Source: Maribacter sp.
Lineage (GTDB): Bacteria; Bacteroidota; Bacteroidia; Flavobacteriales; Flavobacteriaceae
Direction: 5' to 3'
Assembly: GCF_016744255.1 (NCBI RefSeq)
Contig: NZ_JADGES010000012.1
Location: forward strand, 1 to 47,816
Length of the DNA: 47,816 nucleotides
Part shown: positions 1 to 47,816 of the stretch, piece after piece
How the letters are laid out: every line of letters starts with the position of its first letter
How positions within the stretch are numbered: position 1 is the stretch's first letter
The notes under the pieces: model-generated
Seen by the model: only the letters and a program-made list of their open reading frames with translations
Told to the model about the DNA's origin: nothing
Databases searched by the model: none
Position numbers and translations under genes: made by a program

Positions 1-1796
1 TTTACCCCTTGTCTTTTATAAGCAGGCTCTTTTTCTATTTCATCAATACTACTATGTCCACTTTGAAATTTGTAGTTATAATCTTTTAATTTTCTTCTTC
101 GCTCATCTGCTCTCTCTCTAAGCAATTCTTCAATAGGCTTTTCCATTGGATCCACATCATCTTGGATAGCCGATTGAGCAACTGGATTTATCGTTTTCTT
201 TTGAAAAACTAACTCATCCTCTACAATTTTTGGCTCAAATTCTTCTGCTTTAGATTTTGCCCCAGTAAGTTTATTTTCTAATTCCATATAGTCATCTAAA
301 CTATATCTTGTTTCTCCTTCTTTACTATACTCTAATACAGGGATTACTTCTACATGATCGTTTACATTCAGATCCTTAACATCATCATCTAAACTAAAAG
401 TGATAACATTTTCCTGTTCTTCCTTTTTAGCATTCAAGGGCATATCGAAACTCATGGCAAACATATCCTCTTCTTCTTGTGGCTTAGAAGCTACTTCTTC
501 TGCCCCTACCACTTCAATACTTTTTAAGGCCTCTGATGAATCGACGATAATAAAATCATCTTCACTTACATTCTCCGCTATAACCTCTTCATAAAAAACA
601 TTAAAATTTCTTATGTAATTATTCGTCGGTATTAAATCTAAATCATCAACATCTCCTAAATTGTGTTTTACCACTTTTTTAACTTCACTTTCCTTTTCTT
701 CTACAAGGTGGTGTACTATATTTCCTGGAGTTAAATCCTTTTCTGCTTTTTGACTATCCTCTAAAGTGTGGATAATTTTTTTAGATTCTGTATTTACAAT
801 ATCATCTTGCTGATCTATGTTAAAACCCGTAGCAATAACGGTTACTGCTATAGATTCTCCTAATTCTTCATCTTCCCCAACACCCATAATGATATTAGCT
901 CCGTAACCAGCTTCTATTTGAATATGGTCATTGATTTCTCCAATTTCATCAATAGTAATTTCTTGAGAACCAGAAACAATTAGTAATAGTACGTTTTTAG
1001 CTCCTGTAATTTTATTGTCATTAAGTAAAGGAGAATCTAAAGCTTTCATGATAGCTTCATTTGCTCTTGCCGATCCAGATGAAATTGCAGACCCCATAAT
1101 AGCTGTTCCGCTATTAGAAAGAACTGTTTTTGCATCTCTAAGGTCAATATTCTGTGTGTAGTGATGTGTTATTACCTCTGCTATTCCACGAGCAGCAGTA
1201 GCTAACACTTCATCTGCTTTAGAGAAACCGGCTTTAAACCCTAAGTTACCGTAAACATCTCTAAGCTTATTATTATTAATTACAATTAAAGAATCTACAT
1301 TAGAACGTAATTTTTCTATACCAAATTGCGCTTGTTGACATCTCATTTTACCTTCAAATTGAAAAGGCATAGTAACAATTCCAACCGTAAGAACATCTAA
1401 CTCTTTTGCTAGTCTAGCGATAACAGGAGCAGCACCAGTACCTGTTCCACCACCCATACCAGCAGTAATAAAAATCATCTTGGTCGAGGTTCCCAACATG
1501 CTTTTTATATCTTCCATACTTTCTATCGCAGCCTGCTCTCCTACTTCAGGATTTGCACCAGCTCCTAAACCCTCTGTAAGGGAAACACCTAATTGAATTT
1601 TATTTGGAACCGGACTATTATCTAGAGCTTGCGAATCTGTATTACAAATTACAAAATCTACTCCGTTAATACCTGCCTGGAACATATGGTTAATGGCATT
1701 ACTACCGCCACCACCGACTCCAATTACTTTAATAACATTACTTTGATTCTTAGGTAAATCAAAAGCGATACTTTCAAATTCAGTGTTATTACTCAT
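1..1796 (-). CDS. ftsZ: Cell division GTPase FtsZ, C-terminus cut by window edge
   Basis: Tubulin-like GTPase that polymerises into the division ring. The reading frame opens at ATG 1796 (MSNNTEFESIAFDLP) and stays open to base 1, giving 598 complete codons. The nucleotide-binding loop GMGGGTGTG is at about residues 113-121 and the synergy-loop motif NIDLRDAK at about 216-223. The globular domain ends near residue 325. The rest is a long acidic, low-complexity linker of at least 270 residues. The conserved C-terminal peptide that binds FtsA lies outside the window. It is the last visible gene of the dcw run, 47 bp after ftsA. The long linker is usual for Bacteroidota FtsZ. Confidence 0.97.
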   Translation of the reverse strand, partial: MSNNTEFESIAFDLPKNQSNVIKVIGVGGGGSNAINHMFQAGINGVDFVICNTDSQALDNSPVPNKIQLGVSLTEGLGAGANPEVGEQAAIESMEDIKSMLGTSTKMIFITAGMGGGTGTGAAPVIARLAKELDVLTVGIVTMPFQFEGKMRCQQAQFGIEKLRSNVDSLIVINNNKLRDVYGNLGFKAGFSKADEVLATAARGIAEVITHHYTQNIDLRDAKTVLSNSGTAIMGSAISSGSARANEAIMKALDSPLLNDNKITGAKNVLLLIVSGSQEITIDEIGEINDHIQIEAGYGANIIMGVGEDEELGESIAVTVIATGFNIDQQDDIVNTESKKIIHTLEDSQKAEKDLTPGNIVHHLVEEKESEVKKVVKHNLGDVDDLDLIPTNNYIRNFNVFYEEVIAENVSEDDFIIVDSSEALKSIEVVGAEEVASKPQEEEDMFAMSFDMPLNAKKEEQENVITFSLDDDVKDLNVNDHVEVIPVLEYSKEGETRYSLDDYMELENKLTGAKSKAEEFEPKIVEDELVFQKKTINPVAQSAIQDDVDPMEKPIEELLRERADERRRKLKDYNYKFQSGHSSIDEIEKEPAYKRQGV

Positions 1797-1843
1797 GCTG
1801 TATAAAAATTACTGGTTAATGTGTGTGTTCTTTTATATATATT

Positions 1844-3175
1844 TTACTCTGCGTTATCTAAAAAGTCCTTCAACTTGTCGGACCATTTATCAAAAACAGA
1901 TTTCCTAGGGATACCATCCTTGGATTGTGCCATTGTATTTTCCGAAACCGATTCCTCAACTAATACCGGCTCTTCCTTATGTTCAATAGCTTCTTCTATT
2001 TTTTTGTTTTTTGCATCATTCTGTACAGCATTCATTAATAAACCAACGGCCGTTGCATATAACGGGCTTACTACTTCTTTATCTGAATCTCCTGCCAAAT
2101 GCTCATTTGGATACCCAATTCTTGTATCCATTCCTGTAATATACTCTACTAATTGCTTTAGGTGTTTTAACTGGCTACCTCCTCCGGTAAGTACAATACC
2201 CCCTATTAATTTCTTTTTTTGATCATCATGTCCGTAGTTTTTAACCTCAACATATACCTGCTCAATTATTTCTACTACCCTAGCATGAATTATTTTAGAT
2301 AGATTTTTAAGTGATATTTCTTTAGGCTCTCTACCTCTTAATCCAGGTATTGAAACTATTTCATTATCCTTATTTTCTCCTGGCCACGCTGATCCGAATT
2401 TTATCTTAAGAAGTTCTGCTTGCTTTTCTATAATAGAGCAACCTTCTTTAATATCCTCTGTAATTACGCCTCCTCCAAATGGAATAACAGCTGTATGCCT
2501 AATAATACCATCTTTAAAAATGGCTAAATCGGTAGTTCCGCCTCCTATATCAATTAAAGCGACACCAGCTTCTTTTTCTTCTTGGCTTAAAACTGCATTA
2601 GAAGATGCTAAAGGTTCTAGCGTAATATTTCCTAAATCTAGACCTGCACTTTTAATACATCTACCAACATTCTTTATTGAGGTAACCTGACCAACCACTA
2701 CATGAAAATTAGCTTCTAGTCTTCCTCCATACATCCCTATTGGCTGCTTTATTTCTGCTTGCCCATCTACTTTATACTCCTGTGGAAGTACATGTATAAT
2801 TTCTTCTCCCGGAAGCATTATTAATTTATAAACTTGGTTACACAAAGTATCCAAATCATCCTCATTAATAACCTCTTCTGAATCTTCTCTTGTAATATAA
2901 TCGCTGTGCTGTAAACTACGTATATGCTGACCCGCAATACCAACTACCACAGAGCTAATTTTTAATCCACAATTAGCTTCTGCTTCCTCCACTGCTTGTT
3001 GAATAGATTTAATAGTTTGGGTTATATTATTTACAACCCCTCTATGCACACCTAAACTCTTAGATTTACCAATACCAAGAATTTCAATTTTTCCGTACTC
3101 ATTCTCCTTACCAATAATTGCAACAATTTTGGTAGTTCCGATGTCTAAACCTACTGAATAATTACCTTGTTCCAT
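1844..3175 (-). CDS. ftsA: Cell division protein FtsA
   Basis: Actin-like ATPase that tethers FtsZ filaments to the inner face of the cytoplasmic membrane. The protein has 443 residues. The phosphate-binding loop GLDIGTTKIVAIIG is near the N-terminus and a second nucleotide motif, ALIDIGGGTTDLAIF, is in the middle. The C-terminus carries a variable linker and then an amphipathic helix (about VFDKWSDKLKDFLDNAE), as expected for the membrane-targeting sequence. It lies 6 bp after ftsQ and 47 bp before ftsZ, the canonical ftsQ-ftsA-ftsZ order, and is very likely co-transcribed with them. Confidence 0.97.
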   Translation of the reverse strand: MEQGNYSVGLDIGTTKIVAIIGKENEYGKIEILGIGKSKSLGVHRGVVNNITQTIKSIQQAVEEAEANCGLKISSVVVGIAGQHIRSLQHSDYITREDSEEVINEDDLDTLCNQVYKLIMLPGEEIIHVLPQEYKVDGQAEIKQPIGMYGGRLEANFHVVVGQVTSIKNVGRCIKSAGLDLGNITLEPLASSNAVLSQEEKEAGVALIDIGGGTTDLAIFKDGIIRHTAVIPFGGGVITEDIKEGCSIIEKQAELLKIKFGSAWPGENKDNEIVSIPGLRGREPKEISLKNLSKIIHARVVEIIEQVYVEVKNYGHDDQKKKLIGGIVLTGGGSQLKHLKQLVEYITGMDTRIGYPNEHLAGDSDKEVVSPLYATAVGLLMNAVQNDAKNKKIEEAIEHKEEPVLVEESVSENTMAQSKDGIPRKSVFDKWSDKLKDFLDNAE

Positions 3176-3181
3176 TGTTCT

Positions 3182-3901
3182 CTATATTTTGGTGCACACT
3201 ACTTGATTATTAAACTCTAGACTAACTGTGGTAAAATTATCCAATGTTTTGTCTTTATTCGCCTTGGTATAAAAAGCTTTAAAATTATTAAACTTCTCCT
3301 CTAAATTATCTACTCCACCCAAACTCACAACAAATTGCTCCATTCTGAATTTCAATTGATACTTAGCTACATCCTCAATATGAATTCCGATTACATTCTT
3401 CCTTAGAAATTCATCGTCATTTATATATTTCAATATTTTATATACATCTTCCAAACTATCTCCAGATACTTTCCCAGTGATAATCGGCACTCTTGCGGAG
3501 TGATTTTTGGACAACGGCATGCGTTTCCCTTCATCATCCAAATAAAAATTTACGCCCCCAGCAATTCTTGCAATTGGCCTTCTTTGCACAATTCTAGACG
3601 TAAGTTCCCCATCCACAGCAAGATAGACTTGGGCTCTTTTTACCATTTCATTAGCCTCTATGGCCTTCTCCATGTTATTCAAATCTAATTTTTCTTTAGA
3701 CACATTTTGAAGGTTACCATAATTTTGTATTAACAATTTATTAACCGCCCCTTGCGTTAGGTATAAATTCTCTTCTCCAACGAATTCAATATTAATATTT
3801 TCTATCTTTTTAAGCCCGCTTCTATAGCCAGAAAAAGCATATAAACCCAGCAAAACAAGGCATAACCCAAACATTTTTATGTAGTTCCAATTAATCTGCA
3901 T
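3182..3901 (-). CDS. ftsQ: Cell division protein FtsQ
   Basis: Bitopic divisome protein of 239 residues that bridges early cytoplasmic and late periplasmic division proteins. It has a short cytoplasmic N-terminus, one membrane segment at about residues 7-24 (IKMFGLCLVLLGLYAF), then a POTRA-like region (IENINIEFVGEENLYLT onward) and a FtsQ-type beta domain. Sequence conservation is weak, as is usual for FtsQ in Bacteroidota. The assignment therefore rests on topology plus its place between murC and ftsA. Its start overlaps the end of murC by 11 bp, suggesting translational coupling. Confidence 0.9.
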   Translation of the reverse strand: MQINWNYIKMFGLCLVLLGLYAFSGYRSGLKKIENINIEFVGEENLYLTQGAVNKLLIQNYGNLQNVSKEKLDLNNMEKAIEANEMVKRAQVYLAVDGELTSRIVQRRPIARIAGGVNFYLDDEGKRMPLSKNHSARVPIITGKVSGDSLEDVYKILKYINDDEFLRKNVIGIHIEDVAKYQLKFRMEQFVVSLGGVDNLEEKFNNFKAFYTKANKDKTLDNFTTVSLEFNNQVVCTKI

Positions 3902-5243
3902 CTTGTAACTGTTTTTTTATTTTCTGTACCTGTAACCCTATATCTCCAGCTCCCATTGTAACCAACACCTCCGGATTTTGTTGTTTAATTTCTGAAAGAA
4001 GATTTGTTTTATTAATTAATTTTTTATTTGGGTTTTTAATTTTACTTAATAACCACTCTGAGGTTACCCCTTCTATAGGGCTTTCCCTAGCCGGATAAAT
4101 ATCTAACAACAAAATAGCATCAAATTTTGCTAAACTATCTGCAAAATCATCTACAAAATCTTTGGTTCTTGAAAATAGATGTGGCTGAAATACCGCTACT
4201 ACTTTTTTGTTAGGATGCATCTCATAAATAGCATTATGCACTGCATTAATTTCCGTAGGATGATGCGCATAGTCATCGATGTACACCAAATTTTCATTTT
4301 TAATTTGATATGAAAACCTTCTTTGCACCCCTTTAAAAGTGCCCAGTGCTTTAGCAAGGCGATTAGCTGGGGAACCTGCCTGTATCGCCATCGCAAAAGC
4401 AACTAAACCATTCAACAAATTATGTCTTCCTGGTTTGCTAAAAGTAATCCCTGTTAGAACTGTATCAGGAGTTTCCAAATCAAAAATGTAGGCACCATGT
4501 TCTATTCTTAAGTTTCGGATACAAAAATCCGAATCATCTTCTATTCCATAGGTTATACCTTTAATTGGCAAACCATTTCGCACAAACAATTTACCGTTTG
4601 GCTTTAAACGTTTTGCAAAATCATTAAATGAATTCTGCAATTCTTTTTCTGTTCCGTAAATATCCAAATGGTCTGCATCCATAGAAGTAATACAAGAAAC
4701 ATTTGGTGATAATTGTAAAAACGAACGATCAAACTCATCTGCTTCTACCACAGAATAATCTGTTCCTTCCAAGAGAAAGTTACTATTAAAATCTTCTGAT
4801 ATTCCTCCAAGGAAAGCTGTAATTGGCGTTCCTGTTTCTTTTAATAAATGGGCAAGAATACTAGAGGTTGTTGTTTTTCCATGTGTACCAGCAACCGCAA
4901 AACAAAAAGTATCTTTTGTAATGAGCCCTAATACTTCGGATCGTTTCTTTATAACAAACCCATTACTTAAAAAGTATTGATATTCCCCATGTGCTGTAGA
5001 CACTGCAGGAGTATAGACCACTAATGTTTTAGATGCATCTAAATATTCTGAAGCAATACCCTCTACATCATCTTCATAATGTATAGCTATCCCTATACTC
5101 TGAAGCTCTTTTGTTAATGGTGTTTCTGTTTTATCATAGCCCACTACATTTTTATTTATGAATTTAAAATAACGCGCTAAAGCAGACATACCTATGCCTC
5201 CTATACCTATAAAATAAACGTTATGTATTTGTTTTAAATCCAT
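3891..5243 (-). CDS. murC: UDP-N-acetylmuramate--L-alanine ligase MurC
   Basis: Cytoplasmic ATP-dependent ligase that adds L-alanine to UDP-MurNAc, the first step of stem-peptide synthesis. It has 450 residues, a normal length. The N-terminal Rossmann domain carries IGIGGIGMS (residues 12-20), the Mur ligase ATP loop GTHGKTT is at 119-125, and the C-terminal domain contains YIDDYAHHPTEI and the VTMGAGDIG segment typical of MurC. It lies 1 bp after murG and overlaps ftsQ by 11 bp, so it is part of the dcw transcription unit. Confidence 0.97.
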   Translation of the reverse strand: MDLKQIHNVYFIGIGGIGMSALARYFKFINKNVVGYDKTETPLTKELQSIGIAIHYEDDVEGIASEYLDASKTLVVYTPAVSTAHGEYQYFLSNGFVIKKRSEVLGLITKDTFCFAVAGTHGKTTTSSILAHLLKETGTPITAFLGGISEDFNSNFLLEGTDYSVVEADEFDRSFLQLSPNVSCITSMDADHLDIYGTEKELQNSFNDFAKRLKPNGKLFVRNGLPIKGITYGIEDDSDFCIRNLRIEHGAYIFDLETPDTVLTGITFSKPGRHNLLNGLVAFAMAIQAGSPANRLAKALGTFKGVQRRFSYQIKNENLVYIDDYAHHPTEINAVHNAIYEMHPNKKVVAVFQPHLFSRTKDFVDDFADSLAKFDAILLLDIYPARESPIEGVTSEWLLSKIKNPNKKLINKTNLLSEIKQQNPEVLVTMGAGDIGLQVQKIKKQLQDAD

Positions 5244-5244
5244 C

Positions 5245-6336
5245 TTAATTTTGCAATAATAATTCTACCTGATCCACTATATCTTTTGTAGCATTTGGTA
5301 ATGCCATCTTCTTAATATTTGCACCTAATTCTTCTTGCTTCCCCTTAGATGTTATTACCTCTGAAAAAATGACATCAAAATTAGTATCCAAATCCTTTTC
5401 CTTTATCATTATAGCAGCATTTTCACTCACCAAAGCCAATGCATTTTTAGTTTGATGATCTTCTGCTACCGTTGGCGAAGGAATAAATAGCACTGGTTTC
5501 CCCACTATACTTAATTCCGAAACCGAACTTGCTCCTGCTCTAGATATAATACAATCCGCCGCTACATATGCAAAATCCATCTTATTAATAAAAGCCATTA
5601 CTTTTACAGTGTCAGAGTCGTATTTTTTATATTCTTCATAATATAATTTTCCACATTGCCATAACACCTGCACTCCCAATTGTTTAAAATAGTCTAGCTT
5701 TTGTTCTATTAATTGATTTACTCTACGAGCTCCTAAACTACCCCCTAAAACAAGTATCGTCTGCTTATCTAAAGGCAACTTAAAGAAACCCAATGCTTCT
5801 TCTTTAGAAACATTTATTTTTATTAAATCTTCTCTAACGGGGTTTCCCGTTTTTATAATTTTATCCGCAGGAAAAAACTTTTCCATACCATCATAAGCCA
5901 CACAAATTTTTGCCACCGCATCTTTAAGTAATTTATTAGTTATACCAGCATACGAATTTTGCTCCTGTAACAAACAAGGCACCTTTCTTCCCGATGCAAT
6001 CTTTAAAAGCGGCCCACTAGCAAAACCTCCTGTACCAATTACAGCATTGGGTTTAAATCTAGATACTATTTTACGCGCTTTTAACAAACTACTTATTAAT
6101 TTAAAAGGAAACATTAAATTTTTAAAGGTTAACTTTCGTTGTAACCCCGTAATCCACAAACCTTCTATTTTGTACCCCGCTTGTGGCACTTTTTCCATTT
6201 CCATTCTATCCTTTGCTCCAACAAAAAGAAACTCCGCATTTGGGTATCTTTTCTTTAGTTCATTGGCAATAGCAATGGCCGGATAAATATGTCCGCCAGT
6301 ACCTCCTCCAGAAAGAATAAATTTATAGTTGTCCAC
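5245..6336 (-). CDS. murG: Lipid II synthase MurG (GlcNAc transferase)
   Basis: Peripheral membrane GT28-type glycosyltransferase that transfers GlcNAc from UDP-GlcNAc to lipid I on the cytoplasmic face, making lipid II. It has 363 residues. The N-terminal glycine-rich loop [11 protein letters not shown] (residues 10-20) marks the lipid-acceptor domain. The [13 protein letters not shown] segment opens the C-terminal donor domain, with the [11 protein letters not shown] nucleotide-sugar motif further on. The first 14 bases overlap the end of ftsW, so the two are probably translationally coupled. Confidence 0.97.
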
Positions 6337-7525
6337 TTAGTATTTCTAAAGGGTTTGTTTCATCTATATCCACAGGCACGCCTTCTTCTATCTTGGCGTC
6401 TTTATTACTAACACTTAGTATAATACCAATAGCCAAACATATCATCCAGCTAGAGGTTCCTCCCATACTTACTAATGGCAAATTCTGCCCTGTAACAGGA
6501 AATAACTCAACCGCTACAGCCATATTAATTAAAGCTTGAAAAACAATCGGTAGGCCAACGCCCAGCACCAATAATTTACCGAATATGGTAGCACTACCAT
6601 TTGCTACTACTATTATCCTAAACAATAATAATAAGTAAAAGAACATCAACACAAATCCACCAACAAGACCATATTCTTCTACTATAATAGCATAAATAAA
6701 ATCTGAAGAACTTTGCGGTAAAAAATTCTTCTGTATGCTCTTACCTGCTCCTTTTCCAAATATTCCACCAGTCGCAATTGCAATTTTAGACCTTTCTATT
6801 TGATAATCTGCCTCTGTATCCTCTGGATTCGCAAAATTATCCACCCTGCTAATCCATGTATCTACCCTATTAGGAAACAAATCTGGAGCAGCCTTAGCTA
6901 TCAAAATAAATATGACTAAAAACACTACACCTGTTCCAATTATGCCTAGCAAATACTTAATAGGATACCCTCCCAAAAAACAAAGCATTAAAACCATGGC
7001 AAAAATAATTCCTGCAGTAGAAAAATTCGCTGGAAGAATTAATACAATAGTTAAAAAAACAGGAACCCATAATGGTAGTATACTTTCAGAAAAAGTAACT
7101 GCCATATCTTTTATTTTAGTTAAATACCTTGCCACGTAAATCATTAAAACAACCGCTGCTAAATTCGATGGCTGAAACCCCAAACCTACTAATGGCAAAC
7201 GAATCCACCTACTAGCATTAGTACCTCCACTGGAAGTGCCTTGCAGTAATGTTAACACAAGTAGTATTAAAACTATTGGCATTGCTATTAGCGACAGCCC
7301 CTTAAAAAAGTGTGTAGGGATTTTATGTACTCCGTAAATAATACCAAAACCTAAAAACAAAAGTAATGCGTGTTTTACCAAATGCCCCATAGTGGTTCCA
7401 TTACCTACTACATAAACCAAATTACTACTAGAGCTGTAAACTGGCAAAAACGAAAATAGAGCCAAAAGAGCAACAACGGCCCAAATAGCTTTATCTCCAC
7501 TAATAGTATTTACAAGTCTTAACAT
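6323..7525 (-). CDS. ftsW: SEDS peptidoglycan polymerase FtsW
   Basis: Polytopic inner-membrane SEDS glycosyltransferase that polymerises septal lipid II together with FtsI. It has 400 residues with about ten hydrophobic segments. Family motifs include the [18 protein letters not shown] region, the [23 protein letters not shown] loop with its conserved PQS/DF signature, and the terminal [10 protein letters not shown] signature. An acidic cytoplasmic tail follows. I call FtsW rather than RodA from the position between murD and murG. It ends 14 bp inside murG. Confidence 0.95.
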
Positions 7526-7527
7526 GA

Positions 7528-8862
7528 TTATAAGTTTTTAATCGCTGCCTTAAATTGGTTTCCTCTGTCTTCGTAATTCTTAAACAAATCGAAACTAGCA
7601 CATGCTGGCGAAAGCAAAACAGCTTCTCCGCGTTCTGCTATTTTATAAGCCACTTTCACAGCTTCTTCCATTGCATAAGTTTCCACCATTAAATCCACTA
7701 CATTCCCAAAAGCATCTTTTATTTTAGAATTATCTTCTCCTAAACAAATAATTGCTTTTACTTTTTCTCTTACCAAAGGCATTAATTCTTTGTAATTATT
7801 GCCTTTATCGACACCACCAACTATCCAAACAGTAGCTGTTTTCATACTATCTAAAGCATAGTACGTTGCATTAACATTGGTAGCCTTAGAATCGTTAATG
7901 TATTGCACATGGTTTATCTTTAAAACCTTTTCTAATCGATGTTCTACTCCCTGAAAAGTAGCTATACTATTACGTATTGTTTCTTTTCTTATACTCACCA
8001 ATTTAGCCGCTGCAGATGCAGCCATTGTGTTTTTAAGATTATGCTTCCCTTCTAAGGCCAAAGAGTCTGTATTCATTTCTATAGTGTTATTTTGTGTTCT
8101 TATTTTAATTTTTTCGTTTTCTATAAACGCTCCTTCTTCTAACTTTTTTGTTATTGAAAAAGGAATTAATTTGGATTGAACTGGGTTTTCTTGCAACCAT
8201 TTTACTATTACTTCATCATCCGCATCATAAACCAGAAAATCATCTGGTCCTTGGTTTTTCGCAATCCTAAATTTAGATGCTATGTAGTTTTTAAACTTAT
8301 AATCATAGCGATCCAAATGGTCTGGAGTAATATTGGTTAAAATTGCTATATGCGGTTTAAAATCTGTTATACCATCTAACTGAAAACTGCTTATCTCTAA
8401 AACATAATAATCGTAGTTTCTTTCTGCGACCATTTTAGCATAGCTATCTCCAATATTCCCTGCCATCCCTACATGTAAACCAGCATCTTTAAAAATGTGA
8501 TTTACAAGCATCGTAGTTGTGGTTTTACCATTACTTCCCGTTATCCCAACAATAGTGGCATCCGTATATTTAGACGCAAATTCTATTTCAGAAATTACAG
8601 GAATATCTTGCTCTATTAATTTCTGTATTAAAGCAATTTTATCTGGTATTCCAGGGCTTTTCATTACCACATTAGCGTTTAATATTTTAGCCTCTGTATG
8701 CGTTTCTTCCTCCCAATCAATTTCAAAATGTTCAAGAACGTTTTTATACTCTTCTTTTATTTTTCCTTTATCGGATACAAAAACCTCATATCCTTTTTTC
8801 TTTCCTAAAATCGCAGTTCCTACACCGCTTTCTCCTCCTCCTAATACTACCAGCCTTTGCAT
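7528..8862 (-). CDS. murD: UDP-N-acetylmuramoylalanine--D-glutamate ligase MurD
   Basis: Cytoplasmic ATP-dependent ligase adding D-glutamate to UDP-MurNAc-L-Ala. It has 444 residues. A glycine-rich dinucleotide-fold loop is at about residues 7-16 (LGGGESGVG), the ATP loop GSNGKTT at 109-115, and the central domain has NITPDHLDRY. The C-terminal domain includes the YINDSKATN motif and LLSPACASFD, both typical of MurD. It overlaps mraY by 1 bp and ends 2 bp before ftsW. Confidence 0.97.
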   Translation of the reverse strand: MQRLVVLGGGESGVGTAILGKKKGYEVFVSDKGKIKEEYKNVLEHFEIDWEEETHTEAKILNANVVMKSPGIPDKIALIQKLIEQDIPVISEIEFASKYTDATIVGITGSNGKTTTTMLVNHIFKDAGLHVGMAGNIGDSYAKMVAERNYDYYVLEISSFQLDGITDFKPHIAILTNITPDHLDRYDYKFKNYIASKFRIAKNQGPDDFLVYDADDEVIVKWLQENPVQSKLIPFSITKKLEEGAFIENEKIKIRTQNNTIEMNTDSLALEGKHNLKNTMAASAAAKLVSIRKETIRNSIATFQGVEHRLEKVLKINHVQYINDSKATNVNATYYALDSMKTATVWIVGGVDKGNNYKELMPLVREKVKAIICLGEDNSKIKDAFGNVVDLMVETYAMEEAVKVAYKIAERGEAVLLSPACASFDLFKNYEDRGNQFKAAIKNL

Positions 8863-10082
8863 TATCTAATTTTAAGAGTAACAACCGTTACAATAGCTAA
8901 TAGAATTCCTATAATCCAAAAACGAGTTACTATTTTACTCTCGTGATACCCCTTCTTTTGATAGTGATGATGTAAAGGCGCCATCAAGAAAACACGTTTT
9001 CCTTCCCCCGTCTTTTTCTTAGTATACTTAAAGTAACCTACTTGTAACATCACTGAGATAGACTCTGCGAAAAAGATGCCGCATAAAATAGGTATTAACA
9101 ATTCTTTTCTAATAATTATAGCTATTACTGCAATTACGCCTCCTATGGTTAAACTCCCCGTATCTCCCATAAAAACCTGTGCCGGGAAAGCGTTATACCA
9201 CAAAAAGCCAATTAATCCTCCAACAAATGCCGTTACAAATACTAACAACTCACCTGCCCTTGGAATAAACATAATATCTAGATAATCCGAAAAAATATAA
9301 TTACCAGAAACCCATGTAAAAACACCAAGAGTAAATACTATAATTGCGGAATTTCCCGCGGCAAGACCATCGATACCATCTGTAAGATTAGCTCCATTAG
9401 ACACCGCTGTTACAATAAGAATAATCATGGGTATAAAAATTAACCATGCGTACTCCTTAGCCCCATCTCCCATCCATGAAATAAAACTACTATAGTCTAA
9501 TTCATTATTCTTAAAGAATGGAACAGTTGTCATGGTGGACTTTATATCTTGCCCACGAACTTCTTCTACCGTATAATTCTCTGTTATTACCGTTTTATTA
9601 TGGTCGCGCATAGTTACTTCTGGATGAAAATAGAGCGTTGCACCTACAATAAGACCTAACCCAACTTGTCCCAGTATTTTAAAACGCCCTTTTAACCCTT
9701 CTTTGTCCTTTTTAAAAATCTTTATATAATCATCTACAAAGCCAATAACACCCATCCATAAGGTGGTTACTATTAGTAATATGATGTAAATATTATCCAA
9801 CTTAGCAAACAACAAAACAGGTATTAAGGTAGACATGATGATAATTAAACCTCCCATTGTGGGTGTCCCAGCTTTTTGTTTTTGGCCGTCTAAACCTAAA
9901 TCGCGCACTGTTTCTCCTATTTGTTTTTTCTGAAGAAATAATATAACCCGCTTACCATACACCGTTGCAATTATTAAAGAAAACAGAATAGCCATTGCCG
10001 CACGGAATGTGGTAAACTGGAACAAACTTGCTCCAGGAAATTGGTATTGCTTCTCTAAATATTCAAATAAATAATACAGCAT
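8862..10082 (-). CDS. mraY: Phospho-MurNAc-pentapeptide transferase MraY
   Basis: Polytopic inner-membrane enzyme that attaches phospho-MurNAc-pentapeptide to undecaprenyl phosphate, giving lipid I. It has 406 residues. Seen: [13 protein letters not shown], the catalytic Asp-rich [33 protein letters not shown] and the [12 protein letters not shown] loop near the C-terminus. It is longer than the roughly 360-residue proteobacterial enzyme. The extra residues lie in a polar insertion around residues 155-205 ([10 protein letters not shown] onward), a form I associate with Bacteroidota MraY. It lies 15 bp after murE. Confidence 0.97.
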
Positions 10083-10097
10083 TGTTTTGTTATTCTT

Positions 10098-11561
10098 TTA
10101 CTTATTTAATTTTTTTAATAGCTCTTGTACTATTTTAAAATCATCAAAATCCACTCTTTCGCCATTAGTCTCCTGGTACGTTTCATGCCCCTTACCAGCT
10201 ACCAAAATTATATCGTTTGCTTCCGCAAACTGACAAGCTGTTTTTATAGCTTGCTTACGGTTTTCTATAGAAATAAATTTTTTAAAATTTTGAGGCTCCA
10301 CACCTGCTTCCATCTCTTCGATTATAACACTTGCAACCTCTGTCCTAGGGTTGTCTGATGTAAAAATGACCTTATTACTCATTTCGGAAGCGATATTACC
10401 CATTACCGGACGCTTAGACTTGTCTCTATCGCCACCACACCCCACAACGGTGATGACGTTTTCATTTCCAGTCCTCAATGTATTAATTGTCTCCAATACA
10501 TTTTTTAGGGCGTCCGGCGTATGGGCATAATCAACTATAGCTGTAATTTTTTCTTTGGATATAAAATACTGGAACCTACCATCCACATTATCCAACTCGC
10601 TCAACAATCGAAGTGTTTCTTGGTTTTCTAATCCTAATAATTCTGCTGTAGCAAATATGGCTAACATATTGTAGGCGTTAAAATGACCTATTAGTTTTGT
10701 CCATAATTCTTGGTCATTTACTTTAAGTAATTGCCCATCGAAACGATTTTCTAAAATCTGCGCTCTATAATCTGCGTACGACTTTAAAGCGTAGGTGTAT
10801 TTCCTTGCCTTTGTGTTTTGTAACATTACTTCGCCGTTCTTATCATCTAAATTGGTAAGAGCGAACGCTTTTTTACTTAAATTATCGAACAATACTTTTT
10901 TAGTATCCCTATATTCTGCAAAGGTTTTATGGTAATCTAAATGATCATGAGAAAGGTTGGTAAAAATAGCGCCTTCAAATACTAAACCCTCTGTTCTTTT
11001 TTGATGAATACCGTGTGAACTTACTTCCATGAAGCAATACTCCACCCCAGCATCATTCATTAAACTTAAATACTTATTTATGGTTAAGGCATCTGGTGTG
11101 GTATGCGTTGTTGCATAATCCACATTGTCTACTATAATTTTTATGGTCGATATTAACCCAACTTTAAAGCCTGCTTTTTTAAACAATTGAAATAGCAAAC
11201 TACTAATAGTTGTCTTACCATTAGTTCCTGTAATTCCGACAAGTTTTAAATTTTTAGAAGGCGTGCCATAATAATTAGATGCCATTATAGCCAAAGCTTT
11301 ATTGCCATTATCTACTTCTACGTACGTAACTCCATTTACCAAAATTTCTGGTAACGTTTCACAAATAATAGCCTTAGCGCCAGAATTTACAGCCTTTTCA
11401 ATGAATTTATGTCCATCTGTCAAAGTTCCTTTTATAGCTACAAAAACATCATCTAAACCCACTTTTCTAGAATCAAAGCATACCGCATTTACCAAACAGG
11501 TAGTGTCTCCACTAACTGCAGATAGGCTTACTCCAAATAATATGTCTTTTAACAACATCAT
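10098..11561 (-). CDS. murE: MurE ligase, predicted meso-diaminopimelate-adding
   Basis: Cytoplasmic ATP-dependent ligase adding the third stem residue to UDP-MurNAc-L-Ala-D-Glu. It has 487 residues. The ATP loop TGTNGKTT is at 111-118, NLSHDHLDYH near 202-211, and the C-terminal GCGGDRDKSKRP near 375-385. The specificity motif DNPR at 403-406 is the established signature of meso-diaminopimelate rather than lysine addition, so the wall is predicted to be Gram-negative A1gamma type. Its start overlaps the stop of ftsI by 4 bp. murF is not adjacent, which is common in this phylum. Confidence 0.97.
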   Translation of the reverse strand: MMLLKDILFGVSLSAVSGDTTCLVNAVCFDSRKVGLDDVFVAIKGTLTDGHKFIEKAVNSGAKAIICETLPEILVNGVTYVEVDNGNKALAIMASNYYGTPSKNLKLVGITGTNGKTTISSLLFQLFKKAGFKVGLISTIKIIVDNVDYATTHTTPDALTINKYLSLMNDAGVEYCFMEVSSHGIHQKRTEGLVFEGAIFTNLSHDHLDYHKTFAEYRDTKKVLFDNLSKKAFALTNLDDKNGEVMLQNTKARKYTYALKSYADYRAQILENRFDGQLLKVNDQELWTKLIGHFNAYNMLAIFATAELLGLENQETLRLLSELDNVDGRFQYFISKEKITAIVDYAHTPDALKNVLETINTLRTGNENVITVVGCGGDRDKSKRPVMGNIASEMSNKVIFTSDNPRTEVASVIIEEMEAGVEPQNFKKFISIENRKQAIKTACQFAEANDIILVAGKGHETYQETNGERVDFDDFKIVQELLKKLNK

Positions 11562-13567
11562 GAAAGTACCAGTATTATTTTATTCTCCACTTTGCTTATT
11601 TGCGTTCCGTGAGATACAGATTGTTTTTTAACACTACCATTTCCCCTTACCTCTACACGTAACCCTAAATTCTCTAGAATTGCTATAGCATCCATGCCAC
11701 TCATCCCTTTTACATTGGGCACTGTACTCTGTTTTTTTTGCGCTTGCACATAAAATTTTTGATACGCTTTCTCTAAATTTTCATCTTGCGCATCTTCCAT
11801 ATCTATTTCATCTACCATTGGCGATGTTGCATATACTTTCTGAGCTACAGACTTAAATACCGGACCAGCAACATCTGCTCCGTAATACCCTACACTTTTA
11901 TCTGGCTCATGGATAACCACTATACAAGAATACTTTGGATTATCCGCTGGAAAATAACCTGCGAATGTGGATATATATTTTAATTTATCAGGATCTTTAG
12001 ACACGTAATCCTTTTGACACGTCCCTGTTTTACCTGCCATAGAAAAATTCGGAGAATACAACCCATGCCCTGTACCATGTTTTTTCTCTACCGTATTTTT
12101 CAACAATTGCTTTACCTTAGAAATGGTTTCTTTAGAACATATAGAAGGATTAATTACCTCTTTATCAAAAACCCGAATGGTTCTATTCCATTCCTTCACC
12201 TCTTTAATTAACCTAGGCTTTACCAATTCGCCATCATTAGCAATTGCATTATAGAAAGCTAAGGTTTGCATTGGAGTAAGAGAAACTTCATAACCATATG
12301 CCATTTGCGCTAGAGAAAGACCAGACCAACCTTTGTCACCAGGATAACGGATAACAGGCTTTCCCTCTCCTTTTATCGGCATACCTAACTCTTTATGCAA
12401 ACCCATATTCATTAACCTGTTTACATATTTTTCTGGGTCATTTTTATAACCATTATGAATCATTTTAGCAAATGCCGTATTAGAAGACACTTCAAAAGCT
12501 TTAGCCATAGATATCTTACCAAAACCACCGCGATGAGAATCTTTTACACGGTGTTTGTAAATTTTCCAAACTCCTTTTCCTGTGTCCTTTACTGTGCTTG
12601 TATCTATTATACCGTCTTCTAAAGCAGCTACAATATTCATTAACTTAAAAGTAGAACCAGGCTCATGAGACTCCCCAATAGCATAATTAAGCCGTTCGTA
12701 ATATTTACCCTCCTTGGTTCTTCCTAAATTAGATATTGCTTTTACCTCCCCAGTTCTAGTTTCCATTACAATAACACAACCGTGATCCGCTTTGTAATAG
12801 TCTAATTGTTTTAATAAAGCATGATGCGCTATATCTTGTATATTTACATCTATAGTAGAAATAACATCGTAACCATCTTGTGGCTCTACAATATTATCCA
12901 TGCCAATAGGTTTCCATTGCCCTTTAGCTATTTTTTGCTTTAAACGTTTTCCTTCTACTCCTCCTAAATACTGCCCAAAAGCACCTTCTAAACCTACTCT
13001 TGTATAGTATCCGTTTTCATCCACACGCTCGTAACCCACGCTACGTTCTGCAATTTTACCAAGAGGGTGCTCTCTAACCGTTTTCTGTTCTACAATTATC
13101 CCGCCTTTATAAGGCCCCATTTTCAATAATGGAAAACCCTTTACAGCCATGTAATCGGAATAATCTAGGTTTCTGGCTAATAACGTATATCTGTTTTTAT
13201 TTGCTTTTGCTTTACGCAATATTTGCTGATAATAAGAAGGCGTATTTCCTAATAACTTAGCAAGGGCCTTTCCCAAAGGCTTTACATTTTCATTAAAAGT
13301 CTTATCCTTTACAGTAACCGCATCAAAACGGATAGTATACCTAGATACGGAAGTTGCTAAAAGACTACCATCATCGGAGTACAAATTTCCACGATTAGGT
13401 GCTATGGTAAACATTTTAGAAGTACGCTTATCTGCTAAATCTTTATACTTGTCTCCTTGAACCATTTGTATGCTCACCAACTTAAACAAAACAATTGCTG
13501 CAAAAACAAAAAGCGCTCCTGCAACAACATATAGTCTAGTTAATATTCCCTTATCCGTGGCTGGCAT
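11558..13567 (-). CDS. ftsI: Septal transpeptidase FtsI (PBP3) with PASTA domain
   Basis: Class B penicillin-binding protein that cross-links septal peptidoglycan with FtsW. It has 669 residues: short cytoplasmic tail, membrane helix at about 12-33, dimerisation/pedestal domain to about 230, then the transpeptidase domain with nucleophile motif S305-T-F-K308, S361-S-N363 and K513-T-G515. A single PASTA domain occupies about 614-669 (STVPNVKGMSGMDAIA onward). Such a domain is absent from the E. coli protein but frequent in Bacteroidota FtsI. It follows the FtsL-like gene without a gap and overlaps murE by 4 bp. Confidence 0.96.
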   Translation of the reverse strand: MPATDKGILTRLYVVAGALFVFAAIVLFKLVSIQMVQGDKYKDLADKRTSKMFTIAPNRGNLYSDDGSLLATSVSRYTIRFDAVTVKDKTFNENVKPLGKALAKLLGNTPSYYQQILRKAKANKNRYTLLARNLDYSDYMAVKGFPLLKMGPYKGGIIVEQKTVREHPLGKIAERSVGYERVDENGYYTRVGLEGAFGQYLGGVEGKRLKQKIAKGQWKPIGMDNIVEPQDGYDVISTIDVNIQDIAHHALLKQLDYYKADHGCVIVMETRTGEVKAISNLGRTKEGKYYERLNYAIGESHEPGSTFKLMNIVAALEDGIIDTSTVKDTGKGVWKIYKHRVKDSHRGGFGKISMAKAFEVSSNTAFAKMIHNGYKNDPEKYVNRLMNMGLHKELGMPIKGEGKPVIRYPGDKGWSGLSLAQMAYGYEVSLTPMQTLAFYNAIANDGELVKPRLIKEVKEWNRTIRVFDKEVINPSICSKETISKVKQLLKNTVEKKHGTGHGLYSPNFSMAGKTGTCQKDYVSKDPDKLKYISTFAGYFPADNPKYSCIVVIHEPDKSVGYYGADVAGPVFKSVAQKVYATSPMVDEIDMEDAQDENLEKAYQKFYVQAQKKQSTVPNVKGMSGMDAIAILENLGLRVEVRGNGSVKKQSVSHGTQISKVENKIILVLS

Positions 13568-13903
13568 TTAGAGGTTCTTATTAGTATTCGATTTAACTCT
13601 TATTTTTTTTGGCGGTGTTTCTGATGGATACAGATTCTTTTCCGCTAGTATTTCTGTTATTTTAGACTCCAACTTTAATCGTTGTACATCGGAACGCACA
13701 TCTACAAACTCGCTTCTTAACTCACGCACCTGTTCGTTCAACGCAGCGATTTTATGCACCTTAGTATCTGCACTATGAGAACTGCCTATCATTACAGTAG
13801 CTAAAAAAGAAGCAAAAATGATGAAAAGCCAATTTTTTGGAGCATCTCCACTTACTAGGAATTTCCCTTTTAAGATATCTAACACCCCCTTTTTCACTTT
13901 CAT
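13568..13903 (-). CDS. ftsL: FtsL-like bitopic division protein
   Basis: A 111-residue protein with one membrane segment at about residues 24-42 (NWLFIIFASFLATVMIGSS) and then a heptad-like periplasmic helix (KIAALNEQVRELRSEFVDVRSDVQRLKLESKI, in two stretches). This is the FtsL layout, in which the coiled coil pairs with FtsB and FtsQ in the divisome. Sequence similarity to proteobacterial FtsL is very low. The call rests on size, topology and position between rsmH (4-bp overlap) and ftsI. The C-terminal tail is proline- and lysine-rich. Confidence 0.85.
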   Translation of the reverse strand: MKVKKGVLDILKGKFLVSGDAPKNWLFIIFASFLATVMIGSSHSADTKVHKIAALNEQVRELRSEFVDVRSDVQRLKLESKITEILAEKNLYPSETPPKKIRVKSNTNKNL

Positions 13904-14796
13904 ATTTTGGCAGCTATTCTAAGCTTAGCACTCCTTGCTCTGTTATTCTTTTTAATTTCTTCTCTTGACGGAACTATTAGCCCTCCTACCTTCTTAAAAG
14001 GCACATCTATATTACCGTAAAAATCCTTTTCTGGCTCCCCTTCAAATTGTCCTGCACGTATAAATCTTTTTACCAATCTATCTTCTAAAGAGTGATAACT
14101 AATAGCACTCAACCTACCTCCTTCATGCAACAAACCTGGTGTTTGTAGCAAAAATTCTTCTAAAACTTGCACTTCTTGATTTACCTCTATCCGAATTGCC
14201 TGATAAATTTGCGCTAGTATTTTATGTTCTTTATGTTTAGGCAAAAAAGACCTTAAAACCTCTTTTAATTCTTCGGTTGTTTTTATTTTGTTCTCTTCCC
14301 TACTTTCTATAATCTTATTCGCCATAGCATTTGCATTTCGCAAATCTCCATATTGAAATAAAACTCTTCGCAAATCATCAAAAGAGTACTTATTAACAAC
14401 ACTATACGCTGAAATGGTATTTTTGCTACTCATTCTCATATCCAAATCCGCATCAAAACGAGTAGAAAAACCCCTTTCTGCTTTATCAAATTGATGAGAA
14501 GAAACCCCAAAATCTGCTAAAATTCCATCCACCTTACGAATACCATAGAACTTTAAAAATTGCCTTATATACCTAAAATTCTCATTAATTAGCGTAAACC
14601 TTTCATCATCAATTGCATTTACTAAAGCATCCTCATCTTGATCAAAAGCATATAATTTACCTTCACTCCCTAACCTACTTAATATCTCGCGAGAATGCCC
14701 GCCACCTCCGAAGGTTACATCTACATAAATGCCATCTTCCTTTATAGCAAGACCATCTACGGACTCTTTCAACAAAACTGGATTATGATAACTCAT
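13900..14796 (-). CDS. rsmH: 16S rRNA m4C1402 methyltransferase RsmH (MraW)
   Basis: SAM-dependent methyltransferase that modifies N4 of C1402 in 16S rRNA. It has 298 residues. It begins YHNPVLLKESVDGL, followed by SAM loop VDVTFGGGGHSREIL, then DGILADFGVSSHQFD and AERGFSTRFDADLDMRM, all standard for the family. The C-terminus carries LSAISYHSLEDRLVKRFI. It overlaps mraZ by 14 bp and the FtsL-like gene by 4 bp, so the first three dcw genes are coupled. Confidence 0.98.
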   Translation of the reverse strand: MSYHNPVLLKESVDGLAIKEDGIYVDVTFGGGGHSREILSRLGSEGKLYAFDQDEDALVNAIDDERFTLINENFRYIRQFLKFYGIRKVDGILADFGVSSHQFDKAERGFSTRFDADLDMRMSSKNTISAYSVVNKYSFDDLRRVLFQYGDLRNANAMANKIIESREENKIKTTEELKEVLRSFLPKHKEHKILAQIYQAIRIEVNQEVQVLEEFLLQTPGLLHEGGRLSAISYHSLEDRLVKRFIRAGQFEGEPEKDFYGNIDVPFKKVGGLIVPSREEIKKNNRARSAKLRIAAKI

Positions 14797-15256
14797 TGCT
14801 AGATTTATCTGTATTTCTTACTTTTCTTGCGAGACTCACCTTTTCTTCTTTAGATGCCGAGATTCTAGCATCATAAAGGTCTTTATCCCAAATCTCTATT
14901 CGCTTACCAATTGGCGCCAAAACCACACTTTTTGTTATCCCTACTGCTGTTATAACATCCTTAGGGATTAACAACCTTCCATTGGCATCAATCTCTACCT
15001 GCCTTAGACTAGCTGTATATTTTCTTATAAAGTCTATATTCTCTTCTTCGTACCTACTCAATTCATTTAACTCCCGCATTACCGTGTTCCATTCATTCAT
15101 AGGATACAACTCCAAACAGTCCTCATAATAAGACCGCTTAATCACAAAGCCGTTACTCAATACAGGCGCAATCTGGCTCCTTAGGCTAACAGGTAACATT
15201 ACCCTGCCCTTAGCATCCGCTTTACAATTAAAAACCCCAAAGAAAAATATATCCAA
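14783..15256 (-). CDS. mraZ: Transcriptional regulator MraZ
   Basis: DNA-binding regulator that opens the dcw cluster. It has 157 residues with two SpoVT/AbrB-like beta domains, the first around residues 8-55 (GVFNCKADAKGRVMLPVSLR) and the second around 85-130 (VEIDANGRLLIPKDV). MraZ proteins are known to bind short direct repeats in front of their own promoter and to repress the operon. Three such repeats are present at 15301-15325. The start at 15256 lies about 21 bp after the predicted transcription start. Confidence 0.97.
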   Translation of the reverse strand: MDIFFFGVFNCKADAKGRVMLPVSLRSQIAPVLSNGFVIKRSYYEDCLELYPMNEWNTVMRELNELSRYEEENIDFIRKYTASLRQVEIDANGRLLIPKDVITAVGITKSVVLAPIGKRIEIWDKDLYDARISASKEEKVSLARKVRNTDKSSNELS

Positions 15257-15281
15257 AGTCCTGTATTTACCTTTTATAACT

Positions 15282-15289
15282 CAAATATA
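15282..15289 (-). promoter_or_regulatory. dcw operon promoter, -7 element
   Basis: Minus-strand TATATTTG, a perfect match to the Bacteroidota -7 consensus TAnnTTTG, 26 bp upstream of the mraZ start codon. The predicted transcription start is near 15277. No well-spaced -33 TTG is present; the nearest lies about 25 bp upstream inside the MraZ box array. Confidence 0.7.
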
Positions 15290-15300
15290 TATATTTTATT

Positions 15301-15325
15301 ACCACTATTTACCACAAAATACCAC
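15301..15325 (-). promoter_or_regulatory. MraZ box array: three GTGGT repeats at 10-bp period
   Basis: On the minus strand GTGGT occurs at 15325-15321, 15315-15311 and 15305-15301, each separated by exactly 5 bp. The array begins 11 bp upstream of the -7 box, covering the -33 region. E. coli MraZ binds three TGGGN repeats separated by 5 bp upstream of mraZ, so spacing, number and location agree and the core (GTGG) is similar. A repressor bound here would occlude the promoter. Confidence 0.75.
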
Positions 15326-15483
15326 TTTGTTAATAAATTCCACTCATTTTTACCTTTAAGAGTATAAAAACACAAAAATTGATTCTTTTTAAAAAAATAA
15401 TATCTTTAATTTTATACATTATATATGTGGCGTTTTAGTTTTAATATGCAGCAGAGCGTAATTCGCTTTTCTATATATTTGAC

Positions 15484-15491
15484 TATATTTG
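15484..15491 (+). promoter_or_regulatory. Promoter -7 element for the hydrolase-engB pair
   Basis: TATATTTG matches TAnnTTTG exactly and lies 25 bp upstream of the ATG at 15517. No clear -33 TTG is seen at the usual distance. Confidence 0.6.
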
Positions 15492-15516
15492 CGACTTAAG
15501 ACCAGAAGCATCCTTA

Positions 15517-16281
15517 ATGGAAGAAGAAATAATTACTGAAGGAAAATACAGGTATATAGAAAAAGGAGAAGGCACTACAATTATTATACTACACGGTCTA
15601 ATGGGCGGTCTAAGCAATTTTAAAGGAGTGACAGACTATTTTCCTGAAAAAGGATATAAAGTTTTAGTACCCGAATTGCCAATTTACGACATGCCTTTAG
15701 TTAATACCACTGTTAAGAATTTTGCAAAATATCTAGATAATTTCATAAAGTTTAAAGGTTTAAAAGACGTTATCCTTTTAGGAAATTCGTTAGGAGGCCA
15801 CATTGGCCTCTTACACACTAAATTATACCCTGAAAACATTAAAGCTTTAGTCATCACAGGAAGCTCCGGATTATACGAGAGTGCCATGGGTGATGGTTAC
15901 CCAAAGCGTGGGGATTATGAATTTATAAAGAAAAAAGCACAAGATGTTTTTTACGACCCCGATGTAGCTACAAAAGAAATTGTTGACGAAGTATTTAGCA
16001 CGGTAAATAATCGTTTAAAATTGGTAAAAACACTAGCTATAGCCAAAAGTGCTATTAGACACAATATGGCTAAAGATTTACCAAAAATGAATACTCCTAC
16101 TTGCATAATTTGGGGTAAAAACGACAATGTTACACCACCTAATGTAGCCAATGAATTTCATGAATTACTACCTGATTCTGATTTGTTTTGGATAGAAAAA
16201 TGCGGGCACGCTCCTATGATGGAACACCCAGATGAATTCAATACTATTTTAGATTCCTGGTTAGAAAAAAGAACTTTCTAA
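15517..16281 (+). CDS. Alpha/beta hydrolase
   Basis: Soluble serine hydrolase of the alpha/beta fold, 254 residues, no signal peptide. The oxyanion HG motif (ILHGLMGG) is at 25-31, the nucleophile elbow GNSLGG has Ser91, the acid is Asp203 (WGKNDNVTPP) and the base His231 (EKCGHAPMMEHP), so the triad is complete. The substrate cannot be told from sequence; relatives include esterases and C-C bond hydrolases. It is 10 bp upstream of engB and probably co-transcribed with it. Its own -7 box is at 15484, divergent from the dcw operon. Confidence 0.92.
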   Translation: MEEEIITEGKYRYIEKGEGTTIIILHGLMGGLSNFKGVTDYFPEKGYKVLVPELPIYDMPLVNTTVKNFAKYLDNFIKFKGLKDVILLGNSLGGHIGLLHTKLYPENIKALVITGSSGLYESAMGDGYPKRGDYEFIKKKAQDVFYDPDVATKEIVDEVFSTVNNRLKLVKTLAIAKSAIRHNMAKDLPKMNTPTCIIWGKNDNVTPPNVANEFHELLPDSDLFWIEKCGHAPMMEHPDEFNTILDSWLEKRTF

Positions 16282-16291
16282 ATATTTTTTA

Positions 16292-16918
16292 ATGAAAATA
16301 AAGTCTGCTGACTTTGTAATTAGCAATACGGACGTCTCTAGATGCCCAAAAGAATCTTTACCAGAATACGCCTTTATTGGAAGATCCAATGTTGGCAAAT
16401 CTTCCTTGATTAATATGCTGACTGAGCGAAAAAGCTTAGCAAAGACCTCTGGAAGACCTGGAAAAACACAGTTAATCAATCATTTTAAAATAAACGAAAA
16501 CTGGTTTTTAGTAGATTTACCCGGATACGGATATGCGAGAGTTTCCAAAAAAAGCAAAAATACTTTCCAAAAATATATCACCAATTATTTTACACAAAGG
16601 GAACAACTTGTTTGCTCCTTTGTTTTAGTTGATTTAAGACACAGCCCACAGCCAATCGATATGGAATTTATGCAATGGATGGGAGAAAATGGTATTCCTT
16701 TTTGCATCATATTTACTAAAGCAGACAAGCTAAAACCAAAAGCTATAGAAAAACAAGTAAATCAATACATAGAAGTACTATTGACAGATATGTGGGAAGA
16801 AGCACCAATGCATTTTGTAACCTCCTCTAGCAAAAGACTAGGAAGGGATGAAGTTCTTAATTTTATAGAAAACGTAAATTTAGACTACTTTAAAAACAAA
16901 AATAACAGCTTAGTTTAA
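16292..16918 (+). CDS. engB: Ribosome biogenesis GTPase EngB (YsxC/YihA)
   Basis: TRAFAC-class GTPase needed for late assembly of the 50S subunit. It has 208 residues. G1 loop GRSNVGKSS is at 30-38, G3 DLPG at 75-78 and G4 TKAD at 142-145. The conserved switch segment KTSGRPGKTQLINHF is intact. It is downstream of the hydrolase and its last 9 bp overlap the convergent gene at 16910. Confidence 0.97.
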   Translation: MKIKSADFVISNTDVSRCPKESLPEYAFIGRSNVGKSSLINMLTERKSLAKTSGRPGKTQLINHFKINENWFLVDLPGYGYARVSKKSKNTFQKYITNYFTQREQLVCSFVLVDLRHSPQPIDMEFMQWMGENGIPFCIIFTKADKLKPKAIEKQVNQYIEVLLTDMWEEAPMHFVTSSSKRLGRDEVLNFIENVNLDYFKNKNNSLV

Positions 16919-17275
16919 AATCCTCGTATTCAAAACATCAATTAAATTTTGCGCTTCCTTTAAATTGTTTATTTCATCTGCAGTAATAAAAGACTCTAAC
17001 TTTCCTTTTACACTTTTTAAAATTACAGGACACTCCACCAAAGCTACTCTAGATATATTATATTTTTTAGTAAATTCATCTTTATGCAAAAACTCCATTT
17101 TTATATTGCTACTTTCTCTAAAATTTTTCCATAATTCATTCTCCGAAAACACACCATAAGTAATATCACATAAACTACAAGCATACGTATTAGGACTAAC
17201 TACCTTATGGAAACTATCGAGAACACTATTATACCATCCAGAATTAGCATTATAAACAAAAATCAATTTTTCCAT
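16910..17275 (-). CDS. Conserved small CxxC protein, function unknown
   Basis: A 121-residue soluble protein that I do not assign to a characterised family. It has a beta-strand start (KLIFVYNANSGWYNSVLD), a CSLCDITYGVF segment with a CxxC pair at about 33-36, an aromatic/charged middle and a hydrophobic strand (ISRVALVECPVILK). The layout resembles thioredoxin-fold or other redox/metal-binding small proteins, but this is inference only. I recall homologues beside engB in other flavobacteria, sometimes loosely labelled GTPase. No P-loop or other GTP motif is present. It is convergent with engB (9-bp overlap) and divergent from the stress protein gene. Confidence 0.8.
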   Translation of the reverse strand: MEKLIFVYNANSGWYNSVLDSFHKVVSPNTYACSLCDITYGVFSENELWKNFRESSNIKMEFLHKDEFTKKYNISRVALVECPVILKSVKGKLESFITADEINNLKEAQNLIDVLNTRILN

Positions 17276-17394
17276 ATTCTATTTTTATTGACTACCACAT
17301 AACATTAGTCAACCCTACCATACATAGCTTACATTGCCAGTAAACAATATTGTAACATTACTCCTGTATTTTGTTTACTAAATAGTAAAAATAC

Positions 17395-17420
17395 AAAAAC
17401 ATGATAGGTGTCATGTTTTT
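17395..17420. promoter_or_regulatory. Perfect 10-bp inverted repeat, Crp/Fnr-type operator
   Basis: Arms AAAAACATGA (17395-17404) and TCATGTTTTT (17411-17420) are perfect complements around a 6-bp centre. The core TGA-N6-TCA is the Crp/Fnr superfamily pattern. Its centre, 17407.5, lies about 41 bp upstream of the predicted start of transcription, the position used by class II activators. The -7 box at 17437 has no good -33 box, as expected of an activated promoter. Confidence 0.55.
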
Positions 17421-17436
17421 CATCGAGGTCGGGTAT

Positions 17437-17444
17437 TAATTTTG
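17437..17444 (+). promoter_or_regulatory. Promoter -7 element of the universal stress protein gene
   Basis: TAATTTTG matches TAnnTTTG, 26 bp upstream of the ATG at 17471. The predicted transcription start is around 17449. Confidence 0.55.
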
Positions 17445-17470
17445 ATGCTCAAAACAACAAACCTTATATC

Positions 17471-18253
17471 ATGGACAAAATTTCAACTTTATTAGTGCCC
17501 TTTGATTTTTCTCCTTTAGCTGAAAAAGCTTTGGATTATGCTGTAGATTTTATTGGATTAAAAACTAATATGAAATTAGTTCTAGTACATATCACCGAAA
17601 CCCCAGAATCTGATAACATAAACACAAGGTTTGAAGAAATAAAATTGAAATACTCAAAAACGCTGCGTTCTCCGATGGAATGCATACATAAGGCTGGCTC
17701 TCTCACCGATTCCGTATTAGAGGTACAAAAAAATCAACAAATAGATTTAATAATCATGGCAACTTCTGCTCCTAGTGATTCTTCTATTACAAAAAGCAAT
17801 ACTTCCGAACTTGTTAAAGTTGCTGATTGTCCTGTCTTAGTAGTACCTAACACCTCTGATGATTTTCAATTAAAAAACATAGCTCTTGTGCTAGGAAAAG
17901 ACGAAATCAATAACAAAGAAGCACTTAGCACTCTTTTAGATGTAGCACGTAAGTTCAACGCTAAAGTTCACGTCTTAACTATAGAAAACGAACCCGGAAT
18001 ATACGGCTACTCTTCTACAGATGAAAAAAATGAAAACTTATTAGAGTACTATCTAGAGTCTTTTTACAAAGACCATATGTTTATTGAAAACAAAGACGTA
18101 GTAGAGGGTATTTCTCAATATGTTACTGAAAAAGAAATAGACCTTATTACTATTTTACCAAGCAATCATGACAAAAAAAATAGCCCCTCAAAAGGAAAGT
18201 TAACAGAGGCATTAACACTACAATCCAAAGTGCCTTTATTAGCCATAAACTAA
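17471..18253 (+). CDS. Universal stress protein, UspA family, tandem-type
   Basis: Cytoplasmic stress-response protein with UspA-fold domains, 260 residues from ATG 17471. The first domain starts at once (MDKISTLLVPFDFSPLAEKALDYA) and runs to about residue 135, with LIIMATSAPSD and the SELVKVADCPVLVVPN end. The second, about 140-260, is more divergent and ends TLQSKVPLLAIN. The frame is open upstream to a GTG at 17408, but that extension crosses the palindrome and the -7 box and does not look like Usp, so I reject it. Family members bind ATP or respond to starvation and oxygen limitation. The nearby Crp/Fnr-like site would fit such control. A strong terminator follows. Confidence 0.9.
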   Translation: MDKISTLLVPFDFSPLAEKALDYAVDFIGLKTNMKLVLVHITETPESDNINTRFEEIKLKYSKTLRSPMECIHKAGSLTDSVLEVQKNQQIDLIIMATSAPSDSSITKSNTSELVKVADCPVLVVPNTSDDFQLKNIALVLGKDEINNKEALSTLLDVARKFNAKVHVLTIENEPGIYGYSSTDEKNENLLEYYLESFYKDHMFIENKDVVEGISQYVTEKEIDLITILPSNHDKKNSPSKGKLTEALTLQSKVPLLAIN

Positions 18254-18261
18254 AATAGATT

Positions 18262-18294
18262 AAAAAAATAACCGCAATAAGCGGTTATTTTTTT
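18262..18294 (+). terminator. Rho-independent terminator after the stress protein gene
   Basis: A perfect 13-bp stem (AAAAAATAACCGC at 18263-18275 with its complement at 18281-18293), 5-nt loop AATAA, and a run of seven T at 18288-18294, nine bases after the stop codon. The A and T runs make it potentially bidirectional. Confidence 0.85.
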
Positions 18295-18299
18295 AAGCA

Positions 18300-18395
18300 A
18301 ACTACCTCGAAGCAATCCCAGGAGGCTTTCATAGGAAAACAACCTTGAAATTTAGAGGCAAACCTCGGAGCATTTAAATCTCGATTATCGAGTAA
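18300..18395. repeat. Probable flavobacterial intergenic repeat remnant
   Basis: Non-coding stretch between the terminator and gldC. It contains two small perfect inverted repeats: GAGGCAAACCTC at 18355-18366 and CTCGATTATCGAG at 18380-18392, plus repeated CCTCG cores at 18305 and 18363. The phrase around 18355-18395 resembles an element I recall between genes in other Flavobacteriaceae. That is memory, not a search result. Only one copy is in this window. Confidence 0.4.
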
Positions 18396-18405
18396 AACGA
18401 TTTAT

Positions 18406-18747
18406 TTATTTTTCGGTTTTTAGCTCTAGTTTTTCTGCAAAATAGGCACAAAAATCTTTCATGGTAGCAGTCATTTTTTCATCTTGGGTAGCCTTCATAA
18501 AAGTATCTGACATAGCAATAAGAGTTTGATGAAAAAATATTTTCATTTCATCCACAGGCATATCCTTTGTCCATAAATCAATTTTTAAAGACTCTTGATT
18601 TTTACTGTCCCATACAGAAAGTAACATTGCCTTAATTTCTTCATTTTCTACTCCCCCATCTTCAGCAGACCATTGCAACTTCTCTGGAACACGATTTTCA
18701 TCTAACCCAACTTTAAGAGTTATTTTCGATGTATGTAATTTTGACAT
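18406..18747 (-). CDS. gldC: Gliding motility protein GldC
   Basis: A 113-residue soluble protein matching the GldC family (MSKLHTSKITLKVGLDENRVPEKLQWSAEDGG in two readable blocks, then IKAMLLSVWDS and LKIDLWTKDMPVDEMK). GldC is needed for efficient gliding in Flavobacterium johnsoniae, although its biochemical role is not settled. It has no signal peptide. Its ATG shares one base with the gldB stop codon, so the two are translationally coupled, as in other gliding flavobacteria. Confidence 0.92.
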   Translation of the reverse strand: MSKLHTSKITLKVGLDENRVPEKLQWSAEDGGVENEEIKAMLLSVWDSKNQESLKIDLWTKDMPVDEMKIFFHQTLIAMSDTFMKATQDEKMTATMKDFCAYFAEKLELKTEK

Positions 18748-19703
18748 TATTTCTTTGGTTTATAATTAGATTTCTTAAAAATTTCTTCCGCCGAAACAGG
18801 CATTAATTGTACCAACGTTAGTTCATTATTTTCCATAAAAGCATTTACAATTTGCCAGCCAATATAACGCCCCAACCTACCCGGAGATTCCTGGTCCAAT
18901 TCTAACCCAAATTTTGAAAACGGTGCTGGTTCCAAAAAACGTTTTACCAAATCATTATCTGTACTATATAAATACTCTTGCTCTATAAAATTCCTCCAAA
19001 TAGGCTCTTCATTAGCCTTTGCCCAATTTAACTCTTCTTCTTCATAGCCTATTTTAACTGCGTCTGTAGCTTTTGGCAATAATTTGTCTTTTAAATATAG
19101 TTCTTTTCCATAATAAATTACTTGAGCCAAAAAAGTTCTATCTCTTGGCTTTGGAACCGCACTATTTGCAAACGTACTAGCCACATCACTAACTATAAAA
19201 CGCCTATCCATTCCTTGGGATATATACTTTTGAATGCCCCCATAAAACTTATGCTCCATCCCTAAATAGTTATCTAAACCAATAAACATTAAACTATCTG
19301 CCAAAATAATTCGATTATTATAATCCACATCATTAGTCACTGTAATGACTTTCGGCACTTTATACTTAGGAAAGTAATACTTTACATGTTTATAAAAATC
19401 TTTTAACTGGATGGCTTCTGGATCCAGATTTTGAAATTTTTGCCCCACCTCGTGCATTATTTCTATTTGCAAAGTATCTTGCATTTTTTTTACCCATACA
19501 CTATCAGGAGCAGGAAATAAATAAGGATATTTCTTCCTTAATTTTTGCAAATCATTCGGTTTAGCAGAAGCAAACTCCTGATCGAATCTAGATATAGATA
19601 CTTCTACATCTAATTTTGCAATTTCTTTTTCTGTTTTATCTTCCTCATTACAGCCTAAAAACAGGGTAATTAAAGATAAAATGATAAAAATCGGCTTACG
19701 CAT
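18747..19703 (-). CDS. gldB: Gliding motility lipoprotein GldB
   Basis: A 318-residue lipoprotein of the GldB family, required for gliding in F. johnsoniae. The signal peptide (MRKPIFIILSLITLF) ends in lipobox FLGC with Cys18 as the lipidated residue. The mature part starts with a charged linker and the KLDVEVSISRFDQEFAS segment typical of GldB. It includes YLGMEHKFYGG and a C-terminal SPGRLGRYIGWQIV region, the latter resembling a DUF2268-like fold. No HExxH metal-binding motif is apparent. It is first in the gldB-gldC pair with its own -7 box. Confidence 0.92.
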   Translation of the reverse strand: MRKPIFIILSLITLFLGCNEEDKTEKEIAKLDVEVSISRFDQEFASAKPNDLQKLRKKYPYLFPAPDSVWVKKMQDTLQIEIMHEVGQKFQNLDPEAIQLKDFYKHVKYYFPKYKVPKVITVTNDVDYNNRIILADSLMFIGLDNYLGMEHKFYGGIQKYISQGMDRRFIVSDVASTFANSAVPKPRDRTFLAQVIYYGKELYLKDKLLPKATDAVKIGYEEEELNWAKANEEPIWRNFIEQEYLYSTDNDLVKRFLEPAPFSKFGLELDQESPGRLGRYIGWQIVNAFMENNELTLVQLMPVSAEEIFKKSNYKPKK

Positions 19704-19758
19704 ATAAAGTTATTTAGGATAGATTTTCTTATTAAAGAACTTGGTCTTATTTTAGAGG

Positions 19759-19766
19759 CAAAGTTA
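19759..19766 (-). promoter_or_regulatory. gldBC promoter -7 element
   Basis: Minus-strand TAACTTTG matches TAnnTTTG, 55 bp upstream of the gldB start. No convincing -33 TTG is seen. Confidence 0.5.
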
Positions 19767-19794
19767 CTAGTTTTAAATCAATAATAATATTTCT

Positions 19795-20583
19795 ATGCAA
19801 ACAGAAAAAGTAATAGATCACATTGTAAACTGGCTTAAAGATTACGCCATTAAAGCCAATATAAAGGGTTTTGTAATAGGAATATCTGGGGGTATTGATT
19901 CCGCAGTAACTTCTACCCTATGTGCAAAAACAGGGCTAGATCTTTTATGTGTAGAAATGCCCATACACCAAGCTAAAAACCAAGAAGACAGAGCCTCTAG
20001 ACATATCGAATGGTTAAAAAGTAATTTCAAAAAAGTAAGCCGCCAACCTGTTGACCTTACACCTGTTTTTGATAGTTTACTTAATACATTACCTTCTGTA
20101 GATAATGAAGAAGCACGTTTTATGGCCTTAGCAAATACAAGAGCTAGACTACGCATGACTACTTTATACTACTTTGCAGCACTACGTGGTTATTTAGTGG
20201 CTGGCACAGGAAATAAAGTAGAAGATTTTGGTGTAGGTTTTTACACCAAATATGGAGATGGCGGTGTAGATTTAAGCCCCATTGCAGATTTACTAAAAAC
20301 AGAAGTTTATGCCATTGCAAAAGTTTTAGGTATTAATAACGATATTCTTACCGCAGCACCAACAGATGGACTTTGGGGAGATGACCGCACAGATGAAGAT
20401 CAAATAGGCGCCTCTTATCCAGAGTTAGAATGGGCTATGCAAATGATTGATGAAGGCAAAGAAATTACTGATTTTTCGGGAAGAAAAAAAGAAGTGCTTT
20501 CTATCTATAAAAGACTGAACACCATTAATCAACATAAAATGGTACCAATACCAATTTGTAAGATTCCAGAATTACTAAAATAA
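19795..20583 (+). CDS. nadE: NH3-dependent NAD+ synthetase NadE
   Basis: Makes NAD from deamido-NAD, ATP and ammonia in the cytoplasm, the last step of NAD synthesis. It has 262 residues, the short form without a glutaminase domain. The pyrophosphatase P-loop SGGIDS is at 31-36. The family segments ARLRMTTLYYFA, GTGNKVEDFGVGFYTKYGDGGVD and APTDGLWGDDRTDEDQIGASYPELE are intact. It is divergent from gldB with a 91-bp spacer. Confidence 0.97.
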   Translation: MQTEKVIDHIVNWLKDYAIKANIKGFVIGISGGIDSAVTSTLCAKTGLDLLCVEMPIHQAKNQEDRASRHIEWLKSNFKKVSRQPVDLTPVFDSLLNTLPSVDNEEARFMALANTRARLRMTTLYYFAALRGYLVAGTGNKVEDFGVGFYTKYGDGGVDLSPIADLLKTEVYAIAKVLGINNDILTAAPTDGLWGDDRTDEDQIGASYPELEWAMQMIDEGKEITDFSGRKKEVLSIYKRLNTINQHKMVPIPICKIPELLK

Positions 20584-20753
20584 CCACTCAACTGAAATTA
20601 AGGTTAATAAAACGAATATTCTTACAAATATTACGTTAGTAAACTAAAATAATCGCATATTGCCTTCATAATTAAATTTTTATACCTTACATTGCATAGC
20701 AGTCTTTGTAGTCAGATTATGACTAAAATAAGGTTAATTTAGAAAAGAAAGAA

Positions 20754-21383
20754 ATGATTAAAGTACTTATCGCGGACAACCACCCCATTATCCGCATGGG
20801 CGTTAAAAATGTATTGGATTCTACTTCAGATTTTGAAGTTATTGCCGATGCATCTACTACAGCTGAGCTTTTTCAAAAATTAGAAAAGGTTAAGCCCGAT
20901 GTAATTATGTTGGAAATGGACATACCAGAGATTAATGGTATTGCCACTCTAAGAAAAATTAAAAAGGAATATCCAGAAATTAAAGTCTTAATGTACAGTG
21001 GACAATCGGAAGATGTCTATGCACTTAGCTCTATTAGAGCAGGAGCATTTGGTTATTTATCTAAATCTTCTGATGTAGATTATATAGTTACTGCAGTACG
21101 TAAAGTAAGTGAAGGTAGTATGTTTATTACTAATGAACTTGCACAACGTTTAGCTTTTGATGAAGGAACGCAGAAACCAAGAAGATTCTTTAGAAAATTA
21201 TCTACTAGAGAGATAGAAGTTCTTAAACTTTTAGCTAGTGGTAAAAGAAATAAAGATGTAGCTATTGGCTTAAATCTTAATGAAAAAACGGTTAGCACGT
21301 ATAAAGCTCGTTTAATGAAAAAATTAAATGTAGATAATATGGTAGATTTATTACAACAAGCAAAAGCGCTTGAATTGTACTAA
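20754..21383 (+). CDS. NarL/LuxR-type response regulator with atypical receiver
   Basis: A 209-residue cytoplasmic regulator: receiver domain at about 1-120 and LuxR-type helix-turn-helix at about 145-209 (KLSTREIEVLKLLASGKRNKDVAIGLNLNEKTVSTYKARLMKKL). The phospho-acceptor position in VIMLEMDIPEI is Glu54, not Asp. The usual acidic pair at the N-terminus is Asp8-Asn9. The switch Ser (about 79) and Lys (YLSKSS) remain. A Glu at this place can mimic phosphorylation, so signalling may be phosphorylation-independent. No histidine kinase gene is adjacent. A hairpin terminator at 21399-21434 follows. Confidence 0.93.
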   Translation: MIKVLIADNHPIIRMGVKNVLDSTSDFEVIADASTTAELFQKLEKVKPDVIMLEMDIPEINGIATLRKIKKEYPEIKVLMYSGQSEDVYALSSIRAGAFGYLSKSSDVDYIVTAVRKVSEGSMFITNELAQRLAFDEGTQKPRRFFRKLSTREIEVLKLLASGKRNKDVAIGLNLNEKTVSTYKARLMKKLNVDNMVDLLQQAKALELY

Positions 21384-21398
21384 ACAATAACCACAAAT

Positions 21399-21434
21399 AA
21401 AAAAAGCCTAATGCAATGCATTAGGCTTTTTTTA
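21399..21434. terminator. Bidirectional terminator between regulator and dnaG
   Basis: An 8- to 10-bp near-perfect palindrome (GCCTAATGCA with TGCATTAGGC) flanked by seven A on the left and seven T on the right, at the convergent junction. It overlaps the dnaG stop codon at 21432-21434. Confidence 0.85.
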
Positions 21435-23411
21435 TGCCAATACTCTATTGAGTTTTGTATTTAAAAGTTTATTTAAGTGAATATAATTCATTATTTCCTC
21501 TAGAGTTTCTTTGTTATTTTCTGAACTATCGATGGTCTTATTTTGTAAAGTTTCCATCCTTTTCTTTATTAAATAACAACGAAGAGTTAAAATAGTTTCG
21601 CTCACCAATTGTGCTATAACGCTATTTTTCTCTTTTGGAAAAATATCTTTACTTCCCCAATTGTGCAAAACATACTTCTCTTCTTCCATTAAAATAGAAG
21701 AGATTTCTGAGACGGTTTCTTGTTCTAAATTTGCTAAAAAAATATTTATTGCAAAATCTTCCTTTTCATTGAGCTCCTCTATTAATTTAAAATAAATAAC
21801 CCTAAACTTCTCATTTGCTAGTTCTATTTCATCATCCTGGAGGTCTAAATAAATTTTCTCATACACTTTAACCTCTAAAGTTTCTGGTTCCAAAATTAAA
21901 TCTCCCTCTTCATTCTCCTTAAGTACTAAATCTTCAAACGTATGCACGTCTTTTCCATATAGCAACAGTTGTTCTATTATTTTACGTTCTAACACATACT
22001 GAACATCTACCTTCTCCTGGATCTCCTGATTTTTAACAACTTCAAATGCTTTTTGCTCTTGTTTTTGTTGTTTCGCAGCTTCTTTATCGCCTTTACTTCC
22101 TATTTGTGCAAGCGTATTAAAAAGAACGGCTTCAGAAATATTCATAATCTGAGCACATTCTTGGATATAAATCTCTTTCTGTATACGATCTGGTATTTTA
22201 GATATACTCTGTACAATATCCCTAACTGTATCCGCTCTCTTTATAGGATCATTTTCCGCTTCTTTCATTAATAAAGAAGCTTTAAACTGAATGAAATCCT
22301 TTCCGTTTTCTTTTAAATAATTTACTACAGCATCAAACTCATTATTTTTTGCAAAACTATCTGGGTCTTCTCCTTCTGGAAATGTGCAAATTTTTACATT
22401 CATTCCCTGTTCCAAAATTAAATCTATACCACGTAAAGATGCGCGTAACCCTGCAGCATCACCATCAAACAAAACTGTAATATTTTTGGTTAATCTGTTT
22501 ATAAGACGAATCTGCTCTGAAGTAAGTGCTGTTCCACTAGATGCTACTACATTATGAATACCACGCTGATGTAACTGAATAACATCGGTATAGCCTTCTA
22601 CCAAATAACAATTATCTTCTTTTGCTATAGCTTGCTTCGCATGATAAATTCCATACAGCACTTTACTCTTATGGTAAATATCACTCTCCGGAGAGTTTAA
22701 ATATTTAGCTGCTTTTTTATCATTGGTAAGTATACGACCTCCAAAACCTAAAACACGCCCACTCATAGAGTGTATGGGAAACATAACCCTACCTTTAAAT
22801 CTATCGAACTTTCTGGAATTCTGGGGATTCGCGGTATCTTCTTTTACAATGGTTAACCCTGTTTTTTCTAAATAACTAAGTTTATACCCTTTATCTAAAG
22901 CCGCAAGGGTGAAACCATCCCATTTGTCTAAACAATAGCCAAGCTTAAACTTCTTTATAGTTTCGTCCGTAAAACCTCTTTCCTTAAAATAGGATAGTCC
23001 TATTGCCTTACCGAGCTCACTCTCCCATGCCATTTCTGCAAAATGCTCTTGTGCAAACTCGGACACCAGATACATACTTTCTCGCTCATTAGCTTCTTCC
23101 TTCTGCTCGTCCGTACGCTCGGTCTCTTCTATTTCTATATTATACTTTTTAGCCAAATACTTTATAGCCTCTGGATATGTAAAATGCTCATGCTCCATTA
23201 AAAAAGCAACCACATTACCTCCCTTACCGCTACTAAAGTCTTTCCAAATTTGCTTTACAGGAGATACCATAAAGCTTGGAGATTTTTCATCACTAAAAGG
23301 ACTTAACCCCTTAAAGTTCGTGCCAGCCTTCTTTAATTGTACAAAATCACCAATAACCTCCTCTAAACGGGAAGTCTCATAGACCTTATCAATGGTTGTT
23401 TTAGAAATCAA
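21432..23411 (-). CDS. dnaG: DNA primase DnaG lacking canonical zinc ligands
   Basis: Replication primase that makes RNA primers at the fork, 659 residues. The N-terminal zinc-ribbon region is recognisable (FKGLSPFSDEKSPSF, KQIWKDFSSGKGGN) but the ligand positions read Ser37, Ser40, Asp58 and Ser61 instead of Cys, His, Cys, Cys. The RNA polymerase core has GGRILTNDKKAAKYLNSPES, and the TOPRIM motifs LVEGYTDVIQLHQRG and LFDGDAAG are complete. The C-terminal helicase-binding part follows a Lys/Gln-rich linker. It starts at ATG 23411 and stands alone, convergent with the response regulator. Confidence 0.97.
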   Translation of the reverse strand: MISKTTIDKVYETSRLEEVIGDFVQLKKAGTNFKGLSPFSDEKSPSFMVSPVKQIWKDFSSGKGGNVVAFLMEHEHFTYPEAIKYLAKKYNIEIEETERTDEQKEEANERESMYLVSEFAQEHFAEMAWESELGKAIGLSYFKERGFTDETIKKFKLGYCLDKWDGFTLAALDKGYKLSYLEKTGLTIVKEDTANPQNSRKFDRFKGRVMFPIHSMSGRVLGFGGRILTNDKKAAKYLNSPESDIYHKSKVLYGIYHAKQAIAKEDNCYLVEGYTDVIQLHQRGIHNVVASSGTALTSEQIRLINRLTKNITVLFDGDAAGLRASLRGIDLILEQGMNVKICTFPEGEDPDSFAKNNEFDAVVNYLKENGKDFIQFKASLLMKEAENDPIKRADTVRDIVQSISKIPDRIQKEIYIQECAQIMNISEAVLFNTLAQIGSKGDKEAAKQQKQEQKAFEVVKNQEIQEKVDVQYVLERKIIEQLLLYGKDVHTFEDLVLKENEEGDLILEPETLEVKVYEKIYLDLQDDEIELANEKFRVIYFKLIEELNEKEDFAINIFLANLEQETVSEISSILMEEEKYVLHNWGSKDIFPKEKNSVIAQLVSETILTLRCYLIKKRMETLQNKTIDSSENNKETLEEIMNYIHLNKLLNTKLNRVLA

Positions 23412-23593
23412 TCTTTAAAAAAGTATTTATGGTGTAATTCTGTAAAGATAATTGAAATAATAAATTAGGCAAGCTATCCCCATTTTCAGGGAGTTTATTT
23501 TCATTGTTACAAGGGTGAAAAAAAGATACCAATCAACGCATCTTTGTAGTATAAAAATACAAACATTTTAATAACCTTAAAAACTAAAAAATT

Positions 23594-24019
23594 ATGATCT
23601 GGGGAATTACACTTATTTTATTAAGCATTATTGCAGTACCGTCTTTAATTCTTGCAAAAAAACCAAATGCAAAAGAGCTACTCGAAAAAGTTGAGCCTTA
23701 CCAAGGGTGGATAGGCCTTGTTTTTTGTTTTTGGGGTGTATGGGGTATAATTACAGCCTTGTTAAATTTAGGATGGCTAACAAGTGCTCCTATATGGTGG
23801 ATTACTTTACTTGCTGGCAATATAGTTTCTGCTGCATTAGGGTTTATGTTAGGATCTGGACTAATTAACAAACTATTCTTAGGAAAAAATGAAGCTGCAC
23901 AAGCAAAAGCAGAAGAATTAAGAGCCAAAATTGCTCCCAAACAAGGCAAATTAGGGATTTTAGGACTTATTGTTGGCGCCTGGATGATAGTTGCTTCCTT
24001 TATGTTCGCTGTAGTATAA
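23594..24019 (+). CDS. Small integral membrane protein, function unknown
   Basis: A 141-residue hydrophobic protein with about four membrane segments: 3-21, about 38-58, about 68-90 and 119-140. A charged cytoplasmic loop ([23 protein letters not shown]) separates the last two. Many Trp residues ([21 protein letters not shown]) sit near the membrane faces. I do not recognise a named family. It lies 20 bp upstream of the SIMPL-like gene and is probably co-transcribed with it. Confidence 0.8.
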
Positions 24020-24039
24020 CAACACACTAAAAGAATACC

Positions 24040-24645
24040 ATGAAAAAAATTATACTCTTAACGCTTATTCTTATGACAGGTCTAAAAGGCTTTTCACAAG
24101 AGAACAAAAATCGCATTAATGTAACAGGCGTACATACCGTTGAAATTAGCCCAAGCTACATTGCAAAAATGATGGTCAGTTTAAATAATGTGTATTACGA
24201 TTCGCAAACTATGTCTTTAGAAGAAATTAAATCTGGATATCTAGACAAATTAGCAAAAGAAGGAATACCAAATACCTCCATAAAAAAGAATCAATTACAA
24301 TATGATTTAATGGGGTACGAAAAAGATGGAATTATTGTTGAATTTCAAGGAAAATCTTTAGAAGAAATGCAAAAATTCTTAAAAATACGCTCCATTGGTG
24401 TAAGTAAGTTAGACCACAATTACAAGGTTGAATTTACAGAAACTCAAATGGCTGAATATGCCAAAGGCGCTTTTGATAACGCCAAGAAAAAGGCGGAGAC
24501 AATTGCAAAGAAACTAGGAAAACAAGTTGGTTCTATAATTTCTTTTACAGATAACAATGCTAATAAAATAAACCATTCTTGGTATTACGGAACTCCGACT
24601 GATTCCATGGATTACCATATTAGCGTTTCTTTTGAACTTTTATAA
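24040..24645 (+). CDS. Secreted SIMPL/DUF541-like protein
   Basis: A 201-residue exported protein. The signal peptide is about residues 1-19 (MKKIILLTLILMTGLKGFSQ). The mature region reads NRINVTGVHTVEISPSYIAKMMVSLNN and, near the end, AKGAFDNAKKKAETIAKKLGKQVGSIISFTD. That Ala/Lys-rich helix followed by a beta strand is characteristic of SIMPL (DUF541) domains, usually periplasmic or outer membrane-associated and of unclear role. It is preceded by the small membrane protein and followed by a long-stem terminator. Confidence 0.75.
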   Translation: MKKIILLTLILMTGLKGFSQENKNRINVTGVHTVEISPSYIAKMMVSLNNVYYDSQTMSLEEIKSGYLDKLAKEGIPNTSIKKNQLQYDLMGYEKDGIIVEFQGKSLEEMQKFLKIRSIGVSKLDHNYKVEFTETQMAEYAKGAFDNAKKKAETIAKKLGKQVGSIISFTDNNANKINHSWYYGTPTDSMDYHISVSFELL

Positions 24646-24675
24646 ATACAGTTACTTTGGTTGGTTAATTGTAAG

Positions 24676-24740
24676 AACGTCTTGTATTCTTGGTAATAGT
24701 GTTCATGTTTCTAGGTAAAAAACAAGACGTTTCTTTTTTT
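24676..24740 (+). terminator. Terminator of the membrane/SIMPL gene pair
   Basis: AACGTCTTGT at 24676-24685 pairs perfectly with ACAAGACGTT at 24722-24731 across a 36-nt loop, followed by TC and seven T (24734-24740). Confidence 0.6.
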
Positions 24741-24776
24741 AAGATGAGCCCCAGAATATATTCTGGGGCTTATCTT
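24741..24776. terminator. Strong 18-bp hairpin after the outer-membrane gene
   Basis: AAGATGAGCCCCAGAATA pairs with TATTCTGGGGCTTATCTT with one G-T wobble and almost no loop. It directly abuts the stop of the minus-strand gene at 24777. In the minus direction it is followed by A rather than T, so it may act as an mRNA 3' stabiliser or a factor-assisted terminator rather than a classic intrinsic one. Confidence 0.5.
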
Positions 24777-25856
24777 CTATAAATCAAATCGCAGACCTAG
24801 CGATATATTGTTTTGTTTTACTACTGCATTTTTAAAAATAGGATTTAAATCGTACTTCACATATAATAAAGCACCATCGAAACCTGCATAAGCACTTAAA
24901 CCATAAACAAAATCATTGGTATTATAATTTCGCTTAAACTTCTCTTTTATATTCTCTCCGTTACGTTTATATTTTAATTTTTGACGTGTTGCTAGATTAA
25001 AACCACCATAAATCCCAACACCAAGTCTAAACTTATTGTGTATAGAATAACGAACCGTTTTATCTGATTTTTTATACTTCGATGGTCCAAACTCTAAATG
25101 CACAGGAAATACTAAATTGTCCATTCTAAATTTTGACTTATCCAAATCCACATCAAACTCTTCTAAAACAGCTTGATTATTAGAGTCTAACACAAAATAT
25201 TGATCGTTTTTAGGCTTCAATCCATTAAACTGAAAAGAGACTCCATAATTTAATCGCATAAAATTTGAGTTCTTAAAAACCCGTGTTCTCCATTGCCAAC
25301 CAAGTTCAAAAAAACGACTTCCACCTACTTTATACGGAGTATCTTGAATAGATTGACCTTCCATAATAACATTGTTTAAACCAATAGCAATTACAAAATC
25401 TGAATAGGTACGCCTGTCATACTTTAATTCCTTTTTCCATCCTTGCTTTTTCTCCCATTGAAGCGTAGAACCATCTCCTCTTGTTAAATCAATACTAATA
25501 CCCAAACCTTTATTTGCAGAGCTATCTATAGGCTTAAGCACCAAAACATCTCCAGAATTACGCTCTATTAATGAAATCTCATTAGTAACAATTCCTATTC
25601 TTTCTTCAATATTTAAAGCTCTTCTTTTTGCTGCATTTTCTTTTAATTTCTGAGCTTCTTCTGATGAAATTTCATTTGCATTTAGACGTTGACTTATAGA
25701 TTCTACCTCGACCTTAAGAGCTTCTTTCTCTTGCTCTACAATGAGACTCTTTTTTTGTTGTAGATTCCTAACTCTATCTTCATTATTTTCTTGTGATAAT
25801 AACATGGCACTAAAAAATAAGGCCAAACATAAAATACGAAAAGTAATAGTGGTCAT
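24777..25856 (-). CDS. Outer-membrane beta-barrel protein with coiled-coil N-terminus
   Basis: A 359-residue exported protein: signal peptide to about residue 22 (LFFSAMLLSQ), then a long charged alpha-helical segment at about 23-95 (RVRNLQQKKSLIVEQEKEAL onward) predicted to be a coiled coil. From about 110, alternating hydrophobic/aromatic strands follow, ending NNISLGLRFDL, a typical C-terminal barrel strand with a terminal aromatic pattern. No named family is recognised. It is third in the ECF sigma / anti-sigma module, 87 bp downstream of the anti-sigma gene, so it may be the regulated effector or the sensor. Confidence 0.75.
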   Translation of the reverse strand: MTTITFRILCLALFFSAMLLSQENNEDRVRNLQQKKSLIVEQEKEALKVEVESISQRLNANEISSEEAQKLKENAAKRRALNIEERIGIVTNEISLIERNSGDVLVLKPIDSSANKGLGISIDLTRGDGSTLQWEKKQGWKKELKYDRRTYSDFVIAIGLNNVIMEGQSIQDTPYKVGGSRFFELGWQWRTRVFKNSNFMRLNYGVSFQFNGLKPKNDQYFVLDSNNQAVLEEFDVDLDKSKFRMDNLVFPVHLEFGPSKYKKSDKTVRYSIHNKFRLGVGIYGGFNLATRQKLKYKRNGENIKEKFKRNYNTNDFVYGLSAYAGFDGALLYVKYDLNPIFKNAVVKQNNISLGLRFDL

Positions 25857-25943
25857 AAATTTTTGATTTAGTATTCCTTGCCTTTCTCACCTTATTAGGA
25901 TGAGAAAAGAACAAAGAATTATGATTATTGATTGATGAATATT

Positions 25944-26684
25944 TTAATTATTACGATCGGCAACTGCGGTCTTTACTTTTAAAAATCTATCTTTTAAAGA
26001 TTTAAAAATTTGCTCTCGAAAAGATGTATCTAACTCGCCCTCTACCTCATTAAGCAAGGCCAAGGCATCTACTTTGTTATTATTTAAAAATAATTTATTT
26101 GTTAAAATTTCTAACTGCGCTTCTCTCAAAAGCGAATCTATTTCAGCATCGGTAACCTCATAATCTACTGTCTTAAAAAACTCTGTTTTCTCTACAATAG
26201 AAGCCACTTTACTATCTAACACCGAATCTGATATTACGAAAGAATCTATCTTATCTAATAAAGGCTCATTATGAGCAATAGTTTCTTTTTCTTTCTTTTT
26301 GATAGGATAAACAATAGTCTTTGTTTTTGCATCTTCCTTTGTAATACCCTCTAAATTTTCACTTGGAACAACTACCAAAGCTGGAGAATTATTTTCAATT
26401 ATAATTTTATTGGTAGCCTGATTCTCCTCCTTAATTTCTTTATCTATCTGCTCAATTACAATCTCATTTGTAGAATCTATATCTTTTGTGGTATAGAAAA
26501 ACAATGAAAAAGAAACCACAATTAGAATACTAGCAGCAATAGCATACCAATAAAATCCTTTATTATTCGGCTTTTTATCCACATCTAGTTCTTGAGAAAT
26601 AGATTCCCATACAGAATCCGAAGGAGATATTTTTCTCTCCTTAAAAACTTTTTGCATGTGTTTTTCTATTTTATTTGGTTCCAT
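25944..26684 (-). CDS. Putative membrane anti-sigma factor
   Basis: A 246-residue single-pass protein. The N-terminal cytoplasmic part (MEPNKIEKHMQKVFKERKIS) is about 43 residues, the membrane helix is at about 44-66 (FYWYAIAASILIVVSFSLFF), and a long acidic periplasmic region follows. The start overlaps the ECF sigma gene by 14 bp, the usual arrangement for an ECF sigma and its anti-sigma. No HxxxCxxC zinc motif is present, so this is not a zinc-binding anti-sigma. The call is from topology and context rather than clear homology. Confidence 0.7.
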   Translation of the reverse strand: MEPNKIEKHMQKVFKERKISPSDSVWESISQELDVDKKPNNKGFYWYAIAASILIVVSFSLFFYTTKDIDSTNEIVIEQIDKEIKEENQATNKIIIENNSPALVVVPSENLEGITKEDAKTKTIVYPIKKKEKETIAHNEPLLDKIDSFVISDSVLDSKVASIVEKTEFFKTVDYEVTDAEIDSLLREAQLEILTNKLFLNNNKVDALALLNEVEGELDTSFREQIFKSLKDRFLKVKTAVADRNN

Positions 26685-27234
26685 ATCCTATGATATTTTG
26701 TTCCTTTAATTTTTTCTGCAATAATACCCTTGCTTTAAATAATTGCGACTTAGAAGTGCTCTCCGTTATCTCTAACATTTCAGCGATTTCTTTATGCTTG
26801 TACCCTTCTATAGCATACAACACAAATACCATTTTATACCCTTGTGGCAAAGCGTCTATTATTTTCTGAATATACTCTACTTCTAAAGCAGATGTGTTTT
26901 CATAATCTCCGACAGCATTCTTTTCAAAAATTTCATCATCATAAACTACAAACTGTTTTTTTCGAAGATAACTTATGCTTTCACGAATCATTATTCTTCT
27001 AATCCAACCTTCAAAACTTCCTTGATGCTTAAAACTATCTAGTTTAGAAAAAACTTTTAAAAACCCGCCTACCATAACATCTTCTGCAAACTGCATATCT
27101 TTAATATACTGCCTGCATACCCCCAACATTTTGGGAGCGTAGGTATCATAAATAAAGCGTTGTGCTTCTCTATTGCCAGAGACTGCTTTTTTTATGAGTT
27201 TAGTCTCGTTTTTATAAAATGAAATGATTTTCAA
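26671..27234 (-). CDS. ECF-family RNA polymerase sigma factor
   Basis: A 187-residue sigma-70 family factor of the extracytoplasmic function type. Region 2 covers about 25-90 (FIYDTYAPKMLGVCRQYIKDMQFAEDVM in two blocks, FKHQGSFEGWIRRIMIRESISYLRKK). Region 4 is at about 125-180 (ALPQGYKMVFVLYAIEGYKHKEIAEML, then ESTSKSQLFKARVLLQKKL). It overlaps the downstream membrane gene by 14 bp. Factors of this type are normally held by the co-encoded anti-sigma until an envelope signal arrives. Confidence 0.93.
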   Translation of the reverse strand: MKIISFYKNETKLIKKAVSGNREAQRFIYDTYAPKMLGVCRQYIKDMQFAEDVMVGGFLKVFSKLDSFKHQGSFEGWIRRIMIRESISYLRKKQFVVYDDEIFEKNAVGDYENTSALEVEYIQKIIDALPQGYKMVFVLYAIEGYKHKEIAEMLEITESTSKSQLFKARVLLQKKLKEQNIIGYGTK

Positions 27235-27410
27235 AGTCTTTTAAAATTGTCTTCTATAAAGATAGACGAGTTATACTTTGAAATAGTTGCCTGAAGTATA
27301 AAATTATTTTTAATCGCAGAGCGATAACCAAATTGGGTTTAATCCCCGAAGCTTATTACGCATACATAAAAATGGAATCCGTAGTTTTTTTGGGCTAAAG
27401 TCGCTTACCC
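27235..27410. other. 176-bp intergenic region, no confident feature
   Basis: Lies upstream of the ECF sigma gene and downstream of the polyprenyl synthase gene. It contains a small perfect inverted repeat ATCGC-AGA-GCGAT at 27313-27325. A GGGTTTAATCCCC stretch at 27335-27347 may belong to a genomic repeat. No exact TAnnTTTG box is present on the minus strand. Confidence 0.4.
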
Positions 27411-28388
27411 TTATTTTTTTCTATCCACTACATAATTAACCATGAGCTGTAGTGCTCTTTTATATTCGGACTCTGGATAATTCTCTAACATTTGCAAAGC
27501 TTCTTCTTTAAAAGCTAGCATTTTAGTGACCGCATATTCTAGCCCTCCTTTTTCTTTTACAAATGCTATTACTTCCTTTACCCTTTGTTTGTCTTTATTA
27601 TGATTTTTAACCGAGTTTATCACCCATTTTTTTTCGGATTTAGAACAATTATTTAAGGCATAAATTAACGGTAATGTCATTTTTTGCTCTTTAATATCTA
27701 TTCCTGTAGGTTTCCCTATTTTTTTTCCTCCGTAATCGAACAAATCATCTTTTATCTGAAAAGCCATTCCACATAGCTCTCCAAATTTTCTAAAAATTTC
27801 TACATGCTCTGAATTTGGCTGCACTGCACATGCTCCAAGACTACAACATGCTGCAATAAGTGTCGCTGTTTTTTTCCTAATTATTTCGTAATAAATATCC
27901 TCCGTAATATCTAATCGTCTTGCTTTTTCTATCTGCAGCAATTCGCCTTCGCTCATTTCGCGAACGGCTACGGAAATAATTTTAAGCAAATCGAAATCAT
28001 CATTATCTATGGATAACAATAGCCCTTTAGAAAGTAAATAATCCCCAACTAGTACCGCTATCTTATTTTTCCATAGTGCATTTATAGAAAAAAAACCTCG
28101 TCTTTTATCGCTTTCATCTACAACATCATCATGAACTAAAGTCGCGGTATGAATAAGCTCTATTACAGATGCTCCACGATACGTTCGTTCGTTAACCACA
28201 CCTTCATTTAACAATTTAGCGGTTAAAAATACAAACATTGGGCGCATTTGCTTACCCTTACGATTTACTATATAATAGGTTATTCTATTTAATAACGCCA
28301 CTTTAGAAGTCATAGAATCCCGGAACTTTTCTTCAAAGAGTTCCATTTCTTTATTAACAGGTTCCTTTATTTGCGCTACAATTTTCAA
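27411..28388 (-). CDS. Long-chain polyprenyl diphosphate synthase, probable TTG start
   Basis: Trans-isoprenyl diphosphate synthase extending allylic diphosphates with IPP, probably for the menaquinone side chain. The first aspartate-rich motif is in VHDDVVDESDKRRG and the second is KDDLFDYGG; GKQMRPMFVFLTAKL is the substrate-binding lead. The frame is open to an ATG at 28562, but the first 58 codons of that version are unlike the family. From TTG at 28388 the protein begins (L/M)KIVAQIKEPVNKEMELFEEKF, which matches the usual flavobacterial N-terminus and gives 325 residues, the normal length. An alternative is the ATG at MELFEEKF. The product chain length cannot be read with certainty. Confidence 0.88.
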   Translation of the reverse strand: MKIVAQIKEPVNKEMELFEEKFRDSMTSKVALLNRITYYIVNRKGKQMRPMFVFLTAKLLNEGVVNERTYRGASVIELIHTATLVHDDVVDESDKRRGFFSINALWKNKIAVLVGDYLLSKGLLLSIDNDDFDLLKIISVAVREMSEGELLQIEKARRLDITEDIYYEIIRKKTATLIAACCSLGACAVQPNSEHVEIFRKFGELCGMAFQIKDDLFDYGGKKIGKPTGIDIKEQKMTLPLIYALNNCSKSEKKWVINSVKNHNKDKQRVKEVIAFVKEKGGLEYAVTKMLAFKEEALQMLENYPESEYKRALQLMVNYVVDRKK

Positions 28389-28633
28389 GTAATAGGGATT
28401 TCTAAAAATTAATACTTCAAAATTAGGAAAAAATATAAGTCTAATAACGTGATAATCAGAATTACAACGAGAGAAATTTATATTCGTAAGATACAGACTA
28501 CAAATATGCGCGAGATTTGCTTCTCTTCTTTTATTTATATCTAAAATAGTATCTATCAACAAACTAGCTCTACCCTGAATATAGGGGTGCTATTATAGCT
28601 AACTAAAGGGTGCTTTATAGTCATATATACATC

Positions 28634-28641
28634 TATATTTG
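28634..28641 (+). promoter_or_regulatory. Promoter -7 element of the LipL32-like gene
   Basis: TATATTTG, exact TAnnTTTG match, 38 bp upstream of the ATG at 28679. No clear -33 TTG is present. Confidence 0.6.
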
Positions 28642-28678
28642 CTGAAATTAATAACCCTTAAGATTAAATTTAAGTAGA

Positions 28679-29365
28679 ATGAAAACAAAAAATTTATTAG
28701 CATTAGCAATTGTATTATTAGGTAGTGTAGCATCCGTTAATGCTCAGAAATTAAAAAAATTCGGAAGTTCTGTCGAGAAAAAAATTGGCCCAAAAACGAT
28801 TAAGGTTCCTTATACGGATGTTATTTCCTATTTAGGTTATGCTCAACCAGGAAGTGAAGATGAAGTTAAAGACAATAAAAAATTCTATTACATTTATGTA
28901 TGGGTTCCTTTAGCCGCTCCAGAATTAGGTGTACGTATGATATCTCCTGCAAACAGCAAAGTGAAAGGTGCAATTGCATCTAAAAACTATACAGAAAACT
29001 CTGGTTCTTCTGAATATTTTGACACGTACATAACTTTAGAGCGTTCTGATATTATTTCTAAAGATGGTATTACCGCTGAAAATGCAAAAACTGCGAAATG
29101 GGTAACTCTAGAAAAAAATGATGATAGTTCTGAAATGCCAAAACAACCAAGTGGTAGCAGCTACAATTCTCTTTTAAGATATAAGAGTGAAGTTAGCAAC
29201 CCTACTAAAGCAATAGTTGCTGGGTTATATAGAGTAGGCTTTACTACGTATAAAACAGGTGAAGTAAAAGGAACATTCTTAGCACAAGTTGCTGCTCCAA
29301 TAAAATTACCAGGAGTAGTAATGGCAAAAACAATTGAAGAACTTAATGCTAAATTAGCAGAGTAA
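28679..29365 (+). CDS. Secreted LipL32-family protein
   Basis: A 228-residue exported protein. The signal peptide is about 1-22 (AIVLLGSVASVNAQ) and has no lipobox cysteine. The mature protein closely follows Leptospira LipL32: YTDVISYLGYAQPG (45-58), YYIYVWVPLAAPELGVRMIS (70-89), YFDTYITLERS (113-123), YNSLLRY (162-168) and GLYRVGFTTYKTGEVKGTF (182-200). The last block is almost identical to the leptospiral sequence as I remember it. The Asp-rich loop thought to bind calcium in LipL32 is reduced to EKNDDSSE (145-152). LipL32 is an abundant surface lipoprotein of unsettled role; this homologue would be periplasmic or secreted. Confidence 0.85.
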   Translation: MKTKNLLALAIVLLGSVASVNAQKLKKFGSSVEKKIGPKTIKVPYTDVISYLGYAQPGSEDEVKDNKKFYYIYVWVPLAAPELGVRMISPANSKVKGAIASKNYTENSGSSEYFDTYITLERSDIISKDGITAENAKTAKWVTLEKNDDSSEMPKQPSGSSYNSLLRYKSEVSNPTKAIVAGLYRVGFTTYKTGEVKGTFLAQVAAPIKLPGVVMAKTIEELNAKLAE

Positions 29366-29387
29366 TAATTTGTTTTAAGTTATTTGT

Positions 29388-29431
29388 AAAATGTAGAAGT
29401 TATTTATACTTAAATAGCTTCTGCATTTTTT
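29388..29431 (+). terminator. Terminator after the LipL32-like gene
   Basis: An 18-bp stem: 29388-29405 pairs with 29412-29429 with two G-T wobbles and a 6-nt loop, ending in seven T. It also lies at the 3' end of the convergent rlmN. Confidence 0.8.
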
Positions 29432-29433
29432 TA

Positions 29434-30471
29434 TTAGCTTTTATTTGCTAACTGACCACAAGCGGCATCAATATCTTTTCCTCTAGACCTTCTAACAGTT
29501 ACAACAATACCATTTTGCTCTAAGACAGACACATACATTTCTACTGCTTTATTTGTTGCTTGCTGAAAAATGCCATCGTCAATAGGGTTATATTCTATTA
29601 AATTCACTTTAGAGGGCGCAAATTTGCAAAAGGCAACCAAAGCGTCTACATCTTTCTTTGTATCATTAATCCCATCCCAAACCACATATTCGTAGGTAAT
29701 TCTACTATTTGTTTTGGCATACCAATATTGTAATGATTCTCGTAAATCTGCAAGAGTAAAAGTGGCATTAAAAGGCATTATAGAAGTCCTAATCTCATCA
29801 ATAGCAGAGTGTAAGGATACTGCTAATTTAAACTTAACCTCTTGATCGGCCATTTTCCGTATCATCTTTGGCACTCCAGATGTGGAAACGGTAATTCTTC
29901 TTGGAGACATACCTAACCCTTCGGGCGCGGTAATCTTATCTATTGCCTTTAAAACATTATTATAATTCATTAAAGGCTCTCCCATACCCATAAAAACAAT
30001 ATTACTCAGAGGCTTATCAAAATACAATCGACTTTCATTATCAATAGCCACTACTTGGTCGTAAATCTCATCCGGATTTAAATTCCGCATACGCTTTAAC
30101 CTAGAAGTTGCGCAAAATTTACAATCTAAGCTACAACCAACTTGGCTAGAAACACAAGCGGTAGTTCTTGTTTTAGTAGGAATTAAAACGGACTCTACAA
30201 TTAAATCATCGTGCAAGCGAACGGCATTTTTTATAGTACCGTCGCTACTCCGTTGCATTTGATCCACTTTAATATGGTTAATGACAAAATTTGCCTCTAA
30301 CATATCTCTAGTTTCCTTAGAAACGTTGGTCATAACATCAAAAGAATGTGCTGCTTTTTGCCAAAGCCATTCATAGACTTGATTGCCCCTAAAAGCCTTA
30401 TCTCCGTTTTTTACAAAGAATTCTCTTAACTGCTCTTTTGTTAATGCTCGTATGTCCTTTTTTTTCTCCAA
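29434..30471 (-). CDS. rlmN: 23S rRNA/tRNA A-C2 methyltransferase RlmN
   Basis: Radical SAM enzyme that methylates C2 of A2503 in 23S rRNA and of A37 in some tRNAs. It has 345 residues. The iron-sulfur cluster ligands are C113, C117 and C120 (GCSLDCKFCATSR). Further motifs are NIVFMGMGEPLMNYNNV and ITVSTSGVPKMI. The near-C-terminal Cys in GKDIDAACGQL is the methyl-carrying residue of the family. It sits 79 bp downstream of queA with a terminator between, so it probably has its own promoter, though no exact -7 box is seen in the gap. Confidence 0.97.
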   Translation of the reverse strand: MEKKKDIRALTKEQLREFFVKNGDKAFRGNQVYEWLWQKAAHSFDVMTNVSKETRDMLEANFVINHIKVDQMQRSSDGTIKNAVRLHDDLIVESVLIPTKTRTTACVSSQVGCSLDCKFCATSRLKRMRNLNPDEIYDQVVAIDNESRLYFDKPLSNIVFMGMGEPLMNYNNVLKAIDKITAPEGLGMSPRRITVSTSGVPKMIRKMADQEVKFKLAVSLHSAIDEIRTSIMPFNATFTLADLRESLQYWYAKTNSRITYEYVVWDGINDTKKDVDALVAFCKFAPSKVNLIEYNPIDDGIFQQATNKAVEMYVSVLEQNGIVVTVRRSRGKDIDAACGQLANKS

Positions 30472-30485
30472 GTTTTATAAGATAA

Positions 30486-30531
30486 AAAATCCTGTTAACC
30501 TAAGCTATATTGCAATGGATAACAGGATTTT
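30486..30531 (-). terminator. queA terminator
   Basis: A perfect 12-bp stem (AAAATCCTGTTA with TAACAGGATTTT) around a 22-nt loop. On the minus strand it runs into a T-rich tract (TTTTTTATC), between queA and rlmN. Confidence 0.75.
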
Positions 30532-30550
30532 AATATTATTTATGATGCTA

Positions 30551-31600
30551 TTATATTATTAACATGGCATCCCCATAAGAATAAAATTTATATCCTTCTA
30601 AAATTGCTTCTTTATACGCTTTCTTCATTAAATCGTGTCCTGCAAAAGCAGAAACCATCATCATTAAAGTAGATTTTGGTAAGTGAAAATTTGTAATCAT
30701 ACAGTTCGCAATACTAAATTCATATGGAGGGAAAATAAATTTATTAGTCCATCCTTCATAGGTATTTAATGTATGGTTAGAAGATACTGCACTCTCTAAA
30801 CCACGCATTGCTGTTGTACCAACGGCACAAATTCTTCTTTTCTCAATTTGCGCTGAATTTACAATCTCAGTAGCTTTTTCGTCGATAATTAACTCTTCGC
30901 TATCCATTTTATGTTTAGACAAATCTTCTACCTCTACTGGGTTAAATGTACCTAAACCAACATGTAAAGTAAGTTCCGCAAAATCTATTCCTTTAATTTC
31001 TAAACGTTTTAACAAATGTTTAGAAAAGTGTAAACCTGCTGTAGGAGCCGCAACAGCACCTTCGTGCTTAGCATAAATGGTTTGGTATCTTTCCTCATCA
31101 TCTGGCTGTACTTCTCTTTTAATATACTTAGGTAATGGTGTTTCTCCTAACTCTTTTAATTTTCTTCTAAAATCTATATAAGAACCATCGTAAAGAAAAC
31201 GTAGTGTTCTTCCTCTTGATGTAGTGTTATCTATAACCTCAGCAACTAAAGTATCGTCATCTCCAAAATAAAGTTTATTACCAATACGGATTTTACGTGC
31301 TGGATCCACTAAAACATCCCAAAGACGTTGTTCCTCATTAAGTTCGCGCAATAAGAATACTTCAATTCTTGCTCCTGTTTTTTCTTTATTACCATATAAT
31401 CTAGCAGGAAAAACTTTGGTATTATTAAGTACCATTACATCGCCCTCATCAAAATAATTAATAAGGTCTTTGAACATTTTGTGCTCAATTTTACCGGTTT
31501 CTCTATGAACTACCATTAGTTTAGATTCATCTCTATGTTCCGCAGGGTGTTCTGCTAGTAAATCCTCTGGTAATTCAAAATTGAAGTGTGATAATTTCAT
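30551..31600 (-). CDS. queA: tRNA preQ1(34) S-adenosylmethionine ribosyltransferase-isomerase QueA
   Basis: Cytoplasmic enzyme transferring and isomerising the ribosyl group of SAM onto preQ1-modified tRNA to give epoxyqueuosine. It has 349 residues. Family segments: [23 protein letters not shown] at the N-terminus, [48 protein letters not shown] and [19 protein letters not shown]. It has a complete promoter at 31634-31665 and a terminator downstream, so it is probably monocistronic. Confidence 0.97.
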
Positions 31601-31633
31601 TTATACAATTTTTATTAGCGTTTTTCGCGGTGG

Positions 31634-31665
31634 CAAATATACAACCTGGAAGGAGGGGTTGTCAA
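31634..31665 (-). promoter_or_regulatory. queA promoter with both -33 and -7 elements
   Basis: On the minus strand, TTG at 31665-31663 is followed after 21 bp by TATATTTG at 31641-31634, the best Bacteroidota-type promoter in the window. The predicted start is about 28 bp upstream of the queA ATG. The spacer contains an inverted repeat with ACAACC/GGTTGT arms. Confidence 0.75.
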
Positions 31666-31688
31666 GTAAAACCGCAATTAAATAGAAA

Positions 31689-32918
31689 TTAAGCTTGTTT
31701 AACGATTATTCCAAGGTTTTCAAAATCGGTCCAATAGTCTGGATAAGATTTAGAAACCACCTCTGCATCGTTTATAAATAATGCTGTTTTTAAGGCTAAA
31801 GGGCCAAAGGCCATTGCCATTCTATGGTCATTATACGTATCTATTGCAACGCCCGACTTTATCGTCTGTGTTGGTTCTAAGGTTAGCGTTTTATCTGTTA
31901 CCTCAATATTAGCACCTAACTTAGATAATTCTGTATACAATGCTTCTAAGCGGTCTGTTTCCTTAATTTTTAAGGTATGTAAGCCTGTTAAATAGCAACC
32001 CATACTTAATCCTAAGCATGTAACTGCAATAGTTTGAGCTATATCTGGAGCATTGGACAAATCTATAGTAACCTTTGACAATGGGTTGATCATTGTCTTT
32101 TTTAATATAATTTGATGTTCTTGAAAAACGGTTTCTACACCAAAATCTTTATATATTTTTGCTAAAACACTATCTCCTTGTAAACTATCTTGTTTGTATG
32201 CAGATAATGTAATTTGCGAACCTACATCGCTTAAAGCAATTAAACTATAGAAATACGATGCGGAACTCCAATCCGATTCCACAACCAATTTCGTAGGTTT
32301 TACCTCCTTTTTAGGAGCTATAGTGATGGTGTTTTCTTCAAAAGTACTTTCTACTCCTATCTCCCTTAAAAGTGCTAAAGTCATTTTAATATAAGGAACC
32401 GATGTTATTTTACCCACTAACTCTACCTCTAAACCATTTTCTAGACTCGGAGCTGTTAATAACAACGAAGAAATATATTGACTACTAATATTCGCAGGTA
32501 GGCTTACCTTATTATTCGTTAATTTTTTTCCTTTTATAAGTAAAGGAGGATATCCTTCATTTTTTACATACGTAATATCTGCCCCTAAACTTTGTAATGC
32601 TTCTACCAAGACTTTTATTGGTCGCTCTGTCATCCGTTGCGACCCTGTTAAAGTAACCTCTTTTCCTTCTTGACTAGCAAAATAACTAGTTAAAAATCGC
32701 ATCGCTGTTCCTGCATGATGTATATCTACAACACCTGTAGATATTTGCAATCCTTTTTCCATAACAATGGCATCATCCGAATTGGACACATTGCTTATAG
32801 AAATGTTAGAATACAATGCTTTTAATAATAAGGAACGATTAGACTCACTTTTAGAGCCTGTTATTTTTACCGTAGCATTAATTAAATTGTTGGATGGACC
32901 AGAGATGTGTAATTTCAA
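31689..32918 (-). CDS. aroA: 3-phosphoshikimate 1-carboxyvinyltransferase (EPSP synthase)
   Basis: Sixth step of the shikimate pathway: shikimate-3-phosphate plus PEP gives EPSP, precursor of chorismate. It has 409 residues, somewhat short of the usual roughly 430. The N-terminal ITGSKSESNRSLLLKALY, the HHAGTAMRFLTSYFA region, the TGSQRMTERPIKVLVEAL motif, and the C-terminal IKETDRLEALYTELSKLGA and YNDHRMAMAFGPLAL are present. It lies 37 bp after the MazG-type gene, probably at the end of the 37247-31689 unit. It supplies the aromatic operon at 39396-43320. Confidence 0.95.
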   Translation of the reverse strand: MKLHISGPSNNLINATVKITGSKSESNRSLLLKALYSNISISNVSNSDDAIVMEKGLQISTGVVDIHHAGTAMRFLTSYFASQEGKEVTLTGSQRMTERPIKVLVEALQSLGADITYVKNEGYPPLLIKGKKLTNNKVSLPANISSQYISSLLLTAPSLENGLEVELVGKITSVPYIKMTLALLREIGVESTFEENTITIAPKKEVKPTKLVVESDWSSASYFYSLIALSDVGSQITLSAYKQDSLQGDSVLAKIYKDFGVETVFQEHQIILKKTMINPLSKVTIDLSNAPDIAQTIAVTCLGLSMGCYLTGLHTLKIKETDRLEALYTELSKLGANIEVTDKTLTLEPTQTIKSGVAIDTYNDHRMAMAFGPLALKTALFINDAEVVSKSYPDYWTDFENLGIIVKQA

Positions 32919-32955
32919 AACTAAAGTGGATTAAAAACGAACGCCAAATATAATA

Positions 32956-33282
32956 CTATTTCAACTTTTTATTATTCTGGTGACGATCATGATCGCGCTT
33001 TGTTTTTAATTCTAACTTTTTATCAAAAGCTTGTTGTAAATCTACTCCTGTTTGGTTTGCTAAACAAAGTACAACAAACATAACATCTGCTAATTCTTCG
33101 CCTAAATCTTTATTTTTATCGGATTCTTTTTCACTTTGTTCCCCATATCTACGGGCTATAATACGAGCTACCTCACCCACTTCCTCTGTAAGCTGTACCA
33201 TATTAGTGAGCTCATTAAAATAACGAACACCATGCTCTTTAATCCAAGTATCTACTTCTTGTTGTAATGCAGTTATACTCAT
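32956..33282 (-). CDS. MazG-type nucleotide pyrophosphohydrolase
   Basis: A 108-residue all-helical enzyme that hydrolyses nucleoside triphosphates to monophosphates, a likely pool-sanitising role. The metal-binding EExxE pattern is in LTEEVGEVARIIARRYGEQ, with the second acidic ExxD motif in GEELADVMFVVLCLANQTGVD. The length fits single-domain MazG-like proteins. It lies 5 bp after the upstream transglutaminase-fold gene and 37 bp before aroA. Confidence 0.9.
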   Translation of the reverse strand: MSITALQQEVDTWIKEHGVRYFNELTNMVQLTEEVGEVARIIARRYGEQSEKESDKNKDLGEELADVMFVVLCLANQTGVDLQQAFDKKLELKTKRDHDRHQNNKKLK

Positions 33283-33287
33283 GTGTC

Positions 33288-35300
33288 TTATATTTTAGAC
33301 AAAACTACTTTTTCTGTTTGTTTTTCTACTATTGCTTTAAAAAATTCTTTTAAGCCTTTATAATCTTGAGAACTAATTATCCCTTGATTAATACTTAAAT
33401 CCGATTTTACCTGAAAACCACTTTCGTTTTTTGCTATGTGAAATATAAAATGTCCTATTCCATCTCCTATCGTAATATTAGCCGATGTTGGCATGGATTC
33501 AATTTTATATCCATCTGGAATTTTAATTGCTACAATGTACTTATCTAGCCACGGGTATGCATAATCAATTGGATATTCTCTTTCCTCTGTCTTAAACGGA
33601 TTCTCTTCCTGAGCAAACCAAAACAATGGAGATACGTACATTTTGTCATCAATTATTTCTGCTGCATTCTCCTTATTAAAACTAAAACTTTCAATTACTG
33701 GCTTCCCTAGCTCTTTCTTATTCTTTATCTGGTACTCTGAAATTTCTAGTCCATTATAGGTCTCTTCTAGTTTTTCAAGATAAGTGTCTTCTGTCAATTC
33801 AGAATTACTTACCCTAAAATTATATGCAATATAATCTGTACAGGTTCTTCTAGCTTTTCCTTTCCCATTACCTTCTTCTGAAATTGAAATTTCCATCATC
33901 ATACTTTCTAATGATTTATTATCTGGTAATAAAGAAACAGATGACGACACCCCTCCCTTTTCGACAATCCTACCTGCCCAATTAAGAGCTCTAACAGGCA
34001 ACATATTTGGCTTATTATACTTACTTGTAGCATCTAGAAAAATATTTTTACCGTCTATCTTAACTACAGCAACCACATAATTAAAACCATACCTTGTTGG
34101 GAACAATGGCACCCCGTTACTTCTTGTACTTACTAATACTGGGTTTGCATTTAACCCCGCTGCACGTAACATACTAACCAATATTAAATTAATATCTGCT
34201 ACATTACCTGTCTTTAATCCATACGCTTTTTTAACCCCTTCATCTGTAGAATAACCGAAAATATCATTCCAATGCATTCTAGATTGAATATGACTAAACA
34301 CAGCATTCATTTTTTCATTTTCTGATGTTTTTCCTAATAAAATATGGGCCAAATCTTCCTTGTAATATTTTTTAAAATCTAATTGGTTACCAAATTCATC
34401 ATTCTCATAAATCTTCTTAACCACGCTTTCCCATGTACTACTATAATTTTCAATTGACGAGTTAGGAAACTTTGTATATTGTAATTCATATTTTATAGCT
34501 GACCTATAATTATTCATACTATTAACATATACTTCTTTTTTTAGAGCAGGGACATCCTTCATTACTACAGACGAAATATTTATTATATAATCTAATTTAG
34601 AGGTAGAATACTCCGTTGACATCATTCTACCATTAACCTTTCTTGTCTTATTTGTAAAAGTTATATTACCCGGTTTACGACTCTCATTAATAGTATAACG
34701 TAAGTAACCTTTGGTCATATTTTTAAATGTAAAATACTCTGGAATAGCTACTTCTATTTCTTGTTCCACAATAGGAATATCATATTGCAATATAATCTCA
34801 TTGAAGGAAGAATAAAATGGAGAATTTACCGTGTATTTATATTCAATTACACTTCCTTCTTTTAAATTAGGCATGGTAAACTTTTCTTTCGTGTAATATT
34901 TAGATGATTCTTCAGAAAAAGTATCCGATTTTTTAAGTTTTGTCTTTTCTATTTCTTTGCCATTTAAATTATAGGTGTACGCTTTAAGTCCTACAAGGCT
35001 CTCTTTAGATTTTGCCCCTTGATATAAGCTCTCTACAACTGTCCCATATTTAAATCCTCCTTTATTGTTAATTTTAATACGCTCATGAACCCCTTTCTCA
35101 ATTATAAAACCTTGGGATTCTATATATTTAAAGGAAACATTTACTTTTCTAAATAGTACAACCGCATCTGCAGTAGAGTCTTTAGCATAAAATTCTTCCT
35201 TTAATTCTTCTTTCGACACTTTACCAAACTTAACCTCTTGAGCAAAAGAAACCTGTGTAAACACACAGAACAGAACTGCCATTTTTACGAAATTATTCAT
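33288..35300 (-). CDS. Exported DUF3857/transglutaminase-fold protein, catalytic Cys and His lost
   Basis: A 670-residue protein with a signal peptide (about 1-20, LFCVFTQVSFA), an N-terminal DUF3857 domain (about 50-250) and a transglutaminase-like core around 325-430. Compared with its neighbour, the nucleophile region reads KTGNVADIN with Val367 where Cys is expected, and NYV with Tyr408 in place of His. The acidic residue is kept (Asp423 in FLDAT). It is therefore probably not a thiol enzyme but a binding protein. The C-terminal part is beta-rich. It is 30 bp downstream of the paralogue. Confidence 0.88.
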   Translation of the reverse strand: MNNFVKMAVLFCVFTQVSFAQEVKFGKVSKEELKEEFYAKDSTADAVVLFRKVNVSFKYIESQGFIIEKGVHERIKINNKGGFKYGTVVESLYQGAKSKESLVGLKAYTYNLNGKEIEKTKLKKSDTFSEESSKYYTKEKFTMPNLKEGSVIEYKYTVNSPFYSSFNEIILQYDIPIVEQEIEVAIPEYFTFKNMTKGYLRYTINESRKPGNITFTNKTRKVNGRMMSTEYSTSKLDYIINISSVVMKDVPALKKEVYVNSMNNYRSAIKYELQYTKFPNSSIENYSSTWESVVKKIYENDEFGNQLDFKKYYKEDLAHILLGKTSENEKMNAVFSHIQSRMHWNDIFGYSTDEGVKKAYGLKTGNVADINLILVSMLRAAGLNANPVLVSTRSNGVPLFPTRYGFNYVVAVVKIDGKNIFLDATSKYNKPNMLPVRALNWAGRIVEKGGVSSSVSLLPDNKSLESMMMEISISEEGNGKGKARRTCTDYIAYNFRVSNSELTEDTYLEKLEETYNGLEISEYQIKNKKELGKPVIESFSFNKENAAEIIDDKMYVSPLFWFAQEENPFKTEEREYPIDYAYPWLDKYIVAIKIPDGYKIESMPTSANITIGDGIGHFIFHIAKNESGFQVKSDLSINQGIISSQDYKGLKEFFKAIVEKQTEKVVLSKI

Positions 35301-35330
35301 AATATTAATTTTATAATATTTGTGATTTTA

Positions 35331-37247
35331 TTACTTTTTTATTAAAACAACTTGTGCTTTATCATTTTTAGAAACTTTTTTTCTGAAATTTCTATATTCG
35401 CCATATTTTTCTTTAGGATACGCGCCGGATTTTAACAAAAATAGACGCTCATACTTTAAAGTCCCATCTTCCTGTTCTAATACAGAAGCTTTGTATTCAC
35501 CAAACTCTGACACAATCTCTATAGGCTCTGGTAAGGCTTCTATACCGTAATCTTCTGGAATAGATATAATATAGCTATCCACATCTAAATAACCTCTCTG
35601 AACTTGAAAAGGCAATTTTCTGGAACGATAGCGCTTAGGCACATAACTGTTCTTATTTAAAGCATTGGGACTAAACAACATTCGCTCCCCAGAGGGCCTT
35701 GCGTAGCTTTTTGCATTGATGTTTATGTCCTCTATAAATTTTACTTCTCTTTTATTATTATCAAAGGCATAATCTTCTAAGACCAAATTATTTATATTGG
35801 GCCATGTATCTTGGTAATACTCTAGAATTTTATCTCTGTCTAAATCCTCCATATAGAATCTATTGTCATACTGCACCCCTCTAGTTTCTATTAAAACTGA
35901 AGCTTTAATTGCGCCGTCTAGCAGCAAATTTATTTTAGCTTCTATTTTCTGAAGATTTTGCTTTTCTAAATAAGCAGATGTTTTAATAATTCTCCCTCCA
36001 TCTTTATCTACAACAAAAACATTTCGGTTATCAGTAAAATCTCCAACAAATCCAAAAGGTATTTTTTGACTTGTACACTCTAACCATATATCCTCTTTAT
36101 TCTCTCTAGGGATATTCAAAATCACATGATTTGTTTGACCTAAAAAAGAAGGAAAATCTTCATCTACATCTATTTGTTTATCTCTCGAAGCATAAACACG
36201 TGAGTAATTTGATTTAACTCCTACAACATCTAACAAAGCTTTTGTATAATTTGTAAGCCCTTTACAATCTCCATACTTTACTCTATCTACCTCTGCTGCA
36301 GAAATTGGCTGTATACCTCCAATACCTTCTTGAACACTTATATACCTAGTATTTTCTTGCACATAATTATACACTATTCTTGCCTTCTCAGAATCTGTAA
36401 TTGCATCCTTAACCATTCTTCTAATAGTTGTTTTCGTACTCTCAGGTAAATTCAATCTTTCTTTTATAAGATTACGATACATCCATTTTCCCATTTCATT
36501 CCAATTGGATAATGTAGCATTATACCCCTCGTAATGAAATTTTGTCATTGCAACCTGTAACCTAGGGAATATATATCTAAAATCAGGACTGTGATTTTCA
36601 AATTTTATTGCTTTTATATTATTCAAAGAATAAGTCTTTGAATTAGACTTTTCGTCCAATTCAACACGATACTCTTCTTCATTTTTTTTTGCTATTCTTG
36701 GCTTTAAATCTTCATTAGGGAAATTAACGGTGTAAATGCTCTTTTCTACACTTACTAAATAACCATCTAAAAAATACCAACTAGGTATAGTTACTGTGTT
36801 TTTGGTCTGTATTTCTTTTTCAAAAACTACCGTATAGGGGTAACCAATAGGAGTATAATCTATATATTTAACTCTATAATCGGAATATAATGTGCCTCCA
36901 GAGACGGCACTAACATCTACAAAATCTTTTTCCTTGATTTTTTTTATTTCATTCCCTAAGGCATCATAAATAACCGCTTTAATAAACTTAACTTTTGTAG
37001 AATTACTATAACCTGCATACGCATTTACATGCTTACCTCCTTTTTTGTTAAAAACAGTAACCACTCTTTTAGACTTTATAATCATATTATCCTGTGCAAG
37101 GATATCTACAACCATTTCGTCTAAACGAACTACGGCATTTGCATTGTCTTTTAATTCTTTATTTATTAAAAGGGAAGAGTATTGAAAATCTTGAGAAAAA
37201 GAAAATGTGCTGCATAAAAACAACACTAAGTAGCAAGAAAAGCGCAT
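35331..37247 (-). CDS. Exported DUF3857/transglutaminase-like protein, triad intact
   Basis: A 638-residue protein with a signal peptide (about 1-19, VLFLCSTFSFSQ), a DUF3857 domain (about 35-240) and a transglutaminase-like core. The nucleophile is Cys328 in KYGDCKGLTNY, the base His374 in TNHVIL and the acid Glu390 in WLECTSQ, a complete Cys-His-acid set. Likely periplasmic or outer membrane-associated; the substrate is unknown. It is followed 30 bp later by the paralogue lacking the Cys and His, then by the MazG-type gene and aroA. Confidence 0.9.
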   Translation of the reverse strand: MRFSCYLVLFLCSTFSFSQDFQYSSLLINKELKDNANAVVRLDEMVVDILAQDNMIIKSKRVVTVFNKKGGKHVNAYAGYSNSTKVKFIKAVIYDALGNEIKKIKEKDFVDVSAVSGGTLYSDYRVKYIDYTPIGYPYTVVFEKEIQTKNTVTIPSWYFLDGYLVSVEKSIYTVNFPNEDLKPRIAKKNEEEYRVELDEKSNSKTYSLNNIKAIKFENHSPDFRYIFPRLQVAMTKFHYEGYNATLSNWNEMGKWMYRNLIKERLNLPESTKTTIRRMVKDAITDSEKARIVYNYVQENTRYISVQEGIGGIQPISAAEVDRVKYGDCKGLTNYTKALLDVVGVKSNYSRVYASRDKQIDVDEDFPSFLGQTNHVILNIPRENKEDIWLECTSQKIPFGFVGDFTDNRNVFVVDKDGGRIIKTSAYLEKQNLQKIEAKINLLLDGAIKASVLIETRGVQYDNRFYMEDLDRDKILEYYQDTWPNINNLVLEDYAFDNNKREVKFIEDININAKSYARPSGERMLFSPNALNKNSYVPKRYRSRKLPFQVQRGYLDVDSYIISIPEDYGIEALPEPIEIVSEFGEYKASVLEQEDGTLKYERLFLLKSGAYPKEKYGEYRNFRKKVSKNDKAQVVLIKK

Positions 37248-37328
37248 TTGGTTGGTATAATTAGTTTGGCTCTCTAATTAACGAAAAAATACTAATTTTC
37301 TTACTTATTTATGCGAAAAAAATTAAAA

Positions 37329-37781
37329 TTATTCTTTATTTTTTGTATCTATAGCTATAGTTACAGGCCCATCATTAAGTAAGTCGACTTTCATATCAGC
37401 CCCAAAAATTCCTGTTTCTATTTTTTTCCCCAACTCTGTTTCCAATTTACGTACAAATTCTTCGTACAAAGGAATAGCTACTTCTGGCCTAGAAGCTTTT
37501 ATATACGATGGCCTATTTCCTTTTTTTGTACCTGCGTATAATGTAAACTGGCTTACTACAAGTGCATCGCCATTTATATCTATTAGCGATGTATTCATTA
37601 TACCATCTTCATCATTAAAAATTCGAAGATTTGCGATTTTTCTACAAAGCCAATCAATATCTTCTTGGGTATCTAAATCTTCTATTCCTAAAAGTACTAA
37701 CACCCCTTGTTGTATCGATGAAATTATTTTTTCATCGACAGTAACACTTGCTCTAGAAACCCTTTGTATTACTACTCTCAT
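37329..37781 (-). CDS. dtd: D-aminoacyl-tRNA deacylase
   Basis: Proofreading enzyme that releases D-amino acids (and glycine mischarged on tRNA-Ala) from tRNA. It has 150 residues, the normal length. It starts MRVVIQRVSRASVTV, has the catalytic SQFTLY motif and the cross-subunit GPVTIAI motif near the end. Its ATG overlaps the rsgA stop by 4 bp, so the two are coupled. Confidence 0.97.
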   Translation of the reverse strand: MRVVIQRVSRASVTVDEKIISSIQQGVLVLLGIEDLDTQEDIDWLCRKIANLRIFNDEDGIMNTSLIDINGDALVVSQFTLYAGTKKGNRPSYIKASRPEVAIPLYEEFVRKLETELGKKIETGIFGADMKVDLLNDGPVTIAIDTKNKE

Positions 37782-38731
37782 TTTTTTTCGGAATGAATAT
37801 CTACTCTATAATGCTCATCTTCTCCAGAAACCATTTGCACGTAACTTTTATACCTACTCCATGCAATTTTATCTGTTTCTAAAGCCTTTTTAACAGCACA
37901 ATGAGGTTCGTCTATATGCAAACAATTATTAAACTTACATTCCCCTTTTAGTTCGAAAATTTCTGGAAAATAGTTGCCAATTTCTTCTTTTTCCATGTCA
38001 ACAATACCAAAACCTTTTATTCCCGGAGTATCTATTATCCTAGAATTAAAACTTAGATCAAACATCTCTGCGAAAGTAGTAGTGTGTTGTCCTTGCAAAT
38101 GCTGTTTAGAAATTTCTTTGGTTTTTATACTTAAGCCTGGCTCTATACTATTTACTAAAGTAGATTTACCAACACCAGAATGCCCAGAGAACATAGAAGT
38201 TTTTCCTTCCATTAGTGCTTTAACTTTATCTACATTTTTTAGTGTTTTTGCCGAAACACCAATACAAGTGTACCCAATTTTTCTGTATAAAGCTGCTAAG
38301 TATTTTACCTCTAATAACTCCTCATCATTATAAGTATCAATTTTATTAAATAAGATTATTGCAGGAATATGATACGCATCTGCGGTAACTAAGAAACGGT
38401 CTATAAAAGCAGTATGTGTAGGCGGATTATTTAAAGTTACCATTAAAAAAACCTGATCCAAATTTGTAGCAATAATATGGGTTTGCTTCGATAAATTAAC
38501 CGATTTTCTTATGATATAATTCTTTCTCTCATCAATAGATGCGATTATACCTATTGTTTCATCTCCGATTTTCTCTACTTCAAAATGTACTACATCCCCA
38601 ACAGCAACTGGGTTTGTGCTTTTAATCCCCTTTATTCTAAATTTACCCTTTATTCTACAGTTATAAAAACTACCATCTTCCGCCTTTACGGTGTACCAGC
38701 TTCCAGTAGATTTATATACAGTTCCTATCAT
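37778..38731 (-). CDS. rsgA: Ribosome small subunit GTPase RsgA (YjeQ)
   Basis: Circularly permuted GTPase that checks maturation of the 30S subunit. It has 317 residues: an N-terminal OB fold, then G4 NKID at 129-132 before the P-loop GHSGVGKST at 183-191 and DTPG at 234-237, confirming the permuted order. The C-terminal zinc site is C265, C270, H272 and C278. It has its own -7 box at 38757 and overlaps dtd by 4 bp. Confidence 0.97.
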   Translation of the reverse strand: MIGTVYKSTGSWYTVKAEDGSFYNCRIKGKFRIKGIKSTNPVAVGDVVHFEVEKIGDETIGIIASIDERKNYIIRKSVNLSKQTHIIATNLDQVFLMVTLNNPPTHTAFIDRFLVTADAYHIPAIILFNKIDTYNDEELLEVKYLAALYRKIGYTCIGVSAKTLKNVDKVKALMEGKTSMFSGHSGVGKSTLVNSIEPGLSIKTKEISKQHLQGQHTTTFAEMFDLSFNSRIIDTPGIKGFGIVDMEKEEIGNYFPEIFELKGECKFNNCLHIDEPHCAVKKALETDKIAWSRYKSYVQMVSGEDEHYRVDIHSEKK

Positions 38732-38756
38732 TTACATAGATTATACTACAAAGAAA

Positions 38757-38764
38757 CAAATTTA
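38757..38764 (-). promoter_or_regulatory. rsgA-dtd promoter -7 element
   Basis: Minus-strand TAAATTTG matches TAnnTTTG, 26 bp upstream of the rsgA ATG. No -33 TTG is seen at the usual spacing. Confidence 0.5.
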
Positions 38765-38903
38765 GTTTAGAAAACGTCTAATAATTAAGTCTTTAAAGGT
38801 TCTATAGACAGCATTTCTTTTTTTGAACAAAAAACATATACAAATGCAACCTTTAAATAATCGAATTGTCTATTATTTATATAAATCATAAAAAATAACT
38901 GTC

Positions 38904-39344
38904 ATGCGAAAAATTATTTTTATTGCAAGCTTACTCTTGTCCACACATACAATTTGTACTGCACAAGAATTTAAAGTAATTACAAGTGTAGAATCTATTG
39001 TTCCCAGTGGCATGGGGCGATCTAGAATTATAGATACGAAAGAAGAAAAAGATTATGAAGCATATACCTCCACCCAAACCGAAGAAAATAATACTAGAAA
39101 TAAAGCAAAAAGAGGAGACATTAGAGTAAAAAACTTTGAAGAAACCAAACTTTTAAATTTCTATAACATCGCTGGCATACGTTTTCAAAACATTGCAGCC
39201 AATGATGCAGTGATATCTTCTAAACTAAACAAAATGTCTAAGGAAGGTTGGGAGTTAATACATGTGATTAGCGCCGTAGAAAGTGACGCTGGTGATAAAG
39301 ATGGGCAAGGCATCTTTATAACTCGCTATTTTTTTAAAAAATAA
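38904..39344 (+). CDS. Small secreted DUF4177-like protein
   Basis: A 146-residue protein with a signal peptide (about 1-20, MRKIIFIASLLLSTHTICTA). The middle is polar and Glu/Thr/Asn-rich. The C-terminal third (IAANDAVISSKLNKMSKEGWELIHVISA, then GIFITRYFFKK) has the pattern of DUF4177 proteins, in which a helix with a GWEL motif sits between two strands. Its role is unknown. It is divergent from rsgA and convergent with the aromatic operon. Confidence 0.72.
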   Translation: MRKIIFIASLLLSTHTICTAQEFKVITSVESIVPSGMGRSRIIDTKEEKDYEAYTSTQTEENNTRNKAKRGDIRVKNFEETKLLNFYNIAGIRFQNIAANDAVISSKLNKMSKEGWELIHVISAVESDAGDKDGQGIFITRYFFKK

Positions 39345-39363
39345 ACTATTTTCTATAAAACAA

Positions 39364-39386
39364 TAAGCCGGCTTAAAGCCGGCTTA
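39364..39386. terminator. GC-rich palindrome at convergent gene ends
   Basis: TAAGCCGGCTT and AAGCCGGCTTA, separated by a single A, form both an inverted and a direct repeat. It lies 20 bp after the + strand stop and 10 bp from the minus-strand stop. On the minus strand it leads into a T-rich stretch (TTGTTTT), on the plus strand into A. Probably a terminator for the aromatic operon. Confidence 0.5.
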
Positions 39387-39395
39387 AAAAAATTT

Positions 39396-40478
39396 CTAAT
39401 TATTTAGAATTTTCTCTTGATGATTAATCGACTCTTGGTGTATTGCTTTAAACATTTTTAAAACAAACTCCTCACTAAGTCCTTTAGACTCTCCTTCTAA
39501 AATCATAGCTCCAAGAATCTGATTCCAACGATTGCTTTGTAATACTGCAACGTTTTTCTCTTTCTTTAGCTTACCAATACCATCAGATATTTTCATACGT
39601 TTTCCTAAAGCTTCTATTAACTGACCATCGATAACATCTATCTGTGCTCGTAAATTAGATAGTTCCTTAGTATAACCCGCTTCAGGATCATCTTCTTTTC
39701 TGATTTTTAAATCCTTCATGATTTGCACCAATTTTGGAGGCGTTACCTGTTGTGCCGCATCACTCCATGCGTTTTCTGGATCGAAATGGGTTTCTATCAT
39801 TAGACCATCAAAATTAAGATCTAATGCTGTTTGACAAACGTCAAAAATCATGTCTCTATTTCCTGTAATATGAGACGGATCATTAATTAATGGTAAATCT
39901 GGAAACCTAGTTTGGAATTCAATAGCCAATTGCCATTCCGGAGTGTTTCTATATTTTGTTTTTTCATACGTAGAAAAACCTCTATGAATTGCTCCCAATT
40001 TTTTAATACCTGCTGTATGTAAACGCTCAATACCACCTAACCATAAGGCTAAATCTGGATTTACAGGGTTTTTTACCAATACTATTTTATCTGTACCTGC
40101 TAAAGCATCTGCAATTTCTTGCATAATAAATGGGCTCACGGTAGATCGTGCTCCTATCCACAATAAATCCACATCATGTTCTAATGCTAGTTTTACATGG
40201 GCAGCATTGGCAACTTCTGTACAGGTCTTCATTCCTGTTTCTTCTTTTACTTTCTGTAGCCACTTTAAACCTAAGGCTCCAACACCTTCAAACATTCCAG
40301 GGCGGGTTCTTGGCTTCCATATTCCTGCTCTAAAATAGCTTACATCTGTATCTTTTAATTCATGAGCAATTTTTAACACTTGCTCTTCTGTTTCAGCACT
40401 ACATGGCCCTGCTATTACTAGTGGGTGATTTAGCTGCATATCATCCAACCATGTTCTCATTTCTTTTGAATTTTCCAT
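39396..40478 (-). CDS. Bifunctional DAHP synthase / chorismate mutase
   Basis: A fusion of the first shikimate-pathway enzyme (PEP plus erythrose-4-phosphate to DAHP) with an AroQ-type chorismate mutase. It has 360 residues. DAHP synthase covers about 1-260: VIAGPCSAETEEQVL, YFRAGIWKPRTRPGMFEG and DPSHITGNRDM are typical of the KDO8P synthase-like type I-beta family. Chorismate mutase covers about 268-360 (LSNLRAQIDVIDGQLIEALGKRMKIS). The fused mutase domain commonly gives feedback control by prephenate. It is last in the operon, 3 bp after tyrA. This arrangement channels carbon both into and out of the common pathway. Confidence 0.95.
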   Translation of the reverse strand: MENSKEMRTWLDDMQLNHPLVIAGPCSAETEEQVLKIAHELKDTDVSYFRAGIWKPRTRPGMFEGVGALGLKWLQKVKEETGMKTCTEVANAAHVKLALEHDVDLLWIGARSTVSPFIMQEIADALAGTDKIVLVKNPVNPDLALWLGGIERLHTAGIKKLGAIHRGFSTYEKTKYRNTPEWQLAIEFQTRFPDLPLINDPSHITGNRDMIFDVCQTALDLNFDGLMIETHFDPENAWSDAAQQVTPPKLVQIMKDLKIRKEDDPEAGYTKELSNLRAQIDVIDGQLIEALGKRMKISDGIGKLKKEKNVAVLQSNRWNQILGAMILEGESKGLSEEFVLKMFKAIHQESINHQEKILNN

Positions 40479-40481
40479 TTT

Positions 40482-41345
40482 CTACTTATTCTTATTTAGT
40501 GGTATTCCGTTTAATATTTCTTTAATTTTATTGGTATTATTCATTTCATTATAAATGCCTTCATAATCATCAGCAAGAAGCATTTTTTTAAATTCTGTTA
40601 GGTTATTAATATAACCATCTAAAGTCTCCACCACATTTTCTTTATTTTGTTTAAAAATGGGTGTCCACATGGCTGGCGAGCTTTTTGCTAAACGCACGGT
40701 ACTTTCAAACCCACTCCCCGCCATGTCAAAAATATCACGTTCATTCTTTTCTTTCTCAATAACGGTCTTTCCTAACATAAAGGAACTTATGTGTGACAAA
40801 TGTGATACGTAAGCTATATGTTTATCATGTGCTTCTGGGTTCATATAGCGAATACGCATACCCAAAATTTTGAAAAGTTCTAATGCTCTTTCTTGTAATT
40901 TAAAGGCTGTTTTTTCTACCTCACAAATTATATTCGTTTTACCTTCATACAACCCATTAATTGCTGCCGATGGCCCTGAGAATTCGGTTCCCGAAATAGG
41001 GTGACATGCCAAAAAATTTCTTCTTTTAGGATGATTTCCTAGCTCTTTACATATTTTCACTTTCGTAGAACCAGCATCAAAAACCACACAATCGTCATTA
41101 ATAACATCTAGTATTTTAGGCAACTCGGTTATCATAGCATCTACAGGGATACTCACAACAACAACATCTGCAATAGACAATTGTGTGTAATCTGCTTTCT
41201 CATCTATAATTCCCAAAGATAGAGCCTCCTCTATATGCACCTCACTAGCATCTATACCATAAATCGTTGTGTTAGGAATAAGACGTTTTACATCTTTTAC
41301 TATAGACCCCCCGATTAAACCAATACCTATTACAAATACATTCAT
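40482..41345 (-). CDS. tyrA: Prephenate dehydrogenase TyrA
   Basis: Oxidative decarboxylation of prephenate to 4-hydroxyphenylpyruvate, the tyrosine branch. It has 287 residues. The Rossmann loop is GIGLIGGSIVKD (7-18). Further motifs are CHPISGTEFSGP and SHLSHISSFMLGK, the conserved His-containing catalytic segments. There is no fused mutase or ACT domain; the mutase is on the next gene. It lies 5 bp after the aminotransferase. Confidence 0.95.
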   Translation of the reverse strand: MNVFVIGIGLIGGSIVKDVKRLIPNTTIYGIDASEVHIEEALSLGIIDEKADYTQLSIADVVVVSIPVDAMITELPKILDVINDDCVVFDAGSTKVKICKELGNHPKRRNFLACHPISGTEFSGPSAAINGLYEGKTNIICEVEKTAFKLQERALELFKILGMRIRYMNPEAHDKHIAYVSHLSHISSFMLGKTVIEKEKNERDIFDMAGSGFESTVRLAKSSPAMWTPIFKQNKENVVETLDGYINNLTEFKKMLLADDYEGIYNEMNNTNKIKEILNGIPLNKNK

Positions 41346-41350
41346 TTTTT

Positions 41351-42496
41351 TTAAAATCTAGCTATTGCTTCTTTAATTTTATCTTCTTTTACACAAAGTG
41401 AAAAACGTATATATCCTTCTCCATTACTTCCAAATACGGTTCCCGGAGCTATAAATATATTTTTATCATACAACACTTCATCGACAAACTCTTCGGATGA
41501 TTTATCGTCATTGGGTAGCTTTGCCCAAACGAACATACCGACTGCATTTTTATCATATACACAATTTAATTTATCGGCCAATTGAAACATTAAATTTCTT
41601 CTAGAAGTATACACTTCATCTAACGAATTAAACCAATCATCTCCACTATTTAATGCTGCAATTGCTCCTTTTTGGATGCCATAAAACATACCAGAATCCA
41701 TATTACTTTTCACCTTTAAAATGGCATTTATATGCGTATCGCTACCTAAAACCATTCCTACACGCCAACCAGCCATATTAAAGGTCTTGCTTAAAGAATT
41801 AAGTTCTAAAACTACATCCTTAGCATTATTTAAAGATAAAATACTCGTTGGGTTTTTACTTAATACAAAACTATATGGGTTATCATTAACCAATAATATA
41901 TCGTTGGCTTTTGCAAAAGCTATAAGTTCTTGCAATTTTTCCTTAGTTGCTGTTGCCCCAGTTGGCATATGCGGATAACTTACCCACATTATTTTAACTT
42001 TAGATAAATCTTGTTTCGCCAAATCTTCTAAATCTGGAAACCAATCATTTTCGGCTGTTAGATTATATTCTTTTGCTACTGCCCCTACTAATTTAGTTAC
42101 CGAAGTATAGGTTGGGTATCCTGGGTTTGGAATCAATGCTTCATCACCAGGATTTAAAAAAGCCATACTAATATGCATTATACCTTCTTTAGACCCCATC
42201 AATGGTAATACTTCATTTGTAGGATTTAGAGAAACGCAAAACTTGTTTTTATAAAACTCCGTTATAGCTTCTCGTAATTCTGGCAACCCCTGATAACTTT
42301 GGTACTGATGCGCGCCTGGATCACTTAAAGATTTTGTAACCGCTTGTATAACTTCTTTAGAAGGTGCCAAATCTGGGCTACCTATACCCATATTAATAAT
42401 AGGCCTACCATCTGAAATTAACCCTCGTACTTCTCGTAATTTCTTAGAGAAATAGTATTCCTCTACTGTTTTTAATCTATCTGCAGTGGTAATCAT
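41351..42496 (-). CDS. Class I/II PLP-dependent aminotransferase, probably aromatic
   Basis: A 381-residue fold-type I aminotransferase. The PLP lysine is in LNSLSKTFNMAGWRVG. Other motifs are INMGIGSPDL at the N-terminus, NPGYPTYTSV, MWVSYPHMPTG (position of the usual PNNPTG motif, here modified) and IRFSLC near the end with the carboxylate-binding Arg. Its place between pheA and tyrA suggests that it converts phenylpyruvate and 4-hydroxyphenylpyruvate to Phe and Tyr; this is context inference. Its start overlaps the pheA stop by 4 bp. Confidence 0.92.
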   Translation of the reverse strand: MITTADRLKTVEEYYFSKKLREVRGLISDGRPIINMGIGSPDLAPSKEVIQAVTKSLSDPGAHQYQSYQGLPELREAITEFYKNKFCVSLNPTNEVLPLMGSKEGIMHISMAFLNPGDEALIPNPGYPTYTSVTKLVGAVAKEYNLTAENDWFPDLEDLAKQDLSKVKIMWVSYPHMPTGATATKEKLQELIAFAKANDILLVNDNPYSFVLSKNPTSILSLNNAKDVVLELNSLSKTFNMAGWRVGMVLGSDTHINAILKVKSNMDSGMFYGIQKGAIAALNSGDDWFNSLDEVYTSRRNLMFQLADKLNCVYDKNAVGMFVWAKLPNDDKSSEEFVDEVLYDKNIFIAPGTVFGSNGEGYIRFSLCVKEDKIKEAIARF

Positions 42497-43320
42497 ACTC
42501 TTGCATTTTTATATTCTCCTAATACTTTAAAATCTTCAGACATAATTTCTAAAAGTGCTTTTGACTTTACAAAATCATCATACGCATTAAAGGTTACATC
42601 TACAAAAAAAGCATATTTCCAAGGAGTTTCTATAATGGGTAAAGACTGTATTTTAGTTAAGCTTAAATTACAATCACTCATTACATTTAATACTGCCGCT
42701 AGACTTCCTCTTTTATGATCCGTTACAAAACGAATCGATGCTTTATCGATTTCTTCTTTAGGTAATTCTTTATTTGTTGTTTTTACAATTATAAATCTGG
42801 TAGAATTATTTTTTATTGTCTGTATTTCTGGTGTAATAATTTCCAAATTATATAATTCTGCTGCTACCTTTGGTGCTATGGCTGCGACATTCTTTAAAGA
42901 ATGTTCTTGAATTTGCTTTGCTGTTTCTGCAGTATCTACATCTTCTACTAATTTAATATGAGGGTACGCTTTAAAATAATCTTTACACTGTAATAAAGCC
43001 ATTGGATGAGAACGCACCTCATCTATTTGATCTATAGTTTGCCCTTTATTCACCATAAGATTGTGGTGTATATTTAAATAATACTCCCCTATTATATGCA
43101 AATTATTATGGTAAACTAAAGCGTAATTCGGAATTATAGAGCCTGCAATAGAATTCTCTATTGCCATAATTCCTTTATCTGCCTTTCCTGTAAGTAATTG
43201 ATCTACTAAAAAATCAAAAGACATACATTCTAATAAGTTAACGGAATCTCCAAAATAGTCTTTTGCTACTTGGTGATGGTTAGATCCTTTTATTCCTTGT
43301 ATTGCTATATTTAATTTCAT
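42493..43320 (-). CDS. pheA: Prephenate dehydratase PheA (with ACT domain)
   Basis: Converts prephenate to phenylpyruvate, the phenylalanine branch. From the ATG at 43320 it has 275 residues; a TTG three codons upstream (43329) is less likely. The dehydratase domain has IAIQGIKGSNHHQVAKDYF, MAIENSIAGSI, the HHNLM and AAIAPKVAAELYNLEI blocks, and the catalytic TRF triplet (NNSTRFIIV). A C-terminal ACT domain (about 198-275, RGSLAAVLNVMSDCNLSLTKIQSLPI) is the usual phenylalanine sensor. First structural gene of the operon, 49 nt after the attenuator T tract. Confidence 0.95.
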   Translation of the reverse strand: MKLNIAIQGIKGSNHHQVAKDYFGDSVNLLECMSFDFLVDQLLTGKADKGIMAIENSIAGSIIPNYALVYHNNLHIIGEYYLNIHHNLMVNKGQTIDQIDEVRSHPMALLQCKDYFKAYPHIKLVEDVDTAETAKQIQEHSLKNVAAIAPKVAAELYNLEIITPEIQTIKNNSTRFIIVKTTNKELPKEEIDKASIRFVTDHKRGSLAAVLNVMSDCNLSLTKIQSLPIIETPWKYAFFVDVTFNAYDDFVKSKALLEIMSEDFKVLGEYKNARV

Positions 43321-43369
43321 TTGCCCCAAATTACTACTCTCTTAAGTAGCTTATTATTCACTTTTTTTC

Positions 43370-43400
43370 AAAAAAAAAGTTCCGATTTTATCGGAACTTT
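43370..43400 (-). terminator. Attenuator terminator in front of pheA
   Basis: On the minus strand AAAGTTCCGAT (43400-43390), loop AAA, then ATCGGAACTTT (43386-43376), a perfect 11-bp stem, followed by an unbroken run of nine T (43378-43370). It lies between the leader peptide stop (43426) and pheA, in the same direction. It is therefore placed to stop transcription before the structural genes. The left arm can pair instead with 43439-43433. Confidence 0.85.
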
Positions 43401-43425
43401 ACTCTATCTATATTTTAATAAATAT

Positions 43426-43497
43426 CTAGAACAGCTCCGCACTTCTCTTAAAAAAGAAGTAAAAGGTAAAACCATTCCAGAAATATTGCTTTGTCAT
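43426..43497 (-). CDS. Aromatic-rich leader peptide of the pheA operon
   Basis: A 23-codon open frame, ATG at 43497 to TAG at 43426, upstream of pheA on the same strand. It reads MTKQYFWNGF then TFYFFFKRSAELF: seven Phe, two Tyr, one Trp, so 10 of 23 residues are aromatic, with a Tyr-Phe-Phe-Phe run at 13-16. This is the composition of classical attenuator leader peptides such as enterobacterial PheL. Its last codons (GCG GAG CTG) overlap the antiterminator strand. Translation to the stop would therefore mask that strand and favour termination, while stalling at the Phe run would leave it free. Confidence 0.8.
   Translation of the reverse strand: MTKQYFWNGFTFYFFFKRSAELF
43433..43480 (-). promoter_or_regulatory. 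Pause hairpin and antiterminator strand of the attenuator
   Basis: On the minus strand ACTTCT (43460-43455) and AGAAGT (43446-43441) form a stem over the Phe/Lys codons, equivalent to the 1:2 pause hairpin. Just downstream, CGGAGCT (43439-43433) can pair with AGTTCCG (43398-43392), the left arm of the terminator, over 7 bp with one G-T wobble. The two pairings of that arm are mutually exclusive, as required for an attenuator. Confidence 0.65.
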
Positions 43498-43517
43498 TTT
43501 TTATTGTAATACGATGG

Positions 43518-43525
43518 CTAAAGTA
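43518..43525 (-). promoter_or_regulatory. Possible -7 element of the phe operon
   Basis: Minus-strand TACTTTAG has one mismatch to TAnnTTTG, about 21 bp upstream of the leader ATG. It would start transcription near 43513. No proper -33 is seen. Tentative. Confidence 0.35.
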
Positions 43526-43716
43526 ATAATTAAATTCAATAATTAAAGCTTTACATCGAATTTTTACTTATTTGTAAATATTTAAGTGAATAAGCTACAA
43601 TATTTAAGCACTTAACTACTATTATTGCGAATAACCTAAAAATGAAAAATACCCCCAAAGAATAGGTTCTTTATATTAAAAATATAATTTTACTTTATTT
43701 TTTATCGAATACGTTA
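43526..43716. other. AT-rich region upstream of the phe leader
   Basis: Rest of the 396-bp gap between the serine hydrolase stop and pheA. It contains an inverted repeat TTAAGTG/CACTTAA (arms near 43583 and 43610) and no ORF or RNA gene that I can support. It may hold the phe promoter or activator sites, and the 3' end of the serine hydrolase transcript. Confidence 0.4.
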
Positions 43717-44805
43717 TTATGACAAAGGAATAGCTAACCTTTCTATTATGAGACTTATCACCTCGTCTAACTCTTCTTGAATATTGGGGTTGGTACAATT
43801 TGTTAAAATAGAAAATACCAATTGCTCTTTTGGATACACATAAAAATTAGAATATCCGCCAACGCCATTTCCTACGTGCCCAAAATACTTTCTTCCCTTT
43901 TTATCTTGGCTTACTTGCCAACCTAACCCGTAATATGTTGGCTTACCATTGATAGATTCTGATGTTAAAAACTGTGTTAGCATATCTTTTTGCAAGACTT
44001 GTTTCGCTAAAAAAGCTTGACCAAAATTTGCTATATCTACCGCTGTAGAAAGAAAACCTCCTCCCGCCAACTTATAATAATTATTTACAGGAATCGACAA
44101 TCTAAACCCTAATCGATTTTTGGAATAAAAAGAAGTAGCATTTGGATAGCTATTCCCGGGAATTTCTGCTTCCGTATTACACATCCCTAATGGTTGCAAT
44201 ACTTTTTCTTGTACATAATTCTCAAAAGGAATTCCACTAGCTTCTTGCATCGCAAGTGAAACCAAAACCCAATCGAAGCTAGTATATAAATAATCTGTTC
44301 CTGGCTTAAAAAGCAAAGGATCCTCTTTAAAAATCGAAATACTATCCTTTATCGAATACTCTTTATTTAGTCCATACTCTATTCCTTTATAACTTCTAAT
44401 TCCTGCAGTGTGGCTAGCTAATTGGCGCATGGTAAAATCCCATTTTTTCTTTGGATAATACGGAACATAATCATAGAAAGATGCATCTAAATCTATAATC
44501 CCATCTGCTACCATATATGCTAAAGCTGTAGCCGCAATAGGTTTAGATACACTGGCTATTCTAAATTGTGTTTTTTTAGGATCTATTATTATTTTCTCCT
44601 CTATATCTGCATAACCATAGCTTTTTTGGAATATCGTTTTTCCTTTCTCCAGAACCGTTATTGCTACCCCTGGTATTTGCTTTTCTGCAATTAACCTTTG
44701 TAATAGAACATCTGCCTTTACTAATCCTTGTAACTGGGTATCCTCTCCAATTATTTTATTAGATAAAAATATTTTTTTTAAATAAGCCGTAATAGGGTTT
44801 TTCAT
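43717..44805 (-). CDS. Serine hydrolase of the class C beta-lactamase family
   Basis: A 362-residue penicillin-recognising serine hydrolase. The nucleophile motif is S85-V-S-K88, the second element Y174-T-S176 (Ser where class C enzymes have Asn) and the third H310-V-G312 in GHVGNGVGGYSN. It resembles esterase or D-aminopeptidase relatives more than true beta-lactamases. No signal peptide is evident at the start (MKNPITAYLKKIF), so location is uncertain. It is 16 bp downstream of the GIN-domain gene and the likely last gene of that operon. Confidence 0.88.
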   Translation of the reverse strand: MKNPITAYLKKIFLSNKIIGEDTQLQGLVKADVLLQRLIAEKQIPGVAITVLEKGKTIFQKSYGYADIEEKIIIDPKKTQFRIASVSKPIAATALAYMVADGIIDLDASFYDYVPYYPKKKWDFTMRQLASHTAGIRSYKGIEYGLNKEYSIKDSISIFKEDPLLFKPGTDYLYTSFDWVLVSLAMQEASGIPFENYVQEKVLQPLGMCNTEAEIPGNSYPNATSFYSKNRLGFRLSIPVNNYYKLAGGGFLSTAVDIANFGQAFLAKQVLQKDMLTQFLTSESINGKPTYYGLGWQVSQDKKGRKYFGHVGNGVGGYSNFYVYPKEQLVFSILTNCTNPNIQEELDEVISLIIERLAIPLS

Positions 44806-44821
44806 GTATGCCTATTCCTTT

Positions 44822-45577
44822 TTAATCTTCAAAAATTAGCTTGCCAGTATATAAGGTTTCTACAGAAACGCTAGGAGGCTTATTAAAACTCCTGACATCT
44901 CCTGTTCCTCTTAGTACACCTGTTAGTGTTTCTTCTGGATGTATCAACAAATCATTAGAGCCTCTATGGTTAAAAATAATGCTCTTTGCCATTAGGTTTT
45001 CTGTTTCTATCCTAGAATCTCCAGCAGCTATCATTACATTCAAATTTTTAGTACTGCCACTTAGTTTAAAATAAGAATTACCATTTACTACCACAGAAAT
45101 ACTATTGGCATTTAAAGTTAAAATAAACTCGCCATCTGTTGTTTCCGCCTCTGGTTCGCCATAGCTTTCGGAAAGCAACGTTAAACTATTGTAAGATAAT
45201 ATGCCTTCACTGCGAATTGGCCAACTTGTACTACTTCTTATTTCTTTAATATTAGGAGCGGTCACATAAATTTTGGTTACACCGTAATCTCTAACAAAAT
45301 TGCAATCGTTTTCATCTCTTAGAACTAACCTACCATCTTCTACAACAGCAGTTACTTCTTCTCTTAAAAATTCACCTGTTTCTATCTCTACCTTCTGCTC
45401 TCCTTCTTTTAGAATAAGTTCTATATTTTCAAAAACTGTAATTTTATTAAAATCTGCAAGTGTAACTTCTTCTCTGCTAATATCACCAGCTGCTTGGAAA
45501 CAATCTGGAGCACTTGTACTAGTACATGCCAGGTTTAAAACCAACAATAAAAAGAATATGTGTTTTATTTTTTTCAC
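44822..45577 (-). CDS. GIN-domain (DUF2807) lipoprotein
   Basis: A 251-residue lipoprotein. The signal peptide ends in LNLAC with Cys18 as lipidation site. The mature part begins REEVTLADFNKITVFENIELILKEGEQKVEIETGE in separable blocks, the opening pattern of the putative auto-transporter adhesin head GIN domain. A right-handed beta-helix-like run of short strands follows (LTLNANSISVVVNGNSYFKLSG). The function is not established; members are surface or periplasmic proteins frequent in Bacteroidota. It lies 9 bp after the PagL-like gene. Confidence 0.88.
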   Translation of the reverse strand: MKKIKHIFFLLLVLNLACTSTSAPDCFQAAGDISREEVTLADFNKITVFENIELILKEGEQKVEIETGEFLREEVTAVVEDGRLVLRDENDCNFVRDYGVTKIYVTAPNIKEIRSSTSWPIRSEGILSYNSLTLLSESYGEPEAETTDGEFILTLNANSISVVVNGNSYFKLSGSTKNLNVMIAAGDSRIETENLMAKSIIFNHRGSNDLLIHPEETLTGVLRGTGDVRSFNKPPSVSVETLYTGKLIFED

Positions 45578-45586
45578 TTCTATATT

Positions 45587-46687
45587 TTAAAACCGAATTC
45601 CAACTCCAAACTCAATAGCTTCTGCGTTAGCTGCATGAGATTTTAAAGCAACCTCAGCAAAAAATTTATCTCCTAAATATCTTTTTAACCCCAATCTATT
45701 ATACATTCTGCCTTCAAAATCGAAAGGATAATACACATAATATCCTAATTGGGTAGTGATAGATAGTTTATTAATAAATAATTCGTGCCCTAGAAACAAA
45801 CCTATACGCTTGTAATCTGTATCTGCGGCTACATTATTTTCAGGAAATGAAATACTTTGAAAACGTATTAACTCTTTTAAAAATCTGGAAAAGAAAATAT
45901 CCGTTCCAAAATGTAAAGCGCTTTTTCTTCCAATACGTTTATCTGCATAAGCTGATAGTATATAAAAAGGGTATTGGCCCATTCCCTCTACATCGCTACT
46001 ATTAATTCCTGTTCTTAGAGCCACATTATATTTTACAGGTTCTGTGTATTTTACTTTTTCTACATCTACCACGTAAGTCCTTTCTTTACCACCATCTAAA
46101 GCGTAAACTAATCCTACATTAAAGGCTAGCGTATTGGTAGATGTGTTTGGCGACTTAAAACTACCATTAGAATAATGTATTAGTGAAAGCCCTGCTTTAA
46201 AACCCAAACCCTTATAAATATTCTCTTTATGATAGTTTAGCATAAAATAAACAGATGCCATAACAGAAGTTCCATAAGCATTGTTTCTAAAATTAGTCTC
46301 CTTATCATAAGGATTGGTATTATAGGACACCCCTTGACCAAACCTCAGTTGTAAATTTCGCTTTAAATAATAAAAATTATAGTGTAGAAAAACACCATAA
46401 TGCTCCCCCAGAGTACTCTTATTCATATTCTGATAGATGAAAGAATACCCCACATCTGGGTAACCATAAGCTTGTTCCCAAGCCTCTTCCCCAAATGTTT
46501 TTTTATTTAAGCTTAAAATAAATCCTTCTGGATAGTCCGTTATTAAATGCGAAATGCTTGGATTATGCTTAAGCACGGAGCCATAAAATTGACTAGCATC
46601 CATGGTATACATTTTTGCAGATTTACCTTCTTGCGACAAACAAGAAGAAAAAGATAATACTGCTACTAAAAAGAAAATTAGTCTCAT
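45587..46687 (-). CDS. PagL-like acyloxyacyl hydrolase (lipid A deacylase family)
   Basis: A 366-residue outer-membrane beta-barrel protein. The N-terminus (MRLIFFLVAVLSFSSCLSQ) is a signal peptide, possibly with a lipobox Cys16. The strand-rich body contains LSLIHYSNGSFKSPNTSTNT (168-186), which matches the PagL active-site pattern with His171 and Ser173 and the following PN..TN. The C-terminus ends in EFGVGIRF, a terminal Phe suited to barrel insertion. It would remove an acyl chain from lipid A. It is longer than enterobacterial PagL and first in a three-gene set with the GIN lipoprotein and serine hydrolase. Confidence 0.82.
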   Translation of the reverse strand: MRLIFFLVAVLSFSSCLSQEGKSAKMYTMDASQFYGSVLKHNPSISHLITDYPEGFILSLNKKTFGEEAWEQAYGYPDVGYSFIYQNMNKSTLGEHYGVFLHYNFYYLKRNLQLRFGQGVSYNTNPYDKETNFRNNAYGTSVMASVYFMLNYHKENIYKGLGFKAGLSLIHYSNGSFKSPNTSTNTLAFNVGLVYALDGGKERTYVVDVEKVKYTEPVKYNVALRTGINSSDVEGMGQYPFYILSAYADKRIGRKSALHFGTDIFFSRFLKELIRFQSISFPENNVAADTDYKRIGLFLGHELFINKLSITTQLGYYVYYPFDFEGRMYNRLGLKRYLGDKFFAEVALKSHAANAEAIEFGVGIRF

Positions 46688-46693
46688 AAACTA

Positions 46694-46701
46694 CAAAAAT
46701 A
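46694..46701 (-). promoter_or_regulatory. Possible -7 element of the PagL-like operon
   Basis: Minus-strand TATTTTTG fits TAnnTTTG but lies only 6 bp upstream of the ATG, which would give an almost leaderless transcript. No -33 is seen. Tentative. Confidence 0.3.
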
Positions 46702-46751
46702 GGGATTTGAAACCAGTCTCCTTTCCTTTGTATTTAACATAAAAATATTTA

Positions 46752-47705
46752 TTAAAATAATTCTTTTGCAATAGAATATACGTTATCCGATTTGCCCATA
46801 GAATAATAATGCAATACAGGAACACCAGCTTCTTTTAACTCTTTAGACTGTTGTATTGCCCACTCTATACCAACCTGTCTAACAGCCTTATTATTCTCGC
46901 AGCAATCTACTGCATCAATTAAATTTTGCGGTAAATCTATCTTAAATACTTGTGGCAATATCTGTAGATGTCTTTTAACTGCAAGAGGTTTAATTCCTGG
47001 TATAATTGGCACATTAATTCCTATGGCCTTAGCAGCTTCTACAAACTGAAAATACTTCTGATTATCAAAAAACATTTGTGTAACCACATAATCTGCACCA
47101 GCATCTACCTTTTCTTTTAATCGTTTTAAATCCGATTTTAAAGATGGTGCCTCCAAGTGTTTTTCTGGATACCCAGCCACACCAATACAGAAATTAGCAT
47201 TATTCTCCATAGGAGTATCATCATGTAAATACTTACCTGTATTTAAATCTTGTATCTGAGAAACTAAACTAGCTGCATAGGTATGTCCTCCCTTTGCAGG
47301 CGTAAAATATTGCTCCTCTCGCATAGCATCACCACGCAACGCCATAACATTATCTATTCCTAAATATTGACAATCTACAAGAACATATTCTGTTTCTTCC
47401 TTAGTAAACCCACCACAAAGAACATGAGGTACCGTATCTACATTATACTTATGTTTTATAGATGCGCAAATACCTACCGTTCCTGGACGCATACGTGTAA
47501 TTTGTTTATCTAACAAACCAGACTTATTAATATAAACATATTCTTCCCTAGACGTAGTAACATCAATAAAAGGAGGTTTAAACTCCATTAATGGATCTAT
47601 ATTATTGTATAACTCCTGAATGTTTTTCCCTTTAACTGGCGGAACAATCTCAAAAGAAAATAAGGTCTTTCCCTTAGCATTTACTATATGATCTGTTACT
47701 TTCAT
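46752..47705 (-). CDS. metF: 5,10-methylenetetrahydrofolate reductase MetF
   Basis: FAD-dependent reduction of methylene-THF to methyl-THF, the methyl donor for methionine synthase. It has 317 residues. Opening motif GKTLFSFEIVPPVKGKN, then PPFIDVTTSREEY, the CGGFTKEETEYVL and NVMALRGDAMREE blocks, GADYVVTQMFFDNQKYFQFVEAA and PIIPGIKPL, all typical of MetF. No methionine synthase gene is in the window; in relatives it often lies upstream, beyond the right edge. Confidence 0.97.
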   Translation of the reverse strand: MKVTDHIVNAKGKTLFSFEIVPPVKGKNIQELYNNIDPLMEFKPPFIDVTTSREEYVYINKSGLLDKQITRMRPGTVGICASIKHKYNVDTVPHVLCGGFTKEETEYVLVDCQYLGIDNVMALRGDAMREEQYFTPAKGGHTYAASLVSQIQDLNTGKYLHDDTPMENNANFCIGVAGYPEKHLEAPSLKSDLKRLKEKVDAGADYVVTQMFFDNQKYFQFVEAAKAIGINVPIIPGIKPLAVKRHLQILPQVFKIDLPQNLIDAVDCCENNKAVRQVGIEWAIQQSKELKEAGVPVLHYYSMGKSDNVYSIAKELF

Positions 47706-47734
47706 GTCCTTATCTAATTTTTTATTTTTTCTTT

Positions 47735-47816
47735 ATTGGGGCGTATTACGGGCTATACGTTATATCTTTTTTTTATAATTTCTATTGTTCAAAAAAAAAA
47801 AAAAGGATACCACTAC
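47735..47816. repeat. Left part of a probable flavobacterial intergenic repeat
   Basis: Non-coding end of the window. It carries GGGGCG, ACGGGCTATACG, ATATC plus a T run, an AT-rich centre, then a long A run and GGATACCACTAC at the edge. The order resembles a hairpin-like intergenic element I recall from flavobacterial genomes, whose right end would continue past the edge. The 14-A homopolymer is also a possible sequencing-length error site. Confidence 0.4.

Follow-up and report, generated by a model that had tools for sequence, protein, structure and literature searches.

A putative ribosome-mediated transcription attenuator upstream of the pheA operon in Maribacter and other Bacteroidia

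What kind of element occupies the short region upstream of pheA in Maribacter, where an open reading frame rich in aromatic codons is followed by a hairpin and a run of T, and how might it set the expression of the genes behind it? An earlier note on the window (the whole analyzed stretch of 47,816 nucleotides) had proposed ribosome-mediated transcription attenuation. The conservation of the leader, the covariation of its helices and the distribution of the element support that reading, to which we give a probability of roughly 94%. The promoter box and the operon are laid out as follows:

43518..43525, minus strand: sigma-A-like −7 box TACTTTAG, Bacteroidota consensus TAnnTTTG
42493..43320, minus strand: pheA, prephenate dehydratase, ATG at 43320, first gene of the operon
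41351..42496, minus strand: class I/II aminotransferase, overlapping pheA by 4 nt
40482..41345, minus strand: tyrA, prephenate dehydrogenase (NF006307, 390.7 bits, cut-off 295)
39396..40478, minus strand: DAHP synthase/chorismate mutase, last gene of the operon
39364..39386, minus strand: terminator-like hairpin 3′ of the last operon gene

The four genes that the earlier note had placed behind the leader are indeed there, each overlapping the next or lying a few bases from it, and their order and shared strand recur in 75 of 75 relatives for which sufficient sequence is available; the best NCBIfam models for pheA are prephenate dehydratases, at scores below their curated cut-offs. The operon yields phenylalanine, tyrosine and their shared precursor, in keeping with a leader in which Phe and Tyr codons predominate. 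Transcription is predicted to start at about 43513, which would give a 5′ UTR of about 16 nt. The box in front of this start follows the Bacteroidota sigma-A type consensus (PMC9723704) and stands 20 nt before the leader ATG in the window, as compared to a median of 18 nt across relatives. A TAnnTT[T/A]G box lies 8–40 nt before the leader ATG in 85 of 92 close, 37 of 40 divergent and 13 of 26 distant upstream regions, versus 5.9% of shuffles. No sigma-70 promoter (−35/−10) was found close before the leader, as is expected of Bacteroidota, and the TAnnTTTG-type box was taken for the analysis instead. Farther upstream, at 43717–44805 on the minus strand, lies a gene whose matches, all below curated cut-offs, are to serine hydrolases of the class C beta-lactamase/AmpH type.

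Between the promoter box and pheA, the leader carries a reading frame and a set of overlapping, mutually complementary segments:

43497..43426, minus strand: leader ORF, 23 codons and a stop, encoding MTKQYFWNGFTFYFFFKRSAELF; ATG at 43497, stop ending at 43426
43472..43480, minus strand: strand 1, outer protector arm CTGGAATGG, codons 6–9; partner 43426–43434
43450..43461, minus strand: control codons Tyr13-Phe14-Phe15-Phe16 (TAC TTC TTT TTT), from codon statistics
43453–43461, minus strand: left arm of the inner protector hairpin
43433..43439, minus strand: strand 2, CGGAGCT, the putative antiterminator strand within the last leader codons
43426..43434, minus strand: 3′ arm of the outer protector, CTGTTCTAG, overlapping strand 2 and the stop codon
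43405..43424, minus strand: small A+T-rich hairpin between strands 2 and 3, inside the antiterminator helix
43390..43400, minus strand: strand 3, left arm of the terminator and alternative partner of strand 2
43370..43386, minus strand: strand 4 (ATCGGAACTTT, 43376–43386) and the nine-T tract of the intrinsic terminator

Is this frame read by ribosomes? As the earlier note had counted them, 10 of the 23 translated residues are aromatic (7 Phe, 2 Tyr and 1 Trp), with its Tyr-Phe-Phe-Phe run falling at codons 13–16, and when the 396-nt upstream region was shuffled 3000 times with its dinucleotides preserved, an equally aromatic ORF arose just once. Across 83 distinct 23-codon leaders, Phe14 is TTC without exception, and where one of the ten aromatic positions departs from its most frequent codon, the residue stays aromatic in 127 of 139 cases, against the roughly 26% expected if bases changed at random. 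Where leaders of relatives differ in length they do so in whole-codon steps, and the ORF is always open. Judging by sequence, such aromatic-to-aromatic codon changes and whole-codon steps indicate a translated frame in which selection acts on the aromatic residues. A plus-strand ORF that runs antisense over the leader (43321–43509) was set aside as a gene, since the conserved features, namely the aromatic codons, the helices and the promoter box, all belong to the minus strand.

The terminator, AAAGTTCCGAT-AAA-ATCGGAACTTT at 43400–43376 on the minus strand, is the perfect 11-bp hairpin with nine T (43378–43370) that had been described, and lies 55 nt before pheA. Its left arm can alternatively pair with strand 2, again as anticipated: CGGAGCT (43439–43433) matches AGTTCCG (43398–43392) in 7 bp that include one G-U pair. 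The pause hairpin drawn by the earlier note over the Phe codons is present in the predicted fold, where it forms the inner part of a longer protector whose second, outer helix had gone unnoticed; there, CTGGAACGG (codons 6–9) pairs with CTGTTCTAG (the two final codons plus the stop), which ties up part of the antiterminator strand. The naked leader is predicted to fold into the hairpin over the Tyr/Phe codons plus the terminator, at −37 kcal/mol (z −4.0), and none of 200 shuffles folds as low. The hallmarks of an attenuator found here comprise a leader ORF rich in end-product codons and conserved as codons, an intrinsic terminator between this leader and the first structural gene, a strand that by pairing and covariation competes for the terminator left arm, and a protector hairpin over the control codons.

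How strongly do the strands depend on one another? By lineage, strand 2 reads CGGGACT, CGGAACT, CGAGAC, CAGGACT, GAGGC, GCCGGG, AGGCGGGA or AGAGCGG, and for each form the left arm of the terminator, and hence its right arm, is altered to match; this joint change of strand 2 and both terminator arms is as predicted for mutually exclusive hairpins. The complementarity between strands 2 and 3 averages 17.79 for true partners and 14.96 for swapped ones, with 15.38 the best of 200 permutations, which ignore relatedness, while in the closest group, where these strands are nearly invariant, it is 17.81 versus 17.24 permuted. Pairs were counted in an alignment of 43 sequences that leaves out the Flavobacterium-type leaders, since their strand 2 falls one column out of register when the two are combined. 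Here, 96.0% of strand 2–strand 3 cells are paired, with two-sided changes in four of the seven antiterminator pairs; in the terminator, 99.4% are paired, with two-sided changes in four of eight pairs. Sliding the partner by one column lowers the paired cells to 48–63%. The protector is 88.8% paired with 25 two-sided cells, its duplexes weaken when partners are swapped, and the third base of codon 7 (TGG, TAT, TTT or TTC) covaries with that of codon 23 as GC, UA, UG and CG. In the Flavobacterium type, as read by eye, the protector role is apparently taken by another sequence, TTATACATA with TATGTATAA. The earlier note had called for exactly this comparison, of leader codons and compensatory stem changes in relatives, and both were found.

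We infer from this anatomy a scheme of ribosome stalling, transcription–translation coupling and amino acid response. Transcription would begin some 16 nt ahead of the leader's ATG, with a ribosome translating the leader behind RNA polymerase. With sufficient Phe-tRNA and Tyr-tRNA, it would reach the stop codon and cover strand 2, leaving strands 3 and 4 to form the terminator and switch the operon off. When charged Phe- or Tyr-tRNA is scarce, the ribosome would stall within codons 10–16 and break the protector helices, whereupon strand 2 would pair with strand 3, no terminator would form and the operon would be transcribed. If the leader is not translated at all, the protector helices (1:2) would hold strand 2 and transcription would stop. 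Folding simulations, which assume a ribosome footprint reaching about 13 nt ahead of the A site, give the stalled and the terminated state: with a stall at Tyr13 the best fold is the antiterminator enclosing the A+T-rich hairpin (−14.1 kcal/mol), with a stall at Trp7 it is the antiterminator plus the inner hairpin (−21.5 kcal/mol), and with the ribosome at the stop codon the terminator alone remains (−13.6 kcal/mol). Once strand 4 is made, the terminator is predicted to be more stable than the antiterminator; thus, the choice must be kinetic, like that of E. coli trp.

Could the hairpins instead be chosen without a ribosome? Covarying helices in a structured element would equally suit a switch in which a protein or small molecule binds the leader RNA and picks the hairpin, the ORF being incidental, but an ORF that is never interrupted, changes length in whole-codon steps and has its aromatic residues selected as codons would not, and the element has no match among Rfam families. 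Elsewhere in the same genome, moreover, operons carry leaders rich in their own amino acid (HHHFH before hisG, IIII before ilvD and WWW before trpE), and we regard a translation-independent switch as very unlikely. Alternatively, the ORF may encode a small hydrophobic peptide with a function of its own that lies by chance before an ordinary terminator, as its short, Phe-rich and strongly conserved product might suggest. However, residues outside the aromatic cluster drift among relatives, and strand 2 keeps its bases and not its amino acids: at codon 20, 82 of 83 leaders have G as the last base, and the encoded residue is Thr, Ala, Met, Lys, Arg or Val. Combined with the covariation of strand 2 and the terminator across lineages, this makes a functional peptide barely credible. 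An ORF that is itself a chance occurrence before an ordinary terminator is rejected in view of conservation and covariation.

A different possibility is that the hairpin merely ends transcripts from the upstream gene, which lies on the same strand, and that pheA has its own promoter downstream of the hairpin; intergenic terminators are, after all, common. Against this, nearly all sampled Flavobacteriaceae have the promoter box some 20 nt ahead of the leader, the upstream neighbor is kept in 28 of 75 loci versus the leader in all of them, and the complementarity of strand 2 would be left unexplained, all of which makes such an arrangement scarcely tenable. Attenuation by a translating ribosome remains the reading that we prefer.

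How far does the element extend among relatives? A genome scan and a family search yielded 109 close loci besides the window's own, of which one lies on a contig that ends too early, leaving 108 readable loci that correspond to about 90 distinct sequences because several species occur in both search sets. An aromatic leader of type MTKQYFWNGFYFYFFFKRGTGLL/F precedes pheA by about 130–230 nt in all 108. It is also present in 40 of 40 further Flavobacteriaceae (62–77% PheA identity), in diverged form (e.g., MTVYYTYFNNWFYFFFSKRNEALYV), and in 26 of 38 more distant or divergent genomes, 25 of 33 from within the class and 1 of 5 from elsewhere; as the leader was chosen in this distant set as the most aromatic short ORF, its single cases are weaker than the pattern. 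The predicted attenuator is conserved over a large share of the class Bacteroidia. The single occurrence outside the class, in the same phylum, has the leader MKNNYYTGFGFYYFYLTRPSCRD and a terminator before pheA; it may reflect vertical descent, transfer or convergence.

The 12 genomes of the distant set in which no leader was recognized comprise four outside the class and eight within it: three of one genus, two single-contig genomes of 0.6 Mb, two of a family of the same order (31–34% PheA identity) and one other. In the 0.6-Mb genomes, which belong to the same order, pheA is present and neither an aromatic leader nor a terminator was found upstream of it; their size suggests reduced endosymbionts, and the absent leader is consistent with a loss of regulation in reduced genomes. 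The three genomes of one genus have pheA at 48–49% identity without the leader, although another genus of the same family has it. A covariance model built from close and medium relatives gives the copy in the window a score of 116 bits. With E limited to 0.01, it has a match in 152 of the 199 Flavobacteriaceae genomes of a panel with nearly one per genus, a count that misses diverged leaders and may include a few chance hits among the weakest. Among the 104 listed matches with a known pheA position, 100 lie less than 1 kb upstream on the same strand, at a median gap of about 33 nt. Four extra matches of 39–45 bits beside other genes look like chance terminator matches.

How does this element relate to known systems? 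In E. coli, the pheA attenuator (pheL; Rfam Phe_leader) consists of a Phe-rich leader, a protector, an antiterminator and a terminator before pheA. The Maribacter element shares this layout, yet differs in its mixed Phe/Tyr leader, its joint Phe and Tyr operon, its TAnnTTTG-type promoter and its occurrence in a phylum that lacks Shine-Dalgarno initiation. A search of 40000–47816 with Rfam models including Phe_leader returned no match up to E = 1 except Flavo-1, and shared descent with the E. coli attenuator is not indicated. That exception, a Flavo-1 RNA (RF01705) at 47742–47816 on the minus strand (42.6 bits, just above the gathering score), is cut by the window end and adjoins a methylenetetrahydrofolate reductase gene. 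The trp, his, ilv and thr attenuators of Proteobacteria and Actinobacteria follow the same logic of end-product codons, alternative hairpins and an intrinsic terminator, but their amino acids and sequences are different. A 2010 cross-phylum survey by Lopatovskaya et al. may hold related predictions for Bacteroidetes. Leader-peptide systems had been shown only in Proteobacteria and Actinobacteria, with Firmicutes then added (Naville & Gautheret, 2010; PMC2965389), and the B. thetaiotaomicron transcriptome includes sORFs reminiscent of leader peptides (PMC7366714). Whether such an element had been described for Flavobacteriaceae, a point the earlier note left open, can be answered in outline: Guerin et al. 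(2021; PMC9723704) report that a structured, transcribed 5′ element without an Rfam match lies upstream of pheA in Flavobacterium psychrophilum and is present in other Flavobacteriaceae, and they see strong clues that operons for amino acids are preceded by attenuators of the leader-peptide kind. Given the same gene, the same family and the family-wide conservation, the F. psychrophilum element is very probably the same as that of Maribacter; for pheA, the main text of that study describes neither the leader sequence nor the anatomy of the strands, and no covariation. The mechanism is known and classic in E. coli, and the pheA element has already been reported in outline in Flavobacteriaceae. 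In view of these reports, what we add is modest: an explicit four-strand anatomy, covariation in all helices, the spread over much of the class, and a clear prediction on how transcription and translation are coupled in this phylum.

Which amino acids would the leader sense? The earlier note's suggestion of more than one aromatic aminoacyl-tRNA is plausible for two of the three, as sensing of both Phe and Tyr fits. The case for Trp is weaker: of 155 distinct leaders, 100 contain Trp, and Tyr or Phe also occurs at that position. The aromatic codons form two clusters, a 5′ one at codons 5–7 (YFW, YFY or YFF) in or beside the outer protector helix and a 3′ one at codons 10–16 over the inner helix. 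It is possible, if on balance doubtful, that the leader is a two-site sensor in which a stall at either cluster frees strand 2, thereby reading Phe, Tyr and, in lineages with Trp7, also Trp. If so, one leader would gauge supply on behalf of a pathway in which the first enzyme is common to all three aromatics.

The logic may also extend beyond pheA. In the same genome, hisG is preceded by a His-rich leader MKNTNTHHHFHTGSQAR and a terminator AACCCGTTTGA-GAAA-TCAAACGGGTT (G000:C42:16900-18200), ilvD by a leader MKINNFLINVIIIIPCRG and a 12-bp terminator (G000:C37:10800-11750), and a trpE-like gene by a leader MRNKRTNTWWWNNLRKTT and a terminator AAAGGCTTGTC-ATCAC-GACAAGCCTTT (upstream of G000:C97:1585). 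An aspartokinase gene (thrA-like, 818-aa open frame; G000:C131:37940, minus strand) follows a Thr/Ile-rich leader MYDKITDILFSSLTNGTTTIGTITPLG with a TACTTTTG box upstream; no intrinsic terminator was found, and this leader may work by another route. No strict terminator was found in the pyrB upstream region. From their sequences, a common control logic is suggested for the Phe/Tyr, His, Ile/Val and Trp operons of one genome, and the pheA element itself would form a new RNA family.

Ribosome-mediated attenuation requires a ribosome close behind RNA polymerase, and Bacteroidota initiate translation without Shine-Dalgarno sequences; to our knowledge, transcription–translation coupling has been little tested in this phylum. 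Retention of an attenuator over much of Bacteroidia, with concerted change in three of its strands, would imply selection for such coupling, and the element could serve as a simple reporter for measuring it in Bacteroidota.
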